The notes beneath the pieces are model-generated. The model did no database searches. It saw nothing but the letters and a program-made list of their open reading frames with translations, and was not told the origin of the DNA. This document shows, one piece after another, positions 1-64,000 of a stretch of 64,000 bases of DNA (positions are counted from its first letter, which is position 1; each line of letters starts with the position of its first letter). The translations under genes were made by a program, and so were the position numbers. Origin of the DNA: Ulota crispa (Eukaryota > Streptophyta > Bryopsida > Orthotrichales > Orthotrichaceae); contig OY987242.1 of NCBI GenBank assembly GCA_963920765.1, positions 6,846,789 through 6,910,788 of the forward strand, in the 5' to 3' direction.

Positions 1-232
1 GCTTATGTTGGTGAAAATTTCTTTGTAATTGAACAATTTGACGGTTAGTCTAATTTCTATGTGAGAAGCTCTTGTTGAAAGGAGAAAATTTTGTTCTGTT
101 CATTTGTTCCTACGCTGAGTAGTTTTACTATCTTATGCTTGGTGGCTTTGAATGATTGGGTGCGGTCAGTGTGATGGCCAGCTATAGCAGCTTCTGTGTC
201 TCACTTCAGACATTGTTCACTATTGCTTGCAG

Positions 233-1243
233 TCTGCGGCATTGAAGGAGGCTCTAGATGATTTGGAGTGGCCAGGTTCTAGTATTGCAATTACAGTCTC
301 TTCAGTACCTCCTAAGGTCACCTTCAGGAGTGAGGGGCATGGCGATTTACAGGTATGCCTAGCTGTACCTTCTGTTTGCAAGAAATTAATCGAGTTGAAT
401 ATCGAGTTAGATGTGCCTCTTCTGCCGATGGTTTTTAAGAGTTCAAATTGTGAGTCAATCGTAGGAGAATAGGTTTTACGGCTGGAGCTTTATTGTTGTT
501 ATTTTCTTTGAAGGCAATCTGCTGATTTTGAAATTGGGGCTTCATTATTTGTAAAGATTTTGAAGCAAGTCCCATGCTAGGTTGGTTGGTTCTGCTAAAC
601 ACGCTGCTAGCTAGACACACATATCTGTAAATTATTGCTCATTGTACAATTGGGTGGTAAACTTGCAGATTGACTTCCCTTACGACAGGCAACGAGATCT
701 TTTCATAGCTTTCAATTGTGATCGTGAAATTTCGCACAGGTCTTTTCGTTTGCCGTAGACTAGACTAGTTTATAACGATCCTTGAGGTTGACTGATTGCT
801 GTACTCAATCAATTTTCACACTTAGGATATGTTCACACTTGGTGTTAGGGGGTAGTAACAATATGAATGTAGTCTAAAAGTGTGGCCAAATGCATCTAAT
901 TTCCTTCACTACTACCACTCTTAACACCAAGTGTGAACAATCCTTTAGTGTAATGGTTTAACTTTCTTACTTGTGTTCTGCTTTGTTACGGTTCTGCGGG
1001 GGCAGGTACAAGTACAAGTTCCTGAAAGCAACAACCTCTCAAATCCCAGGCAGCATATTGAAAGATAATCGTGGCAGCAAGTTAACTTTTGGTTCTAATG
1101 GACTTCTCAAAGTCCAGCATCTCATCTCTCTTAAACCTACACTTCCTCCCCACCAACACTACTATGACCCTTCACAAGCCCAGGCTCGAGTTTCGTACGT
1201 CGAATTCTATGTCCTTCCTGAGGCAGAAGCTGATGACCCGTGA
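233..1243 (+). CDS. RAD1: RAD1 checkpoint clamp subunit, 3' portion (last three exons)
   Basis: Exons read as 233..352, 669..739 and 1006..1243, joined by AG/GT sites with consistent phase (0, then 2); earlier exons lie left of the window. The product is the C-terminal part of RAD1, a PCNA-like subunit of the RAD9-RAD1-HUS1 (9-1-1) ring that is loaded on damaged DNA in the nucleus and activates checkpoint signalling. Recognisable plant RAD1 blocks are LKEALDDLEWPGSSI and GHGDLQ in the first exon, LFIAFNCDREIS in the second, and YKYKFLKATTS, NRGSKL and VEFYVLP in the third. The TGA stop follows an acidic EAEADDP tail, as in plant homologues. The intron before the last exon carries a small inverted-repeat element (819-950). 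The identification is by memory of the Arabidopsis protein; the exact 5' boundary of the first listed exon depends on one acceptor (TTGCAG at 227-232). Confidence 0.88.
819..950. mobile_element. Small inverted-repeat element (MITE) in the RAD1 intron
   Basis: The ends are inverted copies of each other. The left end has CACTTAGGAT then GTTCACACTTGGTGTTA, and the right end has TAACACCAAGTGTGAAC then ATCCTTTAGTG. About 30 bp of each end can pair with few mismatches. The CACT start recalls CACTA-type ends, but I see no clean target duplication (flanks TCA and TAA). It has no coding capacity. Confidence 0.6.
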
Positions 1244-1606
1244 CAATCATAATCGACGCTATGCAGGTGTAGAGGTTAGCATTCTTGTACATATGATTTC
1301 TCTTGAATTGAGTACGGTGAGGTAGATCCATAATTATTGGGATCATCTCAATGAAAACACCGTGGTTTAGAACACTGGTGATTCGTCTTTCTGGTTTCTT
1401 TCCGCTACGATTGGTTCATCGACAACGATGAGCAAAGCTTGTGACGATTCATCTTCATCAAGTATCAGTTACCACCCTACCATATTACATCGCATTTTAC
1501 TAAGGTAGGAGAACCTAAATGTAACACCAACCGTTTATCGACATCTACAAAAAAAAAAAAAAAAACCTAAGGTTACACGCTGCTGCACACAAATAAGACA
1601 CACGTT

Positions 1607-1715
1607 TAACAAAACATGTCACAATAATGGAGTATAGGGGTATAGGGAACATGAATTGTGTAACAAAATTTGTCACAATAGTAGGGTATAGGGGGTATAG
1701 AGAACACGAATTGTG
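1607..1715. repeat. Tandem duplication, two units of about 54 bp
   Basis: Units 1607-1660 and 1661-1715 both begin TAACAAAA, share TGTCACAATA and GGGTATAG, and end GAATTGTG. They differ by scattered substitutions and one extra G. Confidence 0.75.
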
Positions 1716-2450
1716 TAGGTGGTGGAGAAGCTGTGCATGTGACACAGTCTTTTGGTTGTCACTTTTTCATTTCAATACGAGTATTTCAATAAGGGTCTAG
1801 TTGGTTGGTCTACGGAATTGCCTTCAACAATTCCTAATTTATTCATATAATCTCAGAAAATTCCAAAAACAATTTTTGCTTGCATCTGTGCCTGTTTCCT
1901 AACAAGCACATGCCATTACACTCTGAAAAAGACTCTCAAGATCACCACATCTGAAGTGTTAGTTTTAGATTCTCCTACCTTGCTATATCTTTACCTTTGT
2001 AGAAGTGTGTCTCATAGTGGATATCTTCCTAAATCCTAGCGGTGACACCAGGTAGGTTGACGTGAACGGAGTTGAGTAGATCTCGTTGAAAGATCTTGGC
2101 CTACTGACCATGGGATGATCTTTCCACGCATCACAACTTCGCATTGCGTTATATAATTGTGGTGAAGATGAAGCTAAATTTCAATATTAGGTTTCACATA
2201 TCGTTGATTAGGCTAGAATAACCACCTCCTATATTGTTTTGTTCAAGTTACATGGACAAATTACTCACGTTTCATGAAGAGTGTTTATGAGCGTATGTGA
2301 TACCCTACAAATGCAATGGGGAATAATTTGTCGAAGTACTAATGAGTCATGATTTATTCTTTGGTGAGTGTTCAGTTATTGATTTTAGAAACCCTTGTCA
2401 TGTTCAGTATTTTCAATTGAAATACATAAGAGAAAGTTGATTTAACTTAA

Positions 2451-2689
2451 CCCCTAAAGGATGTTGCTGTTTTGTATACAGACTCCCAAGTTGTATACGG
2501 ATGGGATATTTGGATAGCACATGAACCCCATTGGAGTTGTAAGTTTCAAGCCAAGTCATAGACATATTACTTGTCAACTAAGATTTTTTGGGGAATTTTT
2601 AACATTTGTCATATAGTTATTTATTTAAGTACTAAATAGTTCTTGTACAAATACAAACTACACTTTTGGTAGGCGACATCCTTTAGGGG
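2451..2689. mobile_element. TTAA-type inverted-repeat element, subfamily C copy 1
   Basis: The left end CCCCTAAAGGATGTTGC follows TTAA (2447-2450). The right end is the inverse, GCGACATCCTTTAGGGG, followed by CAAT instead of TTAA. The interior matches 18659-18893 closely, including TTTGGAGTTGTAA-like and CTTCAAGCCAAGT blocks and TTTTGGGGAATTTTT, so this is a dispersed family of about 239 bp. Confidence 0.75.
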
Positions 2690-4483
2690 CAATTGTTGTT
2701 GAGCGAGACAGCTTCATAGAGATTTTGGAGAAATTTCTGAAGATAACTTGACAATCAGTGTGTGAGACCCAATGGTACTCTCTAACATGATCAATTGCAA
2801 GATGGAGAACAAGATGGAGAACATTGTGATGAGAGTGCTTTTTTTGTGCTGGAATTAAGTATACATACACACCAGATTTATGTGTTTGGTTTTTTAAAAC
2901 AAGAAAATTCACGGAAATCTTGGTACAGAACATTTTTACTGGTCGACCCAGTAGGGCTACTTGAAATACCGGTAAAACCTCTTTACAATGACAGTAAAAC
3001 CACAATTTCTAAGTGTATTGCAATCTTGGGCATGTCGTTGATAAACATCATATTTGTTGGATTCTTCTGAAATATTTTCACATAAATCCAAGTTCTGGTG
3101 CAAAGTTACAACTCAAGTTATCTTTTCTTTTAAAGTAGGGCATGCAAGAATTATTTTCACTATCTCATTAGTGTGGAATGTGGGAAAAGTCAGGAGAAAA
3201 TGGGTGAATACTCTTTCTGAGAAAATTGGGCCCCGTTCAGTGCAAAGGCACTTCGTATTAAGACCAAATGTTAAGGCCAATCAAGGAAAAGCACGGCCAA
3301 CAAAATGAGTTTTATAGCACCCACACGTGTTCATCATGTGCGTCTCCTACAGAAAATTCCTAGTTGTCTTGCCTATATTGCCCTTCACGTCGCTAAAATT
3401 TCTGGACAACTATGCACAAACAATTTCTTTTCACCATAACGTATATACTCAATTGGCCTGATTCTCATGCACACTTATGCAACATGTTTCAAGAATTGGA
3501 AGATACACACAAGTTCCAGATTAGATTTTCTCCTCCGGTTAACGCTCAAAAGTTAAAAAGCCTAATCTCATCAATGATAAGGATCCTTGGTTTGAAAAGT
3601 CATCACTTCACAAAACTAAATTCGCATTGAACACCTGCAGTCAAATAGCATATCACCCTAAAAATTCACCACAATTCAGAAGGCCGTAATCATAGGCAGT
3701 TGCGAATACAAATCCAAACAGAGCATTATGGATAAAATACAACCGGACTCATAAGTCCATTTTCAATGAAGCTGCCAAGGATGAGTCGAAAATTAGAGTC
3801 ACTCGTAAGGTTCGAAAAGCGCGAATAAGCACCCTACAGATCTTTCCAGATTCAAACAAGAGAGAGATTGCAAGATGTCTATCCCAACGACATGTACAAG
3901 AAAAATAAAATAAGAAACACTATCACAACTTCTTTATAAACGCAAAGAAAAAGGAGAACGTAACTTAAAAAAGAATGCACGCCGCCAAAAACCCTAAAAT
4001 ATAATCAGAAAAACTTTAACCCTAAAAGCTGCTATTCACTCCAACGGAAGTCTCAGCAAACAAATATTATAATTCTCTGGAGGTATTCAATCACAATCAT
4101 GAAGATACTACAGTTCACAATATGCGTCACTGTACTCGCGAAAAAAAGCATAATTAATAGAAAATAGTGACACAAATCAGAAGAAGCATCATGCAAAGGT
4201 GACGTCATCGAGAAACACAGGCAGAAAAATCCAGCAATAGTTTAAATTCCAAATTTCAGATAAGCATCGCTACAAACACCACATCAGCGCATAATATTCA
4301 GGTTGAATTCCACTTGTACAGCAGGTCTGCATAGAAAATGACGCAAACCTCTCTACCTCCAAAACTAGCCTCCAGATGCCGCTCCACTCCAGGTCCGATA
4401 ATGCTCGTTCTATCGAACCCTAATAATATGTCGTATGAGACACATGCTCAAATCCACGGCAGAGAGAAGACATCCATCCATCT

Positions 4484-4693
4484 CTACAAGTCGTGGACAG
4501 TGAGACCAGGGGGCAGAGACTGCTTCAACTTATCGGCCTTGTCGGTGTCGAAGACGCTCAAGGTGTAGAGGTACTTGGAGCACCTGACTTTGAACTTGAC
4601 CACATCCTTGGAGCGCTTGATCTTGACGCTTCTGGCGTCCTTGCGCCGCGCCGTCAGGAGGAAGTCCTTGATTTCATTGATCTGCTTCGGCAT
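4484..4693 (-). CDS. RPL38: 60S ribosomal protein L38 (eL38)
   Basis: A single uninterrupted reading frame of 69 codons plus stop, the normal length of eukaryotic eL38. It begins [20 protein letters not shown], continues with [20 protein letters not shown], and ends [14 protein letters not shown]; these blocks are nearly invariant in plants. The protein is a small component of the cytosolic 60S subunit. The start at 4693 is fixed by the conserved MPKQI; in-frame sequence upstream is proline- and arginine-rich leader. The absence of an intron within the coding frame is visible directly. A telo-box lies upstream (4798-4806), typical of plant ribosomal protein genes. Confidence 0.97.
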
Positions 4694-4797
4694 GGCGACC
4701 GACGGAGCTGGAGAAATCACTCCGAAAGGAAGGGAGAGCGGGGGCGATGGCGGCCCGGCGAGACCACAACGACAAACTCTGCAGCGGCGAAAGAGAC

Positions 4798-4806
4798 CTA
4801 GGGTTT
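4798..4806 (-). promoter_or_regulatory. Telo-box upstream of eL38
   Basis: The minus strand reads AAACCCTAG about 105 bp upstream of the eL38 start codon, in a pyrimidine-rich leader or promoter. Telo-boxes (AAACCCTA) are established elements of plant ribosomal-protein and translation-related promoters. The position is seen; the function is inferred. Confidence 0.6.
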
Positions 4807-5646
4807 GCCCTTCTCTTCCCCTTAACCCCCGCCCCGTTCCCCCGCTCCCCCACACCTCCCGTTCCTCGAGTTCCCTTCCCGTTCCCCGAGTTCTCCGTGA
4901 GTTCTCGTTCGTCTATCGTTCGTCCAACTTCCGTTCGTTTGTGATTCTCGTTAGGTTTTCGTTCAGTCTATCTTTCTAACGGTTTCTGCAAATCTTCGCA
5001 ACGGAAGCAGCTCCGGTTCGGTTATTTTTCAACTGCCTCGCAGCAGTGCTAACTAAAAATAGCAAGCATCTACCAAACTTTATTTGTTGCTACTAGGCTA
5101 CTACCGAGGTGAATAGCAGTGTTCAATTTTATATTTTAGCACATTTTGCAGTGTTTTTAGTTACGAGCGAGGTCTGAAAATTTGCATGTAGGATCCATGA
5201 CAGACCTGCAATGTGTGAAATTGTGAATGTACACGACAGCTGAATAAGTTACGCAATAGCAGTGAGGAACACAGTATGTTTACTTCGTTGGCACATAAAT
5301 CAATGAATGTTGCGACAATTTTGGCAAATTTTCCATGAGAAACATAAGTAATGCGCTGTTTTTCAAACGTTGATAGAAGTACGATGTTCGTAAGAACAGT
5401 GCCGAGCAGCTGTAAGCACAACCTTTGAAACTCGACGCCAGTGCCGCTGAAAATCTACATGAATCAGTCATCTCGGTTTGGACTGCACCGATTTGTGTAA
5501 GACGCTAGAAGACCTCGCCCGGGACCTCGCCAAGTTCGCAGCTGCAACGAACCAGAAGTGATACCTGGCTGATATAAACTATTTTTAGCAGTAGCTCGAT
5601 TGCTGCTGGTCTTCCGAACATTTCGAAGCAATCTCAAAGAAGAGAA

Positions 5647-8600
5647 ATGAAGTCGGTTGATCTTGTCTGTGGAATTGTAGTTTTTCTTTCTCTTCTTTTT
5701 TGGAACTTCGAGACTTCGCAGGCCACTCCTGCAATCCAGTTTGAGACCGATGCTTTTACCAATGAGCCTGTAGTCGGACCACCCGTGATACTCCCAGAGC
5801 CTCTGCCACTGATTCCTGATGATCCTGTAATAGAACCACCGGTGACACTGCCGGAGCCGATACCACTGATTCCAGGTCCAGGGGGAACGTGGAGCCCTTC
5901 AGCGCAAGCAGAGAAGGCAGAATCATCGGATCCCGTGCCAAATCCAATGCCAGAACCACCAGGTACACTAAGGTAGAAGCACCCAAATGCGACACTTACC
6001 TCAAATGTGGTAATTTGGAGGGTCTTTTGAGAATGTAATGGCATATGCTTGTTAAGAAATGGGTACAGATTCAAGCAAAATTATTTTCAGAATTTTCTGA
6101 GATTGTATGAATAAATTATGAATTGTTGAAGCTCCCTAGATTCACTTATTGTGGACACTAGACTCTTGAAAAAACGACAACAAGACCATGTCATGACAAC
6201 AAAAAGACCATGTCACACCTAATCATAAACCGCCATTTACACAATTTTTGTCCCCTTACGTCAACTTGCGTGTTTGATTTGGGTGCATGCATGTCTTGTT
6301 TGAGTGCATGAGTGTCTACTTTAGGTTTATTTTTAGATGTCAATAAACAACTAGTGTTACAATTGGGTGCTCCTACCTTAACTCCTCACAAGCACTTACT
6401 CTTTCTTTCTTTCTCCCTTCCCAGAGGTTAATCTCTCTCTTACGACCTAAAGTAAAATCACTCCTGCTATTCTCACTACTTCCGATGCTAGAAAAATCTT
6501 AACTATCAGATGCCTCCACCGTGGGAAATGCGCAGTGTTGTTTGATTACAGCGATGGACCGAACGGACCAGACCACTGGGGCGAGCTGAAGAGCGACTGG
6601 ACGTTATGCAAGTCAGGCTCCCAGCAATCGCCCCTCTCCATCACTCCCAGTCTCATCGTCACCGACAGCACTTTAGGCAACCTGAAGGCAAATTACACTC
6701 CCGAGAGCGTCAATGTGACCATTTCGCACGACGGCCGTGACCTCCAGGTGATCATCTAACTCCTCACAAATCTGCAAAGCTTTTGCTTTCCAATAACTAT
6801 CTGATTTCCACAAAAGATCTTTGCTGTTGTGGAGCTGAATACAGCGTTTTCAGAGGTTCTTACTGCAGTCTACTCCCTCTGACCTTCTAAAAAGATCCAA
6901 ATCATACACATTTCTTGTACCTCTAAAAAGCTCGCTTTTGCTAATTTCAAACACTGAAAAAGCGTTTGTCATGTTCAATGATATCATGGGACAAGTTAAG
7001 CAATTAGAGAACATTCCTCTCCTAGCAAGTTTGGCCTTGCCCATATGAGATATCACTGTTGCAACTAATCTTTAAATCATTAATAATGAGGAGTTGGCAA
7101 CATGCACAAATACGGTGCTTTTTTGCATAGAATTTGGGTGCCTAAATGACGACATCAAAACTGAAGATTTTGCATACATTTGGTAGATGGTATATTGACT
7201 CAGATAGAATACATGTGTCACTAGCACAAACACTAAAAACAGAGTTAATCCTTTGCAAGGAAACTTTTAGGACGTTTTAGAGGGACAAAGGGAGTACAGA
7301 ACAATACCATGAAAGCAATTGTTCTCATGATTCATAGCCTGGTCTTGGTGATGGTCACATGAAATTGTGCAAAGGTGTTTCAATGCAACAAAACATCAAA
7401 CGTGTTCATAAAATCTTGTTCTTTGACTTGGACTTCAACAATTATTTTTTGAATTGATGATAAGGTTGGGCTAGACCTTCTTCTTTGTGTTTTTTTGAGG
7501 CAGGTGAACATGCCGTCCAGCGCTGGAGTGTTGAAAATCTACAACGTCACGTACCGACTTGTCTCAATGCACTTCCACAGGCCAAGTGAACACCTCATTT
7601 TAAATTACAGGTTCACTAATCTGACTCGTTTCTTTGCCTACGTCATACTTACCATATTTGACTTAATTCTCACTAAATTCTAAAAAAAAAGTACATAGGT
7701 TCTAGATAGTTCAAAGTTTAGAAATAAAATCATTTTGTCATACAAATAGAAACTCAAAGCTTTGTCAATTTGTGGCTCTTATAAATTGCGTAGGGAAAGT
7801 TGTTGATAAGAGTGTCGTTCATGTTTGGTGAGCTTAGTTGTAAGGATAGGTACGACACTGAAATATTTCTTGATTGTCATAATCTTATTGCTTCATTTGT
7901 AATTGATTTGTAGACATCATTGTCACATTCTTAGAAGAATTGTTAGAACAATTTGTATTCAAGAGGTTGATTACAATGAAATCCTTCAATAACTGATTGG
8001 GACCTAGCTTAGGTTTTTATTTTATGTCACTTTATAGACACAATATTTGGATGGAGGAAATATGTAGTCTAGATTTGCATTCATGGTGCTAAATTTAGTT
8101 AAATGTGACATGGATTTGTGCATTTGGATGTGTACCCACAGCACTAAAACTACTTATTTACTAGTGTTGGTGTAAAATCTTTTCTAAAGGCATGGAATGG
8201 ATTTTCAGTTTCCCTTTGGAGCTTCATTTGGTGCATGAGTCGGAAGAAGGGAAGACTGCAATTGTGGCTTGGCTCTTTGTTCCTGGCTCTTCAAATAATA
8301 CGTTCCTTGCACAGGTTCTTTCTCCTTTCCTCCAATAGTAGATTACTCATGCCTTAATTGCACTAGCTCATGGATTGAAGAATCCATTTGTTGTTGGCAC
8401 CATTCAAAATACATTTTCAAAATAAGTTGTTTGCATGTGCAACAAGCATCAAAAGAATGAGATTGAATAGAAAAACATAAAAATAAATTAAAACACATGC
8501 AATTTTAGAACCACATTACCTAAAAGACTCTTCATGATTATTTCCATTTTTGGGGGTCATGTGAAACCTCCTCTTTGCTTACTTAGAATAGAGGAACGTG

Positions 8601-10030
8601 TCATTTGAGAATATGTGATTCCCTAAGACGCTCTCCCACACATTTCACAAATACAAGTTGGTGTAAATTTGTATTAAAGAAGAAAAAGATAAAACCTCAA
8701 TCACAAACACTTGGCACAATTGCAAGTGCAAATGGAATGGACCTTCTAACAAGTGCTTAAAAAAACAAGTGCCAATCTTATGAACTTTTGTATTTGAATT
8801 TTGTTTTATTGGTAATAGTACAACAACATCAAGCATTCCAAGCTTGCAATTTTTTTTCATTCCTTGGTGGAGTTGATTTGCAGTTCCTTGATGAGCTCCC
8901 CACGCACAAGAATCCCTACTCATGCTTGAAAATTCCGCCTATCAAGTTGCTGCAATTGGAGCCCAACTATGGCCGGTACCGAGGCTCACTCACCACCCCA
9001 CCTTGCTCTGAAACGGTCATTTGGACTCTCATGTTGTGGAATGTAAGTTCAACCCAAAATTTCTATCATCTTTTGTACCACTAAAGGATATAGTGTGCAT
9101 GGTAAACTAAACCTAATGAGAGCCAACATATTGAGATACAAGAGTGGTAAGGGATTATAGTTGCATAAAAAGATACTTTTCATACTCCTAGACATAATCT
9201 CAATGATTGAATCTTGTTCAATTAACCTCCATCAATTAGTAGTCTTTAAATTTTCACCATAATCTTAATGAGACTCAAAATTAGCACAATTAAGAAGAGT
9301 TGCATGTCCAACCTTGGAAAACTTCTTGAAAATCTCCCTAGACTAAAAACCAAAACAAAAATCCTAAAGAAGGAAGTGACTTAGAGTAAACCTTCTTGTT
9401 GGCTCGGAATTAAAAAAATGCAAAAACAACAATCAAGTTTGCAGTGTAAATTTTGAAATGAAATTGTTTGTTGTTTTTGCATTTTTTATTTCTAAGGTTA
9501 GCATGAAAGTCCATCTTTACGCCATCACCAAAACCATCCAAGAATGAACCATACACATTGTACAATTCTTGTTAAAATTATGCTATAAGCAACTCAAGTC
9601 TAAAGTCTATCTATGGAGAAAGTAGGTTATACTACTTTGAAGCAAGTGTAACTGAGAATTTTTGTGGGCTTGGTATGCCAGTTTCCTTCAGTATCAGACC
9701 ACCAACTCAAACTGCTTAAAGCTGCAATGCCAGTGCGTTCACTTACCAACTTTTGCTAAGTCTTTTACAATTTGTCGTGTTTGCCTTATACAAGCTCCTT
9801 TCTCAATGACTAAACAATGACTAAAATGAGTAATTTCAGTCATTGTACACATGGTTTTTCTTTGTAGTGTTTATTGATGTTTCTTTGCTTGAATTTATTT
9901 ACCTTCTCTGGTACAGAGGAAGAATGCTCGGCCTTCATTTGCAAGCAAGGGAAGAAAGTTCCGCATCAACCATACTCCGGATTGGACAATAATGGAACAA
10001 GTTTTCAAGCAACACGAAGGAAGTGCTTGA
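5647..10030 (+). CDS. Secreted alpha-type carbonic anhydrase with proline-rich N-terminal extension
   Basis: Seven exons: 5647..5962, 6536..6747, 7504..7610, 8209..8314, 8884..9042, 9682..9732, 9917..10030, all GT-AG with matching phases, giving 354 residues. The enzyme reversibly hydrates CO2 to bicarbonate. Residues 1-26 look like a signal peptide (hydrophobic VVFLSLLFW, then SQA). Residues about 41-105 are a proline-rich linker with a duplicated unit. The catalytic domain starts near 108 (FDYSDGPNGPDHWGEL). The three zinc histidines are visible: H199 and H201 in MHFHRPSEH, and H218 in LELHLVH. GSLTTPPC (281-288) is the family signature; its Cys288 probably pairs with Cys130 in WTLC. A 17-codon exon (9682-9732, SDHQLKLLKAAM) supplies the segment between the signature and NARPSF. 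Location is probably apoplast or secretory pathway. Intron 2 carries a Stowaway-like MITE. Confidence 0.92.
5764..5882 (+). repeat. Coding repeat: duplicated proline-rich unit in the carbonic anhydrase linker
   Basis: Two successive units read GPPVILPEPLPLIPDDP and EPPVTLPEPIPLIPGPG. The DNA is repeated too, with CCACC(C/G)GTGA and CAGAGCC/CGGAGCC blocks. This gives an extended, proline-rich stalk between signal peptide and catalytic domain. Confidence 0.8.
6873..7294. mobile_element. Stowaway-like MITE in carbonic anhydrase intron 2
   Basis: The left end is CTCCCTCTGACCTTCTAAAA and the right end is TTTTAGAGGGACAAAGGGAG, inverted copies, with a TA on each side (6871-6872 and 7295-7296). A TA duplication and CTCCCTC ends are the established signature of Stowaway/Tc1-mariner MITEs in plants. 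The interior shares long blocks with 57725-58479 in the opposite orientation (for example CTCCTAGCAAG / CTTGCTAGGAG and GCATACATTTGGTAGATGGTATATTGA-type sequence). Confidence 0.85.
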
Positions 10031-12232
10031 ACAAAACTTTTGGAGATTAGTATTACAATAAGAAATTCCGTGCTTTAGGAAAACACTTCTGAAATTAAAA
10101 CAAGCAGCTACGTTACAAGAGGCTTTGTCCCTAGTATTCTCATCAAAATAAAGAGCCATCTTGGTGCCCCTACTTGTTATATGTTTTTTTATTACACAAA
10201 GTATGTGAACGTTGCAATACACATCACCGAACTACAAAAACTACATTGTGCGTGCATTTTTTTCAGTTATGTAGAATATGTGAACATTGCAATCTACACA
10301 AAATAATATCGTTGAGTCTAACTTACGTGTCACTATGTATTGCACATTTATCACTGGTATTATGTGAAAATCTTTGGGTGAAATCTTTTTTTGCTAAGTG
10401 TATTGTTATTCGTACTTAGCCACAAAATCTAGATTCTATAGCTATATCCAAAGGGAATAAAGTCAGTAAACTCAAGCAACATGGTAGCTGTGTCATGGTA
10501 TGCTGTAAATTGCAACCAATACCTTTTTGAGAAAGAGGTGCCTTTGTAGAAGTGAAATTCATAAGTAGTTTATGAGAGTCAATGTTATGAAGAAAAGAAA
10601 GGTATGTTTCTCACCGGTCTAATTGATGTATACCAGAAAAGGTTTATTTTGCCACAATTTAGGTTTGATTCAATAACGTAGACAAGATACTACAACTCTG
10701 TCATAATCGCCTTTCATTTGAGAGGGAAATGCCTAGTTTTCTACAGGGCTCTTCTAGTGTTATCCTGCAAGGGATTCAGAGACGATCAGACTTTGAAATA
10801 GTACAAAAGAGACCAGAGTTGCTTGCCTCCTCTTCCAACTGGTTCGATGAATTTTGAAAGGTCTTGGAACTAAAGATCCTCCTCGTTTCATACGCTGAAG
10901 CTTTCAATGTAGCCTTTGGTGCGGGAAGATATCAATTTTTCAGAAACACAAGAATCAAGAATGCTCTTTACAGAAACCCCCGCAATGGCGTTGACAGAAT
11001 CTACCTCAGCAAGCGAATAACAGCTGTCAATTGCAGGTGTCCAGTGTACGATTGTTGCTGCTTCACAAGCGCTACTTCTCTTTGGCTCCGAGTTATTGTC
11101 ACCAACCTGTCAGTTCACGTAAAGCTTCGTCAGAAGAGATAAACCCAAGCTGTTTACAGATTGGATACTAAATTTCTTATCTACGCAGCTCCAGTGATCC
11201 CAAATGTCATTTTCTGAAATAGCTCAACTGGCTCAAAACACTGCTAAAATTCAAATTTAGCATTGTCACATTCACCTTCTCTGTAAAAGTAGTAGAAAGA
11301 GAAAATTTTATGGATACCCCTGAAGGTTGCCATATTTGATAGATACCCCTGGATTTTCAGGAATTGCACAAATACCCTTTGACCACAATTTTCAGGCATT
11401 TGTTCTATTGTGCATGCCGCTTCTTTCTCCCTTCTGCGCATGCTACTTCTTTTCTGTTCTATTGCACTCCTTGCTTTAACATTGGTCATGAAGGAAGTAG
11501 CGTGCATAACAAAACAAACACCTGAGATTTATGGTCCAAGGATATTTGTGCAATTCCTGAATAACCAGGGGTATATCTATACAAATATGGCAAAATTCAG
11601 GGGTATCCATAAAGGTTTCCCTAGTAAAAAAATTGGTAGAAGTTTGCAAGATTTAGCCACATTTATGAGCACTGCCCAGGTCTACCCCAACTAACTAATC
11701 TCAAACAATGCAAGGCACCGAACTGATGTTGATTTGGTGGTGAGGGCATCTCCACCGGTGGCTCAAACACGCTCAAAGTGGATGAAAAGTGTTGAGGCCC
11801 TCTCAAAACCCTCTCAAGACTTTGTCCTACCGTGTCTAGCAAGGGCCCTTCAAGACACTATTCATCCTAAGTTTAGTGAAATTTATCCTCTACTTTTCTT
11901 GATAAGTGGTCAACTGATTATTTCTGGGGCGTGTTGGAGTGCAAGGCCACCTTTTTGAAGAGCATGGGTGGAGATCAGCAGGCTTGTGGGCCGGCCAAAA
12001 CAGATGGAAAACTTTGAAAGAGCCCGGACCGGAGGAGATGCTCTTAAGGACTTTTGAGACGAAGGATGGTGAGGAACGACATGACCCATGAAGTGGAAAG
12101 AAAGCAAGCACCTGGAGCAGTAGACAGGCAGATTGTTGTTGCTGTTGCTGTTGTTGTTCTTTGAACTGAGCTGCAGAGAGTGAGACTCAAGCGTCGAGCA
12201 GAAGAGAGAGTGCACAGCATGGTGTGCTTGCG
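10031..12232. other. Spacer between carbonic anhydrase and kinase, no gene seen
   Basis: Convergent 3' ends meet here, so part is 3' UTR. A MITE with inverted ends sits at 11299-11622. A TTG/CTG trinucleotide run (12136-12159) lies just beyond the kinase stop, probably in its 3' UTR. A 92-codon open frame at 10864-11142 has no recognisable motif and I do not call it a gene. Confidence 0.55.
11299..11622. mobile_element. MITE family F, copy 1
   Basis: Inverted ends: TATGGATACCCCTGAA on the left, TTCAGGGGTATCCATA on the right. Further inward are GATAGATACCCCTGG and CCAGGGGTATATCTA, and then GGAATTGCACAAATA and ATTTGTGCAATTCC. A diverged copy with the same order of blocks is at 24977-25295. No coding capacity. 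Confidence 0.8.
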
Positions 12233-14601
12233 TCACGACTCCCAAGGCTCGCCGAGGATGTTGCCCGAGGACGTGGGGGCAGGGGGGACGGCGGGGACGG
12301 ACCGGCGGAGGAGCAGCATGCACTTCCAATGGCGCAGCCGTTCACAAATCTCGGAGAATTCAGGGCGTTCGTTGGGGTTGCTAGCCCAGCACTTGGCGAG
12401 GTACTTGGCGATGTAGAGCGGGCAGTGAGCGGGGAGCTCGGGGCGCTCACCAGCACACACTTTCTGGTACACCAGCGCGAGCGGCACGCCTTGGAACGGC
12501 ACCTCGCCAGTGAGAACCTCATAGCAAGTCATGCCGAAGCTGTACACGTCAGCAGGCCACGAGTATTTGCTGATCATTTCCTCGTCCCGGAAAACCTCCG
12601 GAGCTCGCCACCGACACGCGTCGGTCTGGAACGAGCTGGCCTGCAGCAACTCGAGCTTGAACTTCGACAGGCCCACGTCGGCGAGCTTCACGTGAAAGTA
12701 CTCCCAGCACGGAGCCGACACGTCCCCGGCCTCGCAGAGCGTGATCAGCACTTTGCGCGCCCGGACGTCGCGGTGCATCACTTTGCAATCCTTCAAGTAC
12801 TGCAGCGCCTCTGCGATTTGGAGCATGATGTCCACGGATTGCAGGAGCGAGAACGGCGGGGAGCTGTCGTCCAAACAGTTCATGCTCCGAAGCTCGATGA
12901 GCGTGCGCAGGTCGCGCCCCACGACCTCCATCACGAACATCGCCGCGCGCCGCTTCTGGTTGTAAGCGCATCCCACGAGCTTCACGATGTTCGGGTGCTG
13001 CACGCCGGCCACCATCGCCGCCTCCGCCTCCAACACCTCAGGGTCGATGCCACCCGCCAAAACCTTCACCGCCACGGGCTCCCCGAACCACTTGCACTTC
13101 AACACCACCCCAAGGCTGCCCTGGCCAATCGTGTCATAAAACTCCAGCTGGTACTGGTCGATCCAGAACGACTCCGGAGCAAGGTTCACCGCCGGCTCGG
13201 GTCCCTCCAGCTTCAAGATGAGCACCTCGAACACGAACCGGTCCGGCTCTTCTTCGATGGGGTTGTACCAGGTCGCGTTCACGATATACCGCAAGGTTAA
13301 GCACATGATCTTCTTATCACTTGCTTCGCGCTCTTCGTCTGCTTTCAGCGAGTAGAGATGCGTGTACCGGATGTGCCGCTCTTCCGTCGCCCAGTGGCCG
13401 AACGCCGAGCTCAGCAACGACGTGGTGTGCAAGGCGAATCCATTGCGCCAGATATGAAAGGCGAACTCCACCACGTTCAGGCTCCACACGAACTCCCGGA
13501 TATTGAATGCGAATAAGGACATGGATCTTAGCTTGGGGAAATTGGGGCCGATGCATGGGAGCGTGAGCGCCATGCGCCACCAGTCGGGACGGCAGCATTG
13601 TGAGACCAGCATCTCCCCGTCGTGCATGACGTGGCGCAGCTGCACCAGCGAGTCCACGCAGAACCGCATCGCCTCTGAGCCTACTCTGAAGCTTTGCTCG
13701 TACGCCCAGTTGGGGTGCTCCACCGCACGCATGATCTTTGTCTGGTAGCGCTGGAAATTCTCCTCCGCCATGAAGTAGCACTTGGTGAGGTGGGATACTT
13801 GCGAGTGGTAGATCGTCACCTGCAGGGGATATGATTGTGACCAAAGTATCAGCTCCTCAAAAACGTCAAAAAACCTCACATGCAAAACATCCCAAAATCG
13901 AGTAAATCTGAAAACAGGTATAACATACGAAACCCGGTATTCTTTAAAATGATTATACTCAACACTGTTTTATTCTTATTATACAATAGTTCCAAAGTGT
14001 AATACTGTCAAAGACAGCGTGCTAGAATGTCATTTTAGAAGTTGTGTTTTAGAACTTTTTTGAGTGTACATCGCATGATATGTAAATCTGGGAAGGAAAT
14101 TTTGAAGAAGGCAAGTTGAGGTCAACAGTCACCACTAATCACCTGGTTCTGCAAGTTTTTTAACCGGCTGCACAAGAACAAGCAATCATTCATGGCCGCA
14201 TACAACTTGTGCACCCAGTCGCGCTCCATGCTTGGCATGGACACCAAGCGCGCCGGAGGTCGAAGCAGCTGCAAGTCTCGCTCTGAGTTCAGCGCCAGCG
14301 GCCATGTCTCCGACTGGTTGTCCTCAAACACTTCAAGGTCATCCTCCATGGGCGCCTCCGTGTACGCGTCATAGTCATCTCCTTCGAATGCGAACGGATC
14401 TTCGTCTTCGTTGCTCGCCATGACTTTCTCCACCATTGGTCCAGCACCTCCTTCCACATCCGCTACACGTGCTCTGTTCTCAACACAGTGGCTTACAGAA
14501 TACTGCCTGCTGTAGATCTCACTCTTCAGAATCCCGCGCACCATCTTGGCATCATCAAGCAGATGCAGCCCATAATCCAGAATTCCACATTCCGGCATCA
14601 T
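12233..14601 (-). CDS. Plant protein kinase with N-terminal DUF1221-like domain, likely atypical or pseudokinase
   Basis: Two exons, complement(12233..13819, 14143..14601), phase-0 intron, 681 residues. Residues 1-150 include an acidic stretch (EDEDPFAFEGDDYD). Residues about 120-360 (for example VQLRHVMHDGEMLVSQCC, DWWRMALTLP) resemble the DUF1221 region that precedes kinase domains in plants such as Arabidopsis At5g41730; this rests on memory. The kinase domain runs from about 380 to 650: glycine loop GQGSLG (385-390), VAVK with Lys405, HRD (502-504), DVG in place of DFG (534-536) and APE (559-561). The catalytic loop reads HRDVRARKVL, so the metal-binding Asn is Lys509. It is therefore Raf/tyrosine-kinase-like in style but may lack normal catalysis. 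The start is the first Met of the exon; MASNEDEDPF further in is an alternative. Substrates are unknown. Confidence 0.85.
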
Positions 14602-16710
14602 CGTGTCGAGTAGCCTTGTTTGCTACTTTGTCATTCTGCCTCTCGACTTGATACTCCCTCAGGTCTCCCTCAGGCCTTATGTCGAAACGCTAAAAAACAA
14701 CTATCTTTCGAGTATCTGAATCGCCGTTGGCCTATTGGAGAATCGAAGGAGAAAGGAATGCTGATATTCGCTTGGTGATGACAAGGATTTCAATTTCATT
14801 CTATTCTCAGTTCTGCAAGTGTTGTACTAAACTGTGGCTTGATCTCTTTCAAAAACTAGGCAGTTTCGATTGATCTGTCATGCTTGGGGTAAGCAGTTGC
14901 TCACCCCTTTCTTTTCATCAGGTGTTGCATTTCAGACGCCAAGTCATGAGAGTAGAATCAACCCTGCGGAAGCACCTAGCTGCTCCGGCTTGAATGAATA
15001 TCCATTTTTCACTGCAAAAAAAGAAACCACAGCACATTCAAAAGTTAATATCCAACGACACGTGCCTAGATCCACACACAATTGAAGGAAACGGACACCA
15101 CGAATAGAGTCATAAAAATCAAGAGACGAAGATTCAGCGTTCATTGGAAAACATTCAAAGAACCAACAATCAATCCACTCTAAAGAAAGAGAGAAAAAAA
15201 AGCCCGAAGTAGAAATGATCTGGATCTACAGAGATAAACTCGTTGCTGTAAGACGATATCCACATCCATTTCCTAAAAACCTAATTATTTCAATAACCTT
15301 ATCCATCTGACGGATGAGAGCCCTTTGTGGTGTTTAAAATCCATACAGGATTCTCATACATTGTCACTCTCTTTGTTGCAGTATAATTCATCAAGAGAGC
15401 TACACCGACATGTTCCTGCAGTGATCTGCTTTTAGTCGATGCTACGGCAGGGATTACTATGAAGCAACAGCAGTTTGCTGAAGTTATTTGTTCTGAATGC
15501 GTTTCTGTTTGTAAGTGGAGTGTTGCAATGCCAGAATAGAATCGCTTCGAAGAAACATTTCGGTGTCCATTCTGGTTCTCATGGATTGCGACATTATAAG
15601 TTCATCTCTCAAAGAGGAAACAATTCAAACAACGAGGTCTAGGTCTGACGGTCATAACGATTACACACAAAACAAGCGAGCCTCCAAGAAAATCACAGGG
15701 CAGGATTTCGCACAAGCAATCTAATCAAAGAGAATACGGATGTTATCGATCGATCGGTGAATCGAATCAGCTTACGTCCTGGATTGCTTCCTCCGTGCGC
15801 GACTCGCGATCCGTCACCAGACGGCGCTCGCGTTTGGAGCCATGTATGCCCGAATCACCAGATCCCCACCCGATTACAGCACCAATCCTCGATTCGCACT
15901 GTTAATGCCTCCGTCGAGCACTGGCTGACTTGGCGTCAATAAGACCGTAACGATCGTAGCGCCATTGTCTCGATCAAGCTACAAGGGGGTTCGGAGGTAG
16001 TGACAAGAACGCAGACACGAGAATTCTACAACACGCTCCCTCGTTTAGCCGCGATCGAACACCACCCAATTCTCGCGCCCCGCAAGCCCGCTCTTAACCA
16101 TACTGGTCGCACCCTCGAGAATCCGAGCTCCAGAATGCGTGGGGACTAAGCGATCCGAGCTAGGAACCAGCTATGGCGAAAGGGGAGACGACCGTGTCGT
16201 GCTGCTGCTGATGTATCCTGCAACGCCCCACGCAAAGCAAGCAATTAAGCGAGCACTTTAATGGGGGCGGCGGTGATGTTGAGCAAGCAAGCAAAAAACT
16301 GCAGAGAGCGCGACTGGCACTCCACCAGCAATGGAGCTCCTGACGACGCGGCGTTGGGTCCTGGAATTGGTCAAGGCGCTGCTGCATCGGGAGGGGCTCC
16401 TCTGGACAAGTCGTGGTGGTTGTTGCCTTCGTCGCCGCTCTGGCTACGTCCTTGCGGGGGGGTGCGTGGGCGTGGGCGTGGACATAGTAGCGCGTTTTCT
16501 CCCGAGGCTCGCACTGCTGGTCGTGATCGGGGCGGGCGCCATCGCCATCGCCACAGCGATCGCCGCAACAGGAAATGCTGTGTCCCACCAGCTGGCTACT
16601 CAGTCTCAGCCGGTGCCGGTGCCGGTGCTGGCCAGTTCAACCTCCCCCCGTCCTGTCCGTGTAGCTTGCGCTTTTCCACCCCCCCCCTCCCCCCCCCCCC
16701 CCCCCCATTT
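14602..16710 (-). promoter_or_regulatory. Probable long 5' leader and promoter of the kinase gene
   Basis: GC content rises from about 15.75 kb to 16.7 kb compared with the AT-rich DNA beyond 16.75 kb. On the minus strand a G-run (16678-16706) lies at the far edge, followed by GA-, CAG- and CAGCAGCA-rich sequence, which is typical of plant leader DNA. Open frames on both strands here have low-complexity, proline/arginine-rich translations and no domain. Introns in the leader are likely but I cannot place them. Confidence 0.45.
16678..16706. repeat. Poly-C tract
   Basis: A run of about 29 bases, almost all C with a single T, followed by a CT-rich stretch. It marks the boundary between GC-rich gene-proximal DNA and the AT-rich repeat region. 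Confidence 0.9.
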
Positions 16711-16915
16711 TCTTCTTCTTGTCTTCAACCCCTTGACTCCATGCGGATTGAGAATGTCCAAACTTTGAACAATCAAATGCATGCATGTGTGTATGTCCAT
16801 TGCTTCCATAAACATGAGGGTTTTCATGCATCAAAATTGTTTTTGGATTCTTGTGTTTCTACCATTTAGGGCAAACTTTCATGTTGGCTCTCGATTTAGA
16901 AACCTTAGCCCTTAA

Positions 16916-17686
16916 CCGCTGAGTGCCCCAGCGCCCCAGCGCCCCATATATCGTCTCTTAAGATTTAAAGCTTTGTTTTGAGGCACTGGATCTAACTTTT
17001 TGGTCTTGCTATAAACTACAATTATGAATGCATTCAAGTTGACCATGTCAATGGAGTAATGGCGGGGAATGCCAAATTGTTGTACAAGCGTTGTAAGGGA
17101 TTTGATTTGGTGAAACACCATACAGGGCAACGGGGGCATGGTAGCAAGCAACATTTTACAAGCTGCAATTGGTCAACATCCCTCGCAAGCTTCCTTGCGT
17201 AAGCTTTGTGGTAGCGGGAAAGTTGTTGGCAAGGGTTCAAGCATGTTCTAGACCCTTATTATGGCAATTGTCACCAATTGTGCCGGTCATTGTTTTCCGT
17301 GCAATAGCCATTTGAAGCCCTAAAACTTGACATAAAAAGAAGTGCAATCTTCAATAATTTACAAGTGTGTGCATTCACATCTAATCTTGTTGCTCACAAA
17401 ATTTAAGATGAATTAGGGGCTTATAGAATTTTGTAAAAATCATCAAATAGCAACTGCCTACCAAAAAATGAGATTCTATCATCACATGTTGTTTGATCAA
17501 ATGTTATAATCTCCCATCTCACATGGTTAGTTGTTCCCAAAATTTGCAAGCCTTCTTCTAAGTAGGTGTTCCACTATTTTCAATGGTCACTTTTTTCGGA
17601 TCATCTGATTGACTGAGATGCAATGCATCAAAATTATCAGTCTCCAAAACCCTGATTTTGGTGGAATTGGCATGGGCGCTCAAGGG
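16916..17686. mobile_element. TTAA-type element, subfamily D copy 1
   Basis: TTAA (16912-16915) precedes CCGCTGAGTGCCCCAG. On the right, the inverse of CCCTTGAGCGCCCATG ends at 17686 and is followed by TTAA (17687-17690). The ends match at roughly 12 of 17 positions. No coding frame of note; 771 bp. Confidence 0.6.
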
Positions 17687-17690
17687 TTAA

Positions 17691-18654
17691 CTCTTAAACG
17701 CCCTAGCAACGGGATCTTGTCATTGGGGATCACAACTTGATCTCACTTTTTTTCTTGACTTGTATGTTGAAAATAGTCATGGCTAGTCCTCATCTACAAA
17801 GAAGGTATTCCTTTTTCGAATCCTACGGTCACTTTTTCTGGATGTAATTTTCCAAGCTCTAGTGGCCATTAAACCCCCCATTTTCTGCTAAATCCTAAAA
17901 CAACTCCAAGCGCTCAAGGATTGAATATTGGACTTGTCACTGCAACCACTCCGGTTATAGTGAAATCTACGGTGTTCTCTAATGACTCTAGTGGTATTGT
18001 TGGTGTGACAAGTGCCCACTTATTGCAAAAGTCAACAATGCATGCTAACCTCATGAAAATTGCAAGAAGGGCATTGCCAAGGTTTTTTTTGGTCTTTTGA
18101 CCAATGGTTGTGTGGCATTTTGAAAATGGTTTGTAGCTTGCTGGCTCCATCCTATTTTTGGTTGGAGTTGAAGCATAGATTTTTGCAACATCATGGCTAT
18201 TAATAATGAAATTAAGGAGAAACTGGCACAATTAACGTTTTTGACAATGCTGTTGGATTTGTCTCATCATAAGAAGAATCATTAATTCTCAGTTTGATAA
18301 GTATTTTATGGAAGTCTAGGTTGCAATGGAATTTTTATTATTGCAATCTAGCATTTTTTAAAATTGTTTCCCCTTCTTTTTTCTACAGGCTTGAAGCTCA
18401 ACTTTTTTTTGAGACAATTGGGCCTTAAATTGCTCAAAAAAAAAACCTAGGCACTACGGGACTTAAGATTGTATTTGTGAGTCTTCTCACAATTTGGGTT
18501 ACCTAATAATACAAGTGTATTTCATGAGGTTGTTTTTTGCCTTTTGTTTATGATCACTTCTAGAAAAAAATCAGATGAAAAATGTTTGTTTTTGTCATAC
18601 AAAATGTATTTTTAGGGCCAAAAGACAAAAATTGTCCTCTTTAGCGTTTAAGGG
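17691..18654. mobile_element. TTAA-type element, subfamily D copy 2
   Basis: It starts CTCTTAAACGCCC directly after the TTAA shared with the preceding element. It ends GCGTTTAAGGG, whose inverse CCCTTAAACGC matches the left end, followed by TTAG (18655-18658). 964 bp, no convincing coding frame. Confidence 0.6.
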
Positions 18655-18658
18655 TTAG

Positions 18659-18893
18659 CCCCTTGTGGATGTTGTTGTTTTGTATATGCTCTTTGATGTT
18701 GTATACAAGTGGGGCACTTGGATAGCTCTTGAATCCCTTTGGAGTTGTAAACTTCAAGCCAAGTGATAGACATACTATTGGTCAATTACAATATTTTGGG
18801 GAATTTTTGGTATTTGTTATAATATCACTTCTTCAAGTATTGAATGGTCCTTGTATGAATACAACCAACACTTTCAATTGGTAAGCAACATCC
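18659..18893. mobile_element. TTAA-type element, subfamily C copy 2 (right end clipped)
   Basis: It starts CCCCTTGTGGATGTTG after TTAG and follows the 2451-2689 copy throughout. It ends GCAACATCC, then TTAA (18894-18897) and CCCCTAAATGC of the next element, so the last bases of its own right end (TTTAGGGG) are missing. Confidence 0.7.
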
Positions 18894-18983
18894 TTAACCC
18901 CTAAATGCTTGAGGGTACTTTCCTCAATTCAAGAAGGCATTTTGGAAGTTTTTGAACTATAGCTATTATAAGATCATTATAAA

Positions 18984-19537
18984 CCCCTAAAGGACCAAGT
19001 GTGGTTCAACAAACACCAGGTAGGTCATACAAAGTCAATTTTTATTGGATATTCTCAAAATTGTTACACAATGTGCAAATATGTATCCCCCAAGTGGAAA
19101 TGTAATTTTTTTTGCAATTGGATGCCCAATTCAAAAAATATGCTACCCAAAAGAATTTGGGTTGCTTGGACAATTTGGGCATCTTTGAAGAGTCTTATGC
19201 CAAAGCTCTCATCATTTTTTGAAATATGGCATGAACATAACTAACAAAATATGGTATACAATTGTCAAAAAAAAATGAGGTCTCAAATCACATTCTAAGA
19301 GGAGTCAAATTTTACTATGTCTATGTAGTTTCAAGAAAAAAATTCCTTCTAACTTCAAGCCCCATTATCTTGTAATTTATAAACTCAAAATACAAAAAAA
19401 AAGACACATATTTCAAATATTTGTCTCTAACTTTTCACCTTTCAGATTTTAAATAAAGTACTTCTTTGTTGAACAAGAAATCATGAAAAATGACTAGTGT
19501 ATTACCAATTCATTTAAGATATTTCCTAACAGTAAAG
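18984..19537. mobile_element. TTAA-type element, subfamily B copy 2 (truncated, inverted relative to 45522-46505)
   Basis: It begins CCCCTAAAGGACCAAGTGTG after TAAA. Its interior is the reverse complement of the right two thirds of 45522-46505: matching blocks include TTTTTATTGG, TATGTATCCCCCAAGTG, AAAGAATTTGGG and GAGGTCTCA. Homology fades near 19537, so one end is missing. Confidence 0.75.
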
Positions 19538-19540
19538 ATT

Positions 19541-19770
19541 GACTAGTAGTGTAATGGTATCGGAGTTGGTTTCAAAAATTAATTGTATTTTAAAATGCAG
19601 GATTGAGACCTTTTTTGGTTCCCAAAACAACCTCGGTTTATGTGTGCAACGACCTTGAGAGACTAAATCCAAAACGTCCTCCCCCTTTGGGCCCAAGCAT
19701 AGCAAAAAGTTGTTGTTTGGCTTGGCTGGCTCACGCTTCCCCATAAAAAGCGCTGAAAATTTCATGATGT
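19541..19770 (+). repeat. Possible tRNA-derived SINE
   Basis: TAGTGTAATGG (19547-19557) fits the pol III box A consensus, and GGATTGAGACC (19600-19610) partly fits box B about 50 bp downstream. The segment is less AT-rich than its surroundings and abuts the truncated end of the preceding element. I see no second copy in the window, so this is a weak call; a degenerate tRNA gene or chance is possible. Confidence 0.25.
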
Positions 19771-22700
19771 CAAAAAGATAAGTAACTTAAGCTTAAGTAT
19801 AATGGCGCAGTGTACATTCCCTCCAATGCAAAAATATTTTATAAATATTTTAACATTAATCACTAACACCTACACTCAACGCTTTCAGCTCCTAGCGCTA
19901 CCGATACAAAATGTCAATGGTAGAATGCATGACACTTATAACCAACAATTGTTGTTGCAACAAGAAGTATCGAAGCACAACATGTATACCTGTAAACTTA
20001 AAAACAATTTCACTAGCAAGAAGAGTGGAACCCAAGTTTCATCTTGGTGATCTTGGTGATTTTGAATTTTGGGTAGCTTGTTTTTTGATGTACCAATAAA
20101 TTGGCTGCTCAAATTCAGTAATAGTTGATTATAATTGTCATGCACTATGTGTTTAAAAAATACTCGTTTGGATTTTATACATGATGCCAGTTATATGTAC
20201 CATATCTCACTAACATCTTCAGCAAACAATTAATAAAAAATTATGAGTTGTGAATTCATTTTGCATTATATAGCCATCTTTCTAATAAGCAAATCTATAT
20301 TTTAATGAAATGAACCTGAATTTTTATAGAATGATAATTGAGAAAGTTCGTAAGGAGTATTAGGAAGTTTATTTAGAGAGCTGAATTACATGAATGCCGT
20401 ATTGAACTAAATTGGATTGTTTGTGTAATTTCGGATTGTTGTAAAACATAGGGAGATTCAAGTTGAAAGACATGTAACCTTAGATGCTTTGTATAATTCT
20501 CTCAGAAATTTGCAAAAAAAATCCAATATTTTGCATATGGATTATTATTCTTAAGATTTAGATAAGTTTAAATTAGTTAAATACATCATATGATAAGTGT
20601 TATAAGCTAAAGCTTAAGAGACAAAAAGATAATATATTTAATTTCGAAGATCATAAACTATAAATATGGTAGGCATATGCCTAACCTAAATAATTGGAGC
20701 CGTATCATGCATAAATCGCAAATTACATTAGGTGGATAAGGCAAATTATGCAGGTTTGGCAAGTTACATAGATAACATTCAAATGATTACTAAAAGAGAT
20801 CAGGGCATCCAAAGGAGATTTTTAAGACAATCTTGGCCAAATGTGAATGTCTTTTCTGGTACAAAATGAGATATTTTATGAATGAATCTTCCTTTAAAGA
20901 CATCCGTCAACGCCTTGTAGTTGTTGTCCTTCTCATCCCTCGCTTCATATATAATGCTTTCATAAGGACCAAACTGATTGTATGATGCAACCATCTCAAA
21001 CTTTGAAGGTTACAAAAAGTAGTATTTTTCTTAGTGTTTTGCATAAAGAGATAGATTTGTAATACAACTTGGACACGTGTCATAAGTACTAATAGTGAAG
21101 CCTTTTCTTTCTTTTTGCAGTTGAAGTAAAATTCTTGAACAAGGTGGTGTTTCATAAGGTCCACTTCAATATGCATTTCAAATAATCATCATTCAATGAT
21201 AGTAAAGAGGTTGCCAATGGTGACCAATGATTGCAGTGTATATTATTTATAAGAACAAAGTAGACTTTTAATCGTATAGTAGCCAACAAGGTGAGTATAT
21301 AACCTTAAGTATTAGCAATATTTTGAACCCTCTAGAAGACCTTTAAGAAGTCTCAAAAAGGATCCCAAGACATGTATTTATTGTAACAAATAACTCACTA
21401 ATCTCCTATATTTGTCCACCCTTCGAGTTCAATGCAATCATGAAAATCGTATTGATGTGCCATCTCATTAGAACAAATTGATATGGATACAATAGAACCA
21501 TAAATTATATTCTACTCTATTTGTATACATGAATGAAGTATCTAGATAGTGATGAGTGAGTTCATCTACATATCTTATCAATGCAATGCCTTTTTGTATT
21601 GTTTTAGATTGTGCATGTGAACAAGGTCCTTCATACAAGGACTAAATTACCATTTTCTATTTATGGTTTACAATAGAAAAGTCATGTAAGATAGAGACAC
21701 TTCATACACTTTCTAATGTACTTGGCCTAGGCTAAATAAATGTTAAAAAGTGTCAAGTCTAAAGGGCCTTGTAGAGAGTTCATAATTTTGCCTACAATAC
21801 ATCAAATTAGGAAACTTAATAAATTTTCAAATGTGACAAATTTCCCCAAGAGTCTATTTTAATTTTTTTACTTAAATGCTAAGTTATTGTTTCAAACTAT
21901 TGAAATAGATTGTTTTGTTTCCCTAGACAAAATATATTTCTTGTTTGCACAAGTTTGAACAACTTTCTAATGTTTACCTCTATATATATTTTGCACAGTT
22001 TATTTTATTCTATTTTCTTCATGATTATTCTTGTATGTTTTACGCTTTGCAATTTTTAAATTTTTTCTGGTCTAGACGTACTTGCATTAAAACAATCAAA
22101 TTGTTACATTAAAACAATCAAATTGTTAGTGAAAGCATAGCATTTATGATAAAATTGTAAAATTATGAAATATTTTTTTGTCAAACTCCTAAGAATAATA
22201 TTGAGACTACAAAGTTGCTTACCATGTTTTGGAAATAGAGTGTAAAGTACAAGTCTAGGACTACGAACATAGCAATTGAACACATGGAATATTTGCTAGT
22301 CTTTTAGATTTGTTGATTATAAAATCTGGCCCTTATTAAAATGTAACCATTGGAGCTATATTTTACAAAACTGTCCAAGGAACACAATTTATTGTGGCAT
22401 TTGCAACTCTTGGTAGGGACATTGGCAAAATTGTAGAAATTACGTGCAATAAAATATAAGGTTTAATATATTAATTTTGAGTAAAATTTGTAAGAAAACT
22501 AAATATAACATAGGGTTTTTAGTAGTGAAAAACATGATTATATATAATATAAGGTAGACAAAAAATGATGGAATCATGTAAGCCATAAAGATAGCATGGA
22601 GAAAAAGGGTGTCATGATTTCATTCTTGACTATGTTCTTCAACACAAATTGTATTCTTTCGTTTATTTTGTTTTCATTTGTATTACCAATGTTTATGTTG

Positions 22701-23800
22701 GCTTCTCTTTGCTTTTGGTTTCTTGTGTTGAAATTGTGTACACATTATTGCAGCATGGCTCCTAGTATTATACACTTTCACAACAATGGGGAACTTAGGA
22801 AAAAAATTGGACATAACGAAAAGAATTGGTTACAAAAAAAAATGGAGTATAAGAAAAGAAAAAGATATAAGGAGAAAAACGGAGTGAAAGTAATACACGG
22901 TACCTTATACCCCTTGACAAATTATAAGTACCAATATAGTGAAATTAATCACTAATATTTACAATAGTTTTTTAAAAATACCATGTCTTATAATCTATTT
23001 CACAATGTAAAATAACCCCCTTATAAAAGTCGTTATCACATATGTATGCAAAATGTAAGAGGGACTGTCCCTCTGAGTTGCAACTCTAAGTAAAGATAAT
23101 ATTTTTTCATAACTGATTTCTAGAGGCCCCTTTTTATCTTGATTTTACGAAGGATAAATTTTGTGGTTAAATAATAATTTTCTATCCCAACTAAGCCTCC
23201 CGAGTTTTGTGAAATCTTTGTTGTACGATTTTCAACCAAATACACATCAATTTAACCAAGTCATTGTAAGCAAGGACTTTGTTTAATCTTATTCACCATT
23301 TAGAACTGAGACTTTATTCTTGAAGGAATTTAGTGATTAACATGCGTGTCATCAACATCATAGCTCTTTTCATTATTCAAAATTTTGGTATAATTAAGTT
23401 TTGTTTTAGTTTTTGAACGCAATAGGAAAGTGTTTGACATGTTCCTTTATTAGGGGAGATTTGTACTATAGCCCAAATCATAAGTTCCACTTCACTTGTA
23501 AAAGCGTACGTTGTAGCACATTAAAAAGTTGGCTCTTGACTCAGAAAGTAGAACTTCGCTTCAAACAACAGATTTTCTAGAAAAAAATGTAAACTCAAAT
23601 TCAAAACTACAGTCTTAAAATTATTGCCTTTGCAATCCAACTGGGTTGCGATTGGATTTTGAGTTGTGTGTTACAAAATTGGGTTTCATAGAGTTGGGAA
23701 GTGGGACACCACGCCCTTAAAACAACATTGATTGATGCAAGTAAAAGTCTAAAGACAAAAAATAGCCTTCAAGAACGAAATTAATGGTTCCAATCATTGT
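19771..23800. other. AT-rich gene-free region
   Basis: I see no gene. Part of it (about 21300-21650) is one copy of a dispersed repeat found again at 31785-32130. The longest open frame (22596-22955) is low-complexity Phe/Leu then Lys-rich and looks like chance. Confidence 0.55.
21300..21650 (+). repeat. Dispersed repeat G, copy 1
   Basis: Shares the same block order with 31785-32130: TTCAATGCAATCATGAAAAT, ACCATAAATT, GTGAGT, CAATGCCTTTTT, ATTGTTTT, TTGTGCATGTG and GTCCTTCATACAAG. Identity looks moderate with indels. No termini identified. Confidence 0.75.
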
Positions 23801-23804
23801 TTAA

Positions 23805-24732
23805 TCCCTAAACGACTGAGCCTTTTTTCTGCAAAAGTCATTGAAAACTACCACTTATAGGGTAATGAATAGAAAGGTAGAGATTTTGATTTTTTTAAGA
23901 AAATCCAACCATAGGATTCTGTCTTAAACTATGGAAGGTAATTGTGGGAAAAATATCAGCTCATTCTAAGTGTAGAGGAGTAAGATGTTGACATCTAAAA
24001 TGCAAAAATAGTCTATTTTTTGTGCTGCCCAAAATTTTTAGAAGCCATTGACTTCTCCTATATCAAAAAAGTTGCTCTAGGTAAAGTGGAAGTTTAATTT
24101 TTCCATGTAGAAGACCAAGTTAGGTAAGTGTGGAAGAATTTTCAAATGAATTGAAGGTGTAAATCATACTTTGTAAAATTTTGCAATGCTGTAAGGCCAT
24201 GAAATTTACAAATACACTAGGTAAAATTGGAGGATTTATGTAAAATTCATAAATCTAAATTACTTTAATCCAAATGATAAAACCAAGGGATTTTAGTTTA
24301 CTACAACTTGGAAAAAAAAAGTAAAAAAAAAAAGCATCAAATTTTACAAGGGGCAAAAGGAATGGAGGTTTGGGAGTCCCATACCTAACTAAAACTTCTC
24401 ACTCATCAATTGAAATTGAATAATTCAAAGCTTCCCACATATATGTAAATTTGATGAACCAATTTTAGGTTTTAATTTTTTGTATATACCATTTTTGAAG
24501 AAGTTTTTTGGGTTGCCGGGATTTCCCGCCCTCCCCTGTTGTTCAGAAATTCATGCATAACTTCTTCAATGAATGTTTGAATGAAGAAACAATTAGATGC
24601 CCACATAGATCTTTGAATTATCCACCACCCTACAAGATTTCAAAAAAATTATAAAAATTAGTTTAACCCTAGGTACATGCCCAAAGTCCCATTTGTCCCC
24701 GAGGGGACAAGAGGACAACAGTCCTTTAGGGG
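23805..24732. mobile_element. TTAA-type element carrying one arm of the palindrome family
   Basis: TTAA (23801-23804) precedes TCCCTAAACGACTGAG. The right end is the inverse of CCCCTAAAGGACTG, followed by ATAA. From about 24361 to the right end it matches the right arms of the palindromes at 56029-57513 (AAGCTTCCCACAT, TTTTTTGGGTTGCC, GATGCCCACATAGAT, TAGGTACATGCCC, CCCATTTGTCCCC), but the left part does not pair with it. Confidence 0.6.
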
Positions 24733-24976
24733 ATAAATAAGATTGGATAACGTTGAAAATTATTTGTTTCAAGTAAGCATAGCAGATACAACATAAATTT
24801 TTCTTATGGTATTTAAGTCTAAGAGTTGCGATAAAAAGATATGTCTTTATATTTTTGTGTAAAAAATAATATTGATGACAATATTGATATATACACAAGG
24901 CAATGCAAATTTTACAAAAATCACTTGTCATAAACAATTTAGCGCCAAAATATTGAAAACAATATATTATTTTTAA

Positions 24977-25295
24977 GAGAAAATTTGATGGATATCAGCA
25001 AAGCTTGCAATATTTGTATAGATATCCCTAGTTTATCAGAAAGCACAAATATCCTTGGGTCATAATTTTTAGTCATTTGTTTTGTTATGCATGCTACTTC
25101 TTTCATGATTAATGTTGAAACATAGAATGTAACAAAATAGGAACAAAACAACATGAACACAAAAGGAGAAGGAATTGGCATGCACAATAGAACAAATCCT
25201 GAAAATTATGGTGTGAGGATCTTTGTGCAATTTCTAAAAAATCAAGGACATCTATTCAAATATTGCAAACTGCAGGGGTATTCATCAAGATATTT
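24977..25295. mobile_element. MITE family F, copy 2
   Basis: Diverged copy of 11299-11622: TTTGATGGATATC at the left pairs with the right end GGGGTATTCATCAA, and both copies share GCACAAATATCC/ACACAAATACCC, GGCATGCACAATAGAACAAAT-type sequence and TTTGTGCAATT. Confidence 0.7.
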
Positions 25296-25464
25296 TTGAT
25301 TTCTAAATACTCCAAAAATGTAGGAGATTTGCTGTTATAGACATGAATCTCATAACAAATTCCAAAACATTGAAGATTTTGACTTTTTTTCAAACAATCT
25401 ATTGGAATGGTAATTTAATATTGGCAAGCCTTGCTTGAGAAGGACATTCTACAATTTTATCTTG

Positions 25465-25802
25465 GGGAAATTACACATAGGGGCACAAAAGTGAAAAATA
25501 TTACAAATAGGGGCACATTATCAAAATAATTTATAGATTTTTGTAACTTTTTTAGGTTTAGACATTGATTGATTAACTAACTTCCAAAAATTTTTAAATT
25601 TCTCCAAAAGTTGCAATCTCCTCTACTACAATTCTTTATTTAGACTTGATAAAGAGGTGTTTAAGTTTTTTGAAAGTTAACTAACATTTGATGTAATTCA
25701 ACCAATACCCAAACCAAAAAAACTACAAAAATTTATAAATTATGAAATTGTGCCCCTATTTATAATATATTTCATTTTCATGCCCCTATTTGTAATTTCC
25801 CC
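25465..25802. mobile_element. MITE with GGGGAAATTACA ends
   Basis: The left end GGGGAAATTACACATAGGGG and the right end CCCCTATTTGTAATTTCCCC are inverted copies. Pairing continues through GGGCACAAAAGTGAAA and its inverse. Flanks TTTTATCTT and ATTTATTTT agree at 7 of 9 positions, which would suit a Mutator-type 9-bp duplication. No coding capacity; 338 bp. Confidence 0.7.
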
Positions 25803-25810
25803 ATTTATTT

Positions 25811-27315
25811 TTACATCAACAAAATAAACTGAATTCGAACCATAGAAGAAGGCGGCATCGAGCCGTGGATCTGGTCCACAAAATCCGACGGTCGCGATCG
25901 TCCCTCACATCTTTGCAGTGGTTCCGAAGACGCGCTTGTTGTTTCGGCGGTCTCCTTTTTTACTACTCCGACGATTCCCGCTCTCCAATCCACGACGTTT
26001 TTCTTGTTTCGCGGAGCTGCGTAATTCGATCGGGAATATTTGCGCAGCTCGCTGCACAGATTTTGCAGCATTTTAGAGTGTTTTGAGGTGTTTTCGGGGC
26101 CAATGCGAGAAGCAGGGGATCCATGTCAGAGGTTTTCAGAGGAAGTATACTGTAGCTCGGTAGTTGTGGATCTTTGAAAGGAGCCTTTTTTCAGCGTTGC
26201 GGTGTTCTTTTTTCAGTTCACACGGAGCGCGAATGGGAGTTCTTTCAATGCGAACCCGAAGGTGGTTGCTGATCTAGGTCAATTCCATTACGGCATTTCG
26301 AAGTCGAGAAGGCGATTAGGTTGCTGCATTGGAAGAGTAGTTTGGATTTGCAAGACTCATTGGGATCTTTGGTAGTCGAAGCTGCGGGTTTGGCATTTTG
26401 TCAGGATTGAGCTGTGTGGAGTTACTTTTGTCGCGGTTTTGCAAGCAATAGAATGCTGCGACGTGGTAGGACGGATTGAGATCTGATTGGTATTCAAGCT
26501 CGCATTGGCCATGGTTGTGGAGAATAGGTGCTGCTTATTTGCCCCTAGTTTTGCCTTCCTTGGATTGGAGTATGTATCGATCCGAGTTTTGGTGTTTAGG
26601 GTTTCAGGTCGACGGGAGGTTTGCGAATGACGAATAAAAGGTACGCGGCATTTGAATCCCCTGTTTCGCCCTGATACGCGCATGTAGTCGATGTGAAAAA
26701 ATGAAAAGGAAACCTTTGTGATCATTCATTCAAGACGTCAGTAGAAAATCTTACTAGTCTTGGAGGGCACTATCTAGACACCAAACTACTAGAAACTCTG
26801 AAGGATGTTGATGCCGTAAACTAACGCCATTTCTTTACTTAAAACAAGTGAACGTTTTTCTTGTTTTTACTTGGATCTTTTACTTAAGCGAGGAAGAAGT
26901 CATATTTGGTCTCCAATGCTAGCCGCATCAGGTGCATATTACAGCTGTGTGTCATGCACCCTGGGAAGTGCTGCAAGGTTGGAATCAGAAGTGGAGTTAC
27001 CCTAAATGTTTTTGTATATGATCCTTCAGACGTGGAAGTACTACATTTCTTAAGGATGTGTCTTGACAATCTTGGCAGGAGCCCATGATAGCGCACTAGC
27101 TTTGTCAAGGGAAATCTCGGCTTCAGACAAGGATTGTTTCTTCGAAGCATGTTCGTGGCTCATATTGGAATACGTCATGTCTAGACGGTGTTGTCTGGCC
27201 ACTGTTGAAAAGACGCTGGAAGTGATGAAAATAGCAGATCATGGTATCTCTCAAGTGGCAGAAGATTGAGATGGAGCAGGGGCATCCACTTGTTGAAAAA
27301 TAGTACGTAGCGAGG
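25811..27315 (+). promoter_or_regulatory. Probable promoter and 5' leader of the DENN gene
   Basis: Base composition becomes balanced here after the AT-rich repeats. TTTAGGGTTT (26595-26604, a telo-box on the minus strand) lies within it. Several short upstream open frames exist and none has a recognisable domain. Leader introns are likely but not placed. Confidence 0.4.
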
Positions 27316-30300
27316 ATGCATCGGAGTCTTACCTTGGCGGTTCCTCGCCATGATCCCGTTGGAAAGCCCGATGTTTCTGCCCTTCAGCGATGGATGGTGG
27401 CAATTTGTGCCATTCGTTTTGATCTTCAACAGGGACAGGTAACTTACCTCCCCACGAACTCGTGAGTCCTTTGAAGGAATTCACTTGTGTTCATATCTCA
27501 ACAGTCTGAAGCGGACGATCGTGTTCAATGTTAGGTTATCACATACAAACGTCCTGAAAAAGTTTTATGAACGAGATAAGGAAAGTTTAGGAGCTCTATT
27601 ATACTAGGTTTTGACATGCTCTTCATGACTGGCGTCGTCGAAAGGCTTTGCAACTTCATACAGTTGCCGTGAGGTCCCCCAAAATGTATTCTGATTGTAA
27701 TTTACATGAGGTTTTCATGCTAGTAATTCTTATCAGCTTGTTTGCAAATTGGCAGCTGGTTGAGGAGTGCTATCCAGCAAATGCTCTCTCCCCGGAGGAA
27801 GAGCTTGATGTTGCCTTCAGTTCATTTCCAGATTCAATGTCTCAAGGAAGCACGCATGCTAGCGTGCATGACTGCGCATTCTTCTTCCGCATACGCAGGC
27901 GTGGGTCAGTTCCTACTGATAATCCTGCTCCACCTCGGAGAACCCTTTCCCATCCCGTGGACCAGTATGTTGATGCCGGGGCTACAGATAACACAGGTAA
28001 ACATTCAATGATTAGCGTAAACCCTCAATTTTGTATCATCTCATGTAATAGCCTCTGCTTTTGAACTGTACCGATGTTTCAGCTCAAGCCTTTTGAAATG
28101 TGAACCATTTATGGATCAGAGGAGTACAGCTTTGCAAGTTTTTGGATACTCATTACTGACTGTTTTTCTTGCTACCTAAAGCTCTTGTCGTTGGTGTATT
28201 ATTTGAACGAATAGTTGCATTATTGATGTCACCATTCTTCAACCTTTTGACAGCACGCCAACTAAATTTTGAAGAACCTGAAATACCGGAAAGATCAGGT
28301 AACGAGGGTTCAGAGAAAATTTCAAATGATAAAGCACTTGGCACTGGGGGTGGGTGGAGTAGTTTGCCTCTGCCTAGCATTCTCGCAAATGTGATTTCTC
28401 CAAAGCCCGCAACCAGGGAGACCAGCAATTCTAGCCCTACCCCTAGTGATTCCCTGGGCAGTGGCCCCATTCCTGACGTTGTAAACACGGACGTGCCTGC
28501 TTATTTACTGAACACATTGAATGGAAGTTCTCGCGGTGGACCTGGCAGTGGAGGTCCGCGGTACCTGTATGGTTTTGTATTCAACAGGTATTGCTGTTAG
28601 CATCAAACGTAACCTCCTTTTTTTTCACTACTTGTAATTCTTCCAGTTCTGACCCCGGGTGTGTGTCATTCCTTTCATGGTTGTACATCCCTCGTTATTG
28701 TCAAGGATACTGCCTCTCAGCTCACAACGTATGTTTGTCCACAGGCAAAGACAGGATGAGAGACTCAGGCGTGGAGGTGAACAAAAATCTGTGGTCATCC
28801 TCTCTGAGCGTCCTTATTCGTGTGTGTTCAAGCCCTTGGTACAAATTGCAGGGCCTTTGTATTTTGATATTGGTGCACGAGCTTTAGAACAGGTGGCATC
28901 TCATGTGTCCCATTGGGCACCTCCACTTCACGGGCAGTTAATGGAATTGCTAGTCGGTAGCATCAGCATCCGCGCCCATCTCCCACCAGCTCATACTCTT
29001 CCCCCTGGCTGTGGCACTCCCATGGATGATTTCACCTCAGCAATGGCGCCAGTGCCTCCCTTAAACAGATCCATTCCTCAGGGTGTCTTTCACGACGTGG
29101 ATCTATTTAGTTCGTTTCGAGGAGTCCTCATGAATCTGTGGGTTCTTTGGGAGCTTCTCTTAGTTGGTGAACCTCTGATGGTGATAGCTCCCACTCCCTC
29201 ACAGGTCTGCGAGGCAGTGGCTGCCTTAGTTAGCTTGGTTGCACCACTTCCATGCAGCGTAGACTTCCGACCTTACTTTACAATCCATGACCCAGACTTT
29301 AGCGGACTAAATGCTGTGAAAGAAGGAGAGAAGAGTCCCCAAATGGTTCTGGGAGTAACCAATCTTTTCTTCCTCAAGGCCCTGAAGAACCTTCCCCATG
29401 TGATTTCTGTAGGAACCCCGAACACTACTCCTAGTCGATTGAAGTTAACTCCATTGAACAAGCGTACTACACAATCTGGGAATGGCCGGTTATCACTGCA
29501 ACTGCAGCTGTCTCCATTGACCAGGTTTTCTCCAGCAAATCTGCTCAAAGTTGCTAGAGTGCGGAAAGACGGACCGCTGTCTCTGATGTCAGAGCATCGG
29601 GAATGCTTGTGGACAAGCTATGTGGCAGCAACAAAACCGGACACCTCAGTTCTCAACCGATTAGTCGATGCTGGAGTTTCCCCCCGGACTGAGGAATCCA
29701 TGTCTATGGTGAACAATGAGGTTTTGAGGCGCCACTTTCTAGAATTGACCACCAATTTCCTGGCTCCATTTGGACCCTACCTCCGTGCAACTACCCCACA
29801 AGAGGGAGCATCTCCCTTCCGGGACCCGCCTCCTCTACCTCCTTTTAATGCACATGATTTTCTTGAAGGCCTGGCTGCTCGCGGAGCCGGCAAGTTTCTT
29901 GCGAAGAGATTGCGTACCAACTGGCTTGACCTCTACAGGTATCAGATCTTGATATTTTTATGCCATGTAAACTTTTGATGCAGCTTGCATCTAATGCATC
30001 CTGCAGTCTTAACGAGTACCTGCCAATGGATTAATCGGACTCCCGACGCCTTTCTAGATGTTCCAAACTTAGTTATGCTGATGAAGCTCGATGATGGATT
30101 TACTTTGCTTGTTCCGTTATGAGCATGAAATTGGTGCATTGCAGGCGTTTTCTAGAGGGATCAAATTTCATGCCATGGTTCCAGCGTCGACGAGCTGTGG
30201 CTGAACAAGAGCAGCACCGGATTTGGAGGCAAGCTCGTAGTAAGGCTAACGTGGAGACCTTCTTGACTTCAATGACGGAAGTGGAAGTATTGGATTCCTT

Positions 30301-30906
30301 TTCTGCTGTTGAGCGCCACTTAATAATCGAATTGCAGGTACAATTTATGAACTCTCTGTTAGCATTTGCTGTTGGAACCGACGCATTCAAAATGCATGAT
30401 CATAGAGTAAATAGAACGTCAGTTATCAGTTCACTACCCAACAGTTCAGTACTACGATGTACTTGCTTCCGTGGATCTTTCACAGGGATGTAATAGTTGC
30501 TGTCATTCTAGGTAGGTGAATAAACATGATCATAACCCTGTGCACCCTCGTTCGAGACTCTGATCTGCATAAGTTGTTGCACTGTATTTTATTCCAGGTG
30601 TTGCAGCGGGCAGGTCTTGCCAACACGGAAACTCAAATAACCAAGAAACTAAGAAGCGATTTGCGCACAATCTTCAACTCACTGCCAAATGACGTGCAGC
30701 AGATGCTACTAACCAACCCTCAACGAGCAGGTCATCTGCAGGAGGCTGCACCACGAGAAATCCCCAAAGGCCCTGCGAAATCACCTTCTAGGTTTGGATT
30801 GTTTTGGCCAACATTTGAGTCCTCGCAATCAGACGTGAAGGCCCCTGCAGGATCAAGCAGCCAACTGGAACTGCTACAAGACCCCTTGGATTTGAACAGA
30901 ACTTGA
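27316..30906 (+). CDS. DENN (AEX-3) domain protein, DENND6-like
   Basis: Six coding exons: 27316..27438, 27756..27996, 28254..28587, 28745..29938, 30145..30337, 30598..30906, with phases 0, 1, 2, 2, 0; 797 residues. It resembles plant DENND6-type proteins (Arabidopsis At1g73930 from memory), which by family act as Rab guanine-nucleotide exchange factors in endomembrane traffic. Visible blocks: LQRWMVAICAIRFDLQQGQ at the start of the longin/uDENN part, EECYP and FSSFPDSMSQ in exon 2, LYGFVFNR, GEQKSVVILSERPYS, WELLLVGEPLMVIAPTPSQ and VDFRPYFTIHDPDF in the cDENN core (exon 4), then FLAPFGPYLR and GAGKFLAKR. Exon 5 encodes FMPWFQRRRAVAEQEQHR. Exon 3 encodes a Ser/Gly/Pro-rich linker. The ATG at 27316 is chosen because it opens the exon containing the conserved LQRW block. 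Confidence 0.92.
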
Positions 30907-33887
30907 TGGCTATTATCTGCCTTTGTGTAACAGATCTAGTAATGCCATGTCCTTGGAACATGGAGTTGGCTTCTTGTACAAAATTGCTCCAGTTTTGAAT
31001 GTGTCCAACTTTCATACCACATTCTAATTGTTAGACCATGTGCGGTTCCACCACAGGACTTCATATAAGTTATTGCGGCTTGCACTCGCTACTTCAACTA
31101 CACTTCTGCTTTCAGGTTATTTCCTTCAAACCGCGATTTGTGTTTACAAGTGTTATAATCATCCTCTTAATTCATCTATAAGTTTCAGTCGATGTACTCC
31201 AGTTGACCGTTGTGAAGAACACAATCAACCGTCGTTCCGAAAGATTTGAGCATACCGTAACTGATGCAACAGCAACAACAAAACAAGGCCTTGACGATGA
31301 ACATAGATTTTCCAGGTTTTTCCGAGTGCCTTGGCGATTGAACGGTTTCACGAAATAACAGCGAATGATAATAGGTTGTGGCTTCTAGATGCATGGCTTC
31401 GAGCTGCTCCGTTTGCTGAAAATTTCTCAAATACGGGAAGTGGGAAGAGAGCAATGGTTGACGTACATATAGATCCGAACTGATGAACGGTTTGGGCGGC
31501 AATCACTTCTTTGTTTAGAAGTAGATTCCTTGAATATTTACACTCAATTGTTTGGTCTGTTCCAAATTGGCGGTTTTGAGTGTTAACAAACTTGTGTCTC
31601 CAACCTCTTGCCCTTGAATGGTGGAAGTGATCTTTTGTAAAAAAACAGATGAAAATTTGAGCAAACTAGTTGTCCCTCAATTTTCCAAAAGTACAGTTCA
31701 TTTCTTCAAATGTTCCAAACTAGTTTTTTTGGCTTGCGTGGCCTTAGCAATAGTCGCCTTCTCCGTTAGGAAAAAATTGTGCCCTCCAAGAGCCCCTGAC
31801 AAAGTCTCTAAAGGAATCTTAAAATATGTACTTACTACAACAAACAAATCACTAATCCCCTATTTCTGTTCACTCTTTGAATTCAATGCAATCATGAAAA
31901 TTATATTATTATATTATCCCAATTGGACAAACACTATGGGCACAAATGTACAATAGGATTATAAGACCATAAATTCTGTTTTACTTTGTTTGAATAGATG
32001 AATAGATGAGTGAAGTACTTGGATATTGAGTAGTGAGTACATTTACATGTTTTATGGGTACAATGCCTTTTTTATTGTTTTGGTTGTGCATGTGGCTTAG
32101 GTCCTTCATACAAGATAGCAATAGGTATGAGTGCCCTTTTCTTGTACTCACATTAGCCAATTAATATATAGCTTGGTTTGTCAAAGCTTAGGGGGCTCTT
32201 GGAGGGCTCAAATTTTTCCGAATATATTGCAAAGTGTTTGGACTTTAGCCCATGGAAATTCTTTTATGCAAATGCCCCCACAATCTTACCTTATGTTAGC
32301 ACAAGCTACCATAACAAATTTCATATTCGTTAATTTGGGAAAAACAAAAGTATCATTTTGTACTCCACCTCAATCCAAAATAGTCACCTCAAACCAGATT
32401 CAAAAGTATCAGGTTTAGTCTGAGCCATTAAGAATTTTTCCCTCACAAATTCCTCCCCTCAGGTGAGAACACATCTACCAAAAGGGCCTGCTTTGGGGTG
32501 ATCACCCCAATTTCCCCCAAATTTTTTCAAATTTTCAGAAGTCCCAGAAAGACCCTTTTGACCCAAATTAATGAATATGGCAATAACACTAAAAAAATTG
32601 GATGAAAATATGATGGAATTGCCAACTATTCCTTCCAAACAAACACCAAGTTTGCCAAAATTTACATGAAAGTTACTAAATAATACTAGTAAGGTAAGAG
32701 TACCCAACATCAACAGTGTACCTAATGGCGTTACTCTTTACATAAGGTGATCATTCTAAAACTTAAATCATGATAGATCATTCATAGCTTATTGTTGTTG
32801 ATTAAAATAATTAACTACCTAATATGGTGTACCTAAACTTAAGTTCTATAAAGACTACCCTATATATAAAGAGACGCCATCAAATACACGGTTGGTATTG
32901 GGTGCTCCTACCTTATATTTTGTGGATGAACGTGCACTCAATGATGATTCTATCCTATTCATATTTTTTCCTTACCTGCTTTGCATTCTTGGATGCATGT
33001 CGAGCGACCAACGAAAAAACAGAAAAAACCGCCTGGAGTTCAGCCGTTTCGCACGCACCCCACAGCTGGTCACTCACTGCTTTTCAAATTCAACCCCGCG
33101 TCCGGATTCCGGAAACAACGGAACCATGCCAACGGCTTTTATGTTCCCCAACCAGAGCTCACAATCACGAGAAGCTGCAATATTTCTCTGCTTGCAAGTG
33201 TTTTGCGAATCCCGTCGTCGACATCGATCAAGCCTGCTAAACTCTGATGCCACTTCATTTCATGTCCTTCAAATCTTCAATACCCAGACGCCGCAGTTTC
33301 TTGCATTCCCCTGAACTAGGCAATGTACAGAATAAATATAGCCGTCTACCAGCAAAGATTCGTGCCTTTTCTAGGAAATGCATTCATTTATAGAACCGAA
33401 TCGTTTTCGGATCATCTCGACACAATTCGAAGCAAGCTACCGATAGTCTCGGATAGAGATCTAATCCCCACGATCTCACCCACGTTTTTAGCGAAACTTG
33501 CACGCTTCAGCGGCGCTCTGAGAAGCTTGGCATGTGCCTGTCTCGAGTTCATTCAAAAATACATGTTGTCACTTTTTTCCCGAGCGGCGAGAATGTGACT
33601 GTTCTTTTGCGTTCCTTACTTGCACGTTGACAGTCAAGATTTTATGTGTCGAGCCTTTTTGAATGTGAGTTGGGAAGTAGCTAGCTGAAGGGAACATTAG
33701 TAGACACTTTAAACCTCTTGATCTGCGCCATTTGCATGTGCATTCTGAGATCTAAGCACTAGCTCAGTTCGTTACTAAACAACTCTGCCTGCAGAGTGAG
33801 AAGGATGGAACCACTTAATACATAGCATGTGAGATGTAGAGAAGGTCGTGGAAACGGAGGTTTAAGCTTAGAGAGGTGCCAGCAAGC
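30907..33887. other. Spacer between DENN and cytochrome b561 genes, no firm gene
   Basis: It begins with the DENN 3' UTR and holds dispersed repeat G copy 2 (31785-32130). From about 33.0 to 33.6 kb the composition is more balanced and open frames of 90-140 codons occur, but they overlap in several frames and show no recognised motif. Promoter sequence of the next gene is expected near 33.7-33.88 kb. Confidence 0.5.
31785..32130 (+). repeat. Dispersed repeat G, copy 2
   Basis: Collinear with 21300-21650; see that entry for shared blocks. The extent is approximate because the edges fade. Confidence 0.75.
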
Positions 33888-36800
33888 ATGTGGTCGACGT
33901 GGATATGGATTCTTGTAACAGCGGTAGTCTTGCAGTGCATCTTCAACACACGCGGAGCCTTGGGTGCCTTCGAGTGCGGCAAAGGGGTCACGACGAAGAG
34001 CTACGAAGAGTGCAAGCTCCTGCCTGCTCTGGACGCCTCCCTCGCTTGGACTCTCGACACGTCAACCAACTTCATCGACTTCGCTTTCACAGGTTCCACA
34101 GATTCCTCCTTCACAGCCAAGTATATATTACTGTTTATTAGTCCTTCATAGTTGCCATCTGTAGTACTAACAATATATAACCATATTAGGTAAATCGGGA
34201 AAACGGAGGGACCATTTTGTACTCCACCTTAATCCCACATCATTAAATGTAGGCATAGCTTGCGGGGCATCGCTATTGCTCAAAAGTTATAATTATTAAA
34301 GTTCTTGGAGGCAATCACTGAGAGTCTGAGACTTCACTATTGTACAAAAAATGCATGCTCATTTTCGCGTGATATGCTAATATATACATAATGGCAAATA
34401 CAGTGAAAATCCCAGAATGTACTGTTTTCCTCAACTTAATCTAATATGGTGTTTACTGCCCTTTCAGTAGTCTTCGACCTGTGGTGTTGTTACTGCGGAT
34501 CAAAGAGTGCTCACTTTGGTTTTGCCAAGAGGTTCACAGACACGGCACATTGCTCTTTGAAACAACATACTAGATCTCCTTTTAATGAACTTCTCTGAAT
34601 TATCACTAGAATCTCTCCACTTTTTACCGTTTTTATCGGGAGCGTTTCATTAACAATGGACCTGTTTAGGAGTTGTTAGTAAATGTTTGTAAACTTTATT
34701 TGAAAGGGATGTTTTGAGGGGAGTTTGGTGATGGTTTGGTGTGGATTTACTAAAGAGGTGGGAGGACTTTTGATTCCCAAGCAGAAGATTTGGTGAGCAC
34801 TTCCGGCTGGGTAGCATGGGGAATTAATCCAGATGGCGCTCAAATGGTGGGCACGCAAGCACTGGGGGCGTTTCGGAATGGCACGGGGATTTCAGTGAGG
34901 ACGTACGACGTAACCGGTGCGGTGAAGAGCTTGCAACGGAGCCTGGTTCCGGGCCCTGTAACCGTGGCCTACTCCAACTACTCCGCTACTGTGACTGACG
35001 CTGGTACCGTGACCATCACCGGCACGGTGAAACTGAAACCCGGGCAGTCCACTTCCCTGAATCTGGTTTGGAACCGCGGCCCTGCCATGGTGGCCGTCAC
35101 GTCCGCTCTCGGCAGCCACCCTTTTGATAACGACAACATTGCAAGCACTGCCGTGGTGGAGATGTCCACTGGCCAGCAAACTGGTGGCGGTGAAGTCCCC
35201 AACAATAAGCTGAAAGATGTGAGTTTTTCTAACCCTTAACCTCTAAGCGTCACAGCGGATGTTTTCCAAATCAGGATTTCAGAAACAACCCAGTAATTAA
35301 ACTTTATTATTATCTGTACATCTATATGGTATATTTTCACAAATGCTACAAATTTGTACTTATTGAGAAGTTGTTAACAAATTTCTACGGTGAGTTTTTT
35401 AGTTATGGTTTACACTCCAAGTTATTTTTAGAACACTTTCCCAAACTTGTCTAGATCCCTATTTTATTTGTGACACTTAAGGGCTAACCCTTGATGTTTG
35501 AGCGTGCTACTACCACTAGTACAATACGAGGTGTTTTTTGTGTATTTGAAGTAGATTCACACCTTTACTACATTTGAGATCAACAAAGAAGATGGAGAAT
35601 AGATAAAAGCAATTTTAATGAGCTACTTGGGATCCCGAATTAAAATTTCTTATTGGTAGCAAATGCCAATTATATGGCAACATATATACTATGCCCTATG
35701 GTCATTTATGGGTTAAACGCTAGTGGGGACGTTTTTTGTATAGCAAAAAAATCCTATGTAGGATGGAAACAAGTTATTTTCCATCTAATTTTTTCAAAAC
35801 TGATCATACATACATGGTCCATCATGGAAGGCAAAAAAAAAACCTCATCAAACACACTCATATTTTTAAGTAACTCAAATTGTGAGAAGATTCAAAAATA
35901 TTATGTTAAGTCTCATATTACCCATCTTACGATTTTCATGAAGACACCATACACTATCGTAAGTATGTCACTTATTGTGCGCAACCACTTACCATGCACA
36001 AGTTCATATTATGCATAGCCGCTTACTACACACTTTTAATGTTGGCCGTCAAAACAACTCACATGCAATCTCAAGAGTTTCATGCTTCTCAAACTCAATT
36101 GCATCAATGACCTAAAACGTTACAATCAAATGGTGACAAGTCACATGGCAAAACCTCGTTAATTTCCTATACTTACAAAGAAGAAGACAACATTTGTAGC
36201 TCCTATAGTGAAACCTATCATACACGGTTAGTGGATGGCACATTGGTCACACATTAGTGTATGTACTTGTGAACTTGATTGTAGAAAGGTTACAACTTTT
36301 CAAATAAAATTGTCATTCCATTTTATCACAATACTTTCATCTCATTTACCAAGTACAATATAAATGAAAATTAGTATAAAAATGGTACCCACCTTGTAAA
36401 AAGCCGTTCGAAACCCAAATATGCACAATGAGTAACATGTATATGAGTTTTTAGAAACAATATTATAATGGGTGGGCAATTGCCACAGCCTCTGTAGAGC
36501 GGAGAGCAGACTGAGCACTGTAGAGTTATTGTACGGGGCAGTCACGATGACCAGTCAGGCGTTTAGCTGCTAAATACAGAATTCCCGAGTGTCCGTGCTG
36601 AACCCATGTGAGTAGTTTGACCTAGTTTGACCATAATTGCTTTCCAACCTGTTGAAATGGGATCTTTTTTGAACTCCTGGATTGGTGAAATCACTACTCA
36701 GTTTATGAGACTTGGCTGGTTCTGTGGTTGCGTTTGAGTGTTGGATGTCTCCTAAGTATGGCATTGATAACCTGAAGGTAGAGCCTCATTATCAGAACTA

Positions 36801-38340
36801 ATATTCAACCAGCATTCATGCCGGGGATTTGTTTCCATAACAAGACTCTATTTTCACATGATCAGTCATGCTGGTTCAAGCATGCTTTATCCCGGTCCAA
36901 AATGAAGCACAAAGCCACGCTAAATACCGACATGATTTTGAGATAAAATCTTAATGTTATGTTCATTAAAATGAAAATATTTCAAGATAGTGGCACTTTT
37001 TAAGCACTTGCGTGTCATAGTTTGGATACTTTGAAACATGCCAGTGTCACAAAGATGACCATCCATACTTTCCACGTGCAATTGTTTGGTTTCCACCCCT
37101 ATACAATTGGGCTCCATTGAGGTTTTATCGCCTTGTAATTGGTGTTGATTACAGAAGTTTGCATCTCTTTGTTTTTCTGATATTAGGCTGCCTTTTACAG
37201 ATTCATGGAATCCTCAACGCTGTTTCATGGGGCATTTTACTTCCAATTGGAGCAATGGCAGCTCGGTATTTGCGCCCCTTCGAATTTGCTGATCCTGCAT
37301 GGTTTTACGTGCATGTGTTCTGTCAACTTACGGGTTACGCTGGAGGAACAGCAGGCTGGATTATAGGCTTGAAACTCCAGCAAGTTGCCCATCCTATCAA
37401 GTACAAGCACAGGAACCTTGGAATTGTAATCTGGGTCTTGGCCACTTTCCAGGTACTAAAACTAGCCATCACTCAATGCCACATTTAACAGTCCAAAGTC
37501 CAGAATTCAAAAAAAAAAAACCACACCTTCAGAGGAGTTTGAAGTTTTGTTGATATGGAGCCTTAAATTTGCATGATAGATCCCTTGATTGGGTCAATCC
37601 CTGCTCAGAGAGTTAAATTCTAGAGGATGTACATGTACAGTACATGACATCAAAATATCTCTCAATCACCATGACCTTGTATAATCCAAATTCATCCTCA
37701 TAATTCAAAAATTAGTTAGACATGGCATCACTCCTAACTATTGCTGATTCTCCACAGTGGAATCATTTATCTCAGATCTATGACATATAAAGTAAGGTTC
37801 TCATCACATTGTGAGCCATGATAAAATCCATTGATTTTATGGCAAATAATGTCATGGACCTGGATGATAACATTTAATGTTGATTTTGTTAAATTAGCGT
37901 GGTTTAGGCCGCAATGCTTGAACCCACAATCTATACTAGTCTTAGTTTGTGAACTTAACTTAAACCTTTGTGAATATGTATGTCACAACTTTTGGCACAT
38001 GGATGCCAGCATTTTAACAAAATTGATATTATTTGTTGTGAATCTATTGCAGATTATAGCAGCTATACTTTTGAGGCCAAAGAAGAAACATAAGAGACGA
38101 ATTTTTTGGGATGTAGTACACCATACCATTGGTTACGCAGTCATCATCTTAGCCATCGTTAATATCTTTGAAGGCATCCATCTCCTTGGTGAAAAAAGGT
38201 GGAAACGGATTTACATCATTGTTCTTGTCGCCCTCGCTCTCATTGCTGTGGTTCTAGAGCTCATCACCTGGTTTCATTGGATGCAAAAGCGAAGTAGGAA
38301 GAAACATCACAAGCACAGTCAGCTTGATGGAGTTACATAG
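33888..38340 (+). CDS. Cytochrome b561 and DOMON domain protein
   Basis: Four exons: 33888..34092, 34785..35218, 37201..37452, 38053..38340; 392 residues. The family (CYBDOM) moves electrons across the plasma membrane, usually with ascorbate as cytosolic donor. Residues 1-26 form a signal peptide. The DOMON domain follows, with [15 protein letters not shown] and the diagnostic [20 protein letters not shown]. Exons 3 and 4 encode the b561 core: [38 protein letters not shown] and [12 protein letters not shown], with candidate haem histidines H215, H251, H283 and H320/H321, then a final membrane helix and a Lys/His-rich tail. Exon 1 could also end at 34120, but only the 34092 donor gives the phase required by exon 2; the acceptor may be 34784 or a neighbouring in-frame AG. 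Intron 2 is large (1982 bp) and holds a TTAA-type element. Confidence 0.9.
35240..35483. mobile_element. TTAA-type element in cytochrome b561 intron 2
   Basis: TTAA precedes CCTCTAAGCGTCA. The right end TGACACTTAAGGG is the inverse of CCCTTAAGTGTCA (10 of 13 positions agree) and is followed by CTAA, one base from TTAA. 244 bp. It begins 20 bp after the exon 2 donor. Confidence 0.5.
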
Positions 38341-39454
38341 TAATTGCCATTACGGTTATGTGTGATTGTTCTATATAAAATGAGGGATGGAGAGGTAGCG
38401 TAAATGGCTGTAAAATGGCAAGCCTATAGTGAGGGGTAAGGGAAGTACCGCACTGGATACTGTTTGCATATATTTCGGGGGTGCATTTTCAACGTTTGTT
38501 GAACAAGAGTGTACGAAGCAAGGTTTCTGAGACAAGAAATTTTAGCTTATGATCACGTATGATCTATTCTAGAGAGGAGCTGTACAGTTTAGCATTGTGA
38601 ATCATTCAAATGCATTATGTATACAGATATTTGACGACTTTGAATATACTCATGCGATAACCAACCATATCACTGCCCAGAATGACAAATCTTGGATTTC
38701 TTAAACCATAACTGTGGGACAGTTTTTCCTAATGCAAATCGAATTTTCAACAGGTGGTATAAATGCAGGCTAATTCCAATAATTGGTAACAGCCTGTACA
38801 CATGATGTGCATTAGTCTAATCCAATTTAATGCAGTTGCAAATTACAGCAAGTCCACCAATGGAACCCCTCTACGATGACATTTTTATGAGTTGCATATC
38901 TGCCCTGCAATTGCAGCACAACTTAACTTACTACGATTACCATTATTTCAATTTGACTGAAATCTTACCATTGTTCTAGAGATAAACGCCCCGCATTTCT
39001 CACCAAATATACAGCTTGAAAACCCATCCGAGGTGAAGAACAAAACCTGCGTCTCCAGCCTTCACAATCGTCGAAGCTTTGACGAAGGCATCTCTGATCT
39101 TTAGCGACCACTTACATGATCTTTGATGGCCTGAAAAGCGAACAATTGCCAGACATTGCAATGGCTTAGTCCATAAGATTTGATCGCCAATCAAAACTCA
39201 CGAACTGCGATTGACGAAGCACAGCTCCTCTCGCTTGGTTGGCTTTCAGAGTTATAATGCAACGGGTATTCTCGTTGCAAGTCCTCTGCGCCCCTAATGA
39301 AAAGCGGAGAGATCCTAGTCACCACATCGTATCACTCCTTCGGTATCAAGGGGTATGTTGAAGTGGGAAAGATGCTCCTAATAGCGACTGTTTCAGCATA
39401 CCATTAGGAGCCTCTTTGAAAATGAGGCTTGTATCGCTACCACTTGATGATGAT
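38341..39454. other. Spacer between convergent genes
   Basis: This is 3' UTR of the cytochrome b561 gene on the left and of the ABC ATPase gene on the right. A 9-bp perfect stem GCTCCTAAT / ATTAGGAGC (39374-39382 and 39403-39411) lies just past the ATPase stop. Nothing else recognised. Confidence 0.5.
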
Positions 39455-42403
39455 TCAATGTGTCGGCAGGGCAGGAGGCCAGGGCTGTTCCTTCAGAATA
39501 CCGCCCATTTCCATTTGCCAAGCACGGTCTACCAATGGCGTCAACTCCCTACACACACACACATGACGTTAGAGGATGAACATGCAGTTGAAGTGACAAA
39601 GGCAACATAAAATACAAACACTGGCAGCTAATTTAGCACATAAGAAAAAAGAACAACCAGCTAAGAGCATGAAACATCATTATTGACAGATAACACATTT
39701 ATACTGGATACTTTCATGTGGATGATGATGATGGTGCAAGGGATGTACTTGAGGTCATGGCTGACGACAATAAGGGTGCACTCTTTTTTGAGTCCCCACA
39801 ACAACTTCATCACATCTGCGCGTGCTTTCCAATCTGACCACAAGAGCACATAAATGGGTCATCAGCACATTCACCAACGTCGTTGGAACAATTAAACAAC
39901 GTAATATCCTTTCCACCAGTGGACAATCAATAACCGTCAAAATGTAGAAGGGTGACAGCTCCACAGTAGATTCCAAGTCATCCTAGTTCTTTCAATCAAG
40001 TCTCTTTTTCAAATGAGGCAAAGCGTCTAGGCAGGTAAGTTGCTCTTAAATTGCAATGCAGTAAAAGCACTAAGTCAGTCGAAGGGTTGAAAACCTAGGC
40101 CAGCGAGGGGTTCATCCAAAAGAAGCAGATCGGGCATTCGAACCTGCCACATAAGATGGAAAGTGATAAAGGCGCTTTGATATACACAACAACTTCACCA
40201 AACTTGCCTCAACAGATACCTAGCCAGGTTCCAAACATTGCTTTTAAATTATTCCAACACACGAAGTCTGAAGCCTGCATGATGGGAAATACCAGTTGCA
40301 CAGCTAATGCTAGACGTCGTTTATATCCGCCACTTAGAGCTCGCGGATTGGTGTCAAAAGCGATGTCAGCCATTCCAACCTACAAAACCAGAAGTTGACA
40401 CTCGTACCTGGACTTTGAAAGACATCGTTCACATCGACAAGCCAAGGAGACAGTCCACTACAGCATTCCAGCCAAAATATGAAGATAGTTGTTCTGAGGA
40501 ACTTCTCCAGATAAAACTACCAATCAGAACTAAAATTCTGAAGAAAACTTTTGCCTTAAATCACTTCCAATTTCTTCATTTGGAATGATACAGAACACAA
40601 AAGCCATAAACACTAACAGCATAGCTTAGAAAAAGTACCGCAAATACAGCCGCCTGTAACCTCATTGCAAGCTGCTGTCTCAAAACCATATCTTCCATTC
40701 TTCTGGGCCATCCGAAAGTGAGCTCTTCCAAAACTGTGTCAGCTACAAAGTAGCTGCCAGTAAACGCATGAAGAGATTATCTCCATGATTGCAATCAACC
40801 GACAAATGTCAAGTATCAAACTAATGAAAGCATTGTTGGTAGTTCGATCACAGGTATCACATTGAAGATAAAAGTATCTTATAGATTGGTTCAAACTCTT
40901 GCAGCGGCATGGCAGGAAATTGCACTTACCGTTCAGGAAACTGGAAAACGATTCCGACTTTTGAAGAAAGCGATTTTTGTGCGCTGTCTCTACCAAGGCT
41001 AATTGAACCGTCCGTAGGTGTTGCCAAGCCTGCTAAAACCTGCTGGCAAGAAGGAAGTTAACCTCAAGTTTCATCTCTGGAATGCCTCATCAAAGGTGAA
41101 GTGTTAAACACTTGCCTGCAAAAGTGTTGTTTTCCCGCTGCCACTGCGACCATATACTAGTCCAAGACTGGTGAAAACAATCATCCAATATATTATAAAA
41201 GGTTAGTATCAAATATAGAATAGGCTTCGTTTAAACCAAGGAATCCATAATTGTAGCTATTCAAGTAACTGTAGATCTATGTAACTGCAAAAGATGATGC
41301 GAAACCACATGACTGATTCGGTTTAGAGTAAATCCAATCGAAGCACAGAAGCCACAAGCAATTCTTCGTCAGATACACACGGTAAGACTGTTCACATGTT
41401 TGGTATGTTACCTTCTTTCGGAGAGGGAGAGAGAAACATCATTAAGCAGATTAATTGCCGTACCCGGTGGCCTGTACTTGACACCTAGCACCTGCACAAA
41501 ATCTCACTCCTCTTCAGTAAATGAGGAAACAGGCCTCAAATCCAACACCATAATATAAACTTAGTAATAATACCAATAAAACAATTGAGGTATACCAAAG
41601 TTCACAAGGAATTAAACAAGTCGACAACAATCCTTAAACAAAACAAAGAGTCAATAGCACGTTCCTACACCTTTCACAACAGATATTTAGCTAATCGGAA
41701 AAAAACTCAAACTCAACACCTCGATTGTAGGATGGCTTACTCTTCAACTGTAAGAGTTGAAGAGAAACTAGACAACTTCTACCACGTGATCAAGCTGCAG
41801 TATTATCACTTGCGACATGACAATATGGGAATTGTAGCAAAAGAAAATTCAGACAAAAAAAGCCTCGAAGCTACAATGATGTTTCTGGTGCCTTCTATAT
41901 GCAAGAAACCTAATAAAGATGGCCTTGATGAGTCAGAATTCAATAATCTCCGCCCAAACTATAACACTGGCGTACTGTATTCCAATTCCAAAGAATCTCA
42001 TTGATAGAGGTAACCAGTAAATGCCTCCGTACCAATGCCAGGGCAGAGATACATTAGGGTCTATAATTTAGAAATCCATCTCGAACTTAGCAAGCTCTAC
42101 ACAAACCTGAAGAAACTCGTGATCGCGTTTCGAAGTCGCTGAGCCACCACCACTTTCCATTCCCAAAGCCTGCGCTGCTTCAACCAACTGTGGCCTCATT
42201 CTCTTCCTTGGAATACTAGTTGACTTAACTCTCCACAATCTGCTCACATTTCCACTCCACGAACTCTTCTTCTGGAGTGAAATTGTAAATGCAACGTGAC
42301 CGGTTTCTGAATGACAATGAAGGCTTGAAATGTTGTCATTCGAACAAAGTGCGGGAGGAATCCCCTTGAACTGACATGCAACAGACACGAAAGAAGAGGC
42401 CAT
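39455..42403 (-). CDS. ABCI11: Chloroplast ABC-type ATPase, ABCI11-like (NAP14-like)
   Basis: Nine exons on the minus strand: 42107..42403, 41412..41491, 41116..41167, 40930..41039, 40639..40753, 40293..40379, 40095..40143, 39749..39833, 39455..39548; all phases agree, 322 residues. It is a single soluble ATPase domain like Arabidopsis ABCI11 (At5g14100), a chloroplast half-module proposed to work in metal or ECF-type transport. Residues 1-95 are basic and Ser-rich, fitting a transit peptide. Motifs: KYRPPGT, Walker A GRSGSGKT (132-139), Q-loop VFQFPER, signature LSGGYKRR (233-240), Walker B LLLLDEP (253-259), AGLDWKARADV, and H-loop His289 in VVSHDL. All catalytic motifs are intact. The intron after exon 3 uses a GC donor (AG|GCAAGT). 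Telo-box sequence lies upstream of the ATG. Confidence 0.95.
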
Positions 42404-43830
42404 GGTTTTCAATATCAAGCAACTTTCTTGCGCTTTATCCTTTCAGCCTAAACCCTCATATCCTGCCAGCCTGGGCCAATTCCCTCGAAACAAAATCCAT
42501 TCGAGTCCAGCTCCGTCTGCACCCTGCACAAAGACGACGACAAACCACCATAAAAAAAAACCAGGCGCACCAGGATTTAGGTCTTAAGCAGGGTTTAGGG
42601 TTTAAGGAGGAACCACGAAAATTCACAGCAAGAGGAATCAGCAATCCATCGCAGTTTCCCAACTAAAAACTAATGATTTGAAAACTTGAAAGCTTTGAAT
42701 CTACAGAAGAAGTTTGTGTATTATACATTATGCTTTGGAGCAGTCTCACGAGTAAAACAATGTATCTAACCATAATAATCACTGCTAGGGTTGCATAAAA
42801 ACGAAATCTTCCGTTATATTCCATTTATTAACTGCAAATTTTGGTTGCCTTGGACCGCATTTTTTTCGATTCTGTACCTAAAGCATCCCTTTTGAAGATG
42901 TATATACGCATACAAACATTAGATAATGTTCAAAAACGTGTAAATTGTTACCGAACTAGAAATCAAGAACGGAGCAAATAACCTTATTGTCCCATTCATC
43001 AACGCTGATAACCAGACAGCAATGCACACCTTCGGAATCATTTGAAATCTTCAAAAGTTCAACGAATCCGCTCAATTGTCGTTGCAGTATATGTAGCTGA
43101 TAGCACTCACCAGATTATCATTTTTTAGTTAAATCTATTCTCTCTCGCACCTACTAAGCTCTCCTTTGACGGAACGCACGTAATTGTTTTCACCTGGATA
43201 TCGATCATGTGTCAATCTAGACACAAATTAACGAAATGAGAAATGAAATTCCAGCAGTAGAATCAAAAGACAATAATGAGTTACTCCGAATTACCTACTC
43301 GAATCTACAAAAGTAGTTTTACAACTCAGGCGCCGCGATAAACAAAATACCTAAACTCTTACAATTGGAACCAAAAAACAAGGAAAAAGCAATCTTGCAA
43401 AGGTACACGGGATTCAACCTTCAGCGGCTCCTGTGCCAAAATCCACGGAACAGAGGACGCGATATCTGGAAGTGAGCAGGTCTCCGAGAACATCGAAACG
43501 GGAGAATCAGAAGTTGATTGTGCTGCAGGGGAACTGTGAAGGAAACTCCAATTGGCGCTACTTTAAGCTGGAATAAAATTTAAAAAGACTAAGAGACATT
43601 ACTGGAAAACCGGAGAAGGAGAGACGAATGGCAGTAACAATAAAAGACACCAATGGTCGCTCCTCTCTGTAATTTTTCCTCGAGACCTTCACAAAACTTA
43701 TTGCTCTGCGTGCAACAACTCCAAAGAGACGCCGAAGGAAAACAGGACCCTGACTCTGGAGAAACATTGGTCCAGTGCGCGGTCGACGGACCCTGTCACG
43801 GCTACGGATGACGGAGCCTATGACCAAGTG
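42404..43830 (-). promoter_or_regulatory. Probable 5' leader and promoter of the ABCI11-like gene
   Basis: A double telo-box (minus strand TAAACCCTAAACCC, 42591-42604) lies about 190 bp upstream of the ATG. Balanced composition continues to about 43.83 kb, where it changes sharply to AT-rich repeat DNA. Short open frames here have no recognised motif. Confidence 0.45.
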
Positions 43831-44324
43831 AACTTCAAAAAATTACATTATGAACTCCATTTTGTCATTATGTAGTATGAATGTGTTTTTTATTTGTTTA
43901 TTTTTAAATCGGTCATATAATTACTTGTCTTCTTCAAACTATTTCTTTTTTTACACTCATCTGAAAATCTGAAATTATTGTGAGTTTTTGACAAAAAATA
44001 TATATAAAGAAGTATCATATCGAATATAGCTTAAGCTCAATAACATTGGGATTTTCAATTGAGGCACAATCTCTAAATCCAAACTAGATTTCTATGTCAT
44101 TCTATGTTTTGAAATAAAGATACAAGTTCCTTCCCTTAAACTGCAAACTGCAAGGATATAACAATTTTTTGGGATTGTTGGAAGTGTTTGAGTAAAGTAG
44201 AAACTACATTTGGGAGTCTTCATTGAGTTAATAGTGCTACTCCAAAGCAAAATGGTATAAAATAAATAAAAAGTATTTGAATTTCAAATCAAGTTTTGAG
44301 AACAAAAGTTAAAAGTACTAATAT

Positions 44325-45214
44325 ACATGATATTGTACAATACCCTCAAGAAAGTTTATGTGCCACCCTTTTATGGCATCCAAAGAAGTATGTAAAACAA
44401 AGAACATAACTGACATTTCATTCTCACATTGTTAGTATGCAATCCTTATGCAATTTTGATACCAAATTTTAGTTACTAAGACCCAAAATCCTATTTTTGA
44501 TAAATGTTTTTATGTCAAAATCATGGTTTTACAAGAAAGTTGATTAATAAACGTTGATGATGAATTTTTGAGATTTGATTGCGTGGATATGTAGGAGACA
44601 TCCATATGCACATCTTTCTTTCAAACAAACATTTCCAAAAAGTTTCAAAATTCCATCTATAGAGATTTTAATGTTAGGGTGATCATGACCAAATTTAGTA
44701 AAATACATATTTCTTCATGGAAATTAGTTTTTGTTACTTAACACATACATTGTGATTAAGTTTGTACTTTTAAACATGATGGTATGATTATTTTGCCAAA
44801 AACTAATTTCCATAAAGAAATATGTATTTTACTAAATTTGGTCATGATCACCCTAACATTAAAATCTCTATAGATGGAATTTTGAAACTTTTTGGAAATG
44901 TTTGTTTGAAAGAAAGATGTGCATATGGATGTCTCCTACATATCCACGCAATCAAATCTCAAAAATTCATCATCAACGTTTATTAATCAACTTTCTCATA
45001 AAACCATGATTTTGACACAAAAACATTTACCAAAAATAGGATTTTGGGTTTTAGTAACTGAAATTTGATATGCTTGATCAAGATTGCATGAGGATTGCAT
45101 ACTAACAATGTGAGAGTTAAATGTCAATTGTATTCTTTGTTTTACATACTTCTTTGGATGCCATAAACGGGTGGTACATAGACTTTCTTGAGGGTACTAT
45201 ACAATACAAGATGT
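44325..45214. repeat. Long inverted repeat (hairpin), arms of about 410 bp and a 63-bp loop
   Basis: The left arm (44325-44733) and right arm (44797-45214) are near-perfect inverses. For example, CCAAATTTAGTAAAATACAT pairs with ATGTATTTTACTAAATTTGG, and GGATATGTAGGAGACATCC with GGATGTCTCCTACATATCC. Arm differences are single bases and a few short indels, mostly in the outer third. The loop is 44734-44796. It is not related by eye to the CCCCTAAAGG families. No coding capacity. Confidence 0.9.
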
Positions 45215-45239
45215 TTCAATTAGTGTGAATTTTGAAATA

Positions 45240-45383
45240 AACTAGAAGAAAAACATGTCCTAAACAATTGGTTCACAACAACTGCAAATGTCCTAAACAA
45301 ATATGTAATAACTCAATTATAGTCTTTTGAGACATTTGCACTCATTGTAAACTAGTTGTTTAGAAGACATTTTTCTTCTAGTG
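45240..45383. mobile_element. CACTA-like MITE, 144 bp
   Basis: The right end is the inverse of CACTAGAAGAAAAA; the left end is the same with the first C changed to A. About 50 bp of each end pair, including AACAA..GTT..ACAA..TGCAAATGTC. ATA occurs on both sides (45237-45239 and 45384-45386), fitting the 3-bp duplication of CACTA elements. Confidence 0.75.
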
Positions 45384-45521
45384 ATAGTACCGCAGGATCT
45401 ATGAGCACTATTTTAAATGAATCTATTCAATTAGTGCAAAGGGGTGGTAGTGTGACATGTTTTTGGGCCTCATTCTTGTATTAGGGGTGTTGAGCACAAT
45501 TGTTTGTGCAAATTAACTTAA

Positions 45522-45713
45522 CCCCTAAAGTCCCAAGGGGTGTTTTCACCAAAAACTACCAAATATGTGTTTTTTCAATATGTTGATTTGAATTTTAACT
45601 TGAAAACTATTTTTCAAACTTCAACCATACAAAATTGTAGTAAGATATTTTAGTATTGAGTGCAAAAAATTTCAGCCTATTTGACCACACGGATTGAAAG
45701 ATTATAGCATTTG

Positions 45714-45775
<62 letters not shown>

Positions 45776-46505
45776 CATGCCCAATTAGGTCAGCAAACTT
45801 TGAGCCTCTTTGGAGTCACATTTTTGGTTGGCATGAATTAAAGTTTTTTTTTCCACTAATGTTTAAATCTGGTTAGGTACACTCATGAAAAGTTTCAAGA
45901 ACAAATTATGAATCTAACTTACTCTAAATTGCCAAGAATAAGGAAGTTAAGTGAATTGGCAATGCATTAGTCATTCTTTCATGATTTCTTGTGCACTCAA
46001 GACATCTTTCATTTGAAATCTGAATGATGAAGTTAGAGACAAACATTTGGAATGTTTGATAAAAAATTCAAGAGCTTCAAATTTATAGATTGAAAGATAA
46101 TAGGCCTTGAAGTTAGAGGAAAACATTTTTTCTTGAAACTACCTGAACATAGTTAACAAAGTTTGACTCCCTTTAGAATGTGATGTGAGACCTCAATTTA
46201 TTTATTTATTTGACTATTGTACACCATGTCTTTTTAGTTACATACTTGCCAAATTTCAAAAGTTGATGAGAGTTTTAGCATAAGATTCTCCAAAGATGCC
46301 CAAAATGCTCAAAGTGCCCAAATTCTTTTAGGTAGCACAACTTTTGAATTAGGCATCTGATTGGGGAAAAATTTATATTTTCACTTGGGGGATACATATT
46401 TACACCTTGTTTAACAATTTTGAGGACACCCAATAAAAATTAACTCCATATGACCCTAGCCAAGTTCTCCAATGGTTGTTGAATAAACACTTGGGCCTTT
46501 AGGGG
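45522..46505. mobile_element. TTAA-type element, subfamily B copy 1 (both ends intact)
   Basis: Left end CCCCTAAAGTCCCAAG after TTAA (45518-45521). The right end is the inverse of CCCCTAAAGGCCCAAG before TTAA (46506-46509). 984 bp. A truncated, inverted copy lies at 18984-19537. The interior holds an (AT)n microsatellite and no long reading frame, so it is non-autonomous. Confidence 0.8.
45716..45772. repeat. (AT)n microsatellite
   Basis: About 28 uninterrupted AT dinucleotides inside the subfamily B element. Confidence 0.97.
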
Positions 46506-46509
46506 TTAA

Positions 46510-49500
46510 AGATGCACAAGTAATACTGCATCATCCTTCACAGACTCTTTGTTTGAGATGTGTTCTCACTATAAATCTTCAAGATTTTGACCACTTGAAT
46601 CACAATGATTGAGATAATATTTGAATACTTTAACATAATAAATGTATCTCAATTAATGTGAACAACCTTATTAGTGCACCTCATACATTCACTTGTTTTG
46701 GAATTGGTGCATGCTACCATTGTTAATGCAAAGCAAAATAATTGAAGCAACTTGTATAGTTTTCTTTTATTGGACAATTATGTACAATTTCAAAATATCA
46801 TTAATGATACTTAAGTTTATATTAACAATGGATAGCAATAAATTACTTATGAACAAAACATTTATGAAACTACTTTATACTTTGATAAGGGAAACTATTA
46901 GGTATCTTCCACTTTTTCCAAAGCCAAATACGGTAGAAAATCTATCTTTTAGGATTTGCAAATGGTATCAATGACACCTTCAATTGCAAATCTTTTTCAA
47001 AGGGATTTCAAGTACCATAAAAAAAACTTTTGTTTGTTCTACATTTGAATGGTTATCAAATTTCTTTTCTCAATTTAGTAATTTTTGATGACAATCATGC
47101 TTTGAAATTCAACATCATCTAAGTTACTCCTTTCATTGAGGTTATATAAAACCTATGTTGAGCAAAATTACATTGTAAATGCTTTTCTACAATATCCAAG
47201 ACACAAGGATCCATTGTGCTATAACAAAACAAAATAAAACAAAAAAGACACCTACTATAATGTGTTGATTAATATAGCCAATCTTGTTACCATAATTATA
47301 TCACTTCAACTTGTAATGAATAAGGGCGGCTTTACACTACAAGTCAAGTTTGGTTTCTAGCCTTTGACACTCCCAATGTTGACTTTTTATTGGATAGTTT
47401 TCTCAAAATTGCTTCAAGGTCTTTACACTATGAATTATATCAAAACCCTTAGGATAGGTTTTAATAAATTTAGGAAACAAGATATGGAACAAACATCACT
47501 ATTCCAAAATTGTGTTTTTCCAAAATGGGAAGCCAATTTTTGGCCCCTAGGTGATTGTCACATTTTATTAGAATACAAAACATTCTTTTGAGATAGTCAA
47601 CACTAAGGATGGAATAAAAGTATCAATAGCTCCACTTTATTTTATTCTTTATTTGTTTTCTCTTGAAATTTTCCAGGTTTGCACTAATGTCCTCAATTTT
47701 TTGACCTCAAGGTCTTTACACTCAAGAGAATTGGCCCCTATTATAATTTTGTAATGGTGGGTGCTTGATGTTGTTCTTGAGGCTATTTGGGTTGAAGTTT
47801 AGGTTGAAAAAAATTCCAAAATTTCATGATCTTAGCCCTTAGCATAAAGTAGTCTTAAACCTACTAGCTAGGTAGACAAAGACATGGCTAAAAATGCACA
47901 CTTGTTTTATCACTACTATTTTGGTTAGTTTTTCAAGTGAAAATTTTGCAAAATTCAACCATAGTTATCAACATTAGGAGTTGTCACACCTTCTCCAAGA
48001 ATGAAACTTCCATGAAGAATGAGTAATTTTGGAGTGAAAATAGGAGCATATGGGAGTACTTCTCTGTGAAGGTGTAGTTTCTCTATTTTGGATGGTGAAG
48101 AATGGAGAACAAAGAATGGTTAAAGCAAAAGAGCAACAAGGAAAGTAGAAGGAGCGATAGCTAAAACAAGAAAATAAATAGCTAAAATTGGAAAAGCCAC
48201 AAACTAGCTAGGGTAGCAAGGGTGAAAACAAGTAGCAACGGCAGAATGTTTTTGCACAAAGATTTCTTCACCCAATTCTTCTCCTCTTGAAGTGAAGAGA
48301 AAAATTTCTCAATTTTTAAAGAACAAGGTCTCCAAAACTAAAGAAGAGACAGCTAGAACCCCATTCTTTGAAGATTAAGAATGCTTGGCATGAAGAAGGT
48401 GTAACTACCTTTGAATATGTTCACTAAACAATGAAGTTGATCACACAGCTCGGTTTATTGCACATACATCAATGTGGAGTCAGAGTGGAAAAGTTTAAAT
48501 TTGTATAAACAATGGGAAAAACAATAATTTGGCTTGTTCTTCAATGGTATCCTGCTCTGTAGTTCTACACTTAAACAGGGTCTCTTAACCCTTTAAGGAC
48601 CACACTCATTTTCACAAAATCCGCTAAGAACAAGGGCTGTAAGCTTAGATGTGCAATTAACTCAAATATGGACCCATTTTCAATAATCCAACCGTACAAA
48701 TGGGAAGTACACCTTGTTTACTTTAAGGTACCAAAATTTTAGCTAGAACTATTGTTGGAGGTGAAACATTATAATGATTGAGTGAGCCGTATGCGGAAAA
48801 TCTCTAGTGTTTCATGCTTGTGTGGTTTTGAATGTTAACGCTTCATGCAAGCTTTGATTGAGAAGAGCCTTACATTTCTAGAAAGCAAGGTTTCTTACCT
48901 TTCTAGCAATACTAGTTTCACTCAAAATAGACAAAAATAGCAATCACAAGATGTAGCTAAGTGGACAAAAGGGTAAATAACCCACTTTCTTTGCTACCCT
49001 AAAACAATTCTACAAGAAATTTGATAGTTATTCTAAAAATCCAATTGGTGAAAACAATCAAAAATTGGCCTTAAATGTAGGATGACATATTTTAAAGCCA
49101 AAATGACAACAACATTTCAGTAGATTTTCAAATACTACAATTATAATACTACCGTATATAAAAACAATACAAGCATATTTCTTAAGCAATTTAAAAAAAA
49201 TTAGAATTGTGCAACTGAAATGTGGCATTCTTCTTGGATGTTTAATGTATTGTGTTGTTGCTTTGACCCATCTTTGACCAAATATGGATACGTATTTTGA
49301 GGCCATGATGTATAAACACCATTATTTATCAACTCCTGTATCCAATTCTATTGTTGTTTTTTGGGTTGGATGCAAAATTCTTGTGATCACAAGCGTACTT
49401 CAAGACCAAATTCTAGATTATTGAGCAATTTCAACCTACAAGCCAAAAACCACTCCCTGCGACCAAAATATGGTTGCGTGGTCTTTAACCCCTAAATGCC

Positions 49501-51229
49501 CAAGGCACCCAAATTGGGTGTTTGCAAAACTTTGAAGACAAATAAAATCTTATCAAATCACTATTTTTGGTATTTTCTTTTGGACCCAAGTTTGTTTTGA
49601 AGTCTATTTTTAGTTATAAAAATCTGGTTTTGAAAATGAATGTTCATGATTTTTCTACTCAAGATTTTGCACAAGGGTGTGCACTATAATCTTGAGTTTT
49701 CTAGTGTTGGAAGGTCTTGAAAATGGGCCTCAAATACACTAGAGCTTGGAGAAAAATCCGCATTAGAAATCCATTTAAAAAAAATGCAAGAGTAGATTTT
49801 GAAAGCCATAAATTGGTTGAGGTTAAACATGTAATGACCTTAAACCTCATATTTTTTGATGACCAACTTTTTAAATTTGACATGTGAAATGAGGATTAGA
49901 AGACTGTAAGTCACTTTTGCAACTTTAACACCCTCATGTTCAAACGTTATAATCTTTCAAACTATAAATGATATTGTTGTGTTTTCTTTTTCCATGTAAT
50001 CTCTAACATGTCAAGTTTAAATTTGTACAGTTACAGTTTAAATTTTTTTGATGAGATTTATGAAAAGGCTGATTGATTGTGCACTTTCCTGAAAATGCCA
50101 AGAAGTTCAGAAAGGGTTAATCCAAATGTGAATTCAAAATTTCCTACCCTGGCCCACATCGACGTATGTGCACTGTGCAGTACACCGAGCCCCCATCACA
50201 CCATTACAGATTCCTCATCTCTAGGATTGGACAACAACTGTTGGTTGGCTTCCAGCTGGGGACTGGCAACTAAAGCAATTGATATTCTATACTGTTGTTG
50301 GAGTGGAAAATCAAAACAAAACTCCAGCAACCTAGTACTGTACTGTACTGGACTGTACAGTACAGTAGGCGTTTCAAAGCCGCAAGATGCTGAAAGATAT
50401 CAAAGGAAGAGAGATCTGCCAGCCATTCAAACCTGATACCGCCACAAATTCCACAACAGAGGCTGTGGTTCCAACAGCTGGAAATCCCACACCAGCACCT
50501 TAACAAACCATCTGTTTCTAGAATGTGCAAAATGGAAAAGAGCGCAAAACCATGAAAATAGAGGTGGACCATTGAAAATTTCAGCAAAACATCCAGCCTA
50601 CATAATACAGGTTGCTGCTGCAAATCAGCTACACTACTCCTTTCCTAACCTTGGACAAATATAAAAAATTCACCTATCAATTTGCTCTAGTCCCATGAAA
50701 CTCGCACTGCATTAAAAAAAAAAACCATGCTTGATCATAGTGTTGTTGGGGGAACTCGCCTGTGCACCTGAAACACCTGCTGCTGTTTCTCGAAGTTCCA
50801 TCTCCACTTTTCTTCTCAGTAGCGGCACACACACAAGCTAGCCCTTGCGTTGTGGAGAGTGCTGGTGCCGCTACGTGAGCACCTGTGTTTGTGTTGGGGA
50901 AAAGAATTACAGATATGTACATGTGTTTTTTGTTGTTTTTTTTCCGTATACCCAAAAAATTACACCTTGCATTACAAGTTATGTACAAATGTGCCATCTC
51001 CGGAACTGGGACCTCCACCTGTAATGTCTGTACAAAAGAGCTGGGGTGGTTTTCTGTCTGTTTAGGGTGCGAGGATCACCGTGAGTAGTATGTTTTGTGA
51101 GTGTCATTTTTTTTTTTTCGGTTTTGTTATCTTTTTTCCATGTGTACAGATGGTGTGTGCCCGGGTATGTGCATGATCCTTCTCTCGTCTCGCTTGGGGG
51201 CTGGAGATGATGCTGAAGAGGATGATGAC
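46510..51229. other. Gene-free region left of the NAC gene
   Basis: AT-rich to about 50.0 kb, with isolated element-end motifs (for example TTAACCCCTAAATGCCC near 49485) but no complete element that I could pair. From about 50.1 kb composition becomes balanced and probably includes the NAC 3' UTR. A self-complementary stretch GTACTGTACTGTACT..GTACAGTACAGTA lies at 50337-50367. No gene seen. Confidence 0.5.
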
Positions 51230-52764
51230 TCAGTAAGCCCAGAGAAGTTCGTGCCCGGCGTCGGGCGGGGTGATTTCGGACAGGCGGTACTTGAAGTTCA
51301 AGAGGTGGACGTTCTCGCCGCTGCTGCACAGGCTCCCCGTGGAGCTGTCGTTGTTGGTGGTGTAGAGCGACGTCACCTCGCCAGGCCAAGCGCCGTAGTC
51401 GAACACCATCTTCTGCGTGCTCTGCGCTTCGTCTTCGCCCGACGCTGGCTCCGTCTTCGGTCGCAGCCGGAAACTCGTCGCTGGCGTCTGATTGAACGCT
51501 TGCTGGTTTTGGAACCGTGACATCCCCATGCTCGTCTCGAACATCGGGTACGACTTCGACAGCATGTTGTTCAAGCCGCCAAGGATGTTGCTATTATTGC
51601 TGTTGCTGTTGTTGTGGTCTGGTTGCGCAACCCATGACATGATCCCGTTCGGGAGTACGTCCTTGTTGCGGTGCGGTGGCGAGTCGTGATGAAAGTCTGG
51701 AACGCAGTTGTAGCACGACATCGGCTCCGTGCCAGCGCAGGTCTCGCAGTCCGTGCATGTGCCGTCGTCTGTCGTGACGGTCAGGTTCGGCGAATTGCCC
51801 ATCATCGCTGCTGCTGCTGCTTGCGGCAACGACGACCTAATTGCGTCCCCGAGCTGGTACGATCCCATGACTTGGCGTAGACCCGCATCGGAGAACAGAA
51901 AGCTCCGTTTGCCACCGGAGCTTTTCTCGAAAATGCGACACACCACCCACTCATCCTGCGCACAACATTGTGTCTCAGACATGTCCATAGTCCATACCCA
52001 ACCTCTAGACGACCAAGGACACGTGGCTGAGAAAAGGATACACTTCATAGACAGCGATTTATATTTCCATCACCAGAATCGATGGACATGGGTCGAAAGA
52101 CAAAGGCAAACTGGACAGCGGAAAGCTTCGATGTGTGCGGAAGGAGGAGTGGCAATGGCGGCATACCTTGTTGACACGAGGGGGAAGAGGATGATGCCCG
52201 CCATCGCCGTCCAGGCGGTACTCGTGCATGATCCAGTTGGTCTTCTCGCCCTTGGGAGCGCGGCCGCGGTAGAACACCAGAGTCTTCTTCATGCCCACCA
52301 GGTGAGGCGGGCGATGCGCCAGCACGTCGCGGTCCTTGCCCGTCGCTTTCCAGTAGCCTGCGTCCGTGGCGCGGTTCGTGCGCATGCCGGTGGGGTACTT
52401 GCGGTCACGGAGGCTGAAGAAATACCATTCCTTCTCCCCCATCTTCGCTTTCTCTGCACAGCGCCACCCCCCACAGTCTTGTCCATCAGTCCCCAAAATT
52501 CTCAAAAAACGTACATGAAAAAAAACATACAGACAAAACAAAAAAGTGCGGGACGAAAATTCCACCTGGAAGATCCCACGGCTCGCATTTGTTGAGGTCC
52601 ACTTCCGCAATGGCGCGCACGGCAAAGTTGCTGTCAAGCACCTTCTGGGTGAGGTAGTAGCTCACCAGCTCCTCGTCCGTGGGGTGGAATCGAAAGCCCG
52701 GCGGCAGAAATGCCTCGCCCTGCTGCTGCCGCTTCTCCTCCTGAAGGCATGTCGATGCAGCCAT
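51230..52764 (-). CDS. NAC-domain transcription factor, CUC/NAC1-like
   Basis: Three exons on the minus strand: 52566..52764, 52167..52453, 51230..51955; 403 residues, with the classical NAC intron positions. The N-terminal NAC DNA-binding domain (about 18-170) has all subdomains: [19 protein letters not shown] (A), [14 protein letters not shown] (B), [19 protein letters not shown] and [15 protein letters not shown] (C), [20 protein letters not shown] and WIMHEYRL (D), and [11 protein letters not shown] (E). This points to the CUC/NAC1 group of nuclear regulators of organ boundaries, lateral organs or senescence; the exact orthologue is uncertain. The C-terminal region has an Asn/Ser run, a Cys cluster (C229, C232, C235, C243, C246) and ends in LLWAY. 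I saw no clear miR164 complementary site, a feature of some seed-plant members. Confidence 0.95.
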
Positions 52765-54660
52765 GGCTGAAACACGACGACGACGATGAAGAAGATGGAG
52801 AAGATTTTACTGGCGAGCCTCGCTTGCTAACACGAGACTGGATGCTGGGCGAGGCGGTGTGGGACTGTTATCTGCGTTGTGAGATCCGGAACATGGAGAG
52901 GCCGGGATGGTACAGTCAAATCGCGGTGGACATTCCTGGTCGTCGAATTTGAAGCGAGTTGGCGTGATGCTATAAGTGAAGGCGACTGTGACATCCGCGA
53001 ACGGAAGGATCCATGACTGCTTTAATTCTCCCGTGCGAGGGATCAACAGATCGTGGAGACTATGGAGGTTCGCAGCTAGCAGTCGGTTTCCATTGCGAAG
53101 AACGCTAAGCTTCTTCAATTACAGTGGTATTCAACGGGCTTGCCATTGCACATCGTCACAACACCGGCTGATCACCACACATGCGCTCTCAAGGGAATCT
53201 CCCCGATCCCTACTGAATTGGAACACAAATCACAAATGAACGTGACTGGACTTCTCCAGATCCGTCGTATAACTACAAAGAAAATGGTACGTGTAGCATT
53301 CCCGCAAGAAAAGAAAGGAAAAGAGGAGATACCGGAGGTGGGTGTTAATAAAAACAAGGACAAACAGAATAGAACGGGGGACTGTCACAAAGGGTAGAAC
53401 GTGACGTACGAGGAGGGGAATCAATGCTTCAAAAAGACGGTAGCAGTGGAAAGATGCTCCGGCCGCAAAATAGTGATCGGATTTCAGCAGATTGCGGAGA
53501 TACTGAACAGGAAGCGCACTAAAAAAACAGCGCATCAACGGGCTCTCCTCTTTCACACAGACTTCCGCTACACTAGATGACTAGAGCGAGCACAACCCAA
53601 ATTAAGAAGACCGAAACGAAGGATCACAAGGACAATTCGTAACCATGCAAAAGCCGAGTCAGCCGACGACGACGGCGACACATTGAAACACTGCACACAA
53701 TTGCCACTAAAAACACCACAACGATTTTGAACCAAACGCGCAAGCCTGGTGAATTCCAGCAACGACACACACAGACACACACACAACGCGTGACTCTCAG
53801 AACGCCAAACACCAACACCGAAGCACCAAATTCACCGACACATCCATCACCTGACCGGTACGCGTACCACTACAAACTATCAATCAACACAACACCACCA
53901 CATGCGGAACAAGTCCGCCGCACGCAAATCTCTGCACACAACGCACACACATACGCGGGATCCCACAAATGGCTGGAAAAGAACAGGAACCAAGATCTCG
54001 GATCATCACAACCAAGAACAGGAATCCAGCAGCAGAAACAGACGGTACGGACGTGAGCAAGAAGACTGAGTTTGCACAGGGCAGATGAACGAGAAAGAGG
54101 GAGCAATCTGACGAAGGGGAGAAGCGATCCGAGGGGCAAGGCGAGGCAAGTGAAGGCAGGAAAACAAGCAAGAGGGAGCGCGAGAACGAAAGGGTAACAG
54201 TAATAGAAGTAGTAGTGTAGCAGTGCGGGAGAGGGGGAGGCAGGGCCAGGGGGAGAGAGCAAGGCCAGAGCTTGAGCAGCTGCTGCAGCTGGCTTGGCTG
54301 GACTGGCTGGACTGGGCTGGACTGGGTAGTGGGGCCGACTAAAGTTACAACTGTGCAAAGCTTTGTGTGGGATAAAGCGATGTGTACAAAGCGGCTATAT
54401 TGGGGATTAATTTCTTTCTTCCCCGGGCAGCGTGACTGCCGCTGGGCCCCGCCACGTCGATAATGCGGCGCTGATCCCAGTCCGGCGACAATGGCCCCCC
54501 CGGATTATGTGCAGGGTGTAACTTGGTGGTGTACCGTCCTCCCCCCCATACCCCCTCGCCCGTCCCCGGCCCCTCCCCCGTCCCCTGCTGCCGCGATTGT
54601 ACCCCTCCCCTGCCTCGGCTGTAAGAACTAAGAATAGGAGCTGTGCTTCCAAACTGTGAT
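52765..54660 (-). promoter_or_regulatory. Probable 5' leader and promoter of the NAC gene
   Basis: Composition is balanced to GC-rich, with purine-rich stretches, ending near 54.66 kb where AT-rich DNA begins. It includes a short imperfect tandem of GGCTGGACTG (about 54292-54325). Open frames on either strand are low-complexity and unsupported. Regulatory genes of this type often have long leaders; the transcription start cannot be fixed from sequence. Confidence 0.4.
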
Positions 54661-56028
54661 CTCCATAATTTTTAGCCCAAGCGGCTAAAAATGCTGCTAA
54701 TTGTGCTCCTGTTTACCTGCCAGTACAGTAATCGACAATGGCAATTTAACAGTGATGATTGCTTGGTAGAAGGTTTGCTCAGTTTTGCAACATTATCAGT
54801 GGTACTTTTCATTTTTCATTTTAGCTCTCAGCAATAGCGACCTCTAAACTGGCTAAATTTCGCAGGATTGCTACCAGCTAAAAAAAACTTATGTGCACTT
54901 TAGAATGTTAAATTTGAAAATTTTAGCTTTTTAGCATTGTTTTCCACTTGAGCTGATTGTGAAAATCATGTTTGGGATCACTGCTCAGCATCCTTGGTTG
55001 GCTTTGGTTCACGCGCCTGGCTGAAGGGTCATTTTACATGGGCACTGCAGCAAACCTCCGTACTAAGAGACTCGGGTGAAGGGTGGGTCAGGCAAAGGGG
55101 TTAATTTAATTTAATTGCCCAGGGGTGTGGATTAGAGTGGCAGGGAATGCATCATGGCCGTGCTGAGTACGAACCATGTACAATCAGTTTTTTATTTTAA
55201 TTCTCTGGAGTTCATGTCTGCCAGCATGGTGGCCACTGCCACAAGCCAATTCCCACTTTGAAGACCCTGTGATCAAACGCCCTTGACTGGCAGGAGTACT
55301 TCATATTTGCATCAATGTCCTGCAAGTAAGGACCTCTTTTACACTAGGAGAGAGTTGCGGCCATTTTGGAGTCTTATTCCTTACCTCACATAACTTACAT
55401 GAAAGCAATCAACCTCAAGGGCTATCAAATCAAGAGCGAAGGGTAGAAAGTTGAAAGTTCAAAAACCATTTCAAGCTTGAAATTAAAGGCCAGATGTGTC
55501 TCTACCCTCAAGCTCAAGAATTGGGTTCACTAAACGTAAAAGGTCAATTTTGTGATTCTTGGACTGTTCTATCAAGTATAATTGAAATATGATAGTTTTA
55601 GTATATAAACCGAAAAAAGAAAAAAGAAGGGTTGTCGGTAGGATGGCATTGAAATTTCAGCCCTTTTTGCTTGGTTTTCTACTTCATTTTTTTTCCTTTT
55701 CTTTTTTAAGATTTTCAAGACTTGTAGTAAGGACCCCGGGATTTTGGTCACTAGGAACTCTAGACACAAATGAAAAGAACCTCCATTATTCTTTTACTTT
55801 TTATGAGTGCTTGAGACCATTCTTGAAGTTACATGGGCTGAAGTATTTGGTACGATCTCCCGACCTAAATTTTCAGAGCTTCTATCATATTTTTGTTTTA
55901 TTTTCAACAAATGCGGAATTTGAGATTTTAGCACACATTTTTAGAGTCTCTTGAGGTGCGATGAACCCATGATGTGGCCCTATATGCTGGAGCATGACCA
56001 CATGGAAGGAAGTGTAAATGTCAATTAA
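54661..56028. other. Gene-free AT-rich stretch
   Basis: I see no gene, paired element ends or tandem repeat here. The open frames at 55572-55954 on both strands are chance overlaps. Confidence 0.5.
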
Positions 56029-56804
56029 CCCCTAAAGGATTGAGTGTTTGTTTGGGGGACAAATGGGATTTTGGGCATGTACCTATGGCTAAACTACTTT
56101 GTGTGATTTTTTGAAACTATTATGGAAGATGGGGAATTCAAAGATATGTGTGCACATCTAAAAAATTTGTTTTGATGTTTTTTGAAGAAGTAAAAAATGA
56201 ATTTCTGAATTTTTTTTGGAGATGGGGCAGTCTGGGCAGCCCAAAAACTTTTTTGAAATTTACATTTTTTTAATTTAAAAATCTGAAATTGGTTCTTTGA
56301 GTTTACTTATACATGGGAAGCTTTGAATCACTCATTTTCAATAAATGAGATGAAAGTTATGAGGACTTTTAGTTAACTGGTAGATATGGCTCTTTTAGTT
56401 AACTGGTAGATATGGCTCCATATCTACCAGTTAACTAAAAGAGCCATATCTACCAATTAACTAAAAGTCCTCATAACTTTCATCTCATTTATTGAAAATG
56501 AGTGATTCAAAGCTTCCCATGTATAAGTAAACTCAAAGAACCAATTTCAGATTTTTAAATTAAAAAAATGTAAATTTCAAAAAAGTTTTTGGGCTGCCCA
56601 GACTGCCCCATCTCCAAAAAAAATTCAGAAATTCATTTTTTACTTCTTCAAAAAACATCAAAACAAATTTTTTAGATGTGCACACATATCTTTGAATTCC
56701 CCATCTTCCATAATAGTTTCAAAAAATCACACAAAGTAGTTTAGCCATAGGTACATGCCCGAAATCCCATTTGTCCCCCAAACAGACACTCAATCCTTTA
56801 GGGG
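56029..56804. mobile_element. TTAA-type element, loopless 776-bp palindrome (subfamily A copy 1)
   Basis: It starts CCCCTAAAGGATTGAGTG after TTAA (56025-56028) and ends CAATCCTTTAGGGG before TTAA (56805-56808). The two halves are near-perfect inverses around 56416/56417, leaving about 2 unpaired bases. Near the centre each arm contains a doubled block with TTAACTGGTAGATATGGCTC. Only a few single-base differences separate the arms. Confidence 0.9.
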
Positions 56805-56863
56805 TTAAACTCAGGTGGTTTGTGGTAAGCTTAGACCTATAAGGGAGAGAAAGAATTCCTTAG

Positions 56864-57513
56864 CCCCTAAAGGACCAAGCCCCCTTTTCGGGGACAAATG
56901 GGATTTTGGGCACATAACTATGGCTAAACTACTTTGCGTGACTTTTTGAAACTTTTATGGAAGATGGGGAATTCAAAAATCTATGTGGGCATCTAATTTT
57001 TTCCTCATTTTGACATTTATTGAAGAAGTTAAAATTGAATTTATGAGAATTTTAGTTTGGCGGGCAGCCCAAAAATTTCTTGAAAAATTGCATTTTTTTA
57101 AATAAAAATTTGAGGTTAGTTATTTAGACATATGTATATGTGGGAAGCTTTGAATCATTCAATTCTAATTAATGAGATGAAAGTTATGAGAAGCTTTCAT
57201 CTCATTAATTAGAATTGAATGGTTCAAAGCTTCCCACATATACGTAAGTTTAAAGAACTAAACTTGAATTTTTATTTTAAAAAAATGCAAGTTTTAAAAA
57301 AGTTTTTGGGCTACCCGCCGAACTAAAACTCTCATAAATTCATTTTTAACTTCTTTAATAAATGTCGGAATGAGGTAAAAATTAAATGCCCACACAGATT
57401 TTTGAATTCCCCATCTTCCATAAAAGTTTCAAAAAATTACACAAAATAATTTAGCCATAAGTACATGCCCGAAATCCCGAAAGTCCCCTGAGGGAATTTT
57501 GGTCCTTTAGGGG
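56864..57513. mobile_element. TTAA-type element, 650-bp palindrome (subfamily A copy 2)
   Basis: It starts CCCCTAAAGGACCAAG after TTAG and ends TTGGTCCTTTAGGGG before TTAA. It is palindromic around 57188/57189 with a loop of about 10 bases. Arms share blocks with the 56029-56804 element (GGGACAAATGGGATTTTGGG, TATGGCTAAACTACTTTG, GGAAGATGGGGAATTC, GGAAGCTTTGAATCA) but are clearly diverged from it. Confidence 0.9.
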
Positions 57514-57724
57514 TTAACTTTGTGCAGCCAGTTTCTGTACAGGTGGCATAACCTGAATGGAGCCCACTTCTGTACAGGTGGCACTCTCTCATTGGATCGG
57601 AGGGTATGTTATTATCAATGGCACTTGTGATGTCGATGGAATGAAGAAGTGACGGTAGCGGGACCAATAGGAAAATTATTTGCATCAGATATCCTTTGGC
57701 ACGAAGGAAAGTAATTATGTTATA

Positions 57725-58479
57725 CTCCCTCTGTCCCTCTAAAAACATCTAAAAAGCTTCGTTGCGAAAGTGATTGACTGTGTTTTGAGTCTTTGTGCAA
57801 GTGATACATGCACTCTAGAATTAATATATCATTTATCAAATGTATGTAAACTCTCCAGTTTTGGTGTTGCTACATAGTAGAAACCCGTGTTTTTTATAAC
57901 AAATTTTTTTGGACATTCACTTGAATTATGTTACAATAAATGTTAAAACTAACATCTTGATGTTGTTAACACAATAACAAGTAAACACAATAACAAGTAA
58001 ATATCCAAAAAATCCGTTATAAAAAACACGGGTTTCTTCTAGTGTAGACACCCAAATTCCATGCAAAAAATACCATATTTTGTACATAGTTTGTAAATGC
58101 TTCCATCTCTTCCTTATTTTTTTAGTCATTGTGCTAGTCAAACTTGTATTCTAGAATCAATATACCATCTACCAAATGTATGCAAACTCTCCAACTTTGA
58201 TGTCGCAGTTTAGGCATGCAAATTTCATGCAAAAAGTACCATATTTGTGCATGATGCTAGCTCCTCATTATTGATGATTAAAAAATCAATTGCAACAATG
58301 GTACCTCATATGGGCAAAACCAAGCTTGCTAGGAGAGGAATACTCTCTAATTTCTTAACTTACTCCCATGAGATTGAACATGGTAAATGCTTTCTCAACA
58401 TTTGAAATTAACAAAAGAGAGCTTTTTAGTGGTACAAGAAATGTGTCTGATTTGGATGTTTTTAGAGGGACAAAGGGAG
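57725..58479. mobile_element. Stowaway-like MITE, larger copy with nested insertion
   Basis: CTCCCTCTGTCCCTCTAAAA on the left and TTTTTAGAGGGACAAAGGGAG on the right, flanked by TA (57723-57724 and 58480-58481). The interior is related to 6873-7294 in reverse orientation. A second inverted-repeat element (57873-58043) sits inside it. Confidence 0.85.
57873..58043. mobile_element. Small CACTA-like inverted repeat nested in the Stowaway-like MITE
   Basis: The right end is the inverse of CACTAGAAGAAACCCGTG and the left end reads CATAGTAGAAACCCGTG. Pairing continues through TTTTTTATAAC and ATTTTTTTGGA. Its end resembles the 45240-45383 element. The target duplication is not clean (CTA left, TAG right). 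Confidence 0.6.
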
Positions 58480-61400
58480 TAATTAACTCCTAAAAATGTA
58501 GGGGATGGGTAACATGTAGATATGGAGCTTTCTACGCATGATAAACTATACTCTACAAAGATTCCAAAAATAAGATCTTTATTTTTGCAAGTTTTTTTCT
58601 TCCTTCATCTCTACTTGAATTAATAGAGAGCCTTGCACAAAAAATGTGAAATACGCATGATGAATTAGTCACACATTTAAAAATAGACAACCCTCTTTGT
58701 AAGCATGTTTGGATGTACTTCATCCATTTGACGCAGCCTGTACATGAAGTGTTTGAAATCATCTGTTGTCCATTCTCCATGTTATGAACAATGGCATTTG
58801 TAGGAGGTAGACATTTGAGATTTTATTCCTCCTTGTATTATTTTATTTATTTCTGATCAATTCAATTGATTATATGCATTTTGTTCGTTATTATTGGCAA
58901 TACACTTTTGCATGAGTGGAAATCACTGTTTGGCTTTCAAATGGTGAAGGGCTACACTAGATTCAATTGCTTCTAGAGATGGGCTGAAAAATAATACCTA
59001 GGATCTTACACCAACAATGTTTTGCACATTTGAGGATTCTAATTTGTACAAATGTGCATTTGGAGGTAATAAATCTGTAAGATGTTCAATTTTTATGGAA
59101 AATAATGAAACGTTTAAATTCTACGCTGAAACTAGTGATCTTTATACTACCAATTATGAATCTCAAGAAAAAAGGAGGAGAATCTCCACTAGGAAGTCAA
59201 AAAAATCCTTACAATCAATTTTGGTGTAAAATCCATAAGTGCCTAAAACAAACATGAGCTTCCATTTGCCACACTATCTACAATAAAGTGAGAAATCCTT
59301 TAAAAAAACGTCTTTATCAAATGTCATTCCCTTTTTGGAGGTATTTAACTTTCAACTAAAAAAACCTCCTTCAAAATCAAGGAGGGGTTACGTATCATAT
59401 AAAACATGGTTTTGATTACAAGTGCACTGAATGTTTTCAAAGTGAATTTATGGTGCAAAATCCTTATACAAAAGAGTTAGCAAATACCAACACCTTTTAT
59501 TGTAGCCTTTCATTTCATACATGGATTGATGCACAATCACATAGTATACGTGCAAATCTTAAAAAGAGAATCAATTTTCATCGACCAAACATTTGTTTTT
59601 AGCATCGGAACTTCTTACTACGATAGATACTAACTATTTAGTTTTTTTAAGCTTAGAAAGAAAGAAAAGATAACCTCTTACCAACCTTATCATTTTATGA
59701 AATTTTTACAATAAGAAAATTATGATAAGCAACGACCTTGTAACTTAATAAATTTGTATTGAAAGAGGGTTGGTGATTGCCAACACTCTTGTTTATTACA
59801 GTGGTTAGAATTTTGATTTTTGGATTCACACTTATTTTTTATTACAAAAAGTCTCAATTATGGCACCCAAATATTGAAGGTAATTAAATTTATGCCTGAA
59901 GATTGCATCCAATCCACAAATATTTTGTCATGGTTTAGCCAGCTTCCTTTGTATTTTTTGGCCAGCCATTATTTTGACCTAATGGGAAAGACATATTGAA
60001 AAACTTTCCATATGGAATTTGGATCCAAATACATCTATTGTGTTGTCCTGGCAACATATGAGGGGCAACACCATTAGCTAAAGGAGGCACTTAGAAACTA
60101 TATTTGTGATGCATTTTGGTATGATTTTGAATTGAACTTTGTTGACTCTTGTTGATAGATCCATTTTTGGCTATAAAAATTTGTATTTAATCCACAATTT
60201 GTTTAGTGCCCAAACCATTGAGCATCATATGACATAAAAATTTATCAGTTTGTAAGACTATGTAAGGTGGTCTACGTAATCTAAGGTAGTGAGACCTATA
60301 CCTAACTGTTTAAGGGTTTGGGGTACCTCAAGATCTTGGAAAATTCAAGAAAAAAAACAATGGGGTTAGCCTTTCAACAAGCTGTCGTGGATCATAATTT
60401 TTTTGGAAAAAAGTATTGTAGATTATTTTATATCAAAGGGCAAAGTTGCAACTCATAGGGTCCCTATTAGCGTCCCTAGACTACTCTTGAAACTGCTTGG
60501 ATGTGTTTCTATAATGGCACTTGAGGGTCCCAATCCCAACCATCTCAAAGTAACTTAGCATCTGACATGTGTCAGAATTTGCTTGAACAAGAGGCATTCA
60601 CTACTCCACTTTGAGTTCAATAGTGGGTGGAGAAACCCTCAAAAATAAGGTGCAAAATGGGGAGGGGTCTGAGAACAGTGTGTCTACCTTATGCTATGTT
60701 TGAAGACAATTCATGGCCTTAAAAACCTCCTCCAGAATTGGCACCTTGTTAAAACTTAAGATATGGACTATGGAGCACTTGAAAAGGATTTTTGTTTTTT
60801 ACTTAGGTAATCTTTACCAAGTCAGCTCTTTCTGATGTTTATAAAAAAAAGGATGTTTTGTTACAAAAGTTGCTTGGATATGGCAAGTCGCCATTTAGTG
60901 AAATCTCTTGTTCCCTTATACACACATGCACTCTTGGCTTTATTTATTTATTGTAAAGAGGAAATTGGTCAATTTGATTTCTTGGGCATTTAAGGGTTAA
61001 ATCTCTTGTCTTTCCTTCAAAATACAAGTTTGGAATGCATGCTTATGTAATTTATTTATAAGTTTGATGACAATTTGTGGTACACAAACTCTTATGGTTG
61101 ACAACATGTGTTTGCACAACAATTTTGAAAGTGTTTTGCTATTGAACTCATTAAGCCAAGGGATCCTAAAAATAAAAGTTAGCCAAAAATAATGGGAAAA
61201 AAATGATTGGAATTGAAAACTATAGAATAAAAATTGGGGAAAATTTCAGCAAAAGGGTCTAACTATATAATATAAACACGAGCAATATTTCAGTGTGCAT
61301 GCATTTGAAAAACTGGTTGAAAATAAGAAAAGTCTTGATTTTGGAAATGAAGCCCAAAACCTCTTTACACACGTTTGAAATATTTTGCTGCTATTTGTTG

Positions 61401-62141
61401 ATTTCTTTTTTCTAATGTATGGAGTTGTCCGTCGTCAATTTTTGGTCTTCTTTCTCCAGATCAACCTAGGTAGCATTTTCAATGCGGATACCAAATTTAA
61501 GGCAGAATTCTTGTGGTAGTGCAGCAAACCTTGGGATCGAAATACAAATTGTTTCTAAGAAGACGGGATTAACCCCTAAAGATTCAAACTTTGTTTTTAG
61601 GCAAAGATGCAATTTTGGGCATCCAATTATGACTAGATTTGGCTTGGATTCTTTAACTTTCTTATAGAACTTGTGAGCAACGAGTACCTTTGGGGATCAT
61701 TGTTTTCAAAATTAATGAACAAAATAGCATAAATTTATGATAGTATACATGTTTCCTTTTTCAAATTGGTTAATTTAGGCAACCACAAAAGAAAATTTAG
61801 TTAGTTTGAAAATTTTCACATATTCTCAACACAAAATATTTTCAACAGCTACAATGCCCACAAGCACATTGAGTGGACTTATGAGCCTTTGATAAGTGAG
61901 TTCTTTACTTTTGAATGTCTGAAAAAATAAAAGATCCCAATACTAAAAGCTTCTAAGTCCAAAAGTGTCAACTTTGGTATTTTTTTAATTCCATGATTGA
62001 CAAAGATTAAAGTGTAAGCTAGGTGCTCACTATATATGTTGATATTTCAATATAATAATATGAATAAAAACTTGTTTACATCCTTTAAAATCTACCATTT
62101 GTATGATGAAATTGCTAGGCTACCTTTATTATTAATTCCAT
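58480..62141. other. AT-rich gene-free region
   Basis: No gene seen. An element start CCCCTAAAGATTC after TTAA lies at 61573, followed by sequence resembling subfamily A (CAAATTT..TTTTGGGCAT..AATTATGACTAGA), but I cannot find its other end. The inverse motif GGGCATTTAAGGGTTAA lies near 60985. Confidence 0.5.
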
Positions 62142-62333
62142 CACTATAAGAGAAGGGTCATTTTATGACTAGTGTATATGACTCTTGATTGTCATCCAAA
62201 ATGAGTTGTAGTTTGAAGAGTCATATAATAGAGTCATATATAGTGTAAATTGTGTACTCTCCAAAATATGACTCATTTTAGATGACAATCAAATCATATA
62301 CACTAGTCATAAAATGACCCTTCTCTTGTAGTG
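62142..62333. mobile_element. CACTA-like MITE, 192 bp, with 3-bp target duplication
   Basis: Left end CACTATAAGAGAAGGGTCAT, right end inverse of CACTACAAGAGAAGGGTCAT; about 40 bp of each end pair (through TTTTATGACTAGTGTATATGA). CAT occurs immediately outside both ends (62139-62141 and 62334-62336). CACTA ends with a 3-bp duplication define the CACTA superfamily. Confidence 0.88.
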
Positions 62334-62707
62334 CATTAAACCATGATACATATGTTCAATTGTTCTCATTTTTTCACCTATATTATCAACACACTTGTGC
62401 AACATAATCGAAAAAGTTACTTGGTACATGAACACAAGATTTGGAGTTGCATCCCTTGAACTGAGATAATTTCCTCTTTATTATGCCCACAAACTTTAAA
62501 AAATCATTTTTGAATGCTACGATCTTGTTAAAAATTAAGAGCTAGGGTACAAAAAGGACTGTCTAATTACTGTATCTAATTAGCAGTTTGGGATTTGGGG
62601 ATCAAACACACAAAAAAACATCCGAAAAATTCATTCCAGGGTGGTTATGTAAAGGCTACGATTCTTGAAAATTTTGGTCACAAATTATCAATTGCTTTAC
62701 AAGTTAA

Positions 62708-63055
62708 CCCCTAAAGGTCCAACTGTTCACTTGGGGGACAAATGGATTTTGGGCATGTATCTACAGCTAGTTTGTGTCATTTTTTGAAACATATATTAGA
62801 CGTGGGAATTTCCAAGACCTATACAAGCATTTCATTTTTTTTCATTCTCACATTTGTCAAACAAGTTATGCAAGAATTTATGCAGTCTGGAGGAGGGAGG
62901 GCAATCCGGGCAGCCCAAAACTTCTTTAAAAGTAGTATTTTAAAAATAAAAATTTGAAATTGGCTCTTTAGATTTTTTTACATGTGGGAAGCTTTGAATC
63001 ATTCAATAATAATCAATGAGATGAAAGTTATGAGATGTTTTAGTTTGTGGGCAAT
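62708..63055. mobile_element. TTAA-type element, single left arm of subfamily A
   Basis: CCCCTAAAGGTCCAACTG after TTAA (62704-62707), then the subfamily A order: GGGGGACAAATGG, TTTTGGGCATGTA, GTGTCATTTTTTGAAAC, GGGCAGCCCAAAA, GTGGGAAGCTTTGAATCATTCA, GAGATGAAAGTTATGAGA. The expected inverse arm does not follow before the gap. Confidence 0.75.
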
Positions 63056-63185
63056 TACGGATCCTCTACTCCAAAATAAATTTTGGAGTCTTTTATATTC
63101 CACAATTTTCTATATTTGGGAAAAAAAACTAAACCTGAGGAAGTAGATTGTTTATTACAACATAGTGATCGACGACACTAGATTG

Positions 63186-63228
63186 TGAGTGGTGAGCGGT
63201 GAGTGGTGAGTAATGAGCGGTGAGCAAT
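63186..63228. repeat. Heptamer tandem repeat, about six units
   Basis: Successive units GTGAGTG, GTGAGCG, GTGAGTG, GTGAGTA, ATGAGCG, GTGAGCA. Confidence 0.8.
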
Positions 63229-63537
63229 AAAAGAGACTTTTTAGAGTTTAGGAGGAGAAATGAAATTTTCCATAACTTGAGATTGGATGTTTTGAAACAA
63301 CAACAAAAATCCCTACAACAACACAATTTGTCTCTAAAGTGCAGTAATCATTTGAAAGAGAGGAGGATGTGGATGAAATACATCAATGATATTCATTGGA
63401 GCCAATGAATGAAAATGAATGCGGATGAAAAGTGGCGGTGTAAGGTGGATGAAAAAATCCGTGATGGTTGTTTAGCATATTGAAATCAATGAACATTAAG
63501 CAAATTATATCCATAAAAGACCTACATTTTTATTGCC

Positions 63538-63737
63538 NNNNNNNNNNNNNNNNNNNNNNNNNNNNNNNNNNNNNNNNNNNNNNNNNNNNNNNNNNNNNNN
63601 NNNNNNNNNNNNNNNNNNNNNNNNNNNNNNNNNNNNNNNNNNNNNNNNNNNNNNNNNNNNNNNNNNNNNNNNNNNNNNNNNNNNNNNNNNNNNNNNNNNN
63701 NNNNNNNNNNNNNNNNNNNNNNNNNNNNNNNNNNNNN
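63538..63737. other. Assembly gap of 200 N
   Basis: Exactly 200 undetermined bases, a conventional placeholder length, so the true distance is unknown. Translated frames that cross it are meaningless. Confidence 0.99.
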
Positions 63738-64000
63738 GGAAAAGGGCAATCTGAATTCTATTTGCCACTCAGTGGATGCACACAAAAGAAGTGAAATAGT
63801 TCAAGAACTATTTGTAGAACAACTAATTCAAATACTATCTTAGAAAAAAATTAGGAACTTTTATGGTTTTTTTTAAAAGTAGTAAATTGACGTGGCACCA
63901 ATGGTGCCATAGTGCGCATGTGCAGAATCTGGTGTAATGTGCCCAAGGTTCCCATGCTTGGTAACTCAAGGCCTTATTGAGGGCCCAAATTTTTTCTAAT
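63738..64000. other. Right edge after the gap, no feature recognised
   Basis: Only 263 bases. A 15-bp palindrome GGCACCAATGGTGCC occurs near 63894; nothing else is seen. Confidence 0.5.

Follow-up and report, generated by a model that had tools for sequence, protein, structure and literature searches.

A probable stack of piggyBac-type TTAA elements in the genome of the moss Ulota crispa

Introduction

Wuneng and Microuli of rice are TTAA elements of plants. The closest described counterparts of the locus reported here are two kinds of element array. Coral CMITEs are piggyBac-type MITEs with TTAA whose tandem arrays were ascribed to slippage in the available part of the report (PMC2872659). 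In guayule, non-nested multimers of unrelated MULE-type elements were described at microsatellites, again in the available part of the paper (PMC5907723). The available text of a paper on animal piggyBac notes the isolation of piggyBac elements from plants as well (PMC10813416), which counts against the novelty of piggyBac in a plant, while the available part of a moss genome paper uses the term piggyback only for expression piggybacking. Word matching in CC-licensed PMC articles, over titles and abstract openings among the matches listed, found no TTAA stacks of this kind in a plant.

The locus described here resembles the coral CMITEs, as far as the available part of PMC2872659 describes them, in having TTAA on both sides, repeats starting with CCC, internal sequence mostly unrelated to a transposase gene, autonomous relatives and end-to-end arrays. 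Unlike those arrays, which consist of one kind of element plus spacer, here, in a plant, elements of different families meet at one shared TTAA, and joints of the type GGGTTAACCC number in the thousands. With Wuneng and Microuli, compared only through their mention in the same report, the elements share TTAA duplication. The SaTar arrays of guayule and rice, in the part of PMC5907723 available, are similar in that small unrelated elements are linked into linear multimers at the target sequence, in plants; they differ in having microsatellite joints, Mu-type elements and no element interrupted, whereas here one TTAA forms the joint, the elements are piggyBac-type, and terminal repeats are entered as well. 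The present case thus combines both precedents: unrelated piggyBac-type elements assembled at single TTAA words.

Results

The window, a stretch of 64,000 nucleotides that we analysed at full length, lies on contig C1 of a 275-Mb assembly in 157 contigs, and all genome-wide searches were made against that assembly. Elements and element ends are given on the plus strand, and the short words between them without strand. An earlier note had read 16916-19537 as a chain of four elements and a fragment, in which each TTAA-like word serves two neighbours. The chain is real, and the words are those claimed: TTAA at 16912-16915, 17687-17690 and 18894-18897, TTAG at 18655-18658 and TAAA at 18980-18983. 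Two boundaries and the claimed strength of the effect needed correction, there are more elements than were listed, and the fourth is truncated. We estimate a probability of about 0.85 that six or more non-autonomous TTAA elements (E1, G, E2, E3, F and E4), each mobile in its own right and moved by the genome's own piggyBac-type transposases, are stacked in this stretch, together with one hAT-like MITE.

Immediately upstream of the first element, TTAG-CCC-TTAA (16905-16915) is the probable outer end of the E2 left terminal repeat, with TTAG as flank, then CCC and an internal TTAA, as judged from seven bases and their likeness to E2 starts in two other loci (L004 and L081). E1 (16916-17686) is a 771-bp element with ends CCGCTGAGTGCCCC and TGGGCGCTCAAGGG in the window, assigned as non-autonomous and piggyBac-type from its dispersed copies and from the alignment of its right end to transposase-bearing elements. 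Its proposed bounds hold, since the ends coincide in seven copies (L002-L008; the E1 copies of L081-L088 left out of the count), in all of which TTAA or a word differing from it by one base stands on each side, the word being exact on both in three (L002, L006, L007). A search with 16900-19560, in which the best 40 of 9,660 candidates were scored, returned the window and 39 other places with E1 as the main match at 83-90% identity; the L002 match extends to 17925, one place has an adjacent second E1 match at 79%, and in eight rows the match is to E4, close to E1. Because this query spanned E1 to E4, loci carrying two of these elements are favoured in its best-scored list.

The TTAA at 17687-17690 is common to E1 and its right-hand neighbour, and the same junction occurs in L002. 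What had been taken as one element from that point to 18654 is instead a small MITE, a worn TTAA and an E2 core split by a different MITE. The first of these, G (17691-17920), is 230 bp long with E1-like terminal repeats. Its copy in L042 is 84% identical over 228 bp, with no E1 match in that locus, and in L002 it adjoins E1 in the row CGCTCAGGGG end, E1, G. Alignment identifies TTGA (17921-17924) as the worn TTAA. The E2 core (17925-18654), a TTAA element with terminal repeat CYCTTAAACG..., aligns with E2 units in L004 and L081, both of which are without the 371-bp MITE found at 18078-18448 in the window. The latter, with termini CA..GTTTT and AAAAC..TG, has matches in 39 further places among those scored, and other E2 pieces also match near some of them. 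Direct repeats of 8 bp are readable around it at L011 and L018; such repeats fit hAT elements, and for this reason we call the MITE hAT-like. Elsewhere, E2 units start as TTAG-CTC-TTAA-ACG (L004) or TTAA-CCC-TTAA-AGG (the second unit of L081, where E1, two E2 units and an element with GGTAGCAACACCC ends and TTAA flanks stand in a row). The right end of E2 in the window is followed by TTAG (18655-18658), the same word as at 16905, which separates it from E3.

E3 (18659-18893) belongs to a family of MITEs of ~239 bp with ends CCCCTAAAGGATGTTG and CAACATCCTTTAGGGG. The search scored 39 further matches among 1,088 candidates, and among 29 fetched copies (L040-L068, window excluded) the exact TTAA stands on the left in 23, on the right in 19 and on both sides in 14. 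E1 and E3 are members of independent dispersed families. The claim of a TTAA-flanked family stood, while the window copy proved to lack the last four family bases (GGGG), because the fragment F starts at the TTAA inside its right end. The copy stops at CATCC-TTAA within the right terminal repeat, where F begins, and comparison with other E3 copies places the word at 18894-18897 in that repeat; an E3 copy at L055 carries an insert at the same internal TTAA. F (18898-18979, starting CCCCTAAATGC) is the left end of another TTAA family: in a two-sequence comparison it matches an element end in L094 from base 1 with 80% identity over 59 bp (E 5.6e-13). The expected E3 leftover, GGGG-TTAA, was not found downstream of 19517 at TTAA and TCAA words to about 22.2 kb, and the right part of the stack would therefore have been lost or altered. 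Among the fetched loci, neither the upstream flank nor 19518-20300 had relatives.

Between F and E4 stands TAAA (18980-18983), a worn TTAA judging by the intact word at this position in three relatives of E4 (L085, L086, L087). The window copy of E4 (18984-19513) is, by family alignment, the 5' part of a longer element: these three, measured at full length, are 827-962 bp and have a second CCC-type end. The 5' end proposed for E4 was right, whereas 19537 is no family end; the copy departs from all three relatives at an internal TTAA (19514-19517), which may reflect a deletion between TTAA words. Among 1,662 candidates, 39 further E4 matches were scored; 28 start within the first 11 bases of the query, the other 11 at bases 34-40, and every match ends between 529 and 534 of 554.

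Terminal repeats with TTAA flanks and CCC ends thus characterize E3, E4, G, E2 and F, with F seen at its left end only, the E2 left end only worn or entered, and the window E4 only to its internal TTAA. E1 combines these features with a sequence link to transposase-bearing elements, at its right end only. Copies of the families elsewhere carry TTAA words and have other neighbours. Local tandem duplication or replication slippage, as for the coral CMITE arrays, has a precedent in piggyBac-type MITEs (PMC2872659, available part). Here the neighbouring elements come from distinct families that differ in internal sequence, an arrangement that duplication of one unit could not produce, and we reject this explanation as extremely improbable.

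The suspected palindrome pair at 56.0-57.5 kb of the window was confirmed in both members, 59 bp apart, but the two have no common junction. The first (CCCCTAAAGGATTG, 56029-56804) is a near-perfect palindromic element with TTAA on both sides and arms of 391 nt that are 99% complementary, the TTAAs counted; the second (CCCCTAAAGGACCA, 56864-57513) is flanked by TTAG and TTAA. A NAM-domain gene lies at 52.1-52.7 kb and, NAM being a family of plants, marks the genome as that of a plant.

The genome contains piggyBac-type transposases. The domain PF13843 (DDE_Tnp_1_7) gave 120 matches that passed the cut-off (best E 1.3e-73), and in-frame stops interrupt 110 of these. At L079, a 389-residue open frame matches PF13843 (E 4.1e-67) and, in the PDB, piggyBat (9c0f, E 2.6e-24) and piggyBac (6x67, E 7.6e-20). 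One complete transposase-bearing element was obtained by joining L078 with L104, the automatic pairing of terminal repeats having missed it as its left end lay beyond the fetched flank of L078. It is 5,018 bp long, flanked by TTCA (worn) and TTAA, and its terminal repeats, CCCCTCATTGCCGA and the reverse complement of CCCTTCATTGCCGA, match at 13 of 14 bases. Two further loci, L069 (90% identical to L078) and L074, have right ends reading GAAGGG-TTAA, the right end alone being seen; for the other 9 of the 12 fetched transposase loci, automatic pairing found no ends.

The right 200 bp of E1 align with the three transposase-bearing right ends at z 4.2, 6.2 and 5.3 against 200 single-base shuffles, one of the 200 scoring slightly higher in the z 4.2 comparison. 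The corresponding 200 bp of the L006 copy gave z 5.4, 6.1 and 7.3, and the E1 left end showed no alignment to the same right ends (z 0.0-1.8). This similarity supports mobilization of E1 by the piggyBac-type transposases of the genome. A blast comparison with the 12 transposase loci gave no E3 match, and the lowest E values were 0.022 (16 bp) for E4 and 0.48 for E2; the ends of E2, E3 and E4 gave no alignment above shuffles with the three right ends, so that these elements share with the transposase-bearing ones only the terminal CCC and the target. From target and termini, we infer that E2, E3, E4, G and F were likewise mobilized by piggyBac-type transposases.

Two sets of loci elsewhere in the genome show states before and after insertion. 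In the first, the query joined the E4 end, TTAA and the flank beyond E1 in L083, and it matched uninterrupted at one place, L103 (C2:20714399-20714568; 89% identity, bases 1-169), where the E4 end, one TTAA and the flank follow each other. An empty site with one TTAA, such as the earlier note had called for in related accessions, was thus found in the same genome, for E1 at an E4 edge. The halves of the query lie apart in four other places (on C2, on C4 and, as an inverted pair, on C3), and the three inspected have E1 there, enclosed by two TTAAs; in the paralogous loci L082, L083 and L084, E1 occupies in this way the site that is empty in L103. L103 could represent precise excision of E1 instead of a site never filled, and under either history E1 behaves as a cut-and-paste unit, bounded by the edge TTAA of another element.

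The second set concerns the inside of a terminal repeat. The E3 copy of L055 reads CATCC-TTAA, then a 534-bp insert (CCCCTAAGCG to CTTTAGGGG), then TTAA-GGGG-TTAA, whereas the copies of L040, L052 and L057 are uninterrupted (CGTCC, TATCC and CATCC, respectively, followed by TTAAGGGG). The filled and intact copies together indicate that the TTAA inside the terminal repeat is a usable target and that the remainder of the repeat stays beyond the newcomer. As judged from sequence comparison, both empty and filled pairs fit cut-and-paste insertion at element ends. A mere coincidence of TTAA words in AT-rich DNA, without any transposition, might be invoked, given a TTAA density of 5.3 per kb in the window and in 196 kb of flanks (~1.46 million sites genome-wide); it is rejected as next to impossible, since family ends coincide with TTAA words in many copies and empty/filled pairs exist.

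E1 and E4 meet at other loci in several arrangements: 5' to 5' on one TTAA (L082-L084), E1 3' to E4 5' on one TTAA (L088), and 3' to 3' on one TTAA (L086), across TTAAGGGTTAA (L085) or across TTAAGTTCCCTTAA (L087). The loci L081-L088 were picked for holding a second match; they prove that such junctions exist and give no frequency. The E4-E1 junction of L082, L083 and L084 was copied as a block, the three having a common flank beyond E1. These recurrences, together with an E2 unit after E1 in L004 and L081 and G after it in L002, would be expected if the whole stretch were a composite transposon that spread as a unit, its inner TTAAs being incidental. Against this, no single scored match outside the window extends beyond E1 and G, so that 16916-19537 is no such unit; E1, E3, G and E4 are each found without the others among scored matches and fetched loci; and partners and relative orientation vary. 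The searches with 16900-19560, E2, E3 and E4 lead us to reject the composite, which is very unlikely, for the whole stretch, while some pairs may possibly have been copied together.

To evaluate the frequency of stacking against chance, we counted exact motifs on both strands of the whole genome. TTAACCC occurs 94,222 times and TTAAGGG 43,352 times, which gives ~51,000 excess ends; TTAAGGG was chosen as control since it keeps the TTAA, and the reversed pattern CCCAATT (65,105), which would give ~29,000 excess, was set aside. The joint GGGTTAACCC is found at 3,258 sites, about twice the ~1,500 expected (~1,076 from chance GGG and ~442 from random use of TTAA), and its reversed control numbers 161, below the ~1,076 used as chance estimate. 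By eye, 14 of these sites show element-like ends on both sides in nine cases, on one side in four and on neither in one, and the halves recur with changing partners; the 14 come from the first 18 distinct sites among the matches listed, with no rule for the four omitted.

The E3/E4-type end TTAACCCCTAAAGGA occurs 11,696 times (reversed control 0). GGG stands directly across the TTAA at 632 of these ends (5.4%), compared with 3.2% having CCC for all TTAA sides, a 1.7-fold difference. The TTAAGGG rate predicts 173 such ends and the average over the seven remaining G/C triplets 88; the eight triplets together account for 1,251 ends. Among the first 100 matches listed of G/C triplets before TTAACCCCTAAAGGA, we counted 54 GGG, 27 CCC and 13 GCC by eye; as CCC and GCC are prominent there, the other seven triplets are not all neutral, and CCC in this position may itself mark insertions that entered a terminal repeat at an internal TTAA. 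With chance GGG (0.75-1.5%) removed, 3.9-4.6% are left versus 1.7% for random TTAA use, or ~2-3-fold. At the 29 fetched E3 loci, a strict motif was found at 1 of 45 edges versus 33 of 2,070 background sides (p 0.52), CCC alone at 3 of 45 versus 61 of 2,070 (p 0.15), and a loose motif at 4 of 45 versus 52 of 2,070 (p 0.03), the sole definition reaching p 0.05.

TTAA-adjacent insertion is therefore above chance, at 1.7-fold or roughly 2-3-fold after chance subtraction, but a strong edge preference did not emerge. These counts bear on a directed process, in which the preferred targets of the transposase would be TTAA words adjoining or within its own terminal repeats. The excess of GGG at E3/E4-type ends and of GGGTTAACCC joints speaks for it, as does the entry of both the window copy and L055 at the same TTAA of the E3 repeat. 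We nevertheless consider it possible rather than likely, as the enrichment is only 1.7-fold, the E3 sample shifts with the motif definition, and the genome-wide edge counts include regional clustering and copied blocks. Stacking is thus real and somewhat commoner than random, and density, regional clustering and copied blocks such as L082, L083 and L084 could be the source of the excess.

Discussion

The stack in the window can be accounted for by repeated insertion into single target words. Each insertion would consume one TTAA and leave a TTAA on each side, and landing in the flanking or terminal-repeat TTAA of a neighbour would result in a word shared by two elements. The before and after states of this mechanism are seen at the two other sets of loci, and we infer the same for the window. 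Insertion at the edge of an earlier element, as first proposed, holds in outline; E1, G and F probably entered a TTAA within the terminal repeat of a neighbour, 3-4 bp in from the ends of E2 and E3, and not the duplicated TTAA at its outer edge.

In the most likely order of events, which is reconstructed from the arrangement of the sequence, as are the ages of the insertions, E2 would have come first, with TTAG on both sides. The TTAA three bases into its left repeat would have received E1 and G, the hAT-like MITE would have broken E2, and E3 would share the right-hand TTAG of E2. F would then have entered the TTAA inside the right repeat of E3, and E4 would have entered F. Both E4 and F would later have lost their right parts, E4 exactly at its internal TTAA. 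Points against the proposed explanation are that the E2 remnant upstream of E1 amounts to seven bases only, that the leftover expected of E3 is missing downstream, that E2, E3 and E4 have no convincing likeness to transposase-bearing elements apart from the terminal CCC, and that some junctions were copied as blocks.

Chains of this kind would arise mainly from dense element ends and dense TTAA words, aided by terminal repeats that contain TTAA. A more far-reaching and rather doubtful idea is that a TTAA 3-4 bases inside the terminal repeat (CCC-TTAA-AGG, CCCC-TTAA-GGATG), carried or easily gained by several families, would serve as a landing pad that survives insertion: a new arrival would settle within the old repeat and add more TTAAs, so that stacks grow both inwards and outwards from element ends.

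This analysis shows that piggyBac-type transposases and MITEs are abundant in a plant genome. It also offers a countable case of stacking by transposons with a short target, in which targeting of element edges and mere density can be measured against each other. If the landing-pad reading were true, stacking would be a property inherited with the terminal repeat, whether or not selection acts on it.

Comparison of the 5,018-bp transposase-bearing element (L078 extended by L104) with the non-autonomous piggyBac-type element E1 revealed a 27-bp stretch that is 93% alike in the two (4862–4888 in the former, 578–603 in E1) and lies approximately 175 bp from the right end. This stretch may represent an internal binding site. 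Across contigs C1–C11 of the genome assembly, 110 of the 120 transposase matches carried in-frame stops, and 10 match rows, for example that of locus L079, were free of them.

An inverted duplication of the E4-E1 pair, including its flank, was observed on contig C3 (C3:32957085–32958423 and C3:32982974–32984312, approximately 25 kb apart); the match scores of the two copies of the inverted pair are identical.

Terminal repeats disclosed further TTAA-type elements in the window at 45522–46505 (repeats matching at 13 of 14 bases, flanks TTAA/TTAA) and 35240–35483 (11 of 14 bases, TTAA/CTAA). A second class of TTAA-word elements ends in GGTAGMARCACCC in place of CCC. Its members include window 5972–6377, with CTAA as the left word and TTAA as the right; L081 1581–1900, where TTAAGGGTTAA stands between the element and an E2 unit; and an element in the right flank of L045, which has one TTAA in common with the E3 copy located there.

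Positioned at 56025–56808 in the window is a near-perfect palindrome, flanked on both sides by TTAA, whose 391-nt arms are 99% complementary and separated by 2 nt. This palindrome is a foldback element and probably young.
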